A stretch of 64,000 nt of DNA from Lysobacter gummosus (GTDB lineage Bacteria > Pseudomonadota > Gammaproteobacteria > Xanthomonadales > Xanthomonadaceae): the NCBI RefSeq assembly GCF_001442805.1, contig NZ_CP011131.1, positions 3,844,001 through 3,908,000 on the forward strand. The letters run 5' to 3'. A program made the translations under genes and the position numbers. Each line of letters starts with the position of its first letter. The first letter of the stretch is position 1. The notes below the pieces were generated by a model. The model was given only the letters and a program-made list of their open reading frames with translations. It did not search any database and was not told where the DNA came from. Of the stretch, positions 1 through 64,000 are shown one piece after another.

Positions 1-348
1 CTCGAACACGTCACCCCGGAACTGCGCGCCAACATCCGCGCGCGCGGCGCCGAGGCCATCGCCAAGCTGGAGAAGCTCAAGAGCGAACTCGGCGGCCTGA
101 TCACCAAGGTCCAGGGCACCGGCCTGCTGTTCTCGTGCGAACTCGCCCCGCAGTTCAAGTGCTTCGGCGCCGGTTCCACGGAAGAGTGGCTGCGCGAGCG
201 CGGCATCGGCGTGATCCACGGCGGCGTCAACTCGCTGCGTTTCACCCCGAACTTCACCATCGGCAGCGACGAGCTGGAACTGCTGGTGTCGATGGTCGGC
301 CGCGCCCTGCGCGAAGGCCCGCGCGCGCAGCAGGCCGCCGCGGCCTGA
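1..348 (+). CDS. Class III PLP-dependent aminotransferase, C-terminal end (partial)
   Basis: Only the last 115 residues are in the window; the gene enters from the left edge in frame 1 and stops with TGA at 346-348. The segment RGIGVIHGGVNSLRF followed by a hydrophobic C-terminal helix resembles the small-domain end of fold-type I class III aminotransferases (acetylornithine/ornithine type). The active-site lysine lies outside, so the substrate cannot be inferred. The tail PRAQQAAAA is low complexity. The small acidic protein that follows lies on the same strand about 110 bases downstream, past an inverted repeat. Confidence 0.75.
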   Translation, partial: LEHVTPELRANIRARGAEAIAKLEKLKSELGGLITKVQGTGLLFSCELAPQFKCFGAGSTEEWLRERGIGVIHGGVNSLRFTPNFTIGSDELELLVSMVGRALREGPRAQQAAAA

Positions 349-356
349 CGGCCCAG

Positions 357-430
357 GAGTGAGTGGAGAAGAGTGAGGAGTGAGCGAAAGCCGCTTCTCG
401 CTCTTACTCACTCCCCGCTCTTCTTCACTC
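357..430. repeat. GTGAG-type inverted repeat
   Basis: GAGTGAG/GAGAAGAG words in the left arm are answered by CTCACTC/CTCTTC words in the right arm, giving an imperfect hairpin of about 70 bases between the aminotransferase stop and the next gene. A related inverted repeat (GTGAGCAGTGAGCG ... CGCTCACTTCC) lies at 40461-40512, so this looks like a dispersed family rather than a one-off terminator. There is no T-tract. Confidence 0.6.
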
Positions 431-456
431 AGTAATGCTCCAAAGGAGCCAATGGA

Positions 457-699
457 ATGATCCGTTTGTCGAACAAGGAAACCGGCGCCGACATCGGCGA
501 GATCAGCGAAGAAGAGCTGCAGATCCTGGTGGCCGCGCTGGAAGAAGAAGACAGCAAGGACCAGGACTACTGGATCGACCACGCCGTGGTCGACATGATC
601 GAGATCGATCACCTCAACGCCGGCTCGCTGATCACCGTGCTGCGCGCGGCGATCGGCGGCAGCGATGGGATCGAGATTCAGTACGTGCGTACGGCCTGA
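457..699 (+). CDS. Small acidic conserved hypothetical protein
   Basis: Encodes 80 residues (MIRLSNKETGADIGEISEEE at the start), rich in Glu and Asp, with no signal peptide or membrane segment. It resembles a small Xanthomonadaceae family found next to aminotransferase genes, sometimes carrying unreliable product names in databases. The start is chosen for AAAGGAGCC about 8 bases upstream. The first half looks like an acidic helical region and the second half a compact alpha/beta fold (LITVLRAAIGGSDGIEIQYV). Function unknown; the context suggests at most an association with the upstream enzyme. Confidence 0.75.
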   Translation: MIRLSNKETGADIGEISEEELQILVAALEEEDSKDQDYWIDHAVVDMIEIDHLNAGSLITVLRAAIGGSDGIEIQYVRTA

Positions 700-732
700 C
701 GCCTCGCGTACCCTCACAGCCCTGGCCAAGCC

Positions 733-1179
733 ATGCCGTTGCCGCGCGTACTCGGCGCTACGGAATTCCGTCTGCCTCCGGTAGACGGATTCCATCTGCC
801 GGATGGGCGTGTTTTCGCCCTGCATGGATGTCCCGACGGGGATTTTCGTGTCGCTGCACAGGCCTCGCCTCCCGCACCGGCCGACGACATCGGATTTGCG
901 ACGCTCTACCCCTCATTCGAAACCCGACACCCCGACGGGCACGAAGCCTTGGTCGGCGGCGACGGCGCCTGGGAGGGGGAAGGTTTTCTGGCACTGATCG
1001 ACTTGGCCACGCAAACGCCGACGTGGATCTTCTATTGCGCAACGGCCGAAATCTTCATCTCCGGCGCTTTCGAGCCTCACTGCATTCGCGCGGTCTCGCT
1101 CGGCGACATCCATCGTTATCACTGGTCGTTCGATCGCGTATCGCCGCCCACGATCCGCATCGAACGCAGCCGCGCGTGA
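733..1179 (+). CDS. Hypothetical protein, 148 aa
   Basis: The frame begins 33 bases after the previous stop. The product is soluble, without a signal peptide or recognisable motif; it is rich in aromatics and Asp/Gly in a beta-type pattern (TWIFYCATAEIFISGAFEPH). I do not recognise the family. No clear Shine-Dalgarno precedes the ATG. It could be an accessory gene captured between the acidic protein and the 103-aa protein downstream. Confidence 0.5.
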   Translation: MPLPRVLGATEFRLPPVDGFHLPDGRVFALHGCPDGDFRVAAQASPPAPADDIGFATLYPSFETRHPDGHEALVGGDGAWEGEGFLALIDLATQTPTWIFYCATAEIFISGAFEPHCIRAVSLGDIHRYHWSFDRVSPPTIRIERSRA

Positions 1180-1219
1180 GTGCTCGGCCGCGGCGGCACA
1201 ACAAGGAGCAAGTTCGCTC

Positions 1220-1531
1220 ATGGCGCTCGACCTGATCCAGGCCCGGCACGAGCGCGAGATCCACGCCTCGCGCAAGCTGTTCGCCATCGACGAGATGCTG
1301 CATTCGCAGTTGCTGGCCCGGGCGCAGCCGCGCGGCGAGTATCCGCTGCTGCACAAGTTGCGCGACTACTACGCCGACAGCACGTTGTTGTTGGGCGAGT
1401 TGCCTCGCTTGCAGGCCGAGTTAGCGCGGATCGGGGCCAAGTTCACCGATCCTACCCAGGTGCATGAGTTCTCGCGCTTCGTCGAGCAGGCGATTGCCGA
1501 CGGCGACAACCTCTACGCCACCGCCGACTGA
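1220..1531 (+). CDS. Hypothetical helical protein, 103 aa
   Basis: The product is predominantly alpha-helical and charged ([20 protein letters not shown] at the start), with no signal or membrane segment. An AAGGAG Shine-Dalgarno sits about 12 bases before the ATG. It is the last gene of the plus-strand group before the interspersed repeat at 1564. Family not recognised. Confidence 0.55.
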
Positions 1532-1563
1532 ACTGCCAGCCCAGGTCATTCCCACCTATTGGA

Positions 1564-1762
1564 TTCCCCCCTTTGAAAAGGGTGAAGGGCCGCGCTTGCG
1601 AACCGCAGGTTCGCGCGGCACTGAACGTCCGCAGGCTGTGCCTGTGGGCCGGAGGGCCAGGGGGGGGATTTACTTTTGCTTCCCCCTGCAGAAGCACCAG
1701 CAACAGCAACAGCAAATCCCCCGCGACGCTTCGCGTCGTCCGCCCCCTTTTTCAAAGGGGGC
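1564..1762. repeat. MITE-like ~200-bp interspersed repeat, copy 1
   Basis: The element is bounded by inverted termini: CCCCCTTTGAAAAGGG at the left and CCCCCTTTTTCAAAGGGGG at the right, about 180 bases apart. It contains nested small palindromes such as GCGAACCGCAGGTTCGC and GTCCGCAGGCTGTGCCTG. A second copy with the same termini and a near-identical left part is at 7325-7537. It lies in the gap between the 103-aa gene and upp and encodes nothing convincing. Confidence 0.85.
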
Positions 1763-1863
1763 AACGGCAAGAGCCTTCGGCTGATGAATCCACGCTTGCG
1801 CCCCGCCCCGCAAGCGTCAATCCTTTGCGACAACGATCGCCCGCCCCGCACCCAGGCCACCCA

Positions 1864-2499
1864 ATGAAAATCGTCGAAGTCCGCCACCCGCTCGTCCAGC
1901 ACAAACTCGGCCTGATGCGCCGCGCCGACAACAGCACCAAGTCGTTCCGCGAGCTGGCCTCGGAAGTCGCGACCCTGCTCACCTACGAAGCCACCGCCGA
2001 CCTCGAAACCGAGGAAGCCGTGGTCGAAGGCTGGGCCGGGCCGGTCGTCACCCGCCGGATCAAGGGCGCCAAGGTCACCCTGGTGCCGATCCTGCGCGCG
2101 GGCCTGGGCATGCTGCCGGGCGTGCTGGAGCTGATTCCGGCGGCCAAGGTCGGCGTGGTCGGCCTGCAGCGCGACGAACAGACGCTGCAGCCGGTCGGCT
2201 ACTACGAAAAACTCACCGGACGCATGGAAGAGCGCACCGCGCTGATCCTCGATCCGATGCTCGCCACCGGCGGCAGCCTGATCGCGACGGTGGACCTGCT
2301 CAAGAACGCCGGCTGCAAGCGCATCAAGGGGCTGTTTCTGGTCGCGGCGCCGGAAGGATTGAAGGCGCTGGAGGCCAAACATCCGGATGTGGAGGTGTTT
2401 ACCGCGTCGGTGGATGAGCGACTCAACGAGGTCGGCTACATCCTGCCGGGGTTGGGCGATGCGGGCGACAAGATTTTCGGGACCAAGCACTACGCTTGA
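1864..2499 (+). CDS. upp: Uracil phosphoribosyltransferase
   Basis: Makes UMP from uracil and PRPP in pyrimidine salvage; cytosolic. The 211-residue product has the usual length and start ([19 protein letters not shown]). Visible motifs are PILRAGLGM, the PRPP-binding loop [20 protein letters not shown] (about residues 128-147), and the C-terminal uracil-binding stretch [17 protein letters not shown]. The start matches the family N-terminus; an open extension upstream runs through the repeat element and is rejected. Monocistronic, followed by a BIME-like palindrome that may also act as a 3' structure. Confidence 0.97.
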
Positions 2500-2524
2500 A
2501 GTGTTGGGCCATGGTCTGCTGATC

Positions 2525-2613
2525 GAAAAGCATCGGGGCTGAAAGCCCCTCCCACAACAGACGCCGAAGCCACGCAATCTTTTGTGGGAGGGGCTTTCAG
2601 CCCCGATGCTTTC
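2525..2613. repeat. BIME/REP-like palindrome, copy A
   Basis: Two ~32-bp arms in inverted orientation (AAGCATCGGGGCTGAAAGCC ... GGCTTTCAGCCCCGATGCTT) flank a ~25-bp spacer, forming a very stable hairpin. Related copies are at 49019-49106 and 53547-53645. It lies between the convergent upp and TMEM43-like genes and could terminate or stabilise both transcripts. Confidence 0.9.
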
Positions 2614-2630
2614 GCTCCGCTCGCGCGAAA

Positions 2631-3397
2631 CTACCGCCGCGCCTGCCGCCGCTTACGCAGCCGATACAACACGATCAGCGCCAACACCACCGCGACCGCG
2701 AACCACCCCGGCGACCAGCCACCGCTTTCAGGTTCAGCCGCCGCCGTCGCGACAGGCTCGCGCGCCGGCGCCGCGTTCAACGCCGCCGCGGCGGCCTCCG
2801 GGCGCAGACGCCACACGCCTTCGCGCAATTCCAGCTTGCCTTCCAGCGGCGGCAACCGCAGTTCGCGCCAACTCACGCGCAGGTCGCCGATCTGCGGATC
2901 GAGCGGATTCTCCGAACTGCCCAGGCCATCGCCCTCGGGCTGAAACGTCGCCGCCAGGTTCGACGGCAAGCGGCTGAAATTAGGCCGGAACACCCGCCAC
3001 TCGCCGATCGCGCGCAAGACTTCGCTGCCCAGCGGCTTGCCGTCGAGCGTCGCCGACTCCGACCACCAGCGCCGGTTCTCCAGCGGCATCCGCGACGGAT
3101 TGGCGTGACCGGGCGAGTAACCGCTGGAATCGATCGGCGCCGCGTTCCACACCCGTTCGTAACCGTCGCCTTGCGAAGCGATGCCGAACTCGCGCCGCCA
3201 TTGATACATCTCGACCCGGCGGTCCAGACCGAACTGCCGCGTCAGCACGCCGAAATCGCGATCGCTCAGCGCCTTGCCGCTGAGCGGCTCGCCCACCGGC
3301 TCGCCGTCTTCCGCGTCTTGCGCCCAGGCCGCGCCCGCGCAGACCAGCATCGCGACCAGCGCGATCGCGCGCCAGCGCCGCGCTGGGCGGCGCAAAT

Positions 3398-3401
<4 letters not shown>
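2631..3401 (-). CDS. TMEM43-like membrane protein
   Basis: Encodes 256 residues. An N-terminal signal/anchor (about 10-30, ending AGAAWA) precedes a segment resembling the TMEM43 (DUF1625) family: [22 protein letters not shown], an [17 protein letters not shown] stretch and a [14 protein letters not shown] tail. A C-terminal transmembrane helix ([19 protein letters not shown]) is followed by basic residues. It is shorter than typical members. Its ATG overlaps the stop of the upstream hydrolase (ATGA at 3398-3401), so the two are translationally coupled. The bacterial function is unknown; a role at the envelope is an inference from the topology. Confidence 0.7.
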
Positions 3402-4288
<887 letters not shown>

Positions 4289-4338
4289 GGCTGCACCGCC
4301 CGGGTTGCGGGCATTGGCGGGGGATGGCTGATTTTAGC

Positions 4339-4455
4339 CGGGATTCGGGAGTTGGGATTCGGGATTCGTGAAAGCGGCCGACGCAACAGGCCGAAACTTC
4401 AACTTTACCGGGCCGTTGCTTTAACCAATCCCGAATCCCAAATCCCGAATCCCGG
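4339..4455. repeat. GGGAATC-type inverted repeat, copy 1
   Basis: Tandem GGGATTCGGGA words at the left are answered by TCCCGAATCCC words at the right around ~60 bases of unrelated sequence. Similar arrays occur at 47016-47149, 57948-58014 and 61138-61260. Located between two minus-strand genes. Confidence 0.85.
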
Positions 4456-4457
4456 CT

Positions 4458-5042
4458 TCACTGCGGCGTCGCCACGGTCGCGAAGTGAAAAATGAACTCG
4501 CCGTCGCGGCCGTCGGCGGAAACCACGCGCACCGGCGCCAGCGGTTTGTCGGCGACCAAGGTGGCGGTGCCGCTGGCCGACAGCTTGCTGATCAGCCCGG
4601 CGGAGCGGCCGTTGATCTTGATCAGCATCTCCTGCCCCGGGACCAGCATCACGCGGCCCATCGACGGGTCGCTGCCGCGCGGAGTGACGTTGCGGCCTTC
4701 CTCGGTGTCGATGTAGTCGCGCGAAGGCAGTTCGAACAGATCCTGGCCGCCGGCGCTGACCTGGAACGACCACGACGTGCTGCCGCTGGTGCCGTCGTTG
4801 ATCACTTCGATCTTTTCCAGCGTCAGCAGGACCGAATAGCGCGAAGGTGCCTTGGGCAAGTCCGGCTTGACCGCGGGCGTGGCGGCCGGCGCCTGCGCCG
4901 TCGGCGCGGGCGGCGTCTTGTCCTTGAGGCCGGTGATATCGCGCACGTTGTTGACCAGCGTGGTCAGAGCGACCAGAAAAGCGACCGCGGCGACCGAAAT
5001 CGCGGTGACGCGGGTGTACCAAGGCTTGTTCTCGTCGCTCAC
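4458..5042 (-). CDS. Single-pass membrane protein, hypothetical
   Basis: From the preferred GTG start the product has 194 residues: a short cytoplasmic N-terminus (SDENKPWYTR), one transmembrane helix (about 11-31, TAISVAAVAFLVALTTLVNN), a Pro/Ala linker and a beta-rich soluble domain with YSVLLTLEKIEVINDG. GTG is chosen because an AGGGGA-type site lies upstream; an ATG at 5105 would add 21 basic residues and cannot be excluded. Family not recognised. Confidence 0.6.
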   Translation of the reverse strand: MSDENKPWYTRVTAISVAAVAFLVALTTLVNNVRDITGLKDKTPPAPTAQAPAATPAVKPDLPKAPSRYSVLLTLEKIEVINDGTSGSTSWSFQVSAGGQDLFELPSRDYIDTEEGRNVTPRGSDPSMGRVMLVPGQEMLIKINGRSAGLISKLSASGTATLVADKPLAPVRVVSADGRDGEFIFHFATVATPQ

Positions 5043-5138
5043 TGACCTGTTTCCCCTGTCCTTGCCTGGGCCGTTGCCCATGCGGCGCAATCTACTGCAC
5101 CGCATGGCCGCCGCGCCATCGCACGGCGGCCGTCCGCG

Positions 5139-6896
5139 TCAGGGCCGGCTCGGCAGTACCACGGCCTGGCCGACCGGATTGCGCGGATCGGTGCCGCCGG
5201 ACAAGGTGTTGTCTTGCTTGTTCCACATCACCGTCTGCAGATTGCCCCAGGGCGATTCGGCGGCGTTGACCTTGTGGCCCATGGCCTGCAGCTTGGCGAC
5301 GGTGTCGGCGTCGAGCGCGCCGGCTTCGGCCGAGATCACGTCGGGCAACCACTGATGATGGATGCGCGGCTGACCGGCGACCTGCTGCGGCGCCAGGCCG
5401 GCGTCGTAGGCCAGTACCGCCAGCAGCACCTGGGTGATGATGCGGCTGCCGCCGGGCGCGCCGACCGCGATCACTTTGTCCTTGGACTCCATGAAGCTCG
5501 GCGTCATCGAGCTGAGCATGCGCTTGCCCGCTTCCGGCGCGTTGGCGGCGAAGCCCATCACGCCGAAGGCGTTCGGCGTGCCCGGGCGCAGGGCGAAATC
5601 GTCCATCTCGTTGTTGAGCAGCACGCCGGTGCCCGGCGCGACCAGGCCCGAGCCGTACAGCAGGTTGACGGTCTGGGTCGCCGAGACGCGGTTGCCGTCG
5701 TGATCGATGATCGAGAAATGCGTGGTCTCGTCGTCTTCCAGCGGCGCCGGCTGGCCCGACAGCAGATCGCTGGGCGTGGCCTTGTCCGGATGGATGGTGG
5801 CGCGCAGGCCGGCGGCGTAATCGGCGCTGGTCAGGCGCGCCAGGGGGATCTTCACGAAGTCCGGATCGCCCAGGTAGATGGTGCGGTCGCGATACGCGCG
5901 GCGCATGGCCTCGGCGATGATGTGGGTGCGGTGCGCGGGATCGAGCTTGCTCAGGTCCCAGCCTTCGAGAATCTGCAGGATCTCGGCGAAGGCCACGCCG
6001 CCCGACGACGGCGGCGGCGCGGTGACGATGTCCCAGCCGCGGTACTTCAGGCGCAACGGTTCGCGTTCGCGCACCGTGTAGCCGGACAGTTCCTCGGGCT
6101 TCCATTGGCCGCCTTCTTCCTTGACCGAAGCGAGCAGCTTCTGCGCGACTTCGCCGCGATAGAAGCCGTCGAAGCCCTTTTCGCCCAGCAGCTCCAGCGT
6201 GCGCGCCAGATCGGGTTGCTTGAAGATTTCGCCGACCTTGGGCGGATCGCCGTCGGCCAGATAGACCTCGCGCGTGCCGCGGTAACGCTCCATCACTTCG
6301 CGTCGGCTGCCGTAGCTCTTTTCCAGGCGCGCGTAGACCGGGAAGCCCTCGCGGGCGATGCGGATCGCCGGCGCCAGCGACGTCTTCAGCGGCAGCTTGC
6401 CGTACTTCTGCGCAAGATGGACCAGCGCCGCCGGCAATCCGGGAATGCCCGCCGACCACGGCCCGTTGACGGAGCGATCGCGGTTGAGTTCGCCCTTCTC
6501 GTCCAGGAACGCCGCCGGCGTCGCCGCGGCCGGCGCGGTTTCGCGCGCGTCCACGAAGATGTCGCGATTGGTCTTGGCGTCGTGCAGCAGGAAGAAGCCG
6601 CCGCCGCCGATGCCGGAACTGACCGGTTCGACCACCGACAGGGTCGAGGACACCGCGATCGCCGCATCGAAGGCGTTGCCGCCCTGGCGCACGATTTCCA
6701 GGCCGGCCTGCGACGACAACGCATGGGCGCTGGCGATGACGGTCCCGGGCGGATGCGCGGCGGCGGATTTCGCCGTCTCGGCGGGCGCGGCCTTGGCGAC
6801 GGGCGCCTTGGACAGCGCGGGCGCGGCGATCAGCAACAACGAAGCCAGTAAGCAGGCAGACATCAGACCGGCTCGCGGTCGCGGCGCCTTTCGCAT
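5139..6896 (-). CDS. ggt: Gamma-glutamyltransferase (GGT, glutathione hydrolase)
   Basis: Hydrolyses or transfers the gamma-glutamyl group of glutathione; made as a precursor that self-cleaves in the periplasm. The 585-residue product has a signal peptide (MRKAPRPRAGLMSACLLASL start, cleavage after ALSK or nearby), the large-subunit motif SSGIGGGGFFLLHD, the autoprocessing/catalytic Thr391 in ETTHFSIID, and the small-subunit glycine-rich GAPGGSRI. The ATG at 6896 is chosen for AGGAG about 7 bases upstream; it lies 5 bases after the ferredoxin stop, indicating co-transcription. Confidence 0.95.
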   Translation of the reverse strand: MRKAPRPRAGLMSACLLASLLLIAAPALSKAPVAKAAPAETAKSAAAHPPGTVIASAHALSSQAGLEIVRQGGNAFDAAIAVSSTLSVVEPVSSGIGGGGFFLLHDAKTNRDIFVDARETAPAAATPAAFLDEKGELNRDRSVNGPWSAGIPGLPAALVHLAQKYGKLPLKTSLAPAIRIAREGFPVYARLEKSYGSRREVMERYRGTREVYLADGDPPKVGEIFKQPDLARTLELLGEKGFDGFYRGEVAQKLLASVKEEGGQWKPEELSGYTVREREPLRLKYRGWDIVTAPPPSSGGVAFAEILQILEGWDLSKLDPAHRTHIIAEAMRRAYRDRTIYLGDPDFVKIPLARLTSADYAAGLRATIHPDKATPSDLLSGQPAPLEDDETTHFSIIDHDGNRVSATQTVNLLYGSGLVAPGTGVLLNNEMDDFALRPGTPNAFGVMGFAANAPEAGKRMLSSMTPSFMESKDKVIAVGAPGGSRIITQVLLAVLAYDAGLAPQQVAGQPRIHHQWLPDVISAEAGALDADTVAKLQAMGHKVNAAESPWGNLQTVMWNKQDNTLSGGTDPRNPVGQAVVLPSRP

Positions 6897-6901
6897 CGGG
6901 T

Positions 6902-7150
6902 TCACTCCTGTTGTAGACGGCGCAGCTTTTCGAGCAGCTGCGGTTCGGATTCGACGAACTGCGGGTCCTTGTCGATGCACTCGACCGGGCACACGACCAC
7001 GCACTGCGGTTCGTCGTAATGGCCCACGCACTCGGTGCATCGGGCCGGATCGATCACATAGATGCTTTCGCCCTGGGAGATGGCCTGATTGGGACAGGCC
7101 GGCTCGCAGACGTCGCAGTTGACGCACAGCTCGTTGATCTTCAGCGACAT
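6902..7150 (-). CDS. YfhL-type 2[4Fe-4S] ferredoxin
   Basis: An 82-residue electron carrier starting MSLKINELCVNCDVCEPACP. Two cysteine clusters are visible: CVNCDVCEPACP and CTECVGHYDEPQCVVVCPVEC. The longer spacing inside the second motif is typical of the YfhL/Allochromatium-type ferredoxins. An ATG three codons upstream (MNPM) is possible, but the MSLKI start fits the family. It is followed 5 bases later by ggt. Confidence 0.93.
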   Translation of the reverse strand: MSLKINELCVNCDVCEPACPNQAISQGESIYVIDPARCTECVGHYDEPQCVVVCPVECIDKDPQFVESEPQLLEKLRRLQQE

Positions 7151-7324
7151 GGGGTTCACGGGTGCCGGCGAAACCGCGCGATTCGCTGTACCGGCAAGGC
7201 CTTCAGTGTAGGCCCCCCGCCGCGCCCGGCATAGCGGCGGGCCGGGATGCTGCGTGCCGGGGATGGAGGATTTGGCGGGTGCGGGCGGGTTCGGTGCTCA
7301 GCGCCGCCCCTTTTGCCGTGCTGT

Positions 7325-7537
7325 TCCCCCCTTTGAAAAAGGGTGAAGGGCCGCGGCTTGCGAACCGCAGGTTCGCGCGGCACTGAACGCCCGCAGGCTA
7401 TGCCTGCGGACCGGAGGTCTGGTGGGATTCGCTTTTTACGTCAGATCGCCGCCCACCCGCAAAAGCAAATCCCCCGCGCTGGAGCTTCTCGCGGTACCCA
7501 CTCTCCGCGGGCGCCGCCCCCCTTTTTCAAAGGGGGC
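7325..7537. repeat. MITE-like ~200-bp interspersed repeat, copy 2
   Basis: Same termini as the copy at 1564-1762 (CCCCCTTTGAAAAAGGG ... CCCTTTTTCAAAGGGGG) and the same internal block GCTTGCGAACCGCAGGTTCG; the middle ~60 bases differ. Located upstream of the ferredoxin gene and downstream of the lipoprotein gene. No convincing coding capacity. Confidence 0.85.
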
Positions 7538-7571
7538 ACCACTTTTAAAGGAGCGCTTACCCACGAACGAA

Positions 7572-7596
7572 ATCGGGCCGCACAAGGCGGCCCGAT
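7572..7596 (-). terminator. Probable terminator after the lipoprotein gene
   Basis: A perfect 10-bp stem ATCGGGCCGC/GCGGCCCGAT with a 5-base loop lies 46 bases beyond the stop of the minus-strand lipoprotein gene. The following minus-strand sequence (TTCGTTCG) is only weakly T-rich, so it may be an imperfect intrinsic terminator. Confidence 0.5.
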
Positions 7597-7641
7597 CCGG
7601 ATGCGACTGTCAGCCCGACCGCGCAAGCGGCCGAACCGCGC

Positions 7642-8136
7642 TTACTTGGCTTCGACGAAGATGTAGTTCACGCCGGCCGGGGTTACCGCGGCCTTGACGC
7701 GCTCGTTGTCGGCGGTGGCGCCGATGAAGATGAACTTGACGCCCTTCATGGTGGCCGGATCGACCTTGCTGAAGGAAGCCACGGCCAGGTCGGCGGTCTT
7801 GGCCGAGTCGGGCGAACCGAACGCGACCAGGTTGCCTTCCAGGATGCCGCGCGACATGTCGGCCTGCGACTTCTCCAGCATCAGGTCGTAGTCGCGCTGG
7901 AAGGTCGGCGAATCCGGCGCCGGCAGGACGTAGACGTAGGTGCTGCCGCTGACGCCGTCGAGATTGCGCTTGACCACGTCGGTCAGGTACGCGTTCCAGG
8001 CGTTTTCGTCGCTGGTCTTGGGCGCCGACAACGCCGCGGTTTCAGCGGCGACCTCCTTCTTCTCCTCTTTCTGGCAGGCAGCCACGAACGGCAGCGCCAG
8101 GCAGGCGATCAACAGCAGACGGGAGGAAGTTTTCAT
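7642..8136 (-). CDS. Lipoprotein, hypothetical
   Basis: A 164-residue product with signal peptide MKTSSRLLLIACLALPFVAA and a lipobox FVAAC, predicting lipidation at Cys21. A charged linker (QKEEKKEVAAETA) and a ~120-residue alpha/beta domain follow, ending VKFIFIGATADNERVKAAV and VNYIFVEAK. No enzyme motif seen. It lies 42 bases downstream of coaD on the same strand and may be read from it. Confidence 0.75.
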   Translation of the reverse strand: MKTSSRLLLIACLALPFVAACQKEEKKEVAAETAALSAPKTSDENAWNAYLTDVVKRNLDGVSGSTYVYVLPAPDSPTFQRDYDLMLEKSQADMSRGILEGNLVAFGSPDSAKTADLAVASFSKVDPATMKGVKFIFIGATADNERVKAAVTPAGVNYIFVEAK

Positions 8137-8178
8137 CGGTAGGCCCCTTGGGTTCGGTTCGGGTGTGTCGTTGAGTGA

Positions 8179-8694
<516 letters not shown>

Positions 8695-8855
8695 TCACTG
8701 CTGGAATGACGGGGAGCGGGTTGAGGCCGCCCCCGCCGGATGCGGCGCAGTGTAGCAGCCGTCCGTGCGGCCGGGTCACGGCCCGCCGGACGGCCTTCGG
8801 CGCGGTCGCGGCGGCACCTCCGGCCGTCCCCGGCCCGCGCCGCGAACCCTGCAAA

Positions 8856-9500
8856 TCAAGCGTCGATGCGCCTATACAGCGCGTAACGCACCTCGCGCGT
8901 GGCGCCTTCGCGATGCGGCGACCACGGCGGCGGCAATGCGACGGCCGTCGCGATCGGCGCTTCCACGTACAGCCAGGCCGAAGGCGCCAGCGTCGGCAAC
9001 AAGGCCGGCCAGACCGCGTCCCATAGCCCGGCCGCGAACGGCGGATCGACGAAGGCCAGATCGAAACCGGCCCCGCCCTCGCCCGCCGGCGCCTGCCCGG
9101 CCAGCCAGCCCAGCGCATCGGCCTGGACAATCTGCGCCGCCTGCCCGCCCTGCAACCGCGCCGCCAGCGCGCGCAGGTTCGCCGCCAGCGCCGGGTCGCG
9201 TTCGACCAGCACCGCCGAAGCGGCGCCGCGCGACAGCGCCTCCATGCCCAGCGCGCCGCTGCCGGCGAACAGATCCAGCACGCGCGCGCCCGGCAGCGCC
9301 GGCAACAGCCAGTTGAACAGGGTTTCGCGGACCCGGTCGGAGGTCGGGCGCAGGCCCGGCGAATCGGCGACGTCCAGGCGGGTACCGCGCCAACGGCCGC
9401 CGATGATGCGCACCTTGCCGGTCGGTGAGTCGGCGCCGCCCGGGCCGCGCCGGGACGGGCCGATCGGGGGGCCAGGCGGGCCGCGTCGGGAATTGTTCAT
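8856..9500 (-). CDS. rsmD: 16S rRNA (guanine-966-N2)-methyltransferase RsmD
   Basis: SAM-dependent methyltransferase acting on G966 of 16S rRNA. The 214-residue product has a Pro/Gly/Arg-rich N-terminal extension (about 1-27), then VRIIGGRWRGTRL, RPTSDRVRETLFNWL, the SAM motif VLDLFAGSGALGMEALSRGA and the catalytic DPPF (in LAFVDPPF). Divergent from ftsY, with only ~65 bases between the two starts. Confidence 0.96.
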   Translation of the reverse strand: MNNSRRGPPGPPIGPSRRGPGGADSPTGKVRIIGGRWRGTRLDVADSPGLRPTSDRVRETLFNWLLPALPGARVLDLFAGSGALGMEALSRGAASAVLVERDPALAANLRALAARLQGGQAAQIVQADALGWLAGQAPAGEGGAGFDLAFVDPPFAAGLWDAVWPALLPTLAPSAWLYVEAPIATAVALPPPWSPHREGATREVRYALYRRIDA

Positions 9501-9565
9501 CGGGACTGTCCGGGGGCCGGTGCTAGCATGTGGAGATTCTCGCGCATGGCCCCATCTCCCGTCTC

Positions 9566-10906
9566 ATGCTCAGTTTTTTCCGCCGCAAGAAAAACGAAAC
9601 CGCCGCCGAGAAATCCTCCGAGCGCGGCTTCACCACCGAAGAATTGGCCGCCGCGTTTCCCGATGCGCAGGCCGATACGCACGCCGACGCGCAGCAAGCC
9701 CAGGAGCCGTCGCCGGACCTGCCTCCGCGAGCCGATGCGCCCGCGCCTGCCGCGCCGAACCCCGCGCCGCTCGCGCCGGCACCGAGCCCGCAGGTGTTCG
9801 CCGCCGAACCGCCGGTGCCGCCCGAGGTCGTGGCCGCGCTGCATGAAATCGAACCGCCGGTGCCGCCGCCGGCCGCAAGCTTCGCGCCGCCCGCCGCCGC
9901 GCCGGACGCGCCTTCGCAGCAGACCATCTCGGCCGAAACCGAGCCGGTCGCGCCGACCGACTACATCGACAAACCGGCCGCGCCCGCCGGCAAGCAAGGC
10001 TGGCGCGACCGCCTGCGCGGCAGCGTGTTCGCGCGCAGCTTCGGCGGCCTGTTCTCGCGCAACCCGCGCCTGGACGACGATCTGCTCGACGAAATCGAAA
10101 CCGCGCTGATCACCGCCGACGTCGGCGTCGGCGCGACCACCGCCCTGGTCGAAGGCCTGCGCAAGCGCATGAAGTCGCGCGAGTTCGCCGACGCCCAGGC
10201 GCTGCTTGGCGCCTTGCGCGCCGAGCTGATCGCGATGCTGCAGCCGGTGGCCAAGCCGCTGGTGATCGACGTCAACGCCAAGCCCTTCGTGCTGCTGACC
10301 GTCGGCGTCAACGGCGTCGGCAAGACCACCACCATCGGCAAGCTGGCCAAGCGCTTCCGCGACGAAGGCCGGCCGCTGATGCTCGCCGCCGGCGACACCT
10401 TCCGCGCCGCCGCAGTCGCGCAGTTGCAGGCCTGGGGCGAACGCAACGGCGTACCGGTGGTCGCCCAGGGCCAGAACGCCGACGCCGCATCGGTGGCGTT
10501 CGACGCGCTGCAGGCGGCCAAGGCGCGCGGCACCCAGGTGCTGATCGCCGACACCGCCGGCCGCCTGCACACGCAGCAAGGTTTGATGGCCGAACTGGGC
10601 AAGATCCGCCGCGTGCTCGGCAAGGTCGATCCGACCGCCCCGCACGAAGTGCTGATGGTGATCGACGGCACCACCGGGCAAAACGCTTTGTCGCAGCTGC
10701 GGCAGTTCCATGCGGCCGTGGGCGTAACCGGGTTGGTGGTGACCAAGCTCGACGGCACCGCCAAGGGCGGCGTGGTGTTCGCCCTGGCGCGCGAGTTCGG
10801 CATTCCGATCCGCTTCGCCGGCATCGGCGAGCGCCCGGAAGACCTGCGCGTGTTCGACGCGGAAGCCTTCGTCGACGCGCTGCTGCCCGAAGCGCTCGGC
10901 GGCTGA
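9566..10906 (+). CDS. ftsY: Signal recognition particle receptor FtsY
   Basis: Receptor GTPase that docks SRP-ribosome complexes at the inner membrane. The 446-residue product has an amphipathic N-terminus (MLSFFRRKKNE), a Pro/Ala-rich acidic A domain (about 15-160), then the NG domain: P-loop GVNGVGKT (247-254), DTAGR from 329, TKLDG from 393. A GTG 36 bases upstream is in frame, but MLSFFRRKK matches the family start; no strong Shine-Dalgarno precedes either. Confidence 0.96.
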   Translation: MLSFFRRKKNETAAEKSSERGFTTEELAAAFPDAQADTHADAQQAQEPSPDLPPRADAPAPAAPNPAPLAPAPSPQVFAAEPPVPPEVVAALHEIEPPVPPPAASFAPPAAAPDAPSQQTISAETEPVAPTDYIDKPAAPAGKQGWRDRLRGSVFARSFGGLFSRNPRLDDDLLDEIETALITADVGVGATTALVEGLRKRMKSREFADAQALLGALRAELIAMLQPVAKPLVIDVNAKPFVLLTVGVNGVGKTTTIGKLAKRFRDEGRPLMLAAGDTFRAAAVAQLQAWGERNGVPVVAQGQNADAASVAFDALQAAKARGTQVLIADTAGRLHTQQGLMAELGKIRRVLGKVDPTAPHEVLMVIDGTTGQNALSQLRQFHAAVGVTGLVVTKLDGTAKGGVVFALAREFGIPIRFAGIGERPEDLRVFDAEAFVDALLPEALGG

Positions 10907-10912
10907 GGCGCG

Positions 10913-12259
10913 ATGCCCGCCGAAACGACGGCGCCGCCGCAACGCCGTTCGCGCAAGCGGATCTACATCTTTCTTGCGTTGCTGCTGGCGGCGCTGATCG
11001 GCCTGCATTGGCTGTCGCGGCCGAGCCAGGTCAGCTGGATCGTGCTGGCCCAGGCCGGCAATGCGCTCGGCCTTGAGATCAGCGCCGGCGGCGCCAGCGA
11101 ATACCGATTGCGCGGCACGCCGATGATCGTGGTGCGCGACCTGCTGGTGCGCGAGCCCGGCGCGGAAAAGCCCTTGCTGCGCGCCGAACGCGCCTACCTG
11201 TCCCTGCCCTGGACGACGATCCGCGCCGCCGGCGATTCGCTCGACATCGAACGGGTGGAGCTCGACGCGCCGCAGATCGACATCGCGGCCCTGAACCACT
11301 GGCTGGCCACGCGCCCGCCATCGGCCGAGCCGAGCAAGATTCCGTCCTTGAGCCGCGGCGCCCGGGTCGTCCGCGGACGTTTGATCGGCGAAGGCTGGTC
11401 GGTGGAAAACTTCCGCGTGGATTTCGCCGAACTCGGCCCGGACAAACCGGTCCACGGACGTCTTGACGGACGCGTGCTCAGCGACGGCCTCGCGATCCCG
11501 TTCGACGTAGCCGCGACCTTGCAACGGCCTTCGCTGGCGCGCGGCATGGGCATGGCCGGGCAAGTCTCGGTTCAAGCCAAGGACTGGACCTTGCCGATGC
11601 GCGTGCGGCTCGGCGCCCTGCTGCATTCGGGCGCCGATGGCCTCGGCCTGGATCGTCTGCGCCTGGGCGCGAACGCGCGCTACCGCGCCGGCGACACCGA
11701 CCTGCCCTTCGTCTACGGCCTGGCCGGGCCGCTGCGTTATCGCGACGGCAAGCTGAGCCTGGCGCCGATGGGCGCGGTGTTGCGCGGCGACGATGCGGTT
11801 TCGAATGCATCCGCGGCCAAGGCACCGGCGCCGAAAACCGCAGCAACTCCGAACTTGATCCCCGACCTCGACGCCCACGGCAGCTTCGCGTTCGGCGAGA
11901 CGATGCAACTGCACTGGCGGGGAACGCTCGCGACCTGGCCCGCCGGATGGCCGGCGCTGCCGCCGCCGCTGGGCCAGTCCGATTCGCCGCTGCCGTTCCG
12001 ACTCGATTACGAAGGCAAGGCGGATTTCTCCGGCCCCGCCGCGCTGCAACTGCAACGCGATCAAACCCGTTTCGACGCCGGCTTCCGCCTGCCCGCCGTG
12101 CTGCAATGGCTGGACGCGAGCGAAGGCTCGCTGTTGCCGCCCTTGAGCGGACACATGAGCACGCCGAAGATCGAAATCTCCGGTGCCACCCTGGAAGGCG
12201 TCGAGATCGAAATCGAAGACGATCCGCAAGCACCCACCACGCCGACCGCGGCGCGCTGA
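10913..12259 (+). CDS. AsmA-like inner-membrane protein
   Basis: Begins 6 bases after ftsY and ends 6 bases before mutY, so it is probably co-transcribed with them. The 448-residue product has an N-terminal basic stretch, one membrane anchor (about 18-36, IYIFLALLLAALIGLHWLS) and a long beta-rich periplasmic part with repeated strand patterns (LRAERAYLSLPW, LDIERVELDAPQIDI, MSTPKIEISGATLEGVEIEI) resembling AsmA/YhdP-type proteins, which are linked to lipid transport to the outer membrane. That function is an inference from architecture. Confidence 0.65.
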   Translation: MPAETTAPPQRRSRKRIYIFLALLLAALIGLHWLSRPSQVSWIVLAQAGNALGLEISAGGASEYRLRGTPMIVVRDLLVREPGAEKPLLRAERAYLSLPWTTIRAAGDSLDIERVELDAPQIDIAALNHWLATRPPSAEPSKIPSLSRGARVVRGRLIGEGWSVENFRVDFAELGPDKPVHGRLDGRVLSDGLAIPFDVAATLQRPSLARGMGMAGQVSVQAKDWTLPMRVRLGALLHSGADGLGLDRLRLGANARYRAGDTDLPFVYGLAGPLRYRDGKLSLAPMGAVLRGDDAVSNASAAKAPAPKTAATPNLIPDLDAHGSFAFGETMQLHWRGTLATWPAGWPALPPPLGQSDSPLPFRLDYEGKADFSGPAALQLQRDQTRFDAGFRLPAVLQWLDASEGSLLPPLSGHMSTPKIEISGATLEGVEIEIEDDPQAPTTPTAAR

Positions 12260-12265
12260 AAACCG

Positions 12266-13417
12266 ATGACCTCCCGTAGCCAAAGCGCCAACGACTCCGC
12301 CCCGCCCCGCAGCGCCAAGACCGGCCGCGCGAAGAAAACCGCCGCGCCCGTTCGCGATGCGCACGCGCCCGCCGCCAGCGGCGACGACGCCTTCGCCAGC
12401 CGCCTGCTGGCATGGTTCGACATCAGCGGCCGCCACGATCTGCCCTGGCAGCACCCGCGCTCGCCGTACCGAGTGTGGCTGTCGGAAATCATGCTGCAGC
12501 AGACCCAGGTCAAGACCGCGGCGCCGTACTTCGAACGCTTCGTCGCCGCCTTGCCGGACGTGCCCGCGCTCGCCGCCGCCTCGCTCGACACCGTGCTTGG
12601 GCTGTGGTCGGGCCTGGGCTACTACGCCCGCGCGCGCAACCTGCACGCCGCGGCGAAATTCTGCGTCGAGCACCACGGAGGCGACCTGCCGCGCGACCTC
12701 GACGCGTTGACCGCGTTGCCCGGCATCGGCCGCAGCACCGCCGCGGCGATCGCCTCGCAGGCCTGGGGCGATCGCCACGCGATTCTCGACGGCAACGTCA
12801 AACGCGTGCTCAGCCGCTATCACGGCATCGATGGTTATCCCGGCCTGCCGGCGGTGGAACGGCAATTGTGGACGCTGGCCGAATCGCATCTGCCGCACGC
12901 GCGCATGACCGACTACACCCAGGCGCAGATGGACCTGGGCGCGACCTTGTGCACGCGCGCCGACCCGTCGTGCATCCTGTGCCCTCTGCAGCACGATTGC
13001 GTCGCGCGCATCGAAGGCCGCGTCGCCGAACTGCCGGTGCCCAAGCCGGGCAAGGTTCCGCCGCAACGTTATGCGCAGGTGCTTTGGTTGCTCGATCGCG
13101 ACGGCCGCGTGCTGCTGCAACGGCGCCCGCCCGCCGGCATCTGGGCCTCGCTGTGGACCTTGCCGCAAAGCGACGACGAAGCCCAGGCCGCGCGATGGTT
13201 CGGCGCGCACGTGCGCGGCGAATTCGCCGACGGCGCGGCGCTGGCGCCGGTCGCGCATGCCTTCAGCCACTACAAGCTGGAATTGCAGCCGCGACGCTGG
13301 CGCGAAGTCGCCTTGCGCGACGCGGTCGGCGACAATGACGACTTGCGCTGGTTCGCGCGCGATGAACTCGCATCGCTCGGCATTCCCGCGCCGATCCGCA
13401 AACTGATCGAATCCTGA
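12266..13417 (+). CDS. mutY: A/G-specific adenine DNA glycosylase
   Basis: Removes adenine mispaired with 8-oxoguanine. The 383-residue product has a poorly conserved ~45-residue N-terminal extension, [10 protein letters not shown] with catalytic Glu74, helix-hairpin-helix [14 protein letters not shown], catalytic Asp175 in [11 protein letters not shown], the iron-sulfur set C-x6-C-x2-C-x5-C ([17 protein letters not shown]), and a C-terminal NUDIX-like 8-oxoG recognition domain ([20 protein letters not shown]). The next gene, yggX, is its common partner. Confidence 0.97.
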
Positions 13418-13476
13418 CCACGGCCGCTCGCGCCGCCGCGGCTCCCCCCCACCGTTCACCTCAACAGGATGTCCCC

Positions 13477-13746
13477 ATGAGCCGCAGCGTTTTCTGCCAG
13501 TACGAACAGCGCGAGACCGAAGGCCTCGACTTCGTTCCTTGGCCCGGCGAACTGGGCAAGCGCGTTTACGCCAACATCGGCAAGCCTGCCTGGGCCGCGT
13601 GGCTGGCGCACCAGACCATGTTGATCAACGAAAACCGGCTCTCGCCGCTGGACCCCAAGCACCGCGCTTTCCTGGAAGAGGAGATGGAGAAGTTCCTGTT
13701 CGGCGGCGGCGCCGAGAAGCCGGCCGGTTACGTGCCCGAGGCCTGA
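13477..13746 (+). CDS. yggX: Fe(2+)-trafficking / oxidative damage protection protein
   Basis: A small cytosolic protein that helps protect iron-sulfur clusters from oxidative damage. The 89-residue product shows the family pattern: [19 protein letters not shown] with the conserved Cys7, [20 protein letters not shown] and [19 protein letters not shown]. An AACAGGATG site precedes the ATG. Conventional position behind mutY. Confidence 0.96.
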
Positions 13747-13900
13747 ATAGCGCTCGCGCCGCGATCGCCATTCGCGCCGCTCCAATCTGCGACCCAGTAC
13801 CACACCTCGGCACCTCAGCACGCGGGCGGTTTCGTGTAGAACCAGGATTCCGGTCGCGACCGGAAACCAGGCACTACTTCACGCCACCAAGGAGAGGCCG

Positions 13901-14155
13901 ATGTTCAAGACGAACAAAGCGCGGATGCGCACGCTGTCGCTGTCCCTGCTCGCCGCCGGTCTGGCCGTAACGGCCGCCGCTTACGCGTTGCCGGTACCGA
14001 ACAACGACGAAAGCTACAACTTCACGTTCTACTCCGACGCCAGCCGCACGGTGGTCGTCGGCGAGCGTATCTACGGCAACTGCGGCGACCCGTATTCCTG
14101 GGGCCGCATGACGCCCTGGTCGAGTTACTACAAGACCACCTGCACGCCTCCCTGA
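13901..14155 (+). CDS. DUF6289-family secreted peptide, paralog 1
   Basis: An 84-residue product with a basic N-terminus and signal peptide (about 1-30, LSLSLLAAGLAVTAAAYA), then a ~54-residue mature part with the family pattern FTFYSDASRTVVVG ... CGDPYSWG ... TTC. Two Cys in the mature part could form a disulfide. AAGGAGAGG precedes the ATG. The second copy begins 100 bases downstream. Function unknown. Confidence 0.75.
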   Translation: MFKTNKARMRTLSLSLLAAGLAVTAAAYALPVPNNDESYNFTFYSDASRTVVVGERIYGNCGDPYSWGRMTPWSSYYKTTCTPP

Positions 14156-14255
14156 GCCGGTTCGTCCGGCTCACCCATCGCAGTTCAGACCACTGCCCGG
14201 CGCCGCTGTCGCCGACACGCGAGGCGCGCGCGGGCAGGCCACAAGGAGAGTTGTC

Positions 14256-14513
14256 ATGTCTGAAGTCAAGCAATCGTCCAAGCGCAAACTGTCGCTGATC
14301 CTGCTCGCCGCCGGCATGGCGGTATCGCTGGCCGCCGCCGCGCTGCCGCATGCGGGCCCGGGCCAGGGTTACGTATTCACCTATTACTCCGACGCCAGCC
14401 ACAGCGAAGAAGTCGGCGGCATGGGCTACGGCCATTGCGGCGAACCCTTCGATTGGGGAACGCACACGCGTTACTTCACCTATGTCAAGGTGACTTGTAA
14501 CCCGAATCCCTGA
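14256..14513 (+). CDS. DUF6289-family secreted peptide, paralog 2
   Basis: Encodes 85 residues: a signal peptide (SLILLAAGMAVSLAAAA), then a mature part closely matching the upstream paralog (FTYYSDASHSEEVGG, CGEPFDWGTHTRYF, VTC near the end). The two Cys and the Asp-Trp-Gly spacing are kept while most other positions differ, as expected for an old tandem duplication. An AAGGAGAG site lies upstream. An intrinsic terminator follows at 14568. Confidence 0.75.
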   Translation: MSEVKQSSKRKLSLILLAAGMAVSLAAAALPHAGPGQGYVFTYYSDASHSEEVGGMGYGHCGEPFDWGTHTRYFTYVKVTCNPNP

Positions 14514-14567
14514 GCCGCGCTGATCGCACCCCGACGCGTCGTCGCCGCTGCGCGCCGCTCGCGACCC

Positions 14568-14593
14568 AAAGCCCGGCGCATGCGCCGGGCTTT
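14568..14593 (+). terminator. Intrinsic terminator after the DUF6289 pair
   Basis: Stem AAAGCCCGGCGCA/TGCGCCGGGCTTT is a perfect self-complementary palindrome followed by TGTGTTT. It lies between the plus-strand DUF6289 gene and the convergent minus-strand GNAT gene and could serve both directions. Confidence 0.8.
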
Positions 14594-14617
14594 GTGTTTC
14601 CGCGATGACGCCAACCT

Positions 14618-15127
14618 TCAGTGGCCGTCAACAATGCCGAACGCGGACGGGTAGCTCACCCGTCCCGATTCGCCGCGCAGCGCGCCTTCGACCAGTTCCA
14701 GCGCCATGAAGGCCTCGCCGGAAAACGGCGCGGCGAGTTTGGCCGCCAACGCCGCGCTGAAGCCGAAGCGTGGGTAGTAGCCCGGATGCCCGAGCACGAC
14801 CACCGCTTCGAAACCGCTGTGCGCCAGGCGCGCGAGCGCTTCGCGGATCAACATCGACCCCACGCCCGTGCCCTGGTAGTCCGGGCGCACCGACACCGGC
14901 GCCAGAGACAACGCTTCGACCTCGCGGCCGTCCACGCTCACCGGCAAGGCGGTGAACAGCGCGTGGCCGACCACTTGCCCGTCTTCCACCGCCACCAGCG
15001 ACAGCCGCACCAGTCCGTCTTCGCGCAGGCGATCGAGCAGATCGGCTTCGTCGTCGCCGCCGAACGCGGCCTGGGTGATCGCGCGGATCTGCGCGCGGTG
15101 CGATTCGTTTTCGATCAGAACTTGCAT
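14618..15127 (-). CDS. GNAT-family N-acetyltransferase (YjhQ/YhbS-like)
   Basis: A 169-residue single-domain GNAT protein: LVAVEDGQVVGHALF, LAPVSVRPDYQGTGVGSMLI (acetyl-CoA-binding Q-x-x-G-x-G, here QGTGVG) and VVVLGHPGYYPRFGFS. The ATG at 15127 has a strong AGGAGG upstream; a GTG at 15202 would overlap the yjhX stop (GTGA) and add 25 residues. It follows the yjhX homologue, the same order as the proposed E. coli YjhX/YjhQ toxin-antitoxin pair, where the acetyltransferase is the presumed antitoxin. Confidence 0.85.
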   Translation of the reverse strand: MQVLIENESHRAQIRAITQAAFGGDDEADLLDRLREDGLVRLSLVAVEDGQVVGHALFTALPVSVDGREVEALSLAPVSVRPDYQGTGVGSMLIREALARLAHSGFEAVVVLGHPGYYPRFGFSAALAAKLAAPFSGEAFMALELVEGALRGESGRVSYPSAFGIVDGH

Positions 15128-15198
15128 ATCGTCCTCCTGCCCGCGCACGGGCGCCGGATCGCGGACAGTACTGAACATCAGCAGGCTCAGCATGCCGG

Positions 15199-15459
15199 TC
15201 ACCTATTATCGTATTGGGGACGCACGAGCTGCCGTCCCAGATGAGTGATGCGATACGGGCCGCTGTCGCTGGAAGCGATCAGCTGGCGCCGCTTGAGTTT
15301 CTGGAACACCGCCAGCGAGCAATCGGCGAGACGGAATCCGTCGCGGTTGTAGCAATCGATGGCGACGATGCGCGCGCCGCCATCGGCGCGGCGATGGTGG
15401 ATTTCTCCACCCTGAGCCAGCGCGTGCAGGACGCGCTGCTCCAACTTGGAAATGTTCAT
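15199..15459 (-). CDS. yjhX: YjhX-family (UPF0386) putative toxin
   Basis: An 86-residue product matching the UPF0386 pattern over its full length: [59 protein letters not shown]. The family looks like a small winged-helix nucleic-acid-binding protein and is predicted as the toxin of a type II pair with a GNAT protein. The GNAT gene is directly downstream. Toxicity here is inference. Confidence 0.88.
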
Positions 15460-16229
15460 TGGACATGTCGGTTGTAGCCGGAACGAACGCGACGGCGCGC
15501 ACCCGCTTTGCGCGGATGGCGAACAGATTCGACGCGTTACCCACCTTCACGAAAGCGAAGGATTAACGGGTGGCTACACTCTCAGACATGTTATCCCTCT
15601 GGGCCCGCCGGTCAGCGGTGATTGGGGAAGCGGAACGTAATAGCTCGGCGCGGCCATGTCAACCGCGCGGCCACACGGCGGAATTTTCCTCGCGCTCGAT
15701 TCGCGGCGTCGACGACGCCAGGGGCGATCGAGCGCGACGACTTCGATCATCGATGCATGGTGCGTTCGCGCCGATCGCATCGAGGCCGTCGAGATGAAAC
15801 CGGAATCGAATCGCCGGGCGCTCCAACATCCGGCGAATGCGGGCGCGCACAGACACGCGCGCTCCAGTCAGCCGCACACGTTCAACAAGCCCAATAAAAA
15901 AACAAAAACGCGAAAAGCAAAAACAAACGGCCATATCGATATTTCTCGCAAATTTTTCTTCGCCGTAAAATTTTCCGCCGTTTTTCCCGGGAAAACACGT
16001 AATCCGGCGCGAATCAAAAGCGCGCACGCGACCTAATACTCAATTCATAGAAGCCGCCTGTTGCACTAAACAAAAGCGCGGAGCCTCCTCCTCGCTTTAC
16101 CGCCGCTTGTCACGTTATTGGCACCGCCGAAGCGATAAAAAGCTTTTCAATATCGACGCTGCCGCGAACGTCGCCGCAGCGATGCCCGTGACATACGAAC
16201 ACCGCTTCGACTTCAATCAGGGGGACCAC
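15460..16229. other. 770-bp gene-poor gap with an AT-rich core
   Basis: I find no convincing gene between yjhX and the 160-aa membrane protein. The segment ~15890-16150 is sharply AT-rich (A-runs such as AATAAAAAAACAAAAACG, then TTTTTCTTCGCCGTAAAATTTTCC) against a GC-rich background and contains a TTTCCCGGGAAAA palindrome near 15983. It probably holds promoters for the flanking divergent genes. Confidence 0.6.
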
Positions 16230-16712
16230 ATGGCCGCAACGACGCGCCTTCCCAAGGTATTGCTTGGCGGCATCGCGGTGATTCTCATCGCACTGGCGTG
16301 GAAGCCTTGGAGCCAGAATCGGCAAAGCGAAGACCCCGTCCCGACGCCCTCCTCCAACGCGCAGTCCACGGATCCGGCCGCGCTCGACGCCGCATCCGCA
16401 GGCCACAGCGCCAACGCCGGCACCACCGCGCCGAGCGCGCAAACCGTCGCCGCCGAACGCGCGCGCAACATCTCCATCCAGGCGCAGCCGCCAAGCACCT
16501 ACACAGGTCCTGACGGCAAACAGCACGAGATCGTCTACAACCAGGGCCTGAACCTCTCGCCCGGCACCCGCGAACAACTCAAGAGACAGTTGCTCGCCGA
16601 GATGCAGCAGCATCCCGATGCGGTGTCCCGCATCTACGCGATCAGCAAAGACGATATCGCAGCCGTCGTCGCCGGCACCAAACCCTTCCCCGACGAGTTG
16701 CTTAATCAATAA
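16230..16712 (+). CDS. Membrane-anchored hypothetical protein, 160 aa
   Basis: The ATG at 16230 is chosen for CAGGGGGA just upstream; the frame is open 123 bases further but lacks a good ribosome site. The product has an N-terminal membrane anchor (about 8-25, VLLGGIAVILIALAWKPW), a Ser/Ala/Thr/Pro-rich linker (30-80) and a helical C-terminal domain (LSPGTREQLKRQLLAEMQQH). Not recognised. Its upstream region is the AT-rich core, suggesting recent acquisition or strong regulation. Confidence 0.6.
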   Translation: MAATTRLPKVLLGGIAVILIALAWKPWSQNRQSEDPVPTPSSNAQSTDPAALDAASAGHSANAGTTAPSAQTVAAERARNISIQAQPPSTYTGPDGKQHEIVYNQGLNLSPGTREQLKRQLLAEMQQHPDAVSRIYAISKDDIAAVVAGTKPFPDELLNQ

Positions 16713-16840
16713 GCGGACTCAAGCGTCGGCGGCGACGAGCAGTGCGTTAGCCCGGGCACCGGCTCGATAACGGCCGGGCTGGAGCGACCATCCATGAGCA
16801 TGCGCTCATGGCCTTTATGGACGAAAGAGGGATTTCTGCT

Positions 16841-18025
16841 ATGAAAGCCTATAAGTATTGCGTGTTGGCTGCGGCATTGATGAGCGCCAACGCGCTCGCG
16901 CAGAGCACCGACGGTTACGGCACCACCATACGGCTTCCGCTCGCGGTCAGCAGCGGCTCGTATTCCTCGACGCTGTTCGTGCGTAACGGCGGCAGCGACG
17001 CGGCCAGCGTCAAGGTGACCTATTACGGTGCGCCGGGAACGCCGTTCGCCGGCGAACGTCCCTGCACGACGCTGAGCATCGCCCCGGGCGCGGTCTCGGA
17101 AAACTCCCTCGCCACGCTGTGCGGCGTGCCGATCGGTCCGGCCAGCAACTACGGCCAGGTGGTGTTCGTCGAGCAAAGCGCGGCGAATATTCCGATCTCG
17201 GTCTTTACGCGGATCCAGGCCGTCAGCGGTGCGGGCTTCTCCGTGGAGGGCTTCAAGATCGGTTCGCTGACCGGCGGCGCGACCAGCTCGACCGTTTCCG
17301 GCCTGCGCCGTCAGGCCGCCGCGCCGGGCTATCAGTCCAACTGCTTCGTAGGTTCCGTCGGCGAACCGGTGACGGTGACCTGGTCGCTGCGCACCGCCGG
17401 CGGCGCCGCGCTCGGCACGCCGCAAACCACGAACCTGAGCACCAACGAGACCGTCCGCTTCCTCGATGTGTTCAGCGCCGCCGGCGCGCCGGCCGGCGAC
17501 TACAGCAATGTGCAAGCGGTGTTCAGCGAAACCACGGCCGGTTCCAATCCGGGTTTCGTCGCCTATTGCACCACGCAGGAAAACGTCAACTTCGACGGCG
17601 ATTTCCGCATCGCGAAGGAAGCCGATCCGGACGACCTGCGTTCGAAGAAGGTCGGCGTCTCCACCTCCAGCGCGCTGGGTACCCTGCTCGGCCTGGCCAG
17701 CGGCCAGGATCAGTTCGGGCTGTATCTGCAGCATCCGGACTGGGTGCAGTGCCGGATCAACGGCACCAACGCACCGCAACTGGAAATGCGCCTGGAAGAT
17801 CCGCAGGGCAATGTGGTCGCCGGCGGCAACAACATCAGTTCGTTCCAGAAGGTGTATCTGGGCGAAAAGAGCACGCGCAACAACGGCGTGAGCGGCCTGT
17901 GGGTGCTCAAGGTCGAGTCGCGCAATCTGCTGTCGTTGTCGCTGCCTTACGGCGTGACGTGCGAAACCGGCAACGGCTCCAATCCGCCGCTGCTGGTCAA
18001 CCACTCGGTGATCGAAGAGTTCTGA
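16841..18025 (+). CDS. Secreted hypothetical protein, 394 aa
   Basis: Signal peptide MKAYKYCVLAAALMSANALA, then a beta-rich protein of Gly, Ser, Thr and Asn-rich strands (TIRLPLAVSSGSYSSTLFVR) suggestive of tandem immunoglobulin-like or adhesin-type domains, ending LLVNHSVIEEF. Several Cys could form disulfides. An AAAGAGGG site precedes the ATG; an 8-bp inverted repeat (CCATGAGC/GCTCATGG, 16792-16811) lies ~30 bases upstream. A strong terminator follows. Function unknown, probably periplasmic or extracellular. Confidence 0.7.
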   Translation: MKAYKYCVLAAALMSANALAQSTDGYGTTIRLPLAVSSGSYSSTLFVRNGGSDAASVKVTYYGAPGTPFAGERPCTTLSIAPGAVSENSLATLCGVPIGPASNYGQVVFVEQSAANIPISVFTRIQAVSGAGFSVEGFKIGSLTGGATSSTVSGLRRQAAAPGYQSNCFVGSVGEPVTVTWSLRTAGGAALGTPQTTNLSTNETVRFLDVFSAAGAPAGDYSNVQAVFSETTAGSNPGFVAYCTTQENVNFDGDFRIAKEADPDDLRSKKVGVSTSSALGTLLGLASGQDQFGLYLQHPDWVQCRINGTNAPQLEMRLEDPQGNVVAGGNNISSFQKVYLGEKSTRNNGVSGLWVLKVESRNLLSLSLPYGVTCETGNGSNPPLLVNHSVIEEF

Positions 18026-18048
18026 TCGCACACCTGGCGACATAGCAT

Positions 18049-18084
18049 CGGGCTCCGCCTGCTTGGCAGGCGGAGCCCGCTTTT
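18049..18084 (+). terminator. Intrinsic terminator
   Basis: A perfect 14-bp stem CGGGCTCCGCCTGC/GCAGGCGGAGCCCG with a 3-base loop is followed by CTTTT. It sits 24 bases after the secreted-protein stop and faces the convergent glycan locus. Confidence 0.9.
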
Positions 18085-18099
18085 CGCTCGATGCCTACC

Positions 18100-19014
18100 T
18101 TATCGGCGCCACGCGCCCCAGGCGAAGCTGATCGCGGCGAACGCCGCCTCGGCGAAGGTGATCGCGACCCGCCAGGCCAAGGCCAACATCGCCGCGTTGC
18201 CGGCGCCGAGCAACGGACTCAGGCACCAGAACAGACCGGCCTCGCGCACGCCCAGTCCGGCCGGCACCAATACCGCCGCGACGCCGGCCAATCCGGCGAA
18301 ACACAGCGCCGCCGCCAGTTGCAGCCAGCCCAGCCGCAAGCCGAAGCCGTTCACCAGTACCGCGAAGGCAGCGCACATGGCCAGATAACCGGCGAACTGC
18401 AGCAACCAGACCTTGGCGATCGTCGCCGTCGCCGGCCGCGCGGCGTTCCAGTGCGCCAGACTGCGCGGCAGTCGCGAGGCGATGAAGTCCGGCAATCGCG
18501 CCCACACCGCGACCGCGGTCAACACCGCGGCGAACGCCACGAATGCGACCTGAAACATCAGCCCCAAATCCGCCGGCAGCGCCGCCGGCGCCGCCACCGC
18601 CGCGATCAAGGCGCTGATGCCCAGCGACAACAATTGTTCGCGCACGAACAAGGCGAAAGTGTCGCCGACACCGCGTTCATCCGCATACAACATGCCGCGC
18701 GCCACGCCCTGCCATATCTTGCCCGGCAGGTACTTGGCCAGCAGGCTCTGGCCCCAGCGCAATTGATCGCCGAGGATGTGTTCGGCAACGAATCGTCCGC
18801 GCGCGAACACGTGCCAGCCCAGGCCGAACAACACCTGCATCGACAGACACAGCAGCAACACCGCGAGCAGATCCAGCGCGCCGAGCTGGCGCCACAGCGG
18901 CAGCCATTGATCCTGGCGCGTCCAGGCCTGCCAGGCGACCAGCGCCAACGCGATCAGGCCCAGGACCCAGCCCAGCCCCTTGGAAACGCCCGAGGCGGTC
19001 TTAGACCAGCTCAT
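18100..19014 (-). CDS. YbhN/LPG-synthase-type integral membrane protein
   Basis: A 304-residue product with about eight hydrophobic helices and family signatures near the middle (LLAKYLPGKIWQGVARG) and end (LVPAGLGVREAGLFWCLSPLLG), as in the lysylphosphatidylglycerol-synthase membrane region / UPF0104 group. It lacks the soluble synthase domain. The start overlaps the upstream glycosyltransferase stop by 14 bases, so it is the last gene of a tight operon. By context it may move or modify a glycolipid; unproven. Confidence 0.75.
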   Translation of the reverse strand: MSWSKTASGVSKGLGWVLGLIALALVAWQAWTRQDQWLPLWRQLGALDLLAVLLLCLSMQVLFGLGWHVFARGRFVAEHILGDQLRWGQSLLAKYLPGKIWQGVARGMLYADERGVGDTFALFVREQLLSLGISALIAAVAAPAALPADLGLMFQVAFVAFAAVLTAVAVWARLPDFIASRLPRSLAHWNAARPATATIAKVWLLQFAGYLAMCAAFAVLVNGFGLRLGWLQLAAALCFAGLAGVAAVLVPAGLGVREAGLFWCLSPLLGAGNAAMLALAWRVAITFAEAAFAAISFAWGAWRR

Positions 19015-20062
19015 CCAGCCGCTCGGCATAACGCAAGCCCATCGCGCGCCACGAGCAATGCGTCGCGACATACGCGCGCGCGGCTTCGCCGCGTTCGCGC
19101 AATCGGCGCGGATCGGCGAGCAATGCCACGATCGCGGCGAACCACGCATCGGCGTCCTGCGGCGGCAACAGCGCGCCGATATCGGCATGGCCGACGGCAT
19201 CGCGCAGGCCTTCCAGGTCCGCGGCCAGGACATAGCGCCGGCTCATGGCCGCTTCCAGCGCGACCAGGCCGAAGCCTTCCGGATCGCCGTCGACGCGGCG
19301 ATTGGGCATCAGCACCAGATCGCATTCGTGCAGGCGCTGCGCTTTGCGCGTTTCGTCCACATCGCCCCACAGCCGCACCTTGTCGCCGAGTTGCGCCTGC
19401 GCGATCGCCTGTTCGATCGCCGCGCGCTCCGGGCCGTCGCCGACGATATCCAGACGCACATCGGCGTTCCATGCGCTCAATCGCGGCATGACCTGCTGCA
19501 CGAACCACAGCGCGCCCTTGCGCCGCACCAGCCGCCCGAGGATCAGCAGGCGCAGCCCGGGCTCCCGCGCGCGCGCCGGCATGTCGGCCGGCGCGGATAC
19601 GCCGGGAACGATCACCGCGCACTGCGCGGCCGCGATCCCCTGACCGAGCAACTGATCGCGCACGAAGCGGCTGATGCACAGGTAAGCGTCCAGACGCCGC
19701 CAGAAAAATCGGCGCAGATACCATTGATACAGCGGACTCGGATAGGTGACATCGAGCCCGTGCACCACCGCCGCGACCGGCACGCCGGCCCAGCGCGCCG
19801 GCACCGCCAGCACCGACAGCACCGGATCGCCGATCAGCACCACCCGCACTTGCCGGCGCAGCAGGCCCCAGCACAATCGCAGCAGCGCCCATGCCACGAA
19901 CAGCGGTAATCCCCATTGCCCGGCCCACCAGCGCACCAGGGTCAACGGCCGCAGCGCCGCCAGTTCGGCGGCGATGTGATGACTGAGCTGCTGCATCCCG
20001 CCGCGCGAGGGCGGGAACTTGCGCGTGACATACCAAACCGACTTCAAGGCATCGGCCGCCAT
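19001..20062 (-). CDS. GT4-type glycosyltransferase
   Basis: A 353-residue GT-B-fold glycosyltransferase. N-terminal acceptor part VWYVTRKFPPSRGGMQQL; C-terminal donor part with ILGRLVRRKGALWFV, IVGDGPERAAIEQAI and the E-x7-E-like motif DPEGFGLVALEAA near residue 275. The start MADALKSVWYV overlaps the GT2 gene by 19 bases; a longer open frame upstream is out of register with that gene and rejected. Substrate unknown; likely adds a sugar to the lipid-linked glycan built by this locus. Confidence 0.87.
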   Translation of the reverse strand: MAADALKSVWYVTRKFPPSRGGMQQLSHHIAAELAALRPLTLVRWWAGQWGLPLFVAWALLRLCWGLLRRQVRVVLIGDPVLSVLAVPARWAGVPVAAVVHGLDVTYPSPLYQWYLRRFFWRRLDAYLCISRFVRDQLLGQGIAAAQCAVIVPGVSAPADMPARAREPGLRLLILGRLVRRKGALWFVQQVMPRLSAWNADVRLDIVGDGPERAAIEQAIAQAQLGDKVRLWGDVDETRKAQRLHECDLVLMPNRRVDGDPEGFGLVALEAAMSRRYVLAADLEGLRDAVGHADIGALLPPQDADAWFAAIVALLADPRRLRERGEAARAYVATHCSWRAMGLRYAERLDELV

Positions 20063-21102
20063 TCGGCGCGACGCCGACTCTGCTGCTGCTCTTCCAGCAA
20101 GCGCCGATTGACCGCGAGCTGATTCGCCAGCAGACCCACCGCGCCGCCGATCGTGCCGACCATGACCAGCATCGCCGCCAGAATCAGCGACTGTATGTGG
20201 CCGTCGCCCTGGCCGTAGAAATAATCGAAGGTGAACTTGGCGCCGATCGAGATGCCCAGCAACGCGCACAACACCGACGGCAGCATGAAGAATTCCAGCG
20301 GACGGTAGATCAGGAACGATCGCAGGATAGTCAGCACCGAGCGGGCGATGTACTCCGGCACGCTGCGGATCAGCCGCGACGGACGCGTCGGCGGATTGAC
20401 CTCCACCGGCACCGACTTGATGCGAAGCCCGGTCTGTCCGGCCTGGATCAAGGTCTCCAGAGTGTAGGTGTAGCGCGAGTAGACGTTGAGCCGCATCGCC
20501 GCATCGCGGCTGTAGGCGCGAAAGCCGCTGGTGGCGTCGTCGATGCGCACGTTGGACACCGCCCGCACCACCGCGCTGCCCAGGCGCTGCAGCCGTTTCT
20601 TCCACCACGGAAAATGGGCGATGCGCTCGATCGGCCGGCAGCCCACCACGATGTCGGCGCGTCCGGCCAGGATGTCGGCGACCAGCGCCGGAATCGCCGC
20701 GGCGTCGTATTGGTTGTCGCCATCGACGTTGACGATGATGTCCGCGCCGCGGCGGCAGGCCGCTTCCAGCCCGATCGAGAACGCATTGGCCAGGCCGCGG
20801 TTCTCCGGCAGGCGCAGCACCGCGTGCACGCCGTGTTCCAGCGCGACCTCGGTCGTGTCGTCGGAAGACCCGTCGTCGATCACCAGCCATTCGACCTCGT
20901 GCACACCGTGCAGGAACGCCGGCAGCGCCGCCAGGGTTTCAGGCAGTTGCTCGGCCTCGTCGCGGCAGGGAATCTGGATCACCACCTTAATCGGTTTGCG
21001 GAACTCGCCCGGCACCGCCGCCGGCGCGGTTTCGACGACGCCAGGATGCCCGGACCGCCACGTTTCGATGTCGTGTGTGCGAAACAATCTGCGTGCGTTC
21101 AT
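20044..21102 (-). CDS. GT2-family glycosyltransferase with C-terminal membrane helices
   Basis: A 352-residue product: GT-A domain (about 38-260) with VVIQIPCRDEAEQL, WLVIDDGSSDDTTEVA and the metal-binding IIVNVDGDNQYD, then two C-terminal membrane helices (FFMLPSVLCALLGISIGAKF; ILAAMLVMVGTIGGAVGLL). This resembles polyprenyl-phosphate mannosyl/glucosyl transferases that supply sugar to GT-C enzymes. Such an enzyme lies just upstream in the same operon. Confidence 0.88.
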   Translation of the reverse strand: MNARRLFRTHDIETWRSGHPGVVETAPAAVPGEFRKPIKVVIQIPCRDEAEQLPETLAALPAFLHGVHEVEWLVIDDGSSDDTTEVALEHGVHAVLRLPENRGLANAFSIGLEAACRRGADIIVNVDGDNQYDAAAIPALVADILAGRADIVVGCRPIERIAHFPWWKKRLQRLGSAVVRAVSNVRIDDATSGFRAYSRDAAMRLNVYSRYTYTLETLIQAGQTGLRIKSVPVEVNPPTRPSRLIRSVPEYIARSVLTILRSFLIYRPLEFFMLPSVLCALLGISIGAKFTFDYFYGQGDGHIQSLILAAMLVMVGTIGGAVGLLANQLAVNRRLLEEQQQSRRRAEWRPMP

Positions 21103-21216
21103 TGGGCGATCTCCTGTCAGATGCCGCGACGAAAGCGTCGCCGCCGGCCTGCCGATAGAACAAACTGCCTTGCTTCATGCGCACGCAAGATCGGGACGCG
21201 AGCGGCCAACGCCGCC

Positions 21217-23286
21217 TCACGGCTCGATCTTGGTGATGCTCCAGTCGATGCCGTCCTCGTGAGTGCCGCGCGCCAACGCAACCACCGAGGTATTCCGACG
21301 CAATCGTTTGATCGGCACATCCGCCAGCCACGTCGCGCCGCGCTCGCCGACGCTCAGGCTCTTGGGATGAACGACCCAACAGCCCTGCTCGGCGCGCCCG
21401 GCCACGCGTGGACACAGCTCGGTCCAGTCGTACTGCCCGGTCACGGCGACCTGCACGACGCGGCTGCCGAAGCCGGCCAACAGCGCACTGGTCAACGTGC
21501 CGGAACCCACCACGTAGCTGACGCGATCGTCCGGCAGGCGCCGCGCGATTTCCCCGATCTGCGCGACCATGCCGGCGTCTTCGCGCACCCGCAGGGTTTC
21601 GCGCTGTTGCATCAGCAGATGCGCGCTGACGACGACCGTGATCAGGCCGGCCGCGGCATATGCGTAAGGCCCGCGCCAGCGCCGCGACAGTCTCGCGCAG
21701 GCGACCGCGGCCAATACCACGGCGGCGGGAAATACCGTCGGCACCCAGCGGCGCGAGGCCCAGATGTGGTCCGGCGAGACCATCGGCCACCACAGATACA
21801 CCAGCGCCGGAGTCAGCAGAAACACCAACACCCAGCCCATGATCGGACTCAGCCCGCCTCTCAACGTCGACCACAAGCCCCAGGCCGCACCGAAGCCCGC
21901 CGCGATCACCACCGGCCAGGAAAGATAGGCGGCGACGTTGAGCACGCTGTTCTCGCGATAATCGCGCTGATCGTTCGGCGGCGCGGCGATCTTCGGTTCG
22001 AGCGCAAAGGGTTGCAGATGCGGACGAATCCAGATCGCGTAGACCAGCAGGCCGACTATCGCCAGTGCCGCCAACCATGCCGCCTTGCGAGCGGGTTGGG
22101 CGCCCAGCCGCAGCGCTGGAACCAATTGCAGCAGCCGGACCAGGCCCGCGCACAACGCCGCGGCGACGACCGCGCCGGCCACCCGATCGAACAGGTCGTC
22201 CAGATAAGGCCGCACCCACACGGCGAAATAGGCGACCGCCAACACGATCGCGGCGAAGCATCCGATCATGATCGCTTGCACAGCCGGATTGGATGCCTGA
22301 TCGCGGCGCGAATGATTCACCATCACGACGAACAGGCAAGCGGCGCTGGCGGCGAGCGGAAAAACCACTGCGTCGATCCGCACGAAGCCGCTCATGCCGA
22401 TAAGCCCGCCCGCGATCAACCCGGCCGTTCGCGAACGTTGGCTCAGAGCCAGAATGGCCGCCAGCAAACCGTTGAGCACGAACCAAGTGGACAACGGTTC
22501 GCTCAGGCAATTCCGCGAAATCCAGACTTGCGCCGGCTGGAAGGCGAATACCGCGACCGCCGCGATCGCCCAGACCCGTTGCGCCGGCGCCAACACCCGC
22601 CGAGTCAACGCATAGAACGCCATGCAGTTGAGTAGCCCCACTACCGCATTGAAGCGAAAGATGCCTTGCGGCCCGAGCATCGCCCCCAGCACCGCCATCC
22701 ACACCGGCGTCGCGGAGGAGAACTGAAACGTCCAGCGCGAACCGGTGGGATAGATGCCGGGCAGGGCCGCGGCCTTGCCTTGTTCGACCGCCACGATGCC
22801 CGGCTCGCGCGCCAACCCCATCGCAACCAGATCGATGGCCGAGCCGCCGGTGCGCAGCAGATGCAGCGCGTGCTGGGCGTAGATACCCTCGTCGCGTTCG
22901 CCCAGCAGGCTCTCCTTGGGGAAGAACGCGTACAGGCCCGTGGCCGTGGCCAGGATCGCGATGACGGCCAAGCCGCTGAGCGCCGACGCGCCGCGCATGC
23001 GGATGTTTTTCAGTCGCTCCAGAGCATGAGCCCAGGCCCGATTGCGAACGCTCCATACCGCCAGCACGATCCAGCCGGCGGCGCCGATCCAGGTCGGCGC
23101 GAACAGTCCCATCGCGGCCAGGGCCATCAGCAAGGCGGTGGCGATCGCGCTGCCGGTGCAGATCACGATCAAGACGTTGCGACGAAGGTGCCGGGCATCG
23201 TGGCCGGTCAGGGCAAGCGTCCCTGCGCCCAATGGATAGACCGCCAACCAAACGCCGAGCTCCGCCAGCGCCTTCAGATATTCCAT
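21217..23286 (-). CDS. Large GT-C-type integral membrane glycosyltransferase, putative
   Basis: A 689-residue product with about 12 or more transmembrane helices and a C-terminal soluble tail (from ~560). An acidic loop after helix three or four, LLGERDEGIYAQHALHLLR, resembles the catalytic first loop of ArnT/PMT-like GT-C enzymes, which use polyprenyl-phosphate sugars; the tail has ARRLPDDRVSYVVGSGTLTS. First gene of the locus, 115 bases before the GT2 gene. Assignment is by topology. Confidence 0.6.
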   Translation of the reverse strand: MEYLKALAELGVWLAVYPLGAGTLALTGHDARHLRRNVLIVICTGSAIATALLMALAAMGLFAPTWIGAAGWIVLAVWSVRNRAWAHALERLKNIRMRGASALSGLAVIAILATATGLYAFFPKESLLGERDEGIYAQHALHLLRTGGSAIDLVAMGLAREPGIVAVEQGKAAALPGIYPTGSRWTFQFSSATPVWMAVLGAMLGPQGIFRFNAVVGLLNCMAFYALTRRVLAPAQRVWAIAAVAVFAFQPAQVWISRNCLSEPLSTWFVLNGLLAAILALSQRSRTAGLIAGGLIGMSGFVRIDAVVFPLAASAACLFVVMVNHSRRDQASNPAVQAIMIGCFAAIVLAVAYFAVWVRPYLDDLFDRVAGAVVAAALCAGLVRLLQLVPALRLGAQPARKAAWLAALAIVGLLVYAIWIRPHLQPFALEPKIAAPPNDQRDYRENSVLNVAAYLSWPVVIAAGFGAAWGLWSTLRGGLSPIMGWVLVFLLTPALVYLWWPMVSPDHIWASRRWVPTVFPAAVVLAAVACARLSRRWRGPYAYAAAGLITVVVSAHLLMQQRETLRVREDAGMVAQIGEIARRLPDDRVSYVVGSGTLTSALLAGFGSRVVQVAVTGQYDWTELCPRVAGRAEQGCWVVHPKSLSVGERGATWLADVPIKRLRRNTSVVALARGTHEDGIDWSITKIEP

Positions 23287-23674
23287 TGAATGCCCCTCAA
23301 TAGGATATCGAGTCTACGCAGCGTGCCACCGGTGAACTGCCCAGCACGTCAAGCTTCCTTATCGATCACATGCGTGTGGTCGGCTCGGAGGTATTGGTCA
23401 CAGTTGATCGTGTCGGCGCGGGTTCGCGTCGGGTAATGCCGGAGCCGCGGCTGGATAAATCTTGGCCATGTCCGCGCAGGAGTACGCGGCTGTTTGCCGG
23501 GTTTGCCTGATGGGTTCGAGCAAGGCCGGAGGCGTCGCGGCTGCGCCGCGCCGGCGCGGCATGCCGCCGCTGGCGGCGACGGAAAGATCGCGAACAAACG
23601 CGGGCGGCCCCGCCTGCCCTGTCGCCGGACCCGGCTTGCCGCCCCGCAGTGCGGATTCGCCTGTCGCGCCGGAG
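23287..23674. other. ~390-bp intergenic region, nothing recognised
   Basis: Upstream of the GT-C gene on one side and downstream of the 73-aa gene on the other. The left part (GAATGCCCCTCAATAGGATATCGAG) is the likely promoter/leader of the minus-strand glycan operon. I see no gene, tRNA or strong hairpin. Confidence 0.5.
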
Positions 23675-23896
23675 CTACTTCGCCCCGCGAAGCTGTTCCA
23701 GATCGACGTTGATCCGCACGCACACGCTGGTGGGCACCTCGACGCAGTCGATCAGGTCGTACTTGCTGATCAACGCCATCCCCTCCCGGCCCATCGATCT
23801 GAGCGCGGCTTCAAGTTCGTGTTTGTAGCGCGCCCATGTCGTCACCTGCGCCGTTGCGCTGACGTTGATGGGGCGGCCGAGAATCTCGATCTGCAT
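23675..23896 (-). CDS. Small hypothetical protein, 73 aa
   Basis: A soluble alpha/beta product beginning MQIEILGRPINVSATAQVTT with an even strand-helix-strand pattern. A TTGAGG site lies 6 bases before the ATG. It follows two other minus-strand small genes and may be the last of a three-gene unit (gap 43 bases). Not recognised. Confidence 0.55.
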   Translation of the reverse strand: MQIEILGRPINVSATAQVTTWARYKHELEAALRSMGREGMALISKYDLIDCVEVPTSVCVRINVDLEQLRGAK

Positions 23897-23939
23897 AGTT
23901 GCCTCAATGGTCTGAAAACAGGTGTCCGGATCCAGGCGC

Positions 23940-24260
23940 TCACCACCCAGTGGTGCAGGCGATGCCCAGAAGCACCAGCCCCGCGGCCGGCGTCGCCCAA
24001 TAGGAAATCAGCATGGCCGATCGGTTGCGATTGCAATATCGAACGCCGTCCCGATCCAGGCTGGAGCGAAAGGAACGGTCCCGCAAATAGATCATCAGCA
24101 TCCGGGCGCCGCGACGCACGCCGGTCGCGTTCTCGCGCGAATGCCGCCACTGCGCCGGATGCAATCGGCGCAGACGGCGTTCGAAGGAAAGGCAGATCAA
24201 CACTTCCAGCAGCAACGCCATCAGGAAGGCGATCAGCGCCAGGGCGGTCGTTGGGTTCAT
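23940..24260 (-). CDS. Small two-helix membrane protein, 106 aa
   Basis: Hydrophobic helices at both ends (ALALIAFLMALLLEVLICLS near the N-terminus and ISYWATPAAGLVLLGIACTT at the C-terminus) flank a strongly basic cytoplasmic loop with many Arg. The ATG overlaps the stop of the upstream 70-aa gene (ATGA at 24257-24260). Not recognised. Confidence 0.55.
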   Translation of the reverse strand: MNPTTALALIAFLMALLLEVLICLSFERRLRRLHPAQWRHSRENATGVRRGARMLMIYLRDRSFRSSLDRDGVRYCNRNRSAMLISYWATPAAGLVLLGIACTTGW

Positions 24261-24469
24261 GCGCGACCGCGCGCGGCTGACGCGGGCTGCGCGCGACCGC
24301 GTCCGGAAGCATGAAGTTTTCCGGGCGTCGCGGCCGGGTCGGAATCGGGTTCGCGGCCCGCGGGCCAACCTTCGTTCTGTGCGCACTGCACCGCCAACGC
24401 CTCGCCCGCGATGCGCAAGGCAAGCGATAAATCCGGGCGCAGCGTGCGATGTTCTTTCGTTATGGACAC
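24257..24469 (-). CDS. Small hypothetical protein, 70 aa
   Basis: The preferred GTG start (VSITKEHRTLRPDLSLALRI) has a GGAG site at suitable spacing. The first half is a plausible helix with LALRIAGEALAVQCAQNEGW; the second half is Arg/Pro/Gly-rich low complexity. Its stop overlaps the start of the membrane-protein gene. Not recognised; gene status rests mainly on the overlap and ribosome site. Confidence 0.45.
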   Translation of the reverse strand: MSITKEHRTLRPDLSLALRIAGEALAVQCAQNEGWPAGREPDSDPAATPGKLHASGRGRAQPASAARGRA

Positions 24470-24726
24470 GTAACACTCCAACGCATTGCACGAGGAGCAA
24501 GCAACAATCACCTTAACAGGTCGCGGTCTCAAGCGCAGACGCGCTGTCGGCATCCTCACGCCTGAGTAACGCACGCCGGCGCAGCGTCCTGAAGCGCCGC
24601 GGCAAAAGCTGCAACGCCCGCGACCGCGGAAACCGACGACGCGCGCGTTTTCCCGGGCACGCACAGGCTTGCCGATATCCGCGACATCGGCGCCGCGCCG
24701 ATCGCCGAAGCGACCGATCCAGGCGC

Positions 24727-24984
24727 CTACGCGGCCCTGGGCGATTGCGTTTCGCTCACCTGGCTACCGTAGAGGTCGTTCATGACGACATTGCAGGCCT
24801 GCTGCAGCATCGTCTTCGCGTGCCGCACCGCTTCGTTGCGCAACCAGCTTCGGCAGAGCCTGTTCGGCAATAGCGCTACGCGCCAGCGCGTCCTGGCCGG
24901 CATTGCTCACCTGCAAAGCCGGCACCCAACTTCCGGCGCGCCGTCGCTGTTTTCGATCGCCGCCGCAAACGAGATGCCTATCAC
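24727..24984 (-). pseudogene. Possible decayed small gene with two compensating frameshifts
   Basis: On the minus strand one frame gives IGISFAAAIENSDGAPEVG from a GTG at 24984 and then hits a stop; a second frame continues with VSNAGQDALARSAIAEQALP; the first frame resumes with NEAVRHAKTMLQQACNVVMN and ends in DLYGSQVSETQSPRAA. Each piece is helix-like and in the right order, which is what a small helical gene with two indels would look like. I cannot name the family; RebB-like killing-trait proteins are one loose thought. Confidence 0.35.
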
Positions 24985-25233
24985 CTAACCAGGCGAACGC
25001 GGGCCCGACTGAACATCCATAGCGCGGCGCGAAATCCGTCACGGGCCGGGCCGATCATCGGCGGGCGCGAAGCGGTTCGGCGGGCACGTTGCAACTGCGC
25101 ATCATCCACGGCGGCGCGGCCCGGCAGCGGCGGACGCGGTCCGCCGCCGGAATGCGCAATCGGTAAATCAGTTTGGTATAAGGGCGGCGGGGACGTGACC
25201 CGAAGTTGAGCAACCTGCATCCGGGAGGTCTTA

Positions 25234-25476
25234 GTGGCCATCAGGAATTCGGGCTGGACGATCTCAGCCGTTAACGGTGACGGCTGGCCCTGCCTGCTCA
25301 CCTGCATCCGCCAGGTCGAAGTCACGGTACTGCCCGACGGCAGCGAACAGATCAAGCAGATTTCCCTGCAGATCCGCGATCCAAGGGGCGTCGTGCTGCG
25401 GCCGAAATCGCCGGGCATCTTCGTCAACGACTTCGACGCGGTGACCTACTGGTCGGCCGATCTGCAGGCGCCGTAG
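25234..25476 (+). CDS. Small hypothetical protein, 80 aa
   Basis: Starts at GTG with a strong GGGAGG site 5 bases upstream. The product is a compact beta-rich protein with CLLTCIRQVEVTVLPDGSEQ and IRDPRGVVLRPKSPGIFVND. Convergent with the MFS transporter gene. A TATAAG hexamer near 25177 may be its promoter. Not recognised. Confidence 0.6.
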   Translation: MAIRNSGWTISAVNGDGWPCLLTCIRQVEVTVLPDGSEQIKQISLQIRDPRGVVLRPKSPGIFVNDFDAVTYWSADLQAP

Positions 25477-25491
25477 CCGCGGCCGCGGCGC

Positions 25492-26733
25492 TCAAGGCTG
25501 CAGCGCCGGACGCAGGCCGCCATCGCCCCGGCTCCGGCGCGCGGCCGGAAACAGCATCGCGATCGACGCCGCCGCCAGCCCCATCGCCATCGAACCCACG
25601 TAGAGCCACGTGTAGCTGCCGTAGCGGTCGTACAACCACCCGCCGATCAGCGGCCCCAGCGCCATGCCCAGGCTCGACAGCAAGGTCGCCGCGCCCAGAA
25701 CGGTGCCGAGGATGCGCGGACTGAACGCGTCGCGGGCGAGCGAGGCGTAGAGCGGCATGGTGCCGCCGTAGGCCAAGCCGAACACGATCGCCACCGCGTA
25801 GAAGCCGTCGAGCTGGTTCACGGCCAGATACGACACCGCCGCGAGCCCCTGCACCAGCAAGCCCGCCACCAGCACCGGCTTGGCGCCCCAGCGGTCGGCC
25901 AGCACGCCGAACAACAAGCGCCCGCCCAGGCCGGCGGCGCCCTCCATGCTGTAGATCGTCACCGCCGCCGTCACCGACAGGCCGCAGCCCACCGCGTAGC
26001 TGACGGTGTGGAAGATCGGCCCCGAATGCGCGGCGCAGCAGGCGAAGAACGCGCCCGCCAGCACGATGAAAGGCTTGGATCGCAGTGCCTGCCCGGCGCT
26101 CATCGATTCGCCGGCGGCGACGCTCTGCGGCGCGGCCGCGGCCATGGGTACCGTGCGCACGAACCACACCGCCGGCAAGGTCAGCGCCCAGGCCAGCACG
26201 CCGACGATCATCAAGCTGCTGCGCCAGTCGTAGTGCGTCACCAGCCACGCCACCAGCGGCGACAGCGTCATCGGCGCCACGCCCATGCCGGCGGAGACCA
26301 GCGATATCGCCAGATTGCGGCGACGCTCGAACGAAGCCGCGGTGGCGGCGATGACCGGGGCGAGGAAACTGGCCGCGGCCGCGCCGAGCAAGACCCCGTA
26401 GGTCAGCTGGAACTGCAGCAGGCTGCCGGCGCGGCTGGCCAGGATGCAGGCCAGTCCCAGCAGCAGCGAGCCGGCCAGCACGACCACTCTGGGACCGAAG
26501 CGGTCGCTCAGGATGCCCCAGCCGAAACCGGCGAACCCCATGCTGAGGAAGGCCAAGGTCATCGCGCTGGACAAGCCGGCGCGCGACCAGCCGGTGGCGG
26601 TGCTCATCGGCTGCAGCAGCACCGCCAGCGAAAACACCGCGCCGATCGCCACGCAGCCCATCAGGGCGCCGGCGGCGACCAGGGGCCAATTGCGGTCCAG
26701 GGAAACGGAAGAGACGGTCGTGGGGCTGTTCAT
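25492..26733 (-). CDS. MFS transporter (oxalate/formate antiporter-like)
   Basis: A 413-residue major facilitator superfamily carrier with 12 predicted helices. The loop 2-3 signature is GILSDRFGPRVVVL and its second-half counterpart is FGVLADRWGAKPVLV. The start MNSPTTVSSVSLDRNWPLV has GAGG about 8 bases upstream. The pattern resembles the OxlT-like/monocarboxylate subgroup, but the substrate is not readable. Stands alone, with no regulator beside it. Confidence 0.88.
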   Translation of the reverse strand: MNSPTTVSSVSLDRNWPLVAAGALMGCVAIGAVFSLAVLLQPMSTATGWSRAGLSSAMTLAFLSMGFAGFGWGILSDRFGPRVVVLAGSLLLGLACILASRAGSLLQFQLTYGVLLGAAAASFLAPVIAATAASFERRRNLAISLVSAGMGVAPMTLSPLVAWLVTHYDWRSSLMIVGVLAWALTLPAVWFVRTVPMAAAAPQSVAAGESMSAGQALRSKPFIVLAGAFFACCAAHSGPIFHTVSYAVGCGLSVTAAVTIYSMEGAAGLGGRLLFGVLADRWGAKPVLVAGLLVQGLAAVSYLAVNQLDGFYAVAIVFGLAYGGTMPLYASLARDAFSPRILGTVLGAATLLSSLGMALGPLIGGWLYDRYGSYTWLYVGSMAMGLAAASIAMLFPAARRSRGDGGLRPALQP

Positions 26734-27316
26734 GCGCGCAAATCCTCGGCGGGTTCCTACGCGACGAAGCAGGACTGCCGGAATCGACATCGCTGTCGGC
26801 GGGCCGGGCCGGGCGCTCAAGCACCGGGCGCCGGTCGCGCGCGAGTTCATTGGCGCGCCGTCGCCGGCAACCGGGCCGGCGCGGCAATCGCTGAATGCGG
26901 CCGCGGCGAGGCTCAGGCGCTTTTCAGTGGGCCCGGCCGAACCGCCGCGAGCGGATATTGATGATCGTCGCCTTGCGCGCCAACGCCCGGCGCTATGTTG
27001 AGCGCGTGCAGCAACTGGCCCCTGCACGATCGCGCACGTCCGGCTTGCGGCGCCGAACACACGCTTCACCGCAACCGTTCCAGTCACCTATCCGGAGCGA
27101 AGCGATTGCCTCATCGCCAACGGCTGCACTGCGCCGTAAGCGAAATCGCGCCGCGGCGTCTTGTCCGCGAGCGCGCAAGCAAAAGGCCGGCGCAAGCCGG
27201 CCTTTTCGCGCGGTGATTCGCCGCGCGGCGGCGGCCGTTCGATCGAGGCCACTCGCGCTCGCAATCCTTCGAGGCTGAATGCGCTATCGTCGATACGGGT
27301 CCCGGGAGCGGCAGCC
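26734..27316. other. ~580-bp region without a convincing gene
   Basis: Between the MFS gene and a 37-aa plus-strand gene. Open frames exist in several phases but show no consistent protein pattern. The only clear element is the hairpin at 27181-27206. Confidence 0.5.
27181..27206. terminator. Bidirectional terminator-like hairpin
   Basis: A perfect 11-bp stem AAAAGGCCGGC/GCCGGCCTTTT with a GCAA loop. The A-run on one side and T-run on the other would allow termination in both directions. No gene is seen directly upstream on the plus strand, so it may end an unannotated or lost transcript. Confidence 0.75.
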
Positions 27317-27430
27317 ATGAGTGAAAGTCGCTTCTTCCTGATCGCGACCGCTGCGACGCTGCTGGTCGCCGGAGTCGCTATCCTCACCGCCTTCATCATC
27401 ATCGAACCCTGGCGCGGCGGCGTGCCCTAG
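27317..27430 (+). CDS. Very small membrane protein, 37 aa
   Basis: One transmembrane helix (FFLIATAATLLVAGVAILTA) with short polar ends (MSESR; EPWRGGVP). A GGGAG site precedes the ATG at a suitable distance. Ends against the convergent 76-aa gene, overlapping its stop by 4 bases. Coding status is supported by the clean hydrophobic pattern only. Confidence 0.45.
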   Translation: MSESRFFLIATAATLLVAGVAILTAFIIIEPWRGGVP

Positions 27431-27657
27431 AGTCGCCGGTTCCACTGCGCCCATGCCGGCGGATCGCCCGACTTCGCCGTGGCCCGGTCGAACAACAGCG
27501 CCACCGCCGTCTCGAACCCGACCGGATCGTTCGGATGGCTGGCATAGGCCTCGGCGACATAGACCTCGAACGCGGCGCGCGGGTCGTATTGGCCGTGGAT
27601 CCAGTTGGTCAGGTTCCCGATCGGGAAATCCCGCAGATAATCGTCCGGACTGCTCAT
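27427..27657 (-). CDS. Small hypothetical protein, 76 aa
   Basis: A soluble, helix-rich product starting MSSPDDYLRDFPIGNLTNWI and ending DPPAWAQWNRRL. The start at MSSPDD is preferred; an upstream start at 27693 would add 12 residues. Not recognised. Confidence 0.55.
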   Translation of the reverse strand: MSSPDDYLRDFPIGNLTNWIHGQYDPRAAFEVYVAEAYASHPNDPVGFETAVALLFDRATAKSGDPPAWAQWNRRL

Positions 27658-27818
27658 GCCATCGCCCTCGTGCGAGAACCACGACGCTAACACCGTTCCG
27701 GGTCCGGCGCCGACCGACTGTCGCTTGCTCGCGGGAGGTCGGCGGGCGCGCCCGGGCCGGGCGATGCGCAGGTTTCGACTCGGCGCCGCATTCGCCCCCG
27801 CGCCATCGCGACGGACGG

Positions 27819-28232
27819 TCAGCCGCTCAGCGTTTTCTCGAGCGCGGCCCTGAGTTCGGGCGGCAGCTGCACCGGCCGCATCGTCTGCGGCGACACGGTG
27901 ACCTGCGTGATCGTGCCGCGGAAGGTCCCGGTGCCTTCGGCGTTGGCGGCGCCGACCGACATCGTGAATGAGTGTTCGCCCACTCGTTCCACCGACACTT
28001 CGATATCGATCACCTCGTCCCAGGTCATCGGATGCAGGAATTCGATCGACAGCGCACGCGCGGGCGGAAGAATGCCCATGTCGAACAGCCGCCGCGCCGC
28101 CGGCCCGCCGAGCACCTGCGACAGGAAGGCGAGCCCGGCTTCCACGACGAAATGAGCGACGCGAGGCGTATAAACCACTCCGCCCGGATCGCAGTCGCCA
28201 AACAGGATGACCCGGCTGGTCCGGAAGGGCAT
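27819..28232 (-). CDS. Acyl-CoA thioesterase, 4HBT hotdog fold
   Basis: A 137-residue single-domain thioesterase. The 4HBT signature is near the N-terminus (FGDCDPGGVVYTPRVAHFV) with the active-site Asp in the DCDPGG segment. Beta strands ALSIEFLHPMTWDEVIDIEV follow. Hydrolyses acyl- or aromatic-CoA thioesters; substrate unknown. It lies downstream of the Rrf2 regulator on the same strand, 58 bases apart. Confidence 0.85.
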   Translation of the reverse strand: MPFRTSRVILFGDCDPGGVVYTPRVAHFVVEAGLAFLSQVLGGPAARRLFDMGILPPARALSIEFLHPMTWDEVIDIEVSVERVGEHSFTMSVGAANAEGTGTFRGTITQVTVSPQTMRPVQLPPELRAALEKTLSG

Positions 28233-28290
28233 GGCGGACTTCCGTGGTGTTGGATACGACAGCCTAGCTGACCACGAGCCGGCCGCAAGC

Positions 28291-28749
28291 TCACTTCGCG
28301 CGCGGCCCGTCGATGCTCCAGCCGGCGGCAGTGCACAGCGCATCGAACTCGTGCGCGAGATCGGCAAGGGCGATCGCGCGCAACTTCTCGATCAGCAGCG
28401 CTTCGGCCTGGCGCAACACGTCGTCGAGCGCGGCGTTGACGACGCGCTCGACCGCGCATTCGGGATTCGCGCTCTCGTTGCCGATGGCGAAAATCTGCGG
28501 GCCGCCGACGGCCCGGTGCACATCCAGCAAGGTGACGGCGTTCAGATCGCAAGCGATCCTCCATCCGCCGCCGTGCCCCTTCTCCGAGCTGACGTAGCCG
28601 GCCTTGCGCAGCCCCGCCATGGTGCGGCGGACCACGACCGGGTTGGTGTTGAGCATCCTGGAAATCTGCTCGGAGGTGAAAGCCTGGTCGTGGCGCGCCA
28701 TGTGCAGCAGGACGTGGAGCATTCGCGAAAGTCTGCTGTCACTTCTCAT
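28291..28749 (-). CDS. Rrf2-family transcriptional regulator
   Basis: A 152-residue winged-helix regulator: RLSRMLHVLLHMARHDQAFT, recognition-helix region SRMLNTNPVVVRRTMAGLRK and wing GHGGGWRIACDL. The usual three-Cys iron-sulfur set is absent (isolated Cys in IACDL, NPECAVE and ALCTAA), suggesting a redox or small-molecule sensor rather than an Fe-S regulator. Divergent from the flavoprotein gene, which it probably controls. GAGG precedes the ATG. Confidence 0.9.
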   Translation of the reverse strand: MRSDSRLSRMLHVLLHMARHDQAFTSEQISRMLNTNPVVVRRTMAGLRKAGYVSSEKGHGGGWRIACDLNAVTLLDVHRAVGGPQIFAIGNESANPECAVERVVNAALDDVLRQAEALLIEKLRAIALADLAHEFDALCTAAGWSIDGPRAK

Positions 28750-28833
28750 CGATCACGCCTCGCATTTGAACCGGCCGAGGGTGCCGGCCTACTCGTAACA
28801 TCATAAGTTGCGCGAAGCACGGGCTCAAGCTAT

Positions 28834-28860
28834 CATGAAACTTCAATTGTTTCGTGATGC
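28834..28860. promoter_or_regulatory. Candidate operator for the Rrf2 regulator
   Basis: A 10-bp inverted repeat with one mismatch, ATCATGAAAC-N7-GTTTCGTGAT, lies in the divergent promoter region between the Rrf2 gene and the flavoprotein gene. Its AT-rich symmetric form and position suit a dimeric winged-helix repressor. Confidence 0.6.
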
Positions 28861-28970
28861 GTCCGAGCGCGGAAAACACCCACTGCCCTGCCCTGGCGTC
28901 GCCAGCGCGTCGCTAATCCCTGCCTCATCGCCGAGGCGCGATGAGGCCTCCATCGAAAGGAGCACGCTTC

Positions 28971-29861
28971 ATGCAGTACGACGTGATTATTGTGGGCGGC
29001 AGCTATGCCGGACTGGCTGCCGCAATGCCGCTGGCGCGTGCGCGCCGCAAGATTTTGGTCGTGGACGCGGGGCAGCGGCGCAACCGCTTCGCCGGGCACT
29101 CGCACGGTTTTCTCACCCAGGACGGCACGCAAGCGGCTGCGATCGCGGCGAAGGGACGCGAGCAACTTCTCGCTTACCGCACCGTCGGCTGGCTCGACGG
29201 AAAAGTCGCCGGCGCGCAACGCCACGAAAACGGGTTTCGGCTCGATATGGAAGGCATGCCCCCACTCGAAGCCAGACGGCTCGTGCTGGCGACCGGCGTC
29301 GTCGATCGGCTGCCGCCGGTGCCCGGCCTCGCCGAGCGTTGGGGCACGCACGTGTTCCATTGCCCTTATTGCCACGGTTACGAATTGAACCAGGGGCCGA
29401 TCGGCGTTCTCGCGACCTCGCCCATGTCGATGCATCTGGCGCTGCTGCTCCCCGATTGGGGACCGACCACACTGTTCTTGAACGACGCCTTCGAACCCGA
29501 CGCCGAGCAGCTCGAAAAACTTCAAGCTCGCGGCGTGAGGCTGGAACGCAGCCGGATCGAACGGATCGAAGGCTCGCTGGATCTGGTGCTGCACGATGGC
29601 CGCATAGCCAACCTCGACGGCCTGTTTACGCTGACCACGCCCGACGTCGCCAGCCCGATCGCGGCCATGCTCGGTTGCGAATTCGACGAAGGCCCGATGG
29701 GCCGCACGATCAGAACCGATGCCATGAAGGCGACCACGGTGCAGGGCGTCTTCGCCTGCGGCGACGCGGCCCGGCCCGGGGGTTCGCTGCCATTGGCGGT
29801 CGGCGACGGAACCATCGCGGGCGCGGCCGCGCATCAGTCGCTGATCTTCGGCGGGTACTGA
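28971..29861 (+). CDS. Thioredoxin-reductase-like NAD(P)/FAD oxidoreductase
   Basis: A 296-residue flavoprotein. FAD-binding motif at the N-terminus (DVIIVGGSYAGLAAAMPLA), redox-type dithiol HCPYCHGYEL around residue 138, and the C-terminal FAD motif GVFACGDAARPGGSLPLAVG. The classical second GxGxxG NADPH-binding motif is weak (IGVLATSPMSMHLALL), so cofactor use is uncertain. GAAAGGAG precedes the ATG. Divergent from the Rrf2 gene, suggesting a stress-inducible reductase. Confidence 0.87.
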   Translation: MQYDVIIVGGSYAGLAAAMPLARARRKILVVDAGQRRNRFAGHSHGFLTQDGTQAAAIAAKGREQLLAYRTVGWLDGKVAGAQRHENGFRLDMEGMPPLEARRLVLATGVVDRLPPVPGLAERWGTHVFHCPYCHGYELNQGPIGVLATSPMSMHLALLLPDWGPTTLFLNDAFEPDAEQLEKLQARGVRLERSRIERIEGSLDLVLHDGRIANLDGLFTLTTPDVASPIAAMLGCEFDEGPMGRTIRTDAMKATTVQGVFACGDAARPGGSLPLAVGDGTIAGAAAHQSLIFGGY

Positions 29862-29964
29862 GCGCAATGCAGTCGGTTATCGCCACACGGGCCAATTTAC
29901 GCCGGATATACGCCCGGGCCCGAATCGCGGAATAGAGCGTTTACGCCGCTGGCGGCGACACTAA

Positions 29965-30933
29965 ATGCCGCTCACCTTCCGAGTTTGTCCGGTGTTTTTC
30001 CCCTTACGACTGGTTCCGCATGAGACGCGGATAAATTTCATCGGCGTCGGCTACCTCACCGTGGGCCTGGCGATGTCGATGTTGCTCGCCTCGATCGGCG
30101 TCATCGCGGTCAAGGGCTACGATCTGGCGCTCGAATTCACCGGCGGTGTCGCCACCGAAGTCCGCCCGAACGCCGGCGTCAGCATCGACGAAATTCGCGA
30201 CCGCGCGCAGGCGCTGGGACTGCAATCCCTGCAAGTGCAGAGGATCGGCTCGGATCACGTGTTGATCCGCGCCGAAGCCGAGGACCTCGACCACGTCCGG
30301 GTGCAGCAGGCGATCTCGACCGCGCTGGACAAGGCCGGCGGCGCGACGCTCGTGCGCAGCGAACGGATCGGCCCGCAGATGGGACGCGAACTGGCGATCA
30401 ACGGCCTGACCGCGCTGTTGTTCGTACTGACCGGCTTTCTGATCTTCCTCACCGTTCGCTTCGAATGGAAATTCGCCGTGGCCGCCAGCGCCGCCATGCT
30501 GTTCGACCTGACCGTGGTCGCCGGCACCGCCTCGCTTCTGGAGTGGTCGATCGATCTGACCGTGATCGCAGGGCTGCTGTCGGTGATGGGCGTTTCGATC
30601 AACGACAAGATCGTCGTGTTCGACCGCGTTCGCGAGAACCTGCGACGAAGTCGGGACAGCACGGCCAGCATCATGAACAACTCCATCAACCAGACCTTGT
30701 CGCGCACCATGATCACTTCGCTCGTCGTATTCCTGTCGGTGCTGGCGCTGTTCTTCTACGGCGGAGAGAGCCTGCGCGGCATGTCGTCGGTATTGATGGT
30801 CGGCGTGGTCGTGGCCACGCTGTCGTCGATCTTCGTGGCCTGCCCGCTGCTGACCGACCGTTTTCTGGGCCTGAGTTCGAAGGACATGGTCCGCAAGACC
30901 GGCGAAGCCACCGATCTGGACCGGCGCCCCTGA
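29965..30933 (+). CDS. secF: SecF protein translocase subunit, stand-alone copy
   Basis: A 322-residue membrane protein: first helix, periplasmic domain with LEFTGGVATEV (SecF-type FxGG), then five more helices including the signature GVSINDKIVVFDRVRENLRR, and a cytosolic end. SecF works with SecD and uses the proton-motive force to help export. No secD is next to it and the neighbours are unrelated. The start is uncertain: ATG 29965 is used, but GTG 29992 (VFFPLRLVPH) fits the family N-terminus. Confidence 0.87.
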   Translation: MPLTFRVCPVFFPLRLVPHETRINFIGVGYLTVGLAMSMLLASIGVIAVKGYDLALEFTGGVATEVRPNAGVSIDEIRDRAQALGLQSLQVQRIGSDHVLIRAEAEDLDHVRVQQAISTALDKAGGATLVRSERIGPQMGRELAINGLTALLFVLTGFLIFLTVRFEWKFAVAASAAMLFDLTVVAGTASLLEWSIDLTVIAGLLSVMGVSINDKIVVFDRVRENLRRSRDSTASIMNNSINQTLSRTMITSLVVFLSVLALFFYGGESLRGMSSVLMVGVVVATLSSIFVACPLLTDRFLGLSSKDMVRKTGEATDLDRRP

Positions 30934-31056
30934 TATCCGACGCCGCCGATCGCTACCGGCCGAGGCATTCGTCCAAGCCGCGCGCGCCGCGGCGATATCG
31001 CTCGGAGCCTGTCCCAGCAGGACGCTCGCCGACGCATTTTCCCGTTGGAGGACATC

Positions 31057-31509
31057 ATGTCGATTGTGTTGTTACGCGGCCCGAAGCGGCCCAATGGCAT
31101 GTACCGCGATCAGTGCGAAATCGATCGCCTGCTGCTGGTGCAACTCATCATCCGCGCCAATCGCGTGGGCCGGCGCATCGCCGTGCGGAATCTGGCCAGC
31201 GACAAGGCGTTGATCGCGGCGATCCAGGCGCAGCAGGCGCCGCAGATCGAGGCGATCCTGCTCGACACCGGCGCCTGTGTGCGGGACCGGCGCATCGTGC
31301 AGGCCTTGCAGGGCTCTCGCCTGCCCTACGTGGAGATCCGCCCCAGCCACTTGACCGACGCGCGCCTGTGCGAGCCCGAAGGCATCGAAAACCGCATAGC
31401 GCTGGTCCGTGGCGTGCAGTCGCAGACGTACGTGCTGGCGCTGTCCATCGCGCTGGAACACATCACCCGCGAAGCCGGACTGATGCCGCGCGATGCGATG
31501 GTGTCCTGA
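31057..31509 (+). CDS. AroQ-like (type II dehydroquinase fold) protein, probable pseudoenzyme
   Basis: A 150-residue product whose order of motifs follows type II 3-dehydroquinate dehydratase: SIVLLRGPK (family ILLLNGPN), QIEAILLDTGACVRD (family INPGAYTHT), LPYVEIRPSHL (family P-x-IEVHLSN) and QTYVLALSIALEHI. The catalytic residues are not where expected: Asn of GPN is Lys, the Tyr/His of AYTH are gone and His of EVHLSN is Arg. GGAGG precedes the ATG. Convergent with kup, 12 bases apart. A new binding role is inference. Confidence 0.55.
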   Translation: MSIVLLRGPKRPNGMYRDQCEIDRLLLVQLIIRANRVGRRIAVRNLASDKALIAAIQAQQAPQIEAILLDTGACVRDRRIVQALQGSRLPYVEIRPSHLTDARLCEPEGIENRIALVRGVQSQTYVLALSIALEHITREAGLMPRDAMVS

Positions 31510-31521
31510 CGGGCGAAGTCG

Positions 31522-33453
31522 CTAAATCGCGACACGACGCCCGATCTCGATCAGCCGATTGTCCGGAATGCGGAAGAACGCGGTCGCCGGCATCGCATTG
31601 CGCGCCAGATAGGCGAACAGTTTGTCGCGCCAGGCCATCATGCCGGTGCGGTCGCCGGCGATGATGTTTTCGCGGCTGGTGAAGAACGTCGTCTCCATCG
31701 TGTCGAATCCCAGTCCGCGCACCGCGCAGGCATCCAGCGCGGCCATGACGTCCGGGTCTTCGGCAAAACCGAAGCGGGCGCGGATGCGATAGAAGTTGGC
31801 GTCCAGCGTCTCCACCCAGACGCGTTGCGCGGGCTCGGCATAAGGCTCGTCCAGCGCTTCGACGGTGAAGATCACATTGCGCTCGTGCAGAACCTTGTTG
31901 TGCTTGAGGTTGTGCAGCAGCGCCTGCGGCGTCAGCCCGGGTTCGGTGGTCAGGAAAATCGCGGTGCCGGGCACCCGCACCGGCGGATGCGCGGTCAACG
32001 AAGCCGCGCACGGCTCCAAAGGCACGCCCTGACTGCGGATCTGCTGGGTCAGCAGCTCGCGCCCCCGGCGCCATGTGATCATCAGCGTGAACGCGGCGAC
32101 GCCCAGCACCAGCGGGAACCAGCCACCGCTGCCGACCTTCATCAGATTGGCGCCGACGAAGGCCAGATCCACCGTCAACAACACCACCGCCAGCGGCAGC
32201 ACCGCCAGCCATGGCCACCGCCACAGCCGGCGCGCGATCAGCAAGGCCAGGCAGGTGGTCATCAACATCGTGCCGCTGACGGCGATGCCGAAAGACGCCG
32301 CCAGCGCGCTGGACGAACGAAAGCCCACGGTCGCCGCGAGCACCAGGACCAGCAGGATCGAATTGACCGCCGGCAGATAAATTTGCCCGCGCAGCTCCGG
32401 CGAGGTTTGCAGCACACGCATGCGCGGCAGATAGCCCAGTTGCATGCCCTCGCGCATCATCGAGTACGCCCCGGAAATCACCGCCTGCGATGCGATCACC
32501 GTGGCGCAGGTCGCCAATGCGATCATCGGGTACAGCAGCGCCTGAGGGACCATGCGATAGAACGGCCCCACGGAAGCGCCGGGGTCGTTCCACAGCAACG
32601 CGCCTTGGCCGAAATAGCTCAGCAGCAGGCAAGGCAGCGCGACCGTGCTCCACGCCAGGCGGATCGGTTTGGCGCCGAAGTGGCCCATGTCCGCGTACAA
32701 GGCCTCCGCGCCGGTCAATACCAGCACCGTGGCGCCCAAGGTGGTGAAGCCTGCATACCCATTGCGCAAGAAGAAATTCAGCGCGTGGTGCGGGCTCAAG
32801 GCCGCCAGCACCTCCGGCGCGCGCAACAACGACAACAGGCCCAACACGCCGATGGTGAGCAGCCATATCAGCATCACCGGGCCGAACAGCCCGCCCACCC
32901 GCGCGGTGCCGAAGCGTTGCACCGAAAACAGGATCAGAAGAATGACCACGCTCAGCGGCACGATCCATGGCTCCAGCCCGGGCGCGGCGATCTTCAACCC
33001 CTCGACCGCCGACAGCACGGATATCGCCGGGGTGATCACGCTGTCGCCGAAGAACAGCGAAGCGCCGGCCAATCCCGCCATCACCGCCCACCAACGCAAG
33101 CGCGGATGCTCTCTCAGCACGCGCTGCGCCAGTGCGAGCAGGGCCATGATCCCGCCTTCGCCCTTGTTGTGCGCGCGCATTATGAAAAGCACGTACTTCA
33201 GCGACACCACGCCGATCAGCGACCAGAACGTCAGCGACAAGATGCCTGTCACGTTATCGCGGGTCGGCCGTACGCCATGGGCGCCGAAGGCTTCCTGCAG
33301 CGCATACAGCGGGCTGGTGGCGATATCGCCGAACACGATGCCCAGCGCGGCGACGGCCAGTACGGGTAGCGCGCGCGTGGATTCGTTGGCCGCGACGGCG
33401 GCATCGGGGGCGGGATGGTGACTGGAGTTCACGGGCGACGCTCGTTTGACCAC
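31522..33453 (-). CDS. kup: KUP-family low-affinity potassium transporter
   Basis: A 643-residue carrier taking up K+ with protons. The family start is clear (LAALGIVFGDIATSPLYAL-like, here AALGIVFGDIATSPLYALQE), followed by about 12 helices and a ~150-residue cytosolic C-terminal domain beginning near PVRVPGTAIFLT and ending RIPDNRLIEIGRRVAI. An ATG at 33453 is used; GTG at 33432 (VNSSHH) is an alternative. Stands alone. Confidence 0.95.
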   Translation of the reverse strand: MVKRASPVNSSHHPAPDAAVAANESTRALPVLAVAALGIVFGDIATSPLYALQEAFGAHGVRPTRDNVTGILSLTFWSLIGVVSLKYVLFIMRAHNKGEGGIMALLALAQRVLREHPRLRWWAVMAGLAGASLFFGDSVITPAISVLSAVEGLKIAAPGLEPWIVPLSVVILLILFSVQRFGTARVGGLFGPVMLIWLLTIGVLGLLSLLRAPEVLAALSPHHALNFFLRNGYAGFTTLGATVLVLTGAEALYADMGHFGAKPIRLAWSTVALPCLLLSYFGQGALLWNDPGASVGPFYRMVPQALLYPMIALATCATVIASQAVISGAYSMMREGMQLGYLPRMRVLQTSPELRGQIYLPAVNSILLVLVLAATVGFRSSSALAASFGIAVSGTMLMTTCLALLIARRLWRWPWLAVLPLAVVLLTVDLAFVGANLMKVGSGGWFPLVLGVAAFTLMITWRRGRELLTQQIRSQGVPLEPCAASLTAHPPVRVPGTAIFLTTEPGLTPQALLHNLKHNKVLHERNVIFTVEALDEPYAEPAQRVWVETLDANFYRIRARFGFAEDPDVMAALDACAVRGLGFDTMETTFFTSRENIIAGDRTGMMAWRDKLFAYLARNAMPATAFFRIPDNRLIEIGRRVAI

Positions 33454-33612
33454 TGGCCACAGTGTCGAGTAGCGGCGCGTAAATTTGTCGTAAAAAGTTG
33501 GACTTATGCCTCGGCTCCCTTCTCCATGTCGGGTTTCGCCCCTGCGCTGCGAAGTCAGTAATGCCGCCCAAGCCGGCGGCGCGCGTTTATCGACTTACCC
33601 TTATCGCCAAGG

Positions 33613-33700
33613 AGAGACATCCACGAAACGGCATTACAAGAAGATCGCTCTGGCCCTGACCGCCGCCGTGCTACGGCGCGAGCGTTGCCCTTCTGCGCGA
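33613..33700 (+). pseudogene. Remnant of a secreted-protein gene start
   Basis: Within the ~350-bp gap between kup and the GFA gene, CCAAGGAGAGAC (a good ribosome site) is followed by a frame reading STKRHYKKIALALTAAVL, a typical signal-peptide start, but the start codon position reads ACA or ATC and the hydrophobic core runs at once into Arg-rich non-protein-like sequence. It looks like a gene start whose body is lost. The rest of the gap shows nothing recognisable. Confidence 0.35.
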
Positions 33701-33804
33701 ACTCGGCGGCGATTGATCGATCCGGGCAAGCCCGCCATGGGCGAATGCAATACCATCGACGTTCGTGGTGAGCATGCCATCGCTGGATTCACAGGAGGCG
33801 CAAC

Positions 33805-34197
33805 ATGGATCGATTCACGGGCGGCTGTCTGTGCGGAAACGTCCGCATCGTGGCGTCGGGGCTCCCCTACCGGGTCGGCCTTTGCCACTGCCTGGATTGC
33901 CGCAAGCATCACGGCTCGCTTTTTCACGCATCCGCGATCTTCCACGAGGACGCGGTGACGGTCGACGGCGAAACGCGCGACTACGCCGGGCGATTTTTCT
34001 GCCCTCGCTGCGGCTCGTCGGTTTTCGCCCGCAGCGAGGACGAAATCGAAGTCAGTCTGGGCTCTCTGGATGCGCCGGACCAACTCACGCCCACCTACGA
34101 AAGCTGGATCATCCGCCGCGAGTCCTGGCTGCCGTCGTTCGCCCTGACAAGGCGCTACGACCGCGATCGCTCCCCTGGGAGCCGCTTCGAGGGATAG
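33805..34197 (+). CDS. GFA/CENP-V-family zinc protein
   Basis: A 130-residue product with the GFA zinc motifs: GGCLCGNVRI, CHCLDCRKHHGSLF and FFCPRCGSSVF. The family includes glutathione-dependent formaldehyde-activating enzyme and many uncharacterised members, so a specific activity cannot be assigned. GGAGGCGCAAC precedes the ATG. Transcribed alone. Confidence 0.88.
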   Translation: MDRFTGGCLCGNVRIVASGLPYRVGLCHCLDCRKHHGSLFHASAIFHEDAVTVDGETRDYAGRFFCPRCGSSVFARSEDEIEVSLGSLDAPDQLTPTYESWIIRRESWLPSFALTRRYDRDRSPGSRFEG

Positions 34198-34325
34198 TTC
34201 TCGCGGCCCCGGGGGGCCGGCCGCCTCAGCCCCGCTCCTGCCCGAACGCCAGGGTTCGCCGCGAGCTGTGATGATTCGCCCCGTCGCGCGAATAACCATG
34301 CATACGGGGCAGGAACCGGCAGGCG

Positions 34326-34880
34326 ATGGAACACACAGGGACCCAATCGGCGCGCGGCGGCAAGGCCGGAGACGACAGCGAGGCGACGCAGGCGCGGCAG
34401 CGTTTCGAAGCCCTGCTGCAGGCCCATCGCGGCATCGTCTACAAGGTCGCCAACAGCTACTGCCGCGGCGATGAGGACCGCGCCGATCTGGCGCAGGAAA
34501 TCGCCGTGCAGCTGTGGCGCGCGTTTCCCGGTTTCGATCCGGCGCGCGGTTTCTCCACCTGGATGTACCGCATCGCCCTGAACGTGGCGATCTCGCACGT
34601 GCGCAGCAACGCACCGCGGCAACGCCACGCGGTCGCGCTGGACGAGCACCTGCACGACGTCGCCGACGAGAGCGCCGCCGATCCGGAGGCCGAACTGCGC
34701 GTGCACGCGCTCAATCGGATGATCGCAACGCTGGAGCCGCTCAATCGCGCCTTGTTGCTGCTGTATCTGGAAGAACACAGCTATCGCGAGATCGGTGAAG
34801 TGCTCGGCCTGAGCGAAACCAACGTCGCCACCAAGATCGCGCGCCTCAAGCAACGCATCCGCAGCGATCTGGCCGATTGA
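34326..34880 (+). CDS. ECF-type RNA polymerase sigma factor
   Basis: A 184-residue sigma-70 family factor: region 2 (about 25-95) with EDRADLAQEIAVQLWRAFPG and FSTWMYRIALNVAISHVRS, and region 4 (about 130-182) with YREIGEVLGLSETNVATKIA. The next gene, 36 bases downstream, encodes a membrane protein likely in the same transcript, which may act in place of a classical anti-sigma factor. An alternative start further in is possible. Confidence 0.9.
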   Translation: MEHTGTQSARGGKAGDDSEATQARQRFEALLQAHRGIVYKVANSYCRGDEDRADLAQEIAVQLWRAFPGFDPARGFSTWMYRIALNVAISHVRSNAPRQRHAVALDEHLHDVADESAADPEAELRVHALNRMIATLEPLNRALLLLYLEEHSYREIGEVLGLSETNVATKIARLKQRIRSDLAD

Positions 34881-34916
34881 CCTTCCCTGCATCACACGCC
34901 ACGACATCACGAACCC

Positions 34917-35591
34917 ATGAGCGCACTCACGATGGAACTCGACGACCTCAAACTGGCCTGGCACGAACTCGACCGCAAACTCGAACGCCAGTACACGATG
35001 GATCTGCTGCGCTTGCGCGAGGAGCGCGGGCAGCGAGTGAAGTCCGGTTTGCGCCCGCTGGTATGGGGGCAGGCGCTGCAGATGCTGTTCGGCGTGGTGT
35101 GCGTGATCTGGGGCATCTTGTTCTGGATGCATCACCTGGGCAGCGCGCACCTGGTCGCTTTCGGCCTCATCGTGAACGTCTACGGCATCGCCCTGATCGC
35201 CTGCGGTGGCGCGATCCACGCCTTGGTCGCTAACAACGACTACACCGCGCCGGTGGTGGCGATCCAGAAACGTCTGGCGAGCTTGCGTACCACTTACATC
35301 CGCGCCGGCCTGGCGGTCGGACTGGCCTGGTGGCTGATCTGGATGCCGTTCGTGAGCATGCTGTTGATGACGCTGTTCGGCGTCGATCTGTACCGCAACG
35401 CTCCGTCGGTATTCATCGCGGGCACTGTGGTCGGCGTGGCCGGATTGCTGGCGACCTGGTGGTTCTACCGCTGGGCGCGCCACCCCAGCCGCCCGCGCCT
35501 GGCCAAGCTGGTGGAAGACAACGTCACCGCCGCCAGTCTGCGTCGCGCGCAGGCGCTGTTGGATGAGATCAAGCAGTTCGAACGCGAGTGA
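34917..35591 (+). CDS. Integral membrane protein partnered with the ECF sigma factor
   Basis: A 224-residue product: a ~45-residue cytosolic charged helix (LDDLKLAWHELDRKLERQYT), four membrane helices between about 50 and 180 and a helical C-terminus (ASLRRAQALLDEIKQFERE). The soluble N-terminal helix and co-transcription suggest it could bind the sigma factor as an anti-sigma-like protein, but no ZAS or other known anti-sigma motif is visible. Confidence 0.7.
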   Translation: MSALTMELDDLKLAWHELDRKLERQYTMDLLRLREERGQRVKSGLRPLVWGQALQMLFGVVCVIWGILFWMHHLGSAHLVAFGLIVNVYGIALIACGGAIHALVANNDYTAPVVAIQKRLASLRTTYIRAGLAVGLAWWLIWMPFVSMLLMTLFGVDLYRNAPSVFIAGTVVGVAGLLATWWFYRWARHPSRPRLAKLVEDNVTAASLRRAQALLDEIKQFERE

Positions 35592-35762
35592 GTTCCGCCG
35601 CACGAGGTCGCCTGTCTGCATCATGCAACGCGCCTGTGCAAACGCGCGGATGCGGATACGCGACCATGGCGGCAGACCGCTTCGATACGTTGCGAACGCA
35701 GACTCCCGTTCGCACAGCGGCCGCACGCGCGCGGCGGCTAACTCCACCAACCGCAGACGACA

Positions 35763-35788
35763 AAAAGCCCCCATTTCTGGAGGCTTTT
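35763..35788 (-). terminator. Terminator after tRNA-Phe
   Basis: Read on the minus strand: AAAAGCC/GGCTTTT arms around TCCAGAAATGGG, ending in a T-run (CTTTTTG). It lies 43 bases beyond the 3' end of the tRNA. Confidence 0.75.
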
Positions 35789-35830
35789 GAACTATCCGCG
35801 GATTTGGCCGAACCACCACGAACTGAATCT

Positions 35831-35906
35831 TGGTGGCCGGGGAGGGAATCGAACCCCCGACACGGGGATTTTCAATCCCCTGCTCTACCAACTGAGCTAC
35901 CCGGCC
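35831..35906 (-). tRNA. tRNA-Phe (GAA)
   Basis: The minus strand folds as a standard 76-nt tRNA with encoded CCA. Acceptor GGCCGGG/CCCGGCC, D arm AGCTCAGTTGGTAGAGC, anticodon loop TTGAAAA (anticodon GAA) on a GGGGA/TCCCC stem, and T arm GGGGGTTCGATTCCC. Followed by an intrinsic terminator. Confidence 0.96.
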
Positions 35907-36077
35907 ATTTCACGGGCAACCCGTGAGAGAGGCGGCATGATACGGAGGCGCGGCGGGGATGGCAAGCCTCCCGGTCGCTGAATGATGCGCGTGCCCGCTG
36001 CGGCGGGTCGATACGGCGGGCGCATCATTGCGCCAACACCCATCGCGGCGGCCCCCGACCGCCAGAGGAAGCCGATC

Positions 36078-36536
36078 ATGAAACGATTTTCCTTGACGAT
36101 GTCTTCGCTGCTCGCGGCCGCGCTGGCGCTGGCCGGATGCGCAAGCACCGGTCCGAAACTGGACGACGCGCAACGACTGGCGCTGTATCGCGCGCACGCC
36201 GGCGCGGCGGTGGACAGCTTCCAGTATTTCGGCCGCATCGACGGCTGGACGCCGCTCGGCGACAGCGCGCTGGCGCTGTGGACCAAACCCAATCAGGCCT
36301 ATCTGCTGGAATTGCAGGGACGCTGCCCGGACCTGGATTTCGCCCAGGCCATTTCGGTGAGCAATCAGATGGGGCGCGTGCATCAGCGCTTCGACAAAGT
36401 CACCGTGCTCGGACCGCAGGCGATCAAGATGCCGTGCTTCATCGGCCGGATCCTGCCGCTGGACGTAAAGGCGATCAAACAGGCCCAGCAGGACATGCGC
36501 GCGGCCGGAACGATGCCGGAAGACGCGAAGTCCTGA
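36078..36536 (+). CDS. DUF6491-like lipoprotein
   Basis: A 152-residue product with signal peptide and lipobox (LAAALALAGCAST, Cys near residue 20), then a compact domain with FQYFGRIDGWTPLGDSALAL, LELQGRCPDLDFAQAI and MPCFIGRILPLDVKAIKQ. Two or three Cys are likely disulfide partners. This matches a Xanthomonadaceae family often labelled DUF6491. AGAGGA precedes the ATG. Outer-membrane lipoprotein of unknown role. Confidence 0.75.
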   Translation: MKRFSLTMSSLLAAALALAGCASTGPKLDDAQRLALYRAHAGAAVDSFQYFGRIDGWTPLGDSALALWTKPNQAYLLELQGRCPDLDFAQAISVSNQMGRVHQRFDKVTVLGPQAIKMPCFIGRILPLDVKAIKQAQQDMRAAGTMPEDAKS

Positions 36537-36862
36537 GCCTGAGTTGACCGGTTACCTCGCCGCTGCGGCGAGGCGCTCCGGCCGAACCGGACGGCCCGGC
36601 CCGTGGACAAGTCCGCGGGCACCTGGGATGCCCATCGGCCATCCGGCCCGCGAGCCGGATGACGTCCGCCTGAAACAAGGTCTGGACCGGATCGAGCCGA
36701 GAACCCGCCCCGCGCCTGCAAAAACCCGGGGGCGTCCAGTCCCGCCCAGCCGCCCCTACTCCCCTGACGACCGCCGCGACGTGACGGGGGTCAGAAAAAT
36801 CCTACACGCGGCCGCGCGGTAGGCCTACTGCTTTCGTCTAAGCCAAAGCCCAATCTGTGCAC

Positions 36863-36954
36863 GCCCCGGCAGCACGGTCTGCGAATGACACGGATGCCGC
36901 TCAGCAAAGGAAAAAGGCCGTCGCCTTAAGCAAGCGAGCCAGCGGAGCCGGGGC
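36863..36954. ncRNA. Candidate structured RNA element
   Basis: In a ~520-bp gene-free gap. GCCCCGGC (36863-36870) and GCCGGGGC (36947-36954) would form a closing stem around ~75 bases that include AAGGCCGTCGCCTT and a GCAAAGGAAAAAGG stretch. The layout recalls small riboswitches, but I could not match a known consensus; the conserved core of the c-di-GMP-I class is not clearly present. A possible downstream target is the 88-aa frame at 37063. Confidence 0.3.
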
Positions 36955-37062
36955 TACTGATTACAGATGTTGGGGATGCGGTATGCGCGGCAAAACGGAA
37001 TTTGCGCCGACAGCCAGGACGGCTGTTCGGTCTGTCCCGCGTGGAGTACGCGGGGTTCGTGC

Positions 37063-37329
37063 ATGAAGGCGGCGATTTGGGTTCTGGACTCGTTCCGCGC
37101 GCTGCCCCGCTATCTCCTCGTACTGGCCGCCGTCTCGGCGCTGGCGCTGTTGGCCCGAGCGGCGGTCCCTTCTTTTTCTCCGATCCGCCAGGCCACGCCT
37201 GGCCCGCGCGCGGTCGCACCCGCGGGCGATGCGCGATCGGCTGCCCTGGCCGCCCCGTCGGCCGCTCCCGGGCCAAAACTCCCCGAATACGGCGGCAGCG
37301 GCGTTTCTAACTCGGCATCCGTTCGATAA
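37063..37329 (+). CDS. Small hypothetical membrane protein, 88 aa (doubtful)
   Basis: The frame begins MKAAIWVLDSFRALPRYLLV, continues with a hydrophobic helix (VLAAVSALALLARAAV) and ends in Pro/Ala/Gly-rich sequence. No convincing ribosome site. It is listed because it follows the possible RNA element at 36863; it may be spurious. Confidence 0.3.
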   Translation: MKAAIWVLDSFRALPRYLLVLAAVSALALLARAAVPSFSPIRQATPGPRAVAPAGDARSAALAAPSAAPGPKLPEYGGSGVSNSASVR

Positions 37330-37645
37330 GCCGCACCCGGCGGCATCTTCCTGTCAGCGACTTCCGTAGATCGACCCGGACGATCTGTCGCGCCTCGACC
37401 TTTATTCCTCAGAGCGATCAGGGCGATTTACGGTGCCGCAATGCCTAGCCGGCCAACCCGCGCGGGCTCGCTCAATGCCAGCGACCGGTCGCGCGAAAGA
37501 CTTGGCAATTTGATACCGAGATCCAATCGATCGCCGGCGACCGCGCGTCCGCACATGCCACGCGAGCCGGCACTAGGTCTCGCCGCACATCCGCCCCGGC
37601 CTGCTCTCAGCGCCGCCAGCACTTCAACGCTCAAACCCCCTCCCA
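37330..37645. other. ~315-bp gap, nothing recognised
   Basis: Between the doubtful 88-aa frame and the terminator of the subtilase gene. No protein-like frame, tRNA or repeat could be supported. Confidence 0.5.
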
Positions 37646-37682
37646 CAAAAAAACGGATACCCGAACACACCCGGATATCCGT
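37646..37682 (-). terminator. Intrinsic terminator of the subtilase gene
   Basis: Read on the minus strand: an 11-bp stem with one mismatch (ACGGATATCCG/CGGGTATCCGT) and a short loop, followed directly by seven T residues. Located ~130 bases past the stop of the S8 protease. Confidence 0.85.
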
Positions 37683-37810
37683 TCATGACAATCGATTAAG
37701 TAGCACTGGAGAGAGCTGCGCCGGACACAGAAGCCGTCCGCGGCGCCGGGGACGCGGCGCCGCGGACGTGGAACGGGCGGGAGGGTTCGCGACTCCCGCC
37801 CGATACGCCG

Positions 37811-39202
37811 TCAGTAGGCGTTGGCCACGCCCGCCGCCTCGTAGGCATCGACGTGACCGCTGCCGACTTCGAAACGCTGGCGGCCGGCCATCGGATCGGC
37901 GGTCTGGCTGAGGATCTGCTTGACCTCCAGCGGCTTGAGCGACGGCTTGGCCTCGAACAGCAAGGCGACGATGCCGGCCACGTGCGGGGTCGCCATCGAG
38001 GTGCCGCTCATGTGGGTGTAGAACGGCAGCCGCGCGCCGAGGGCGAGATCCTGCTGAGTCGCCAGCAGCGGCAGCGCACCGGTCAGGGCGCGGGTGGAGA
38101 CGATGTCCACGCCGGTCGCCACCAGGGTCGGCTCGTTGACGTAGGTCCAACTCTGCCCGTCGGGCATGATGAACTGGCCGGTTTCGCCCGGATTGCCGCG
38201 CGAGGAGAAGTCGGCCAGCGTGCCGTCCTTGTTGCCGGCGCCGACCGAGATCACCCACGGCGCCTGCGCATAGGGATTGTGCGTGTTGGCGCCGGGGCCG
38301 TCGTTGCCGGCGGCGAAGACGCTGACGATGCCGTTCTTGTAGGCCTCGTAGGTCGCCAGGCTGACCGGATCGGTCGGATCGAACGTGCCCGAGCTGCCCC
38401 AGGAATTGGAGATCACCTTGATCGGCGCGGCGAAGCTGTTCTTGTGCGAGATCGCGTAGTCGAAACCGCCGACCGCGTCGAGGATGGAAATCACCGCGCC
38501 CGAGCCGTAGCCGACCAGATCCGCGCCGGTGGCGACGCCTCGATACAAACCGGCCGACTGCGCGCCGCTGCCGCCGACCGTGCCGGCGCAATGGGTGCCG
38601 TGGCCGGAACTGATATCGGTGTTGAGCTGGTTTTCGAGCACCGTCACCGGCAGGAAATCCAGCACCGAATGCAGGTTGGTCAGCGCCTGCACGTTCTGTA
38701 CCACGCGCTGGCCGTACTTCAGATCGGCGTGGGTGGCGTCGATGCCGGAGTCGTTGATCATCACCGTCACGCCCTTGCCGGTGAACGGCGTAGTGCGGCC
38801 GAAATCGCCCGGATTGGCTTGCACCCGGTTGACCCCGGACAGTTCGCGCGCTTCCTGGTTGTAGTAGGTCAGCGGCTTGTTGAGGTGGATCGACAGCACG
38901 TCGCCGCGCTGGGCCAGCGCGCGGATCTGCGCCGGCGTGGCCAGGGCGCCGGCGATCGGCAACGCGCGCATGCTCACGCCCTGGTCGATGCCGAGCAGCT
39001 TCAGCGCCTGCAGCTGACTGTCGCGCAGCGGGCCGGGCTGGTTGTAGGACACGATCACTTCCAGCGGCTTGGCGGCTTCGGCGGTGTCCAGCGCGCTTTG
39101 CAGCGCGGCGCCCAGACGGGCTTCGGCGAAGCTGAGCCCGCTGGCCATCATGCCGATGGCCAGGGCGGACAGTTTGAGGATGTTGCGGCGGCTGTGTCGC
39201 AT
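37811..39202 (-). CDS. S8 family (subtilisin-like) serine peptidase with Tat-type signal
   Basis: A 463-residue secreted protease. The N-terminus MRHSRRNILKLSALAIGMMA carries a twin-arginine motif (SRRNILK), suggesting Tat export. A propeptide-like segment (about 30-110) precedes the catalytic domain: Asp151 in INDSGID, His201 in SGHGTHCAG, catalytic Ser402 in SGTSMATPH, with oxyanion-type SNSWGSSG and AAGNDGPG. ATG 39202 is used; an in-frame ATG 27 bases upstream is possible. Monocistronic, with its own terminator, divergent from the DUF6689-like gene. Confidence 0.92.
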   Translation of the reverse strand: MRHSRRNILKLSALAIGMMASGLSFAEARLGAALQSALDTAEAAKPLEVIVSYNQPGPLRDSQLQALKLLGIDQGVSMRALPIAGALATPAQIRALAQRGDVLSIHLNKPLTYYNQEARELSGVNRVQANPGDFGRTTPFTGKGVTVMINDSGIDATHADLKYGQRVVQNVQALTNLHSVLDFLPVTVLENQLNTDISSGHGTHCAGTVGGSGAQSAGLYRGVATGADLVGYGSGAVISILDAVGGFDYAISHKNSFAAPIKVISNSWGSSGTFDPTDPVSLATYEAYKNGIVSVFAAGNDGPGANTHNPYAQAPWVISVGAGNKDGTLADFSSRGNPGETGQFIMPDGQSWTYVNEPTLVATGVDIVSTRALTGALPLLATQQDLALGARLPFYTHMSGTSMATPHVAGIVALLFEAKPSLKPLEVKQILSQTADPMAGRQRFEVGSGHVDAYEAAGVANAY

Positions 39203-39551
39203 GTCGGAGCTGACTCCCTGCGTGGCCATGACGGCCGGGTGGCTCACCTTGGCGTCCGCGGCGGCGACGGCGACATCCGGAAGACTGCCCAGCCGGCATA
39301 GGGAAAAACCCCTACAGACCGGCCGGCAAACCCGCAGTAGGCTGGTCAAACCCGGACCACCGCCGCAAGATCGGTGCGACGAGGTGCCGGGTTCGCAACA
39401 AATCCGCGCCGGATGAGGTATTGGGTTCCGCACGGTTCGCATCGGCCCAGGCCGGCGCGGCCACCGCCCGGAATCGCCAGGGGCCCGGCCATCGGGTTCA
39501 GTTTCGGCCCTGAGCCTTGCGCGAGGCGGCCGCCGTACAGGGGGACAGGAC
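39203..39551. other. Divergent promoter region of the subtilase and the DUF6689-like gene
   Basis: About 350 bases between the two starts. No gene or clear operator symmetry was seen. AGGGAG lies ~13 bases before the subtilase ATG on the minus strand, and GGGGGACAGGAC precedes the plus-strand ATG. Confidence 0.5.
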
Positions 39552-40430
39552 ATGAGGCATTCGATCGCGCCGCAGCGGAGTTCGCACCGGATCGCCCGCT
39601 GGCTGAGCGGCTGCGCGCTGGCGCTGGGATTCATCGCGGCCGGCGCCGCGCAGGCGCAGGCCCTGCCGGTCAGCGTCAGCGCTTCGGGCAACCACGCCGA
39701 GGCCTCGGTGAGCCTGCCCGGGCTGCCGGGGACGGTTCTGGCCGAAGTGCTGCTGGATTTCGAAGACGCCTCCGGGCTCAGCCCGTCGAGCCTGGGCGCC
39801 AGCGCCAAGCTGGTGAGCCTGAGCGACACCGACCTGCTCGCGCGCCTGCCCGATGTGGACACGACCAAGCTGCAATCGAGCCTGCCGCTGCTGATCACCC
39901 TGCAGCCTCCGCGCTACGGCGGATTGAGTTTCCACGGCACCGGCCGGGTCGAGGTCCACACCCACGCTCTGCCCTACGCCGCCGGCAGCCGCCTGCGCCT
40001 GTTCAAGGCGCCGCTGGGCGGCGCGTTCTACGACATCACCGATGAGATCGCCGCCGGCAGCGTGCGCGCGCGCGGCACTTACGGCGGCTTCTCGCAGTTC
40101 CTGATCCTGCTCGACCTGCGCCCGACCGACGTGGCGATCGCCGCCAAGGTGCAGCGCCTGCGCGATCGGGTCGATGCGTTGCCGTGGAGCGAACGCGCCG
40201 CCTTCGACGCGCTGCTCGACGATGTCGAAAGCGCGCTGGCGATAAACGACTACGCCGCAGCCCTGAGCGCCGCCGATGCTGTGCGCAGCCGTGCCGAGTC
40301 GCGCGCCGGCAGCTATCTGCCCGACGAATGGCGCGCCACCCGCACCCACCACAACCACGCCGGCGAACTCGCCGCGGGCGCGGCGACGCTGCGCTTCAGC
40401 ATCGCCTTCGCGCGCGACTACGGCCCCTGA
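39552..40430 (+). CDS. Secreted hypothetical protein, DUF6689-like
   Basis: A 292-residue product: signal peptide (about 1-36, ending GAAQAQA), an N-terminal beta-domain (VSVSASGNHAEASVSLPGLP), a middle domain with RLRLFKAPLGGAFYDITDEI and a helical C-terminal part (about 185-260). The pattern matches a Lysobacter family I associate with DUF6689. AGGAC lies before the ATG. Divergent from the protease and ~150 bases upstream of the signalling operon; it could be a periplasmic partner or substrate of either. Confidence 0.6.
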   Translation: MRHSIAPQRSSHRIARWLSGCALALGFIAAGAAQAQALPVSVSASGNHAEASVSLPGLPGTVLAEVLLDFEDASGLSPSSLGASAKLVSLSDTDLLARLPDVDTTKLQSSLPLLITLQPPRYGGLSFHGTGRVEVHTHALPYAAGSRLRLFKAPLGGAFYDITDEIAAGSVRARGTYGGFSQFLILLDLRPTDVAIAAKVQRLRDRVDALPWSERAAFDALLDDVESALAINDYAAALSAADAVRSRAESRAGSYLPDEWRATRTHHNHAGELAAGAATLRFSIAFARDYGP

Positions 40431-40460
40431 GCCGGACTCGCCGACGGCGACCGCCGGTAC

Positions 40461-40512
40461 GCGGAAGTGAGCAGTGAGCGACAGTCGATGGCGGACGTCG
40501 CTCACTTCCCGC
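40461..40512. repeat. GTGAG-type inverted repeat, copy 2
   Basis: GCGGAAGTGAGC at the left is answered by GCTCACTTCCCGC at the right, with internal GTGAGCGAC/GTCGCTCAC. Related to the inverted repeat at 357-430. Lies between the DUF6689-like gene and the FHA gene. Confidence 0.6.
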
Positions 40513-40580
40513 GCGCGCGCGTCCGATTTCCGTCTCGCAACCCGCTGCCGCGTCCGCCCCACCGCGCGTAAGATGCGGCC

Positions 40581-41546
40581 ATGCCGGCGAGACTGATCGC
40601 TTACCCGCCCGAAGCCGCAGCCATCAGCCGGTGGATACCCGCGGGCTCGCGCCTGCGCATCGGCCGCGACGCCGATTGCGATCTGCGCATCGAACACCCC
40701 ACCGTCTCGCGCAGCCACGCCGAATTGCGTCACGACGCCGACGGCTGGCATCTGCTCGACATGGGCAGCAAGAACGGCTCGCATGTGGACGGCATCGAGA
40801 TCAGCGACACCCACCTCGACCGCAGCGACTGCTGGCTGCGTTTCGGCGACGTGTTGTGCGAGTTTTCGGTGCACGAGGAAGCCAGCGCGCAGGAACAACA
40901 GCAACGCCAGCGCGAACGCCGTGATCTGTCGGCGGCGTGGACCCGGCGGATCGAAGCCGGACGGCTCGGCATCGGCGCCGCCCCGTCGGCGGACACGCCC
41001 GCGCCACTGCCCACCGCCGTCCCGCCCGCGCGCGAAACCGGCGCTGGGCTGGCCGACGACATCCTGCGCGGCGTGGTCGAACTGGCCGGTTGCAGCCGCG
41101 GGTTCCTGCTGCTGGCGCAGGATAACGACTTCAGCGTCCGCGCCAGCCTGATGCTCGATCCCAACGTCCTGCAGGAACACGGCTTCTCCGGCAGCGTCGG
41201 CGCGGTCCAGCGCTGCCTGTCCGAACGCCGGCCCATCGTGGTCAACTGGATCGCGGACGAATTGTGGCTGGCGCGCCGCGCCTCGGTGCTGGCCGGCGGC
41301 CTCAAGAGCCTGATCTGCCTGCCGCTGCTGCATGCAGGGCGCGTGCTCGGCGCGGTCTACGCCGACCGCCGCGGCCCGGGCGAGGCAATCAGCGAATTCG
41401 ATCTGGAACTGCTGTGCGCGTTCGCCGACAGCGCCGCGGTCTGGCTGCTGGCGCAGCGCGCGTTCGACGCGCTCGCGCCCGAGTCGCCGACGGGCGCTGC
41501 GCCGCGCTGGACCCGCATCGTCGGCGCGCAGATCACCACGCCATGA
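40581..41546 (+). CDS. FHA-GAF domain protein
   Basis: A 321-residue protein with an N-terminal FHA phosphothreonine-binding domain (about 1-100: LRIGRDADCDLRIEHPTVSR, SRSHAELRH, LDMGSKNGSHVDG) and, after a Pro/Ala linker, a GAF-like domain (about 160-305: LKSLICLPLLHAGRVLGAVY). It could bind the phosphorylated kinase encoded next and sense a small molecule. Its stop overlaps the kinase start by 4 bases. Confidence 0.88.
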   Translation: MPARLIAYPPEAAAISRWIPAGSRLRIGRDADCDLRIEHPTVSRSHAELRHDADGWHLLDMGSKNGSHVDGIEISDTHLDRSDCWLRFGDVLCEFSVHEEASAQEQQQRQRERRDLSAAWTRRIEAGRLGIGAAPSADTPAPLPTAVPPARETGAGLADDILRGVVELAGCSRGFLLLAQDNDFSVRASLMLDPNVLQEHGFSGSVGAVQRCLSERRPIVVNWIADELWLARRASVLAGGLKSLICLPLLHAGRVLGAVYADRRGPGEAISEFDLELLCAFADSAAVWLLAQRAFDALAPESPTGAAPRWTRIVGAQITTP

Positions 41547-44500
41547 CCGACGCCACCGCGACCGGGCTGTACCAGGCCCACGCCCTGGCGCCCGGCAGCG
41601 TATTGGCCGGGCGTTTTCGCATCGAGTCGCTGCTCGGCGTCGGCGGCATGGGCGTGGTCTATCGCGCTCACGACACCACGCTGGGCATCGACATCGCGCT
41701 GAAACTGCTGCGGCCGGAACTGGCCGCGCGCGCCGACGCGTTCGGACGTTTCCGCCAGGAACTGCTGACCGCGCGCCAAGTCTCCAGCCCGCGCGTGGTG
41801 CGCATCCACGATCTGGTCCGCCACGACACGCAGTGGCTGATCGGCATGGACCTGATCGACGGCGAGGCGCTGGACAAACGCCTGGACCGCGACGGCGCGC
41901 TGCCCTTCGACGACGCGATCCGCATCGCCCGGCAGATCGCGGAAGGCCTGGCGGCGGCGCACGCGCGCGGCGTGATCCATCGCGATCTCAAGCCCGCCAA
42001 CGTGCTGATCGATCGCCAGGGCGATGCCTACATCAGCGATTTCGGCGTGGCCCGCTCGCTGGCCGGCAGCGGCCTGACCCAGACCGGCGCGATCGTCGGC
42101 ACGCCCGACTATCTTTCGCCCGAACAGGCGCGCGGCGAAGGCGCCGACGCGCGCAGCGATCTGTACTCGCTGGGATTGATCCTGCACGAAATGCTGACCG
42201 GCAAGATGCCGTTCGACGGCGGCACGGTCGGCGAAGTGCTCGCCCAGCGCATGTCGCGCACGCCGCCGCCGGTGAGCCGGCTGCGCGCGGACACGCCGCA
42301 ATGGCTGGTGCGCCTGGTCGATCGGCTGCTGCGTTCGCAGCCGGCGCATCGCATCGGCAGCGCGGACGAAGTCATTCGCGCGATCGATACGCGTCATGTG
42401 CCGCGCGATTGGCGGCCGACGCGCGCGATGTGGATCGGCGCGGCCAGCGCCGCCGCGCTCGCGGCCGCGGTCGCCGCCGGCGCGCTGTGGTGGCCGCGCG
42501 CGACGCCTCCGGCGAACGCGAGCGCAAGCACTGCGGCCAAGGCGCGACCGCTTCATCGATTGTTCGTGATGCCGCTGCAGGCGCCCGCGGATGCGCTCGA
42601 TCCCGCGTTGGAAGCGGCACTGACCGCGCTGCTGCGACAATCGCTGGAACTGGCTCCCACCATCGCCGTGGTCGATGAGGAACGCAGCCAACAGGCGCTG
42701 CGCCAGCTCGACCCCAGCGGCGCGGCGCCGCCGGATACGGCGAGCTTGCTGCGCGTCGCCGTGGCGGATCGCGCGCTGGCGATCCGGCTCGACCGCGCCG
42801 GCGCGCAGTGGCGGGCTAGTGCATCGATCCAGCAAGATCGCAACGACACTGCGATCGCCGCGAATCAAGCGGCCGAACCGCTGGCCGCGGTGGCCGGGTT
42901 GTTCTCGTCGAACGATTTCGCCCGCGCCCTCGGGATCGGACTCGATATCGGTCCTAATCCGCTATCGCCGTGGACAAGCGATTCGATTCCGTCGCTCGCG
43001 CCCTACGGCCGCGGCGTACTGGCGCGGCGCGGCAGCGACATCGAAACCTCACGCAAGGCCTTCGTGGAGGCCACCGAGCGCGCGCCCGGCTTCGCCGCGG
43101 CATGGCTCGCGCTGGCCGAAGCCGCGCAGGCCGGCGGCGACATCGACGCCGGCTACGCGGCGCTGGAACAAGGCGAACGCGCGGCCGCCGCGCAGCCGCT
43201 GTTGTTGCAACGCCTGCGCGCCGAACGCGCCCAGCTCGACGGCGACGCCGATGCGGCCGCCGCGTACTGGCGCGGACGCGTCGGCGCGAGTCCCGACGAC
43301 ACCCGCGCCGCGCTCGGCCTGGCCCGCGCGCTGGGCGCGGGCGGCGACGCCGCGGGCGCGATCGCGCAGTTGCGCGCGCTGACCGCGCGCGATCCCGACG
43401 ACCCGCGCGCGTGGTTCGAACTGGGCAAGTACTCGATCCTGCACGGCCAGGCGCAACAAGCGGTGGACGACTATCTGGTGCGCGCGCTGGTGTTGTTCAA
43501 GCGCAGCGGCAACCGCTACGGCGAAGGCGAAACCGACAATGCGCTCGGCATCGGCTATGCGCGCCTGGGCCAAAACGACCACGCCGAAGCGCAGTACCGC
43601 CAGGCGGTGGAACTGCGCCGCGCGGTCGGCAACCGGCGCGGGCTGGCCACCAGCCTGCGCAATCTCGGCAACGTGCTGGTGCTGACCGGACAGTTCGACC
43701 AAGCCGAGCGCAGCCTGTTGCAAGCGCGCGAACTGCACGCCGCGCTCGACGATCGCCACGGCCTGGCCGCGGTCGAGAACGAACTGGGCCTGCTCGCGGA
43801 AGAACGCGGCGACTACCCCGCCGCGCTGGCCGCGTTCCGGCGCGCGCTGTCGGCCTGGCAACGCGCCGGCGACGCCGGCGGCATCGCCCAGGCGCTCAAC
43901 GATATCGGCTTCGCCCAGTACCAACTCGGCGCCTACGACGATGCCGAGGCCTATCTGGTGCAATCGCGCGAGGCCTATTCCAAGCTCGACGACGAAACCG
44001 GGCGCATCCGCACGTTGCAGAACCTCGGCCAGTTGGCGACCGCGCGCGGCCAGTGGCCGCAGGCGCGCGAACGGCTGCAGTCTTCGCTCGACGATGCGGT
44101 GTCCAAGCAGATGATGGAAGAAGCGGCGGTGAGCCGGCGTAATCTGGCCGAGCTGGAACTGATGCAGGGGCGAATCGGCGCGGCGCTGCAGCAGATCGAT
44201 CAGGCCGGCGCCTTGTTCGCCCAGCGTCGCGACGCGCGCGGACAGGTCGATGTCGGCCTACTGCGCGCGCAGGCGCTGCTGCGCGCCGACGCCGATGGCG
44301 ACGCGCGCAAGGCGCTGGACGCGCTGGCGCCGCGAGTGGCCGCGGCTTCGTCGGAACAACGCGGCATCGCCGCCTTGCTGCGCGCGCAGTTGGCGCGGCG
44401 CGCGGGCGATCGCGACGGCGAACGCCGCGCCCATGTCGACGCGCAACGCGATGCCCGCCAATCCGGCGTGCGGGTGTTGCAGTTGCAGACCGCGCTGCAG

Positions 44501-44896
44501 AGCACCGCCGCCGGGCAGATGCCCGATCCCGCGCTCGATGCGCAGATCGCAGCGCTCGGCCACGCCGGCCTGCGCTTGCAGTGGGCGCAGGCGCGGATGC
44601 GCGCGGCGCTGGCGCACGACGACGCGGCGACCGCGCTGCAGGTTTATCGCGACGCGCAGCCGCTGCTGCGTCGCGGCGACAATATCGAAGCCGGCGCCCT
44701 GCACTCACTCGCCGCGCAGGCCCAGCGCGCGGCCGGCGACGATGCCGCGGCCGCCAGCGCCGACACGCAGGCGCTGGCGGCGCAACAGCGCCTGCGCGAA
44801 CAACTGCCGCCGGCCCTGCGCGCCGGCCACGACCTCAGCCGCGCCCAGGCCGCCAACGCGCCCGAACGCGAGCGCACCCAGGCGCCTCGGCCATGA
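41543..44896 (+). CDS. Transmembrane Ser/Thr protein kinase with TPR-rich C-terminus
   Basis: A 1117-residue product. Kinase domain (about 25-285): GVGGMGVVY, Lys54, HRDLKPANV (146-154), DFGVARS (from 166), activation segment GTPDYLSPEQARGEG. One transmembrane helix (~296-318), a TolB/CadC-like domain (~335-470) and about ten TPR-type repeats (~500-1000) with pairs such as AALAAFRRALSAW. The topology puts the TPR part outside the cytoplasm. Overlaps both neighbours by 4 bases. Confidence 0.93.
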   Translation: MTDATATGLYQAHALAPGSVLAGRFRIESLLGVGGMGVVYRAHDTTLGIDIALKLLRPELAARADAFGRFRQELLTARQVSSPRVVRIHDLVRHDTQWLIGMDLIDGEALDKRLDRDGALPFDDAIRIARQIAEGLAAAHARGVIHRDLKPANVLIDRQGDAYISDFGVARSLAGSGLTQTGAIVGTPDYLSPEQARGEGADARSDLYSLGLILHEMLTGKMPFDGGTVGEVLAQRMSRTPPPVSRLRADTPQWLVRLVDRLLRSQPAHRIGSADEVIRAIDTRHVPRDWRPTRAMWIGAASAAALAAAVAAGALWWPRATPPANASASTAAKARPLHRLFVMPLQAPADALDPALEAALTALLRQSLELAPTIAVVDEERSQQALRQLDPSGAAPPDTASLLRVAVADRALAIRLDRAGAQWRASASIQQDRNDTAIAANQAAEPLAAVAGLFSSNDFARALGIGLDIGPNPLSPWTSDSIPSLAPYGRGVLARRGSDIETSRKAFVEATERAPGFAAAWLALAEAAQAGGDIDAGYAALEQGERAAAAQPLLLQRLRAERAQLDGDADAAAAYWRGRVGASPDDTRAALGLARALGAGGDAAGAIAQLRALTARDPDDPRAWFELGKYSILHGQAQQAVDDYLVRALVLFKRSGNRYGEGETDNALGIGYARLGQNDHAEAQYRQAVELRRAVGNRRGLATSLRNLGNVLVLTGQFDQAERSLLQARELHAALDDRHGLAAVENELGLLAEERGDYPAALAAFRRALSAWQRAGDAGGIAQALNDIGFAQYQLGAYDDAEAYLVQSREAYSKLDDETGRIRTLQNLGQLATARGQWPQARERLQSSLDDAVSKQMMEEAAVSRRNLAELELMQGRIGAALQQIDQAGALFAQRRDARGQVDVGLLRAQALLRADADGDARKALDALAPRVAAASSEQRGIAALLRAQLARRAGDRDGERRAHVDAQRDARQSGVRVLQLQTALQSTAAGQMPDPALDAQIAALGHAGLRLQWAQARMRAALAHDDAATALQVYRDAQPLLRRGDNIEAGALHSLAAQAQRAAGDDAAAASADTQALAAQQRLREQLPPALRAGHDLSRAQAANAPERERTQAPRP

Positions 44897-45609
44897 GCGA
44901 AGCGACCGAACTGCGCGAGCTGTACCAGCAATTGCTGCAGCGACTGGAACGCAACGAACGCGAATTCCGCCGCCTCGGCCGCGCGGTGTGGAAGGTGCAG
45001 GAAGACGAACGCCGCCGCATCGCCCGCGAACTGCACGACGGCGTCGGCCAGAACCTCACCGTGCTCAAGCATCGTCTGCACGAACTCGACGCCGCGCTGG
45101 CGCCGCGCGACGACGCGCTGCGAGGCACTGTCGCCGCCGCGCTGGCGCTGTGCGGCGATACGTTGGAAGACACGCGCGAACTCTCGCGCATGCTGCGTCC
45201 ACCGATCCTCGACGACCTGGGCCTGGAGGCGGCGCTGCGGTGGCTGGTGCGCAGCCAGGGCCAGAGCAGCGGCGCGCAGGTCACCTTGGAGATCGACGCG
45301 CTGCCGCCGCTGGACGGCGAATTGCAGACGCTGTTGTTCCGGGTAACCCAGGAAGCGCTGACCAACGCGGCCAAGCACGCCGGCGCCGGCGAAATTCAAG
45401 TCGTCCTGCATCGGCGCGGCGCCAGCCTGCTGCTGGAAATCTTTGATAACGGCCGCGGCTGCGATCCCGAACTCGCCCTGGCCAGCGGCGGCAACGGCCT
45501 GGGCGGCATGCGCGAGCGGCTGCGCTTGTACGGCGGCCAGCTGCAATTGCGCAGCGCCGTCGGCGAAGGCATGCGGGTCAGCGCCCGTGTTCCTCTCGAC
45601 TACACATGA
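44893..45609 (+). CDS. HisKA_3-type sensor histidine kinase without input domain
   Basis: A 238-residue cytosolic NarX/DesK-type kinase. A coiled-coil start (LRELYQQLLQRLERNEREFR), phosphoacceptor His48 in RRRIARELHDGVGQNLTVLK, and an ATP-binding domain with TQEALTNAAKHAGAG, DNGRGCDP and GGNGLGGMRERL. No membrane helix or sensory domain, so its input must come from a partner, plausibly the adjacent Ser/Thr kinase. Overlaps the next start by 4 bases. Confidence 0.93.
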   Translation: MSEATELRELYQQLLQRLERNEREFRRLGRAVWKVQEDERRRIARELHDGVGQNLTVLKHRLHELDAALAPRDDALRGTVAAALALCGDTLEDTRELSRMLRPPILDDLGLEAALRWLVRSQGQSSGAQVTLEIDALPPLDGELQTLLFRVTQEALTNAAKHAGAGEIQVVLHRRGASLLLEIFDNGRGCDPELALASGGNGLGGMRERLRLYGGQLQLRSAVGEGMRVSARVPLDYT

Positions 45610-46328
45610 CCGCCGCGCCGCCGCGTTCAGACGACGCTTCGCGGCTTGACCTGCCGCTAGCGTCTGCGCACGCTGAGCCCATGCCGCCCGCGCCCATCCG
45701 CGTCCTGATCGCCGACGACCACACCATGGTCCGCGAAAGCCTGGTGAGCCTGTTGCGCAGCGGCGGCGTCGATATCGTCGGCCAGGCCGCGGACGGACTG
45801 GACACGCTGAAACAGGCGCAAGCGCTGCGTCCGGACGTAGTCGTCACCGACCTGTCGATGCCGCGCCTGAGCGGGCTGGAAGTGATCCGCCGACTGTTCG
45901 ACAGCCTGCCCGAGGTGCGCGTGCTGGTGCTGACCATGCATCAGGAAGACGAGTACATCCTGCAGGCCGTGCGTGCCGGCGCCACCGGTTACATGGTCAA
46001 GGACAGCCCGGCCTCGGAACTGCTCGCCGCGGTGCACAGCGTGCACACCGGCAAGGGTTATTTCGGCCCGCAGGCGGCGCGCGCGCTGGCCGAGCAACTG
46101 CGCCATCCCGAACGCGACCTCGGCAACCCCTACGGCCGCCTGACCCCGCGCGAACGCGAGGTGTTCCATCTGATCGCCGAAGGGCTGACCACGAAGGAAA
46201 TCGCCCGCCAGTTGACGATCAGTGTGAAGACCGCGGAGAACCATCGCGCGCGGGTGCTGGAGAAGCTGGCGGTACGCAATACCGCGGAGCTGGTCCGCTA
46301 CGCCCTGCGCAAGGGTTTGCTGGATTGA
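45606..46328 (+). CDS. NarL/LuxR-type response regulator
   Basis: A 240-residue regulator. Receiver domain with VLIADDHTMVRESL, phosphoacceptor Asp82 in VVTDLSMPRLSG and Lys in GYMVKDSPASELL; LuxR-type DNA-binding domain with RLTPREREVFHLIAEG and KEIARQLTISVKTAENHRARV. The first ~25 residues are non-homologous; an internal ATG at 45681 (MPPAPIRVL) is a possible start, but the 4-base overlap supports 45606. Final gene of the four-gene operon. Confidence 0.93.
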   Translation: MTAAPPRSDDASRLDLPLASAHAEPMPPAPIRVLIADDHTMVRESLVSLLRSGGVDIVGQAADGLDTLKQAQALRPDVVVTDLSMPRLSGLEVIRRLFDSLPEVRVLVLTMHQEDEYILQAVRAGATGYMVKDSPASELLAAVHSVHTGKGYFGPQAARALAEQLRHPERDLGNPYGRLTPREREVFHLIAEGLTTKEIARQLTISVKTAENHRARVLEKLAVRNTAELVRYALRKGLLD

Positions 46329-46531
46329 GGGGCGCGCCGCCTCGATGGCGGCGGCGAAGCGTCCGGGCGCGTCGGGGCCGCGGACTGACCCGACCCGGCA
46401 CGGCCTTGGCCTGAACAGCCGTCCCGCCGCTTCCCGACCCCAGCCGCGAAACCGCCGATCCGGCCCTGCCGGCGCCACCATGCGCCGTAGTATCCTCGCC
46501 TTCCCAACGGTCGATTGAATGGAGCGGCGGC

Positions 46532-47014
46532 ATGAAAGCAGCGGTCTGGGTTCGGGTCTTCGGTCTGGCGCTGGTGTTCGCGCTGCTGGCCGCTTGCAAG
46601 TCCGGGCCGGTACGCCGCGTTTCCGAACCGGCCGCGCGCATCCAGCAGCTGACCGTGCGCGCCGACGGCAGTTGGTCGGTGGACGTGCGCATCGAAAACT
46701 TCAGCAGCATCCCCATGCAGTTCGACCGCCTGGACCTGCAGCTCAAGCTCGGCGAAGACAGCGCCGGCCAGTTGCAGGCGCAGCCGGCCCTATCGATCGG
46801 CCCGGAATCGGCCGACGTGGTCACCGTCGCCCTGAAGCCCTCGGGCAACGCCAGGCTCGCCATCGCCGACGCCCTCGCCGGCGGACGCAGCCTCAATTAC
46901 AGCCTCAAGGGCGACATCCTCGCCACGCCCGACCAGAACAAGCAGCGCACTTTCACCATCGACCGCAGCAGCGCGCTGAGTCCTGCGCCTGGGCTGCCGG
47001 GCGTGATGCGGTAA
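46532..47014 (+). CDS. LEA14/WHy-like lipoprotein
   Basis: A 160-residue product with signal peptide and lipobox (FALLAACKS, Cys near 24), then a small beta-sandwich-type domain with IQQLTVRADGSWSVDVRIEN and PMQFDRLDLQLKLGE, resembling LEA14/water-stress-hypersensitive-like bacterial lipoproteins. Not certain. Followed by a GGGAATC repeat. Confidence 0.65.
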   Translation: MKAAVWVRVFGLALVFALLAACKSGPVRRVSEPAARIQQLTVRADGSWSVDVRIENFSSIPMQFDRLDLQLKLGEDSAGQLQAQPALSIGPESADVVTVALKPSGNARLAIADALAGGRSLNYSLKGDILATPDQNKQRTFTIDRSSALSPAPGLPGVMR

Positions 47015-47015
47015 A

Positions 47016-47149
47016 GCCGGGAATCGGGATTCGGGAATCGCCAGAGCAAAAGCGATTCATCGGCCTCCGGCACCCTCCCGCCCGCGTACCTCTCCCGCTT
47101 TTCCGATTCCCGATTCCCTATTCCCCATTCCCGATCCCCTATTCCCGGA
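47016..47149. repeat. GGGAATC-type inverted repeat, copy 2
   Basis: Short GGGAATCGGGATTC words at the left face a longer run of GATTCCC/CATTCCC words at the right. It is directly before the acyl-CoA dehydrogenase start. Confidence 0.85.
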
Positions 47150-47154
47150 CAACC

Positions 47155-48945
47155 ATGAGCACCTACCAAGCCCCCCTCACCGACATGCGTTTCGTCCTGT
47201 TCGACGTGCTCGGCGCCGAAGCGCAGTTCCAGCGCCTGGGTTATGCCGACGCTACCCGCGACACGCTCGATGCCGTGCTCGAAGAAGGCGCGCGCTTCAA
47301 CGAAACCGTGCTGGCTCCGCTCAACAGCATCGGCGACCAGATCGGTTGCAGCCACGATAAAGCCACCGGCGCGGTCACCACGCCGCCGGGCTTCAAGCAG
47401 GCCTATACGCAGTTCGTCGAAGGCGGCTGGTCGGGTCTCACCGCCGAGGTGAAGTTCGGCGGCCAGGGCCTGCCGCATGCGGCCGGCGTGCCGCTCAAGG
47501 AAATGATCGACGCGGCCAACCTGGCCTGGGGCAACTTCCCGCTGCTTTCGCATGGCGCCACCGAGGCGTTGCTGCATCACGGCGAGGAGTGGCAGCAGGA
47601 GGTCTTCCTCAAGCCGCTGGTGGAAGGTCGCTGGACCGGCACCATGTGCCTCACCGAACCGCATTGCGGCACCGACCTGGGCCTGCTCAAGACGAAGGCC
47701 GAACCGCAGGCCGACGGCTCGTATTCGATCAGCGGCACGAAGATCTTCATCACCGCCGGCGAGCACGACCTCACCGACAACATCATCCATCTGGTGCTCG
47801 CGCGCCTGCCCGACGCACCGGCCGGCAGCAAGGGCATTTCCTTGTTCATCGTGCCGAAGATCAAGGTCGCGCGCGACGGCAGCATCGGCGAGGCCAACGC
47901 GGTGCGCTGCGGCAGCCTGGAACACAAGATGGGCATCCACGGTTCGGCCACCTGCGTGATGAACTTCGACGGCGCCCAGGGCTATCTGATCGGCCAGCCG
48001 AACAAGGGCCTGATGGCGATGTTTACGATGATGAACACCGCTCGCCTCGCAGTCGGCCTGCAGGGCCTGGGCCTGTCGGACCGCGCGCTGCAGAACGCGC
48101 TGCGCTACTCGCGCGACCGTCTGCAGATGCGCTCGCTGTCGGGCACCAAGTTCCCGGAACTGCCGGCCGATCCGATCATCGTCCACCCCGACGTGCGGCG
48201 CATGCTGCTGACCTGCAAGGCGCTGGTCGAAGGCGGCCGCGCGATGGGTTACGACGCCGCGCTGCAAGTCGATATCGCTCACGCCGCGCCGGAGGAAAAG
48301 GAACGCAATGAGGCCGATGCGCTGATCGGTTTCATGACGCCGATCGTCAAGGCCTGCCTGACCGAATGGGGCGTGGAATGCACGTACCACGCGCTGCAGT
48401 GTTTCGGCGGCCACGGCTACATCGCCGAGCACGGCATGGAGCAACTCGCCCGCGACGCGCGCATCACCACCTTGTACGAAGGCACCACCGGCATCCAGGC
48501 GCTGGACCTGCTCGGCCGCAAGGTCATGCAGCTGCAGGGCGCGGGCCTGCAGGTGATGCTGGCGAAGATCGAAGCGTTCTGCGCGGAAAACGAGGGCAAT
48601 GCGGCGGTGGCCGAATTCGTCGCGCCGCTGCGCAAGGTGGCGGCCGAATGGATGCAGCTGACCATGAGCATCGGCAAGCGCGCGGCGGCCAATGCCGACG
48701 AAGTCGGCGCGGCGTCGTACGACTACCTGTTCTATTCCGGCTACGTCTCGCTGGCCTACTGGTGGGCGCGCAGCGTCGCCGCGGCCGAGGCCTCGTCGCA
48801 GTCGCAGCTGTTCAAGGACGGCAAGCGCGAGACCGCGCGTTTCTACTTCAGCCGGATTCTGCCGCGCACGTTGGCGCACAAGGCCGCCATCGACAGCGGC
48901 ACCGCGCCGTTGATGAGCCTGAGCTCGGAAGGCTTCGGCGGCTGA
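47155..48945 (+). CDS. Acyl-CoA dehydrogenase (DmdC/C-terminal-domain type)
   Basis: A 596-residue FAD enzyme that introduces a 2,3-double bond in acyl-CoA. It begins MSTYQAPLTDMRFVLFDVLG, characteristic of the long bacterial subfamily. MCLTEPHCGTDLGLLKTKAE (FAD/substrate loop), ISGTKIFITAGEHDL, and the active-site region ARITTLYEGTTGIQALDLLG with the conserved Glu of YEGTTGIQ. A C-terminal extension of ~130 residues is typical. Electrons go to ETF. No other beta-oxidation gene is adjacent. Confidence 0.95.
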   Translation: MSTYQAPLTDMRFVLFDVLGAEAQFQRLGYADATRDTLDAVLEEGARFNETVLAPLNSIGDQIGCSHDKATGAVTTPPGFKQAYTQFVEGGWSGLTAEVKFGGQGLPHAAGVPLKEMIDAANLAWGNFPLLSHGATEALLHHGEEWQQEVFLKPLVEGRWTGTMCLTEPHCGTDLGLLKTKAEPQADGSYSISGTKIFITAGEHDLTDNIIHLVLARLPDAPAGSKGISLFIVPKIKVARDGSIGEANAVRCGSLEHKMGIHGSATCVMNFDGAQGYLIGQPNKGLMAMFTMMNTARLAVGLQGLGLSDRALQNALRYSRDRLQMRSLSGTKFPELPADPIIVHPDVRRMLLTCKALVEGGRAMGYDAALQVDIAHAAPEEKERNEADALIGFMTPIVKACLTEWGVECTYHALQCFGGHGYIAEHGMEQLARDARITTLYEGTTGIQALDLLGRKVMQLQGAGLQVMLAKIEAFCAENEGNAAVAEFVAPLRKVAAEWMQLTMSIGKRAAANADEVGAASYDYLFYSGYVSLAYWWARSVAAAEASSQSQLFKDGKRETARFYFSRILPRTLAHKAAIDSGTAPLMSLSSEGFGG

Positions 48946-49018
48946 GCCCGGGCGAGCTCGCGAAGCTCTCTCGATGGGAGGGCTTCGCGGTGCGGCTGGA
49001 TGCATCGCGATCTGAGCG

Positions 49019-49106
49019 GAAAGCACCGGGGCTGAAGCTCCCTCCCGCAAGAAACCTCGAAGCCTTCGAAGTCTCTGTGGGAGGGAGCTTCAGCCCCGGT
49101 GCTTTT
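49019..49106. repeat. BIME/REP-like palindrome, copy B
   Basis: AAGCACCGGGGCTGAAGCTC at the left pairs with GAGCTTCAGCCCCGGTGCTT at the right around ~35 bases. Same family as 2525-2613 with compensated differences in the stem. Behind the acyl-CoA dehydrogenase gene. Confidence 0.9.
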
Positions 49107-49260
49107 CGTTCGGACACTTCGAAACCTCCGCCGGACAAAAGAGCCGAAGGCCGCACGCGCCCCTCGCCTTCGCCCCCGCACACCCAAGCCACGATCCCCA
49201 CCGACATCGCCTGTCGCCCCCTCCGACACGCCCGGACCTCTACACAAAATGTAACCAAGA

Positions 49261-49278
49261 GGGTATAAGCTGATACCC
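49261..49278. promoter_or_regulatory. Near-perfect 18-bp palindrome before the HNH gene
   Basis: GGGTATAAGCTGATACCC pairs as GGGTAT/ATACCC around AAGCTG, 2 bases before the proposed ATG. It includes a TATAAG-like -10 element. Overlap of a possible promoter and a palindrome suggests an operator, possibly autoregulatory. Its closeness to the ATG leaves no ribosome site. Confidence 0.5.
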
Positions 49279-49280
49279 CG

Positions 49281-49994
49281 ATGGAGACCGATAGAGCGAA
49301 GATCCGCCTGGTCCGAACCGGAACCCACGCTGAAATGCTTCAGCGTGAGCCGGATGCCTCCGGTGTCGGCGATCCTTACTCGCCCTGGACCGGCCCGCGC
49401 GCCGTCCCGCGCAACGCCCTTGAACGACTCAACTCGGTGCGACTGCTGTCGCTCGATGCGCATGGGCGCGTGCTCGACTGGATGAACTGGCAAGAGGCCA
49501 GCTGCCTGTACGCACGCGGCGCGGTCGCCTGGACCCTCGGCGATCCCTGCCTGGAAGTGCACGGCGGCATCAACCGTTTCACCGGCGAGCGCAGCGTGCT
49601 CGAGCTGCATCCCATCGTCGCCGCGCGCGGCCACGCGCGTCCCGGCGCGCTCGATCCAACGCCCGCGCTGACCAACGCCGCGTTGTTCGCGCGCGACGGC
49701 CATCTGTGCATGTACTGCGGCCACGACTTCCATCGCCCGCACCTCACCCGCGATCACGTCGTGCCGGTGTCCAAGGGCGGGCGCGACATATGGGAGAACG
49801 TGGTCGCCGCCTGCTTCGCCTGCAATTCGCGCAAGGGCAACCGCACCCCGCAGCAGGCGAGCATGCCGCTGCTGGCGGTGCCGTACCGGCCGAGCTGGGT
49901 CGAGCATTTGATCCTGTCGAACCGCAACATCCTCGCCGACCAGATGGCATTCTTGAAAAATCAGTTGCCGAAGAACGCGCGGCTTAACGCTTAA
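49281..49994 (+). CDS. HNH endonuclease
   Basis: A 237-residue product with a ~50-residue variable N-terminus, a conserved helix-strand part (LNSVRLLSLDAHGRVLDWMN) and an HNH domain: CMYCGHDF (Cys143/Cys146), TRDHVVPVSKGGRDIWENVV, ACFACNSRKGNRTP. Two CxxC pairs bind structural zinc and DHVVP holds the catalytic His. The start is uncertain because no ribosome site precedes it. Function unknown; isolated HNH genes of this type are common in the family. Confidence 0.85.
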   Translation: METDRAKIRLVRTGTHAEMLQREPDASGVGDPYSPWTGPRAVPRNALERLNSVRLLSLDAHGRVLDWMNWQEASCLYARGAVAWTLGDPCLEVHGGINRFTGERSVLELHPIVAARGHARPGALDPTPALTNAALFARDGHLCMYCGHDFHRPHLTRDHVVPVSKGGRDIWENVVAACFACNSRKGNRTPQQASMPLLAVPYRPSWVEHLILSNRNILADQMAFLKNQLPKNARLNA

Positions 49995-50134
49995 GTCGTG
50001 AAGCGCGTCGCAGTATCCGGGGCTCGCACACACAGAATGTGTCGATACGCGCGCATATGCGACGCATAACGCTCGTTGACGACACTACGGTCGTCCCGGA
50101 CACTCATCGCCATCGACTTCAGGACGTAACCAAG

Positions 50135-51376
50135 ATGCCTTTGACCCTCGGTCTGACCGGTATGGACCCGGCGACGGAGTCTGCTTTGCAGACGGCCTTC
50201 AAGGTCGCCAATGCCCAACTCGGGGGTCACTGGACCCTGGTGCCGGAACAGCAGGCCGACTTCGTAGTCGTCGACATGGACAGCATGTACGGCCCGATGA
50301 GCTGGCTGCGCCTGCACGCTTCGGGCAAGGCCGTGGTCGCGCTGACCGCGGCGCAGCGCACCCAGGCCGATTATCTGCTCGCGCACCCTTTCAGCGCCGA
50401 CTCGATCGCCCGCCTGCTCGGCGAGATCGCGACCCAGAGCGGCCAGTCGCTGCCGACGCCGCCCCCGGCCGCCGCGCCGGTGGTACCGGCGACGGTGGAG
50501 ATTCCGCAACAGCCGCGCACCGACCCCACCGCGGCGCTGCCGGATGTGGTGGTCGAACTGCTGCAGACCGATCTGGCCCAGGCCAAGGCGGCCGCGCAGG
50601 TGGCGGCGGCTTCGGTTCCGGCCCCGGCTCCGGCGGTTCCTGCCCCGGCGCCGACTCCCGCGCCTGCTCCGACTCCGATCGCCGCACCTGCTGCGGTTGC
50701 ACCCGTCGCGGCGGTACCGGCGGCACCCGCCGCCGTGCCTCGCGCTCCGGCCCAGGCCGCGGCAACGGGCGTGGGCGTCTTGAATCCGCCTTCTTCGCTC
50801 ACCCCCGCCGTCACCCTCAGCGGCGACGGCATGCTCGACTGGCTGGTGCCCGGCCGCCTGCGCGGCCTGTTGCGCGTCGCCAATGGCGCCGAGCGCATTC
50901 TGATCGATGCCGATCAGCGCAAATACCATGGTCCGGCCGCGCTCAAGCCACTGGCCGGCCTGTTCGAGCGCGGCTTCGCACCGTCGGAATTCGAGATCCT
51001 GCCGGCCGCGCAGTGGGACAACGCCGCCGCCCAGCTCGGCGCGCCGATGCCGCTGATCCGCCTGGTGTGGTTCGGCAACCTGCTCGCCGGCCACGGCCGC
51101 CTGGCGCCGGGCTACGACCCCTCGCGCCGCTACCGCATGACCAAGTGGCCGCAGACCGAGCGCGAGTACCCGAAGCACTTCCGCATCGCCACGGTGATGA
51201 TGAAAGCGCCGGCCTCGCTGGGCGAAATCGCCGAAGCCAGCGGCGTGACCGAGGCCGAGGTCGCCGATTTCATCAACGCCAACCTCGCCACCGGCTTCGC
51301 CGAGCCCGAGGGCGATCCGACTCCGGTCGAGCCGGCCAAGTCCGGCGGCCTGTTCGGACGCCTGCGCGGGCGCTGA
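50135..51376 (+). CDS. Modular hypothetical protein, 413 aa
   Basis: N-terminal receiver-like alpha/beta domain without phosphoacceptor signature (about 1-110: [40 protein letters not shown]), a Pro/Ala-rich linker (about 125-225) and a C-terminal ~180-residue domain ending in a small winged-helix-like part ([20 protein letters not shown]). AGGA precedes the ATG. Not recognised; a regulatory role linked to motility or surface behaviour is only a guess from the architecture. Confidence 0.7.
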
Positions 51377-51617
51377 TCCGGCTGCGACGCAGCGTCGCAG
51401 GGGCCTCGTCCGGCATCGGCCGCGCAAGCCCCGCCAACGCCGCCCAACGCACGCCAACGGCGGCGAACGCGCCGCCGGTTTAATCGGACCGCGGTCACGC
51501 TCGCAACAGGCCGACTCTGGCCATGTCCGCCAGTGTGAACATCAAATCGTCACACTTCTTGCCCGGCTCACACAGTGGCAGGACAATGCTCGACTAGCTG
51601 AATGCCAGATGGTCGTG

Positions 51618-53525
51618 ATGATCGATTCACAGCGCTACCCGCGTCTTTCCCGTATCCAGGCCCCCGCCGACCTGCGCCGCTTCCCGGAAGAGGAGCTGCC
51701 GGCGATCGCGGAGGAACTGCGCGCTTACCTGATCGAACAAGTGGCCCTGGTGGGCGGCCACTTCGGCGCCGGCCTGGGCGTCATCGAACTCACCGTGGCC
51801 CTGCACTGGCTGTACGAAACGCCGGTGGACCGCCTGGTGTGGGACGTCGGCCACCAGTGCTATCCGCACAAGATCCTCACCAACCGCCGCGACGAGATCC
51901 ACACCGTCAAACAAAAAGACGGCGTCGCCCCGTTCCCGAAGCGCGACGAATCCGAATACGACACCTTCGGCGTCGGCCACAGCTCGACCTCGATCTCGGC
52001 CGCGCTCGGCATGGCCATCGCCGCGCAGCGCAAGAACGACGAGCGCAAGATCGTGGCGGTGATCGGCGACGGCGCGATGACCGCGGGCATGGCCTTCGAA
52101 GCGCTGGCGCACGCCGGCGGCATGACCGATCCGGAACCGAACCTGCTGGTGATCCTCAACGACAACCAGATGTCGATCTCCGAGAACGTCGGCGGCGTGA
52201 CCAAGATGCTCGGCCGCCTCACCGGCAGCCGCACGCTCAACGCGATCCGCGAAGGCGGCAAGAAGCTGCTCGGCGACAAGCGCAAGCCCGCGGCCAAGTT
52301 CGTGCGCCGCTGGGAAGAGCACTGGAAGGGCATGTTCGTGCCGTCCACGTTCTTCGAGGAAGTCGGCTTCCACTACACCGGCCCGATCGACGGTCACGAC
52401 CTGCCCGCCCTGCTCGCGGCGATGAAGACGCTCAAGGGCCTCAAGGGTCCGCAGTTGCTGCACATCATCACCACCAAGGGCAAAGGCTACGAGCTGGCCG
52501 AGGACGATCAGATCGGTTACCACGCGGTCGGCCCGTTCGATCCGGAGAAAGGCCTGGTCAGCAAGCCCGGCGCGAAGAAGCCGACCTATACCGACATCTT
52601 CAGCGAATGGCTGTGCGACATGGCCGCCGCCGACGAACGCCTGATGGGCATCACCCCGGCGATGCGCGAAGGCTCGGGCCTGGTGCGTTTCAGCAAGGAA
52701 TACCCGCAGCGTTATTTCGACGTCGCCATCGCCGAGCAGCACGCGGTCACCCTCGCCGCCGGCATGGCCTGCGAAGGCGCCAAGCCGGTGGTCGCGATCT
52801 ACTCGACCTTCCTGCAGCGCGGCTACGACCAGCTGGTGCACGACGTCGCCATCCAGAACCTCGACGTGCTGTTCGCGATCGATCGCGGCGGCGTGGTCGG
52901 CCCGGACGGCGCGACCCACGCCGGCAACCTGGATCTGTCCTATCTGCGCTGCGTGCCGAACATGGTCGTGATGGCGCCGGCCGACGAAGACGAATGCCGC
53001 AAGATGCTCAGCACCGGCCATCGTTACGAAGGTCCGGCCGCGGTGCGTTACCCGCGCGGCACCGGCCCCGGCACGACGATCCAGCCGGGCCTGGACACCT
53101 TGCCGATCGGCAAGGCCGAACTGCGCCGGCAGGGCTCACGCATCGCCCTGCTCGCCTTCGGCGCGATCGTGCCGGCGGCCGAAGCCGTCGCCGCCGAGCT
53201 CGGCCTGACCGTGGTCAACATGCGCTTCGTCAAACCGCTGGATCGCGCCTTGATCCTGGAACTGGCGCGCACGCACGAAGGCTTCGTCACCCTCGAAGAC
53301 AACGTCGTCGCCGGTGGCGCCGGCAGCGGCGTGGCCGAATTGCTCGCGGCCGAAGGCATCGTCCTGCCCGTGCTGCACCTGGGCTTGCCGGACGAATTCC
53401 AGCATCACGCCAGCCGAGAGCAACTGCTGGCCGAAGCCGGATTGGATGTAGCTTCGATCCGCGCCTCGGTACTCAAGCGCTGGCCGCAGTTGACGGCGGT
53501 GCAGGCGCAGTCGGCGATCGGCTGA
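51618..53525 (+). CDS. dxs: 1-deoxy-D-xylulose-5-phosphate synthase
   Basis: First enzyme of the MEP isoprenoid pathway; condenses pyruvate and glyceraldehyde 3-phosphate with thiamine diphosphate. The 635-residue product has the TPP/Mg motif [14 protein letters not shown] (~150-163) with NDNQMSIS, the catalytic Glu in [17 protein letters not shown] (~372) and a C-terminal transketolase-like domain. [14 protein letters not shown] is preferred as start over an ATG 9 bases upstream. Stands alone. Confidence 0.96.
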
Positions 53526-53546
53526 GCCGGGCAGCGCTACAGCACT

Positions 53547-53645
53547 ATTGTGGGAGGGGCTTCAGCCCCGACGCTTTTGTTTCAAGTCGCCGGACAATCG
53601 GGTGATCTGAGACAAAAGCATCGGGGCCGAAGCCCCTCCTGCAAA
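53547..53645. repeat. BIME/REP-like palindrome, copy C
   Basis: TTGTGGGAGGGGCTTCAGCC at the left and GGCCGAAGCCCCTCCTGCAA at the right enclose a ~45-base spacer that itself contains GCTTTTGTTTC/GACAAAAGC. Between the convergent dxs and DUF3325 genes. Confidence 0.88.
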
Positions 53646-53660
53646 AAACCGCGATCGGGC

Positions 53661-53993
53661 TCAGCCGAGCCACAACGGAATCGAAGCGACCCCGCTGAGC
53701 AACACCATTGCGGCGACCTTGATGCTCGCCTTCGGCGCCATCGTCATCAGCAGGGTCCAGGCCAGCGCCGATACGATCAGCGCGGCGAACCAGAAGATCG
53801 GGCCTTGCGCCCATCCCAGGCGATAGACGAACAAAGCGAACACCGCGGCCAGCAGCAGCCAGCCGCCGGCGCGCAGCGCGCGCGCGCGACCGGCGTTGAA
53901 CGCGCTCGCGAACACTTGCTGATGGTGCTTTTCGAGCCCAAGACTCAGCAGACACCACGCCGCGACGCCCAGACACAATCCCAACCACAGCAT
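53661..53993 (-). CDS. DUF3325-family membrane protein
   Basis: A 110-residue product with three or four helices (LWLGLCLGVAAWCLLSLGLE at the start) and a polar loop KHHQQVFASAFNAGRARAL. Small proteins of this kind occur behind PepSY-type membrane proteins in siderophore uptake operons. Here it is the last of three minus-strand genes, 12 bases from the PepSY gene. Confidence 0.8.
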   Translation of the reverse strand: MLWLGLCLGVAAWCLLSLGLEKHHQQVFASAFNAGRARALRAGGWLLLAAVFALFVYRLGWAQGPIFWFAALIVSALAWTLLMTMAPKASIKVAAMVLLSGVASIPLWLG

Positions 53994-54005
53994 GCGCGCG
54001 TCTCC

Positions 54006-55580
54006 TCAGCGATCCGCGAGCGCGGGTTGGTTGGCGCCGGCGCGATCGTTGCGGCGCGGCTCGCGCGCTTCGGCCGGCAGGCGCGCCTTGACGAACGAAT
54101 GCCGCGCCAGCGCGGCGAAGCCGGCGGCGAGCGCGAGCGCGGTCAGATCCACCGCCGCCAGCGACCAATCGCCGCGACCGATCGTCGCGAACAGATGGCT
54201 GTTCGGCGCGGTGGCGAAATTGACCAGCGGAATCAACGCGAACGCGCCGGCGTTGATCGCGAAGAACTGGCCCCAGCCACGCTTGTGCACCGCCGGAATC
54301 GCCGCGTACAAGGTCGCGGCGATCCATACCGCGCAGAACACGGTGATCTCCGCGTTGGCGCGCGCGGCGACATCGGCGGGGATCAAACGATTGCCGATCA
54401 CCATCGCCGCGCTCGCCAGCGGCAAGCCGCCGACCACGCCCAGGTTCAAGGCCTGCACCAGCGCATAGCCCGATACGTTGCCGGCCTCGGCGATCTTCTT
54501 CGCGCGCTTGCTCACCCACACCTGCATGCCGCTGGCGATCATCACGCAGCCGGCGATGCCCATGACGAAGTACAGCCAGCGCAGCGCGCCGCCGCCCCAC
54601 TGCGCCATGTGCATGCCGCCGATGAAGGTATAGGTCTGGTAGCCCGGCGCCATCGGCCCGGACTGGTGCAGGAACTTGCCGTCGTTGGCGTCGTAGAACA
54701 CCGAGCGATAGTTCCAGGCCACGTCGCGGCTGTGGTCGCCGCCGAAGGAAATCGTCGCGCTGGTGTCGTCGGGGTGATGCACGCTGACCCAGGTGACCGG
54801 CTGCCCCAGGCGCGCGCGCGCGTCGGCGACCAGCTTGTCGATCGGATAGATGCTCTTGAGCGCCTTGTGCGTCTCCGGCCGCTCATAGCTGTCGCTGGCC
54901 TCGACGAAGAATTTCTCCGCATCGCCGTTGTAGGCCGCGAACAAGCCCGCCGGCATGTAATTGGCGACGAAGATCGCCACGCCCGTGTAGGCGATCATCA
55001 AGTGAAACGGCAGCCCGAGCACGCCGGTGACGTTATGCCCGTCCAGCCACGCGCGCTGGCCGCCGTTCTTCGGCCGGAAAGTGAAGAAGTCCTTGAAGAT
55101 GCGCTTGTGGATCACGATGCCGGTCAGGATCGCGATCAGCATGAACATGCCGGCCAGGCCGACGATGTACATGCCCCAGGTTTGGGCATGCAGGTTGTAG
55201 TGCAGAGTGAAGAAGAACTCGCCGCCGGCGGTTTCGGGAATCTTCTGACCGCTGGCCGGATCGAGCGTCACCAGATCCGGCGTACCCGCGTCGTAGTACA
55301 CGCCGCCGTCCAGCGACTTGCCGCGCTCACCGGGCAAGGTGACGTAATACGCGTGCGGATGCGGCTTGGCGATCTTCTGCAACTGCTCGACCGCGCTGGC
55401 CAGATTGACGCTGTCGGCGCTGCGCTCGTGGCCGTGCAGCGCAGGCTGCATCCAGTGGGTGAGTTCTTTATCGAAGCACGCGATGGTGCCGCCGACGAAG
55501 ATCACGAACAGCAGCCAGCCGATCACCAGCCCGGCCCAGGTGTGCAGCCACGCCATCGCTTGCGAGAACGTATTCTTCAT
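54006..55580 (-). CDS. PepSY-domain membrane protein (iron uptake-associated)
   Basis: A 524-residue product with helices at about 10-35, 190-215, 235-255 and 370-470, a PepSY-like periplasmic part and the typical start MKNTFSQAMAWLHTWAGLVI with FDKELTHWMQP. Histidines in the helices (LHTWAGLV, HLMIAYTGVAIF) could bind haem. Family members are proposed ferric-siderophore reductases. Flanked by DUF3649 and DUF3325 genes and preceded by a Fur-like box. Confidence 0.9.
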   Translation of the reverse strand: MKNTFSQAMAWLHTWAGLVIGWLLFVIFVGGTIACFDKELTHWMQPALHGHERSADSVNLASAVEQLQKIAKPHPHAYYVTLPGERGKSLDGGVYYDAGTPDLVTLDPASGQKIPETAGGEFFFTLHYNLHAQTWGMYIVGLAGMFMLIAILTGIVIHKRIFKDFFTFRPKNGGQRAWLDGHNVTGVLGLPFHLMIAYTGVAIFVANYMPAGLFAAYNGDAEKFFVEASDSYERPETHKALKSIYPIDKLVADARARLGQPVTWVSVHHPDDTSATISFGGDHSRDVAWNYRSVFYDANDGKFLHQSGPMAPGYQTYTFIGGMHMAQWGGGALRWLYFVMGIAGCVMIASGMQVWVSKRAKKIAEAGNVSGYALVQALNLGVVGGLPLASAAMVIGNRLIPADVAARANAEITVFCAVWIAATLYAAIPAVHKRGWGQFFAINAGAFALIPLVNFATAPNSHLFATIGRGDWSLAAVDLTALALAAGFAALARHSFVKARLPAEAREPRRNDRAGANQPALADR

Positions 55581-55590
55581 GCGCGTCTCC

Positions 55591-56010
55591 TTACGGCCGG
55601 GCCGCGGCTTCGGGGAACAACGCCGCGATGCCGTACATCGCCGCCGCCCACAGTGTCAGCACCCAGCATGCGCGCCAGGCGCTGCGCGCGGCGAAGGCGT
55701 ACATCGCCGCTGCGCACCAAACGAAGAAGCAGAGCAAACTTGCCGCAACCACCCTGTCGCTGCGCGCGAACGGCAACACCAAAGTGCCGAACGCGGTGAA
55801 TCCATACGCGACCAGATAACCGATCACGCTCGCGGCGATCGCCCGCACCGCGACCGCGCCGCGATAACGCCAGGACAGCTTCGCCCGCGGTTTGCGCGCC
55901 GGCGCGCCGGCGGCGGCCGACGACGCGCTCGCGTGCGTTCGTTGCGAAACATGCGCGCGCGCGCCGTGAGGCGCAGGCGCGGCAGCCGGATTGGCGAGAG
56001 TGTCGGTCAT
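55591..56010 (-). CDS. DUF3649-family membrane protein
   Basis: A 139-residue product with a ~50-residue Ala/Pro/His-rich N-terminus and three membrane helices (GAVAVRAIAASVIGYLVAYG and ACWVLTLWAAAMYGIAALFP among them). First gene of the DUF3649-PepSY-DUF3325 operon. ATG at 56010 (MTDTLANP) is preferred; an in-frame start 39 bases upstream is possible. Confidence 0.8.
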   Translation of the reverse strand: MTDTLANPAAAPAPHGARAHVSQRTHASASSAAAGAPARKPRAKLSWRYRGAVAVRAIAASVIGYLVAYGFTAFGTLVLPFARSDRVVAASLLCFFVWCAAAMYAFAARSAWRACWVLTLWAAAMYGIAALFPEAAARP

Positions 56011-56098
56011 GCGGTATCGGTAGCGAAGGACGGCCGAGCCGGGCGGCATCCTGCCGGGCCGGCGGGCGCTCGCGCAGGCGGGCCAGCGGGCAGTCTAA

Positions 56099-56121
56099 TT
56101 GGCAATAGTTCTCATTTGCAA
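56099..56121 (-). promoter_or_regulatory. Fur-like box of the PepSY operon
   Basis: On the minus strand GCAAATGAGAACTATTGCC fits the Fur pattern of AATGAGAA-type hexamer repeats and stands out as an AT-rich patch in GC-rich sequence. It lies ~90 bases before the DUF3649 start, suiting iron-repressed expression. Confidence 0.65.
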
Positions 56122-56278
56122 ACCTCGCCGTATCGCATTCGTGATCGAATCGATGCCGCAAAGCCGCCTTGCCGCAGCGGTCGGGTTACATACCAGTACA
56201 CAGTTGCCGCCACCGACCGGCTACGATCCGGCTTCCGCCCAGCCCCGGCTTGCCCGCCTTCCCCCAGGAGCGCCACGG

Positions 56279-57280
56279 ATGCGTCGTGCCTTCATCGCCC
56301 TCTTCCTGACCGGCCTGCTGCCCGGCGCCGCGATCGCGCAGACCGCGCCGTCCCCGCCCGCCGGCGCCATCCGTGACATGGACACCCTGGTGGTCACCGG
56401 CGAACAACCCGGCCCGGGCATGTGGAAGGTCATGCGCGGCGGCCACGTGCTGTGGATTCTGGGAACCCTCAGCCCGCTGCCGAAGGACATGACCTGGCTG
56501 TCGCGCACTGTCGAAGCGACCATCGCCGAATCGCAGGAAGTCATCGCCCCGCCCTCGGTCAGCTTCGGCACCGAGCTGGGCGTGTTCCGCACCATGATGC
56601 TGATCCCGACCGCGCTGAAGGCGCGCAAGAATCCCGACGGCAAGACCCTGCAGGAAGTCGTGCCGGCCGACCTGTACGCGCGCTGGTCCACGCTGAAGGC
56701 GCGTTACATCGGCAGCGACGGCGGGGTGGAGAAATGGCGGCCGATCTTCGCCGCGCAGGAACTCTACGAGGCGGCGATCAAGCAATCGGGCATGAGCCTG
56801 AAGGGCGTGGTCCAGCCGGTGGTCGAGAAGGCCGCCAAGCAGCACGACGTGCCGATCACCGAGGCGCGGGTGACGTTGAAGATCGACGATCCGAAGGCGA
56901 CGCTGAAGGAGTTTTCCGCCAGCGCGCTGGACGATCGCGAATGTTTCTCCAAGACCATGGCGCGCATCGAAGGCGACCTGGAATCGATGCGCGCGCGCGG
57001 CAACGCCTGGGCGATCGGCGACATCGCCACCTTGCGCACGCTGCCGCAGGGCGATCAGTACCGCACCTGCCTGGACGCGCTGGCCGAGACCGGCGTGGCC
57101 AAGCGCCTCAACCTGGGCGACCTGCGCCAGCGCGTGACCGCGCAATGGCTGGAACGCGCGCAGGCGGCGATCGCGAAGAACAACAGCAGCTTCGCGACGC
57201 TGCCGGTATCGGACCTGCTGGAGAGCGGCGGCCTGCTCGATAAGCTGCGCGATGCGGGGTATACGGTCGAGGATCCGTAG
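56279..57280 (+). CDS. TraB/GumN-like secreted protein
   Basis: A 333-residue product with signal peptide (ending AAIAQ, ~20) followed by a TraB/GumN-like domain with VMRGGHVLWILGTLSPLPKD (family: WILGT.H.LP) and SRTVEATIAESQEVIAPP. The second GxxH element of the family is poorly conserved: H is absent from the first motif (TLSPLP), suggesting a divergent or inactive member. CAGGAG precedes the ATG. Starts ~160 bases from the Fur-like box, on the opposite strand. Confidence 0.8.
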   Translation: MRRAFIALFLTGLLPGAAIAQTAPSPPAGAIRDMDTLVVTGEQPGPGMWKVMRGGHVLWILGTLSPLPKDMTWLSRTVEATIAESQEVIAPPSVSFGTELGVFRTMMLIPTALKARKNPDGKTLQEVVPADLYARWSTLKARYIGSDGGVEKWRPIFAAQELYEAAIKQSGMSLKGVVQPVVEKAAKQHDVPITEARVTLKIDDPKATLKEFSASALDDRECFSKTMARIEGDLESMRARGNAWAIGDIATLRTLPQGDQYRTCLDALAETGVAKRLNLGDLRQRVTAQWLERAQAAIAKNNSSFATLPVSDLLESGGLLDKLRDAGYTVEDP

Positions 57281-57415
57281 AGGCAGATGTAGGCGACGAT
57301 TTTTCTCGCTCACCGCCGATCCCGGCCAAGCGCGGATCAATCCACGAAAACGGCCTGCCGATAGCGATGGGCCGTTCGCAGGCCCGATGCATCGCGGGCG
57401 CAGACCACTGTGAAA

Positions 57416-57622
57416 TCAGGCGGCGATGCGGGGCGAGGCGGCTACCGGCCTGGCGTCGCCGCGGCCGAACAGCTCGTAGATCCGCCGCAACAGCGCCGGC
57501 GTGTCGTCGAAGACCTCGTGATGCAGGCGCAGGCCCGCGTCCTCGCGCGTCCAGAACTTGAGCACCCAGCCGTTGTCGGTGCGCTCGAACTCGCCGGTCT
57601 TTTCCAAAGGGGTCGGGGTCAT
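57416..57622 (-). CDS. Small hypothetical protein, 68 aa
   Basis: Starts MTPTPLEKTGEFERTDNGWV; a soluble helix/strand protein with FWTREDAGLRLHHEVFDDTP. An upstream in-frame ATG at 57748 would add 42 residues of Ala/Arg-rich sequence and is less likely. Not recognised. Confidence 0.55.
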   Translation of the reverse strand: MTPTPLEKTGEFERTDNGWVLKFWTREDAGLRLHHEVFDDTPALLRRIYELFGRGDARPVAASPRIAA

Positions 57623-57759
57623 GGGCTTCCTCGCAGTGCCGGCATCCTGCCCTGCCGGTTCGGGTATGGCGCGACGGCCTGAGGCCATTGTCGCCGCCCA
57701 CGCTCGCACAGCCTGCGATTGCGCCGCGCTGCGGGGCGCGGCCCGCAAAACCTGATGCG

Positions 57760-57793
57760 CAAAAACACGAAACCCCGGCTTTCGCCAGGGTTT
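57760..57793 (-). terminator. Terminator after tRNA-Pro
   Basis: Read on the minus strand: AAACCC-GG/CC-GGGTTT arms with one mismatch and a small loop, then GTGTTTTTGC. Located ~20 bases beyond the tRNA 3' end. Confidence 0.65.
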
Positions 57794-57813
57794 GCGCGTT
57801 GCATCTCGAATAA

Positions 57814-57890
57814 TGGTCGGGACGGCCGGATTTGAACCGACGACCCTCTGCCCCCCAGGCAGATGCGCTACCAGGCTGCGCTACGCCCCG
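57814..57890 (-). tRNA. tRNA-Pro (GGG)
   Basis: A 77-nt cloverleaf with encoded CCA. Acceptor CGGGGCG/CGTCCCG with a G-T pair, D arm AGCGCAGCCTGGTAGCGC, anticodon stem TCTGC/GCAGA with loop CTGGGGG (anticodon GGG), and T arm CGTCGGTTCAAATCCGGCC. Followed by a terminator-like hairpin. Confidence 0.96.
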
Positions 57891-57947
57891 ACGTGTATTG
57901 CGATGTCCGCTCGCTGCGAGCGGGCGGCAAGTATAGCCGCTTGTTGC

Positions 57948-58014
57948 GGGAATCGGGAATGGAGAATCGGGAATCGGGAAAAACAACGATGCTCGCGCCG
58001 GTTCCCCATTCCCG
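57948..58014. repeat. GGGAATC-type inverted repeat, copy 3
   Basis: Four GGGAATC words at the left (GGGAATCGGGAATGG and following) face TTCCCCATTCCCG at the right. It lies directly behind the merR-like gene and upstream of tRNA-Pro. Confidence 0.85.
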
Positions 58015-58018
58015 CGCC

Positions 58019-58375
58019 TCAGCGCCGCAACAGGTGCAGGACTTCTTCCAGCTCCATCCGGACCTGCTTGACGATCTGCGAACTCAGCGCCGATTCGTCC
58101 TTGCCGGCCTCGCCTTCCAGGCGCAGGCGCGCGCCGCCGATGGTGTAGCCCTGTTCGTACAGCAGGCCGCGGATCTGCCGCACCATCAGCACCTCATGGC
58201 GCTGGTAGTAACGACGGTTGCCGCGGCGCTTGACCGGATTGAGGGTCGGAAACTCGGTTTCCCAGTAGCGCAGCACGTGCGGCTTGACGTCGCACAGCTC
58301 GCTGACCTCACCGATGGTGAAGTAGCGCTTGGCCGGGATCGGCGGTAATTCTCGGTTACTGCCCGGATCCAGCAT
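58019..58375 (-). CDS. MerR-family transcriptional regulator
   Basis: A 118-residue regulator with a MerR helix-turn-helix ([20 protein letters not shown], wing [20 protein letters not shown]) and a C-terminal helix long enough for a dimer coiled coil. No metal-binding Cys in the C-terminus. It overlaps the end of ihfA by 20 bases. This gene commonly follows ihfA in proteobacteria; target unknown. Confidence 0.92.
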
Positions 58376-58670
58376 GCTCGCCTCCGCTGTAAGCCTCGAC
58401 GCGTTCCTTCAGCTTCTGGCCCGGACGGAAGGTCACCACCGTGCGCGCCGAGATCGGTATTTCCTCGCCGGTCTTCGGATTGCGGCCCGGCCGCTGGTTC
58501 TTGCGGCGCAGATCGAAATTGCCGAAGCCCGAGAGCTTCACCTGACGGCCCTGCTCCAGCGCTTCGCGCAACGCGTCGAAGAACGCATCGACGAATTCTT
58601 TGGCCTCGCGCTTGTTCAGCCCGACTTCGTCGAACAACCGCTCCGCCATTTCCGCTTTGGTAAGTGCCAT
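58356..58670 (-). CDS. ihfA: Integration host factor subunit alpha
   Basis: A 104-residue DNA-bending protein, partner of IhfB. Full family pattern: [40 protein letters not shown] (with the intercalating-loop Pro in [10 protein letters not shown]), [15 protein letters not shown]. Downstream of pheT, the conserved position; overlaps the merR-like gene by 20 bases. The ~10-residue C-terminal tail is Gly/Ser-rich. Confidence 0.97.
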
Positions 58671-58721
58671 TTTGTCCTCTGCGCTACACCGGGGCTGGGA
58701 TCGCGATCGGGCGGTGCGTGT

Positions 58722-61130
58722 TCAGGCGCGCAATTTTGCGCCGTGTTCCCGCTCCACCGCGGCCGTCACCTCAGCCACCACCGTATCCACATCCCGGTCG
58801 GTCAGGGTGCGCGATTCATCCTGCAGAATCAAGCCCATAGCGAGACTCTTGAATCCGGTTTCCACGCCCTTGCCCTGGTAGCGGTCGAACAGCACCAGCT
58901 CGCGCAGGCTGGGGCCGGCGGCGGCATGTACTGTGGCCTGAATAGCCGCCCACGGCACCGAATCGGCGACGATGAAGGCGCGATCGCGACGCACGGACGG
59001 ATACTTGGACTGCGCCCCGGCCTTCGGGATGGCACGCTCGACCAGCGGGCCGAGGTCGAGTTCGAACGCGATCACGTCGCCGTCGTTAATCAGCTTCAGG
59101 TCCAGCGCGCGTTGCAGGCGCGGATGCAGCTGGCCGATCCAGCCCAGCCGCTGCTCGCGGCCGCCGTCCACGCGGTAAATGTCCGCCGAACGCCCCGGAT
59201 GCGCCCAAACCTGTGCCGAGGGGCGGTAGTCCAGGCGAGCGCCCGATGCTGCGGCAAGGCTGTCGAGGTCCCCGCGCAGGTCGTGGAATCCCACTGGCCG
59301 GGCGCCCACGCCCCACTGCTCGGCATGGGCCGCGCCGCAGACCGCGGCGGCCACGCGCTGGGTCTCGAGGGGCGAACCATCCGGGTTGTGCCTGAACACG
59401 TTGCCCAGCTCGAACAGGCGCACGCGGTCCTGCTGGCGCGAGGCGTTGCGGCCCAGCGCCGCAACCAAGCCCGGCAGCAGCATCGTGCGCATGACGCCGA
59501 GCTCGGCGCTGAGCGGATTGGCCAGCGGCACCGCGCCCTCGCCCGCCTGCCACAGCTCTAGCCAGGCGGCATCGACGAAGGCGTAGTTGACCGCTTCCAG
59601 ATAATCGCGCGCGGCCAGCTGGCGGCGCACGGTCGCGGTATCGACCCGGGTTTCGCTCGGCGCCACCAGGCGCGAGGCGCCGCCGGGCAGCGTGGTCGGG
59701 ATCGCGTCGTAGCCGTGGATGCGGGCGACTTCCTCGATCAGGTCTTCTTCGATCGCGATATCGAAACGGCGGCTCGGCGGGGTGACGTGCCAGCCGTCGT
59801 CGCTGCGCTCCACCGCCAGGCCCAGCGCCTGCAGGATGCGTTCGACCTCGGCATCGGGCACGGTCAGGCCGAGCACCCGCGCCAGGCGCGCGCGGCGCAG
59901 CGCGACCGGCTGCGGTTGCGGCAGGTGTTCGGGCAACGCCGCTTCGATCACCGGGCCGGGACGGCCGCCGGCGATGTCGAGGATCAGGCGCGTGGCGTAT
60001 TCGATGGCGATGCGCGGCAGCTCCGGATCGACGCCGCGCTCGAAGCGATGGCCGGCGTCGGTGTGCAGGCCGAGCTTGCGGCCGCGGCCGATGATCGCCG
60101 CCGGCGCGAAATGCGCCGCCTCCAGAAACACGTTGCGCGTGGCGTCGGTGACGCGGCTGTCGAAGCCGCCCATGATCCCGCCGAGCGCGATCACCCGCTG
60201 CGCGTCGCCGCGGCCGTCGGTGATCGCCAGGAACTGCTCGTCCAGGGTCACGTCCTGACCGTTGAGCAGCTTGGTGACCTCGCCCGCGCGCGCGTGGCGC
60301 ACGCCGACCGGGCCGGCCAGCGTGTCGCGATCGAAGGCGTGCATGGGCTGGCCGATATCGAGCATCACGTATTGAGTCACGTCCACCAGCAGCGAGACCG
60401 GACGCACGCCGCTGCGGCGCAGGCGTTCGGCCATCCACACCGGGGTCGGCGCGGTCGCATCGACGCCCTCGATCACCCGGCCGCAGTAACGCGGCACGTC
60501 GGCGCCGGCGTTGAGTTCGACCTGCATCGTCGCCTCGCTCGCGGCCGGCACCGGGGCGATATCGAGCGCGGCCACGGCGCTGCCGGTGGCGGCGGCGACG
60601 TCGAAGGCGATGCCGCGCACGCTGAAGCAGTCGGCGCGGTTCGGGGTCAGCTTGATCTCGATGCTGGCATCGGGCAGGCCGAGGAATTCCGCCAGCGGCG
60701 CGCCGACGACGGCGTTGACCGGCAGTTCCAGCAGACCCGAGGCGTCGGCATCGACGCCGAGCTCTTTCGCCGAACACAACATGCCGAAGGATTCCACGCC
60801 GCGCAGCTTGGCCGCCTTGATCGCGATGCCGCCGGGCAGCGTGGCGCCGACCGTGGCCAGCGGCGCGACCAGTCCGGCGCGCGCGTTGGGCGCGCCACAG
60901 ACGATCTGCACCATGCCGGCGCCGGTATCGACCTGGCATACCTGCAGGCGATCGGCCTCGGGGTGTTTTTCCGCGCTGACGATGCGCGCGACGACCACGC
61001 CGTCCAGCGCCGCGCCGAGCGCGGTGACCTCTTCGACTTCCAGCCCGATCGCGGTCAGGGTCGCGGCGAGTTGCTCGCGCGTGGCGGCGGTCGGGACGTG
61101 TTGACGGAGCCAGTTTTCGGAGAATTTCAT
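58722..61130 (-). CDS. pheT: Phenylalanine--tRNA ligase beta subunit
   Basis: 802 residues, normal length. MKFSENWLRQHVPTAATREQ start; tRNA-binding OB domain (about 39-150); B3/B4 editing region (~210-380, GHRFERGVDPELPRIAIEYA); B5 domain (~400-475); catalytic-like core; ferredoxin-like anticodon-binding domain at the C-terminus (~705-800, YPSVRRDRAFIVADSV). Works as alpha2-beta2 with PheS. A GGGAATC repeat of ~120 bases separates it from pheS. Confidence 0.97.
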   Translation of the reverse strand: MKFSENWLRQHVPTAATREQLAATLTAIGLEVEEVTALGAALDGVVVARIVSAEKHPEADRLQVCQVDTGAGMVQIVCGAPNARAGLVAPLATVGATLPGGIAIKAAKLRGVESFGMLCSAKELGVDADASGLLELPVNAVVGAPLAEFLGLPDASIEIKLTPNRADCFSVRGIAFDVAAATGSAVAALDIAPVPAASEATMQVELNAGADVPRYCGRVIEGVDATAPTPVWMAERLRRSGVRPVSLLVDVTQYVMLDIGQPMHAFDRDTLAGPVGVRHARAGEVTKLLNGQDVTLDEQFLAITDGRGDAQRVIALGGIMGGFDSRVTDATRNVFLEAAHFAPAAIIGRGRKLGLHTDAGHRFERGVDPELPRIAIEYATRLILDIAGGRPGPVIEAALPEHLPQPQPVALRRARLARVLGLTVPDAEVERILQALGLAVERSDDGWHVTPPSRRFDIAIEEDLIEEVARIHGYDAIPTTLPGGASRLVAPSETRVDTATVRRQLAARDYLEAVNYAFVDAAWLELWQAGEGAVPLANPLSAELGVMRTMLLPGLVAALGRNASRQQDRVRLFELGNVFRHNPDGSPLETQRVAAAVCGAAHAEQWGVGARPVGFHDLRGDLDSLAAASGARLDYRPSAQVWAHPGRSADIYRVDGGREQRLGWIGQLHPRLQRALDLKLINDGDVIAFELDLGPLVERAIPKAGAQSKYPSVRRDRAFIVADSVPWAAIQATVHAAAGPSLRELVLFDRYQGKGVETGFKSLAMGLILQDESRTLTDRDVDTVVAEVTAAVEREHGAKLRA

Positions 61131-61137
61131 TGGAAGG

Positions 61138-61260
61138 CCGGGAATCGGGAATGGGGAATCGAGAATCGGAAGGCGTTAGGCGAAAGCGGGAAGTGGCGCC
61201 GGACCCGTGGAGGCAGCAGAGCCGCTCCTACGATTCCCGATTCCCCATTCCCGATTCCCG
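61138..61260. repeat. GGGAATC-type inverted repeat, copy 4, inside the pheS-pheT operon
   Basis: GGGAATCGGGAATGGGGAAT at the left and ATTCCCGATTCCCCATTCCC at the right enclose ~65 bases. The long perfect arms would form a strong hairpin between two genes that need balanced expression. Confidence 0.9.
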
Positions 61261-61263
61261 CCC

Positions 61264-62385
<1,122 letters not shown>

Positions 62386-62679
62386 TCAATCGTCAAAGCC
62401 TTCATCCGAAAAACTCAGCACCACGTCCGCGCCCATCGTTTCCAGCACCTGCCTGACGCTTTCCAGGTGCTCGGGACGAATAGTCGTGATCACCATCGTC
62501 TTGCGCGCGCGGATGTCGCGCTCCAACTGCTTGCGCGCCGCCGGCGAGCCGGCGAATCCGCTGCGCAGGCGTTTGGACAATTCCGCGTTCGCGTGGCTGT
62601 CCGCGTCGTCCCAGTCGCCGGGATGTTCGTCCCAGCCTTTTATCGTCAAGGTTCCCATCGTCATCCGATCCGTCGCCAT
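62386..62679 (-). CDS. Hypothetical protein between rplT and pheS, 97 aa
   Basis: A soluble, charged product with a helix AARKQLERDIRARKTMVITT and a C-terminal LESVRQVLETMGADVVLSFS. Two internal ATGs (62664, 62658) are alternative starts, of which the later ones have a GGAT/GG upstream. Not recognised; its conserved place in the ribosomal-PheST operon would argue for a real gene but needs comparison. Confidence 0.5.
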   Translation of the reverse strand: MATDRMTMGTLTIKGWDEHPGDWDDADSHANAELSKRLRSGFAGSPAARKQLERDIRARKTMVITTIRPEHLESVRQVLETMGADVVLSFSDEGFDD

Positions 62680-62720
62680 CGAGCGAAGTACAAGACAATT
62701 TCTGAAACTCTAAAACGACA

Positions 62721-62748
62721 ATGGGGAAGGACTTGCGCCCTTCCCCAT
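62721..62748 (-). terminator. Terminator or attenuator hairpin after rplT
   Basis: A perfect 10-bp stem ATGGGGAAGG/CCTTCCCCAT around an 8-base loop, followed on the minus strand by TGTCGTTTTAG. It lies ~60 bases after the rplT stop and before pheS, where attenuation of pheST would be expected. Confidence 0.7.
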
Positions 62749-62809
62749 GCCGAGGTTCCTCTCTAAAAGTCCGCGCACGGATGCACGGGCTCTCGTGGAG
62801 GCATCCGCA

Positions 62810-63169
62810 TTAAGCCGCGAGCGCGCTCTTCGCCTTTTCGGCCAGCGCCGCAAAACCGTTCGCGTCGTGCACGGCGATGTCCGCCAGCACCTTACGGTCG
62901 AGGGTGATGCCGGACTTGAGCAGACCGTTCATGAAGCGGCTGTAGCTCAGACCGTTGATGCGGGCCGCCGCGTTGATACGCGTGATCCACAGCGAACGGA
63001 AATTGCGCTTCTTCTGCTTACGGCCGATGTAGGCGTACTGCAGAGCCTTCGTGACCGCCTGCTTGGCGACGCGGAAGACCTTGCGGCGGGCGTGATAGTA
63101 GCCCTTGGCCTGCTTCAGGATTTTCTTGTGACGGCGACGCGCCGTAACACCACGTTTAACTCGTGCCAT
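62810..63169 (-). CDS. rplT: 50S ribosomal protein L20
   Basis: 119 residues, normal length: [20 protein letters not shown] start, [20 protein letters not shown] and [20 protein letters not shown]. Binds 23S rRNA early in 50S assembly and in many bacteria represses its own operon. 12 bases after rpmI. Confidence 0.99.
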
Positions 63170-63181
63170 TGTTCAGTCTCC

Positions 63182-63379
63182 TCACAAATACGGAAGCATG
63201 CGGTCCAGACGGCCAGCGTCCTCGGCACGAACATGGTTCGTCTGCCGCAGGTTGCGCTTCCGCTTGGTCGCTTTCTTGGTGAGGATGTGGCTCTTGTTGG
63301 CGTGACCGCACTTGTACTTGCCGGAAGCAGTCTTCCGGAAGCGCTTGGCCGCCGCCCGATTGGTCTTGATCTTGGGCAT
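63182..63379 (-). CDS. rpmI: 50S ribosomal protein L35
   Basis: 65 residues: [20 protein letters not shown] start, [20 protein letters not shown] and a C-terminal LDRMLPYL. Start at MPKIK; the open extension upstream is not conserved. First gene of the operon here; infC, normally directly upstream, is absent from the window. Confidence 0.98.
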
Positions 63380-63589
63380 TGCGATGTCCTTTCGGAGGTT
63401 TATGTCACTGGCCTGGGCGGTGGCACCGGTGCGCTTGCGCGCGGCCACTCTTTCCGTCCTGCCCTTGCCGGCTTGTAAGTCGTTGATCTAAAACAGATCT
63501 ACAACAGGTCCGTGATGCAACGTACTGCAAACCCGGAGAACCGGGCCGCACATTATGCGCAGCTTGGCAACCCGATGCAAATCAGCGGT

Positions 63590-64000
63590 TTAGAATCCCG
63601 CCGGAGACTCGACCGGAGTCGGGGTCAGGACCGCCGGCTGCGCGGGCGCCGGCGCGGCCGGGGCGCCGAACAGACCGGTGTCGATGGCATCGCCCAACCG
63701 GGCCAGCGCCTGAGCCACGACCGCCGAGACCGTGCGGTTCCAAAGCGCGCGCTCGTCGTCCCGGGCTTTCTTGCCCGGCGGCATTACCAGTCCCTGGCCG
63801 CTGCCGGTGGCCTCGTAAGCGGCGATCGCTCGGGCATGGAAGGGCCGGCCGTCGATACGAAGGTTGATCACCACGATGATCGGCGCCTTGCGCGAACCGA
63901 TCTCGGACATCCGGTAGCTGCCGAGCGTGTCGTCGTCGGCGCAGCCGGTCTTGTCCTGGTCGTTGAGCTTGTCGGCGAGATATCCGGTGACCAGGCGCCC
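63590..64000 (-). CDS. C-terminal part of a YajG-like lipoprotein or related protein (partial)
   Basis: The frame is open to the right edge. Visible part: VTGYLADKLNDQDKTGCADD, SRKAPIIVVINLRIDGRPFH, AVVAQALARLGDAIDTGLFG, then a Pro/Ala-rich tail (APAPAQPAVLTPTPVESPAG). Strand-helix pattern is compatible with a periplasmic lipoprotein. Lies upstream of rpmI on the same strand, ~210 bases away, in the slot usually taken by infC. Confidence 0.6.
   Translation of the reverse strand, partial: GRLVTGYLADKLNDQDKTGCADDDTLGSYRMSEIGSRKAPIIVVINLRIDGRPFHARAIAAYEATGSGQGLVMPPGKKARDDERALWNRTVSAVVAQALARLGDAIDTGLFGAPAAPAPAQPAVLTPTPVESPAGF

Follow-up and report, generated by a model that had tools for sequence, protein, structure and literature searches.

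A conserved gene module in Lysobacter gummosus that may couple a Ser/Thr kinase to a two-component pair and DUF6689

The window analyzed here is the whole 64,000-nt stretch of Lysobacter gummosus contig NZ_CP011131.1 (GCF_001442805.1) at positions 3,844,001-3,908,000 of the forward strand. Five genes lie in the order DUF6689, FHA-GAF, Ser/Thr kinase with TPR, sensorless histidine kinase and NarL-type regulator. These genes and the features around them are as follows, in window coordinates.

37811..39229, minus strand: S8 subtilase, 472 aa, divergent from DUF6689 (PF00082, E 6.7e-43, scanned as the longer frame 37811-39895)
39299..39319, plus strand: candidate operator TAGGGAAAAACCCCTA with CAGAC at the -35 position, containing the inverted repeat 39299-39314 (de novo motif)
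39338..39343, plus strand: possible -10 TAGGCT of the DUF6689 promoter, a TAnnCT-like element behind the operator
39552..40430, plus strand: DUF6689 protein, 292 aa (PF20396, E 2.9e-107)
40569..40574, plus strand: putative -10 TAAGAT, 6 bases ahead of the FHA-GAF ATG, leaderless start (comparison of grouped loci)
40581..41546, plus strand: FHA-GAF protein, 321 aa (PF00498, PF01590; conserved FHA residues)
41543..44896, plus strand: Ser/Thr kinase, 1117 aa (PF00069, TPR families, hydropathy, catalytic residues, tail T5/T7)
44893..45609, plus strand: soluble HisKA_3 histidine kinase, 238 aa (PF07730, PF02518; H48, N158)
45646..45674, plus strand: promoter-like pair ahead of the regulator, TTGACC 45646-45651 and CACGCT 45669-45674 (locus comparison)
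45681..46328, plus strand: NarL-type response regulator, likely start 45681 (PF00072, PF00196; start comparison)

The initial annotation described a cassette of four reading frames with three ATGA strings, all of which are present at the positions it gave, and Pfam agrees with its domain calls (FHA and GAF; Pkinase and TPR; HisKA_3 and HATPase_c; Response_reg and GerE). The group is larger than the four genes it named and has two further, probably secreted components: DUF6689 had been overlooked, and the S8 subtilase often flanks the module. The five-gene order was kept in 53 of the 60 loci read, with five of the other seven interrupted by contig ends. Loci from named genomes (n=41), which represent largely the same species as the 60-locus set, comprised 34 complete copies, six cut by contig ends and one stand-alone extra copy. 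Conservation of the cassette outside this strain had been set beforehand as a test, and its order was indeed found across the family, across the order and in one member of another order. DUF6689 occurs in 37 of 149 family genomes, every one of which also carries the cassette, and all 26 full-length FHA-GAF places detected among 250 genomes of the order (in 25 genomes) adjoin a DUF6689 gene. That the genes are chance neighbors is ruled out by conservation of their order across large sequence divergence. The ACAD gene (46519-48945) was considered as a further member and rejected; it is often separated from the module by inserts, or is not seen in the stretch.

The DUF6689 protein matches PF20396 with 358 bits against a curated cut-off of 27. 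It has a hydrophobic signal at the N-terminus (a hydrophobic stretch is found there in 56/56), a beta-sandwich and a helical C-terminus (AlphaFold2 pLDDT 89.9), and is probably a secreted protein of unknown function. A PDB sequence search returned only seven ribosomal S20 matches, at E 0.31 or worse, and the family is named in no paper of the open-licence PMC literature searched; the module supplies a first context for it. The subtilase has a Tat-like N-terminus, RRNILKLS, recognized by eye. Its D160, H210 and N309 are conserved in 52/52 aligned relatives and S411 in 51/52 (matches of at least 350 residues). We take these to be the Asp/His/Ser triad (D160, H210, S411) and the oxyanion Asn (N309) that define an S8 subtilase. 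In 34 of 57 loci the gene is the divergently transcribed neighbor of DUF6689. No subtilase of this type was found nearby in 15 of the 57, at least two of which (L065 and L093) are truncated on one side; the protease is therefore not an obligatory member. Its subfamily was found in 21/23 cassette genomes versus 0/56 cassette-less genomes.

Active-site and phosphothreonine-binding residues are kept throughout the cassette. In FHA readers of phosphothreonine, the binding face is formed by G-R, S-x-x-H and N-G residues, and the FHA-GAF protein has all of them: G28, R29, S43 and H46 are conserved in 58/58, and N65 and G66 in 57/58. The kinase consists of an N-terminal tail with a TxTG motif, a kinase domain, one hydrophobic segment (about residues 297-315) and a TPR-bearing region. 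It has the catalytic Lys (K54, 52/53), HRD Asp (D148, 53/53), DFG Asp (D166, 53/53) and activation-loop Thr (T187, 51/53) expected of an active Hanks-type Ser/Thr kinase. In the tail, T5 is conserved in 45/46 and T7 in 44/48 non-gap rows, with neighboring positions variable. From the single hydrophobic segment and charge, the TPR region is probably extracytoplasmic; transmembrane and signal calls were made by hydropathy alone, and seven of 57 kinases, one of them truncated, fall below the segment threshold. The histidine kinase retains H48 and N158 in 53/53 and has the HisKA_3 and HATPase domains with intact H and N boxes of the DesK/DegS class. Its description as sensorless holds, since no sensor domain was found by Pfam and no hydrophobic segment by a crude hydropathy scan of 53 orthologues. 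No conserved Ser/Thr stands out in its N-terminal helix, the only candidate being position 31 (Ser in 29/53). The regulator has the receiver Asp, Thr and Lys (D82, 51/51; T110, 50/51; K132, 51/51) and GerE helix-turn-helix of the NarL/FixJ family. The nearest NCBIfam models for the pair, MctS/MctR, gave 141.8 and 181.5 bits, below their cut-offs of 700 and 300.

Of the three ATGA overlaps said to join the genes, the first two recur in relatives, while the third (45606-45609) probably reflects a wrong start. Overlaps of -4 were counted at the FHA-GAF/kinase junction in 33/57 loci and at the histidine kinase/regulator junction in 17/53, the window included in both cases; the latter occurs in more distant relatives. 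The regulator probably has a start at 45681 and a promoter of its own, because a promoter-like pair precedes that ATG and most matches to named relatives begin only at residues 13-31 of the 240-aa reading from 45606. The case is strong but not closed, because matches from three relatives (L105, L113 and L136) extend to residues 2-7. The pattern TTGAC-N17/18-CAnnnT directly precedes the equivalent ATG in 22 of 23 loci that were grouped with the window after their sequences had been seen (shuffled mean 0.004), in 1/29 other loci, and in 25/34 named loci taken without selection. It was not found before the other genes (0/27, 0/24, 0/27 and 0/27). Ahead of FHA-GAF, TAAGAT lies at about the same spacing in 23 of 27 loci, grouped after the sequences had been seen and without a tree, versus 4/31 others; the looser TAnnnT gives 27/27 versus 7/31, and a Shine-Dalgarno-like sequence was found in none of the 27. 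An FHA-GAF promoter with the same operator as DUF6689 was considered and rejected, because the sequences upstream of that gene align without conserved columns resembling the operator. Because conserved promoters precede both FHA-GAF and the regulator, the four genes in window-like loci are probably not one transcript, and co-expression across the module is not guaranteed.

Upstream of DUF6689, de novo motif search found the inverted repeat TGRGGGAAAWCCCCTA in 39 of 40 regions, with a log-likelihood of 322 versus 22–27 for three shuffles. An independent search of 27 other loci recovered the motif (117 versus 22–29 shuffled); there 17 sites reached a posterior of at least 0.99 and 10 loci had no confident operator; in both searches the shuffles had fewer random starts than the real runs. 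Two loci (L063, L065) were in neither set, and a third (L067), already matched by the first matrix, was kept out of the second. The operator-like repeat is conserved and almost private to the locus. It has one match at up to two mismatches in its own whole genome (best window score 30.7, next 9.9), and the pattern was found in none of 112 cassette-less genomes. At the same tolerance, two of 17 matches lie away from DUF6689, in a Lon/HU region (G014:C61) and close to an aminotransferase gene and an ABC gene (G015:C3). Three of 12 matches to the 16-base core do so: one in G126 next to the cassette, ahead of an FG-GAP gene, one in G126:C59, and one within reading frames of G143:C94. These stray sites reveal no recurrent second target, and the stand-alone second DUF6689 copy (L114) has no site. 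Behind the operator, a TAnnCT-like element was aligned for 30 of the 39 sites, the nine poorer forms being omitted, with weak columns and variable spacing. If transcription begins 7 bases past TAGGCT, the operator would be centered at about -43. Hypergeometric values of 3e-7 and 1e-11 are not taken as proof, since the genomes come from relatives and the same promoters served to train the patterns.

We infer that the locus encodes one dedicated envelope-signaling module, with a probability of roughly 0.6. The kinase would cross the inner membrane, exposing its TPR region to the periplasm, and would, when stimulated, autophosphorylate, probably at the activation loop and the TxTG motif. FHA-GAF would then dock on the phosphothreonines and recruit or switch on the soluble histidine kinase, a step that its GAF domain would tune. 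The histidine kinase in turn would phosphorylate the NarL-type regulator, as is usual for the family. The regulator, assigned to the operator by linkage, is predicted to bind the inverted repeat and turn on the DUF6689 promoter, possibly together with the divergent subtilase. DUF6689 and the protease would act outside the cytoplasm and might, speculatively, feed back on the TPR region. The Ser/Thr-to-His/Asp route is plausible because the catalytic and phosphothreonine-binding residues are conserved.

DUF6689 could instead be the input, serving the kinase as a ligand in the periplasm or as a co-receptor. This has some appeal for a strictly linked, probably secreted protein encoded close to a kinase whose TPR region is probably extracytoplasmic, and we hold it as a tentative alternative; the operator, however, sits at the DUF6689 gene, and a feedback ligand would also fit the dedicated module. 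An unlikely scheme has the kinase phosphorylating the histidine kinase (or the regulator) without an intermediary, and FHA-GAF serving as a scaffold, as an inhibitor or as a cytoplasmic sensor of small molecules in its own right. Histidine kinases phosphorylated directly by a Ser/Thr kinase are described in PMC12189002, in the pairs CroS/IreK and DegS/YbdM, and DegS too is cytoplasmic, but FHA-GAF is kept as strictly as the rest with its phosphothreonine-binding residues intact, suggesting an active reading role. More doubtful still are two parallel branches, in which the kinase and FHA-GAF control something else and the two-component pair answers another partner through the histidine kinase coiled coil. 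The separate conserved promoters in window-like loci would suit such an arrangement, whereas the linkage survives at 24–38% identity (L079), kinase/histidine kinase overlaps of -4 are frequent (25/53 loci, window included), and the histidine kinases have no hydrophobic segment. Binding of the repeat by a regulator from elsewhere, to which a pattern trained on these same promoters leaves some room, is improbable: the 16-base core without the -35 part occurs in 10/149 genomes, all with the cassette, when a global regulator would be expected to have further sites in other places, and its 7-2-7 spacing and class II position suit a NarL-type dimer.

The nearest analogue is the DegS/DegU system of Bacillus subtilis with its subtilisin AprE, where a cytoplasmic histidine kinase and a NarL-type regulator have an S8 protease as output. 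The present locus resembles it in having a histidine kinase without a membrane sensor, a NarL-type regulator and, as a prediction, an S8 protease output. DegS, however, has a sensing domain, and here one locus encodes the Ser/Thr kinase, the FHA-GAF adaptor and DUF6689, and often the subtilase as well. IreK is a PASTA kinase, and IreK-CroS is not known to have an FHA adaptor or a locked gene module. The kinase here, by contrast, has no PASTA repeats by Pfam scan, scores 288.7 against a cut-off of 450 bits for the PASTA-kinase model NF033483, and is accompanied by an FHA adaptor in a locked module. PknB-GarA and PknH-EmbR involve FHA readers recruited by phosphothreonines of actinobacterial kinases, as proposed here, but here the FHA domain shares a protein with GAF and precedes a His-Asp relay. 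EspA of Myxococcus xanthus is an FHA histidine kinase linked to Ser/Thr kinases. It would likewise place the three functions in one pathway, with FHA and histidine kinase in one protein rather than two (FHA-GAF scores 37.5 against the EspA model cut-off of 1400).

According to PMC12189002, YbdM gives DegS a Ser/Thr kinase input, and the transmembrane IreK of Enterococcus faecalis raises the activity of CroS, as we propose here; PknB-GarA and PknH-EmbR appear among the references of PMC6213207. PknS-EcfK of Xanthomonas citri, in the same family, has a kinase-TM-periplasmic TPR receptor, an architecture shared here by hydropathy; in PMC13147305, PknS phosphorylates an ECF sigma factor, whereas the present kinase is accompanied by the two-component pair, FHA-GAF and DUF6689. 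No sigma factor adjoins it among seven window proteins scanned with Pfam, the Sigma70_r4_2 match being the regulator's helix-turn-helix. Nothing on the module or its gene combination was found in the open-licence PMC literature.

Crosstalk that links Ser/Thr kinases to two-component systems usually has to be reconstructed from scattered genes. Here the predicted output and its predicted operator are co-inherited with the kinase, the phosphothreonine reader, the histidine kinase and the regulator, so each step becomes testable in one compact system, either in a soil bacterium with a single reporter or by rebuilding in E. coli. A more specific and rather unlikely version is a protease-gated loop, in which the subtilase would process secreted DUF6689 and the product would bind the TPR region, with signal passing through FHA-GAF and the histidine kinase to a regulator that would control practically a single promoter region genome-wide, the one serving DUF6689 and the protease. 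If true, it would be, to our knowledge, the first dedicated relay from a Ser/Thr kinase to a His-Asp pair with a private output. The sandwich of DUF6689, which has a conserved Phe/Trp-Ser-x-Phe motif, is taken in this version as possibly ZU5/GAIN-like.

The initial annotation of this region described four genes joined by three ATGA overlaps, a combination through which a Ser/Thr kinase might act on a His-Asp relay. All four reading frames and all three ATGA strings are present, and Pfam gives the four proteins the domain make-up that had been described. Two further genes and an operator-like repeat had been overlooked, and together these render the original idea testable.

Components of the module in the window:
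37811–39229 (−): S8 subtilase, sixth gene
39299–39319 (+): inverted repeat, candidate operator
39552–40430 (+): DUF6689 (PF20396, E 2.9e-107), fifth gene, upstream of FHA-GAF
40581–41546: FHA+GAF protein (Pfam)
41543–44896: Pkinase+TPR protein, the Ser/Thr kinase (Pfam)
44893–45609: HisKA_3+HATPase_c protein, the histidine kinase, HK (Pfam)
45606–46328 as originally read: Response_reg+GerE protein, the response regulator, RR (Pfam)

The host genome is a single contig of 6.06 Mb, and the DUF6689 protein it encodes shares 95% identity with one from an unclassified Lysobacter. The stretch separating DUF6689 from FHA-GAF holds a GC-rich inverted repeat (40463–40509), seen by eye only, that is perhaps a terminator. 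The acyl-CoA dehydrogenase gene at 46519–48945 is often downstream in relatives too, with varying inserts.

As far as conservation goes, the original idea holds well. Of 60 loci (the family loci plus 22 from the order and class), 53 have DUF6689, FHA-GAF, kinase, HK and RR genes following one another on the same strand, including two with a partial RR match near a contig or stretch end (L040, L092). Among the seven exceptions, five run into contig ends (L056, L060, L064, L093, L099), L102 (genome G523) lacks the cassette and matches DUF6689 only in part, and L043 (G026) has FHA-GAF only. This lone G026 gene (L043/L080) lies near an acyl-CoA dehydrogenase gene and is possibly a relic of cassette loss. 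Among 149 family genomes, FHA-GAF orthologues are well separated from other FHA matches (best E ≤9e-23 in 38 genomes by our reading of the list of match places, next 2e-11), and DUF6689 occurs in 37, the same set minus G026. More widely, DUF6689 was found in 3 of 369 class genomes and in the same 3 among 299 phylum genomes; in L079, the locus from another order, the genes stand in the same sequence at 24–38% identity. A full-length FHA-GAF search of 250 order genomes returned 26 places in 25 genomes (E ≤1e-41), every one adjoining a DUF6689 gene, with the next matches only at 3e-29. Named genomes, which share species with the first locus set and include Lysobacter, Luteimonas, Vulcaniibacterium, Arenimonas, Silanimonas, Rhodanobacter thiooxydans and two Xanthomonas sp., yielded 41 loci, of which 34 are complete and 6 are cut; the remaining 1 is an additional copy standing alone. 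A second DUF6689 copy in tandem precedes the cassette copy in L107 (apparently L046; Lysobacter sp. CFH 32150). The kinase domain match of L053 (G101) falls in two pieces (~4568–5438 of the oriented locus), possibly a frameshift or sequencing error.

One of the three overlaps is probably wrong. Upstream of RR, the pattern cTTGAC-N17/18-CAnnnT, with an ATG mostly 6–8 bases after it, was found in 22 of 23 loci with a readable RR in the window group (27 loci sorted by eye after the sequences were seen), against a shuffled mean of 0.004 and 1 of 29 other loci; it also occurs in 25 of 34 unselected named loci with an RR match. Because this pattern precedes the RR ATG in relatives, RR probably starts at 45681 and leaves the overlap at 45606 unused, although protein matches from three relatives reach residues 2–7 of the longer reading. 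Before FHA-GAF, TAAGAT lies at leaderless spacing in 23 of the 27 window-group loci, none of which has a Shine-Dalgarno-like sequence or a conserved −35 there; it is mostly absent elsewhere (4 of 31 other loci).

Of 57 loci, 34 have an S8 subtilase, whose catalytic triad is intact, as the divergent neighbour of DUF6689. S8 genes lie downstream of RR in 15 and upstream of DUF6689 on its strand in 2; at least one is nearby in 42, and 15 have none. At E ≤1e-100, a cut-off of our choosing that leaves less similar S8 proteases uncounted, the subfamily occurs in 21 of 79 family genomes: 21 of the 23 that have DUF6689 and none of the 56 that lack it. The window, some relatives and L069–L071 carry a short form (~465–475 aa), most others frames of ~660–895 aa, a difference that may reflect loss or gain of a C-terminal part.

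DUF6689 has its own upstream promoter. De novo motif search recovered the inverted repeat TGRGGGAAAWCCCCTA in 39 of 40 DUF6689 upstream regions (27 plus 13 from named genomes, some of them close relatives), with a log-likelihood of 322 versus 22–27 in three shuffles that used fewer starts. The single region without it belongs to L114 (apparently L081; Lysobacter sp. Root494), a stand-alone second DUF6689 copy. The same repeat emerged independently from 27 other loci (117 versus 22–29), 17 at posterior ≥0.99 and one more at 0.81. Most of the 30 aligned sites continue with sAGAC and a TAnnCT-like −10, whose columns are weak; in the window this −10 lies ~18 bases on, which places the repeat centre near −43. 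Across the 149 family genomes, the 21-base form matched 10 genomes when one mismatch was allowed and 16 when two were, the latter at 17 sites of which 15 precede DUF6689; the 16-base core matched 10 (12 sites, 9 before DUF6689). Matches at DUF6689 promoters are expected because the patterns were derived from them; what the scan adds is that it showed no other regulon using the site. Every genome with a match has the cassette, and neither pattern occurs in the 112 family genomes without DUF6689 (reversed controls 0), these strict patterns missing sites such that 21 of 37 cassette genomes lack a 21-base match even at two mismatches. In L068 (G126), a perfect core repeat (3539–3598) precedes an FG-GAP repeat gene adjoining the cassette, possibly an extra target there.

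In the proposed route, the Ser/Thr kinase would be the receptor, FHA-GAF the reader and HK a sensorless relay, and RR would activate DUF6689 and perhaps also the divergent subtilase. DegS/DegU controls subtilisin and, by analogy, is the nearest whole counterpart of the module. As for its parts, IreK increases CroS activity and YbdM phosphorylates DegS, according to PMC12189002, and PknS of Xanthomonas, described in PMC13147305, has the same kinase-TM-TPR build as the module's kinase.
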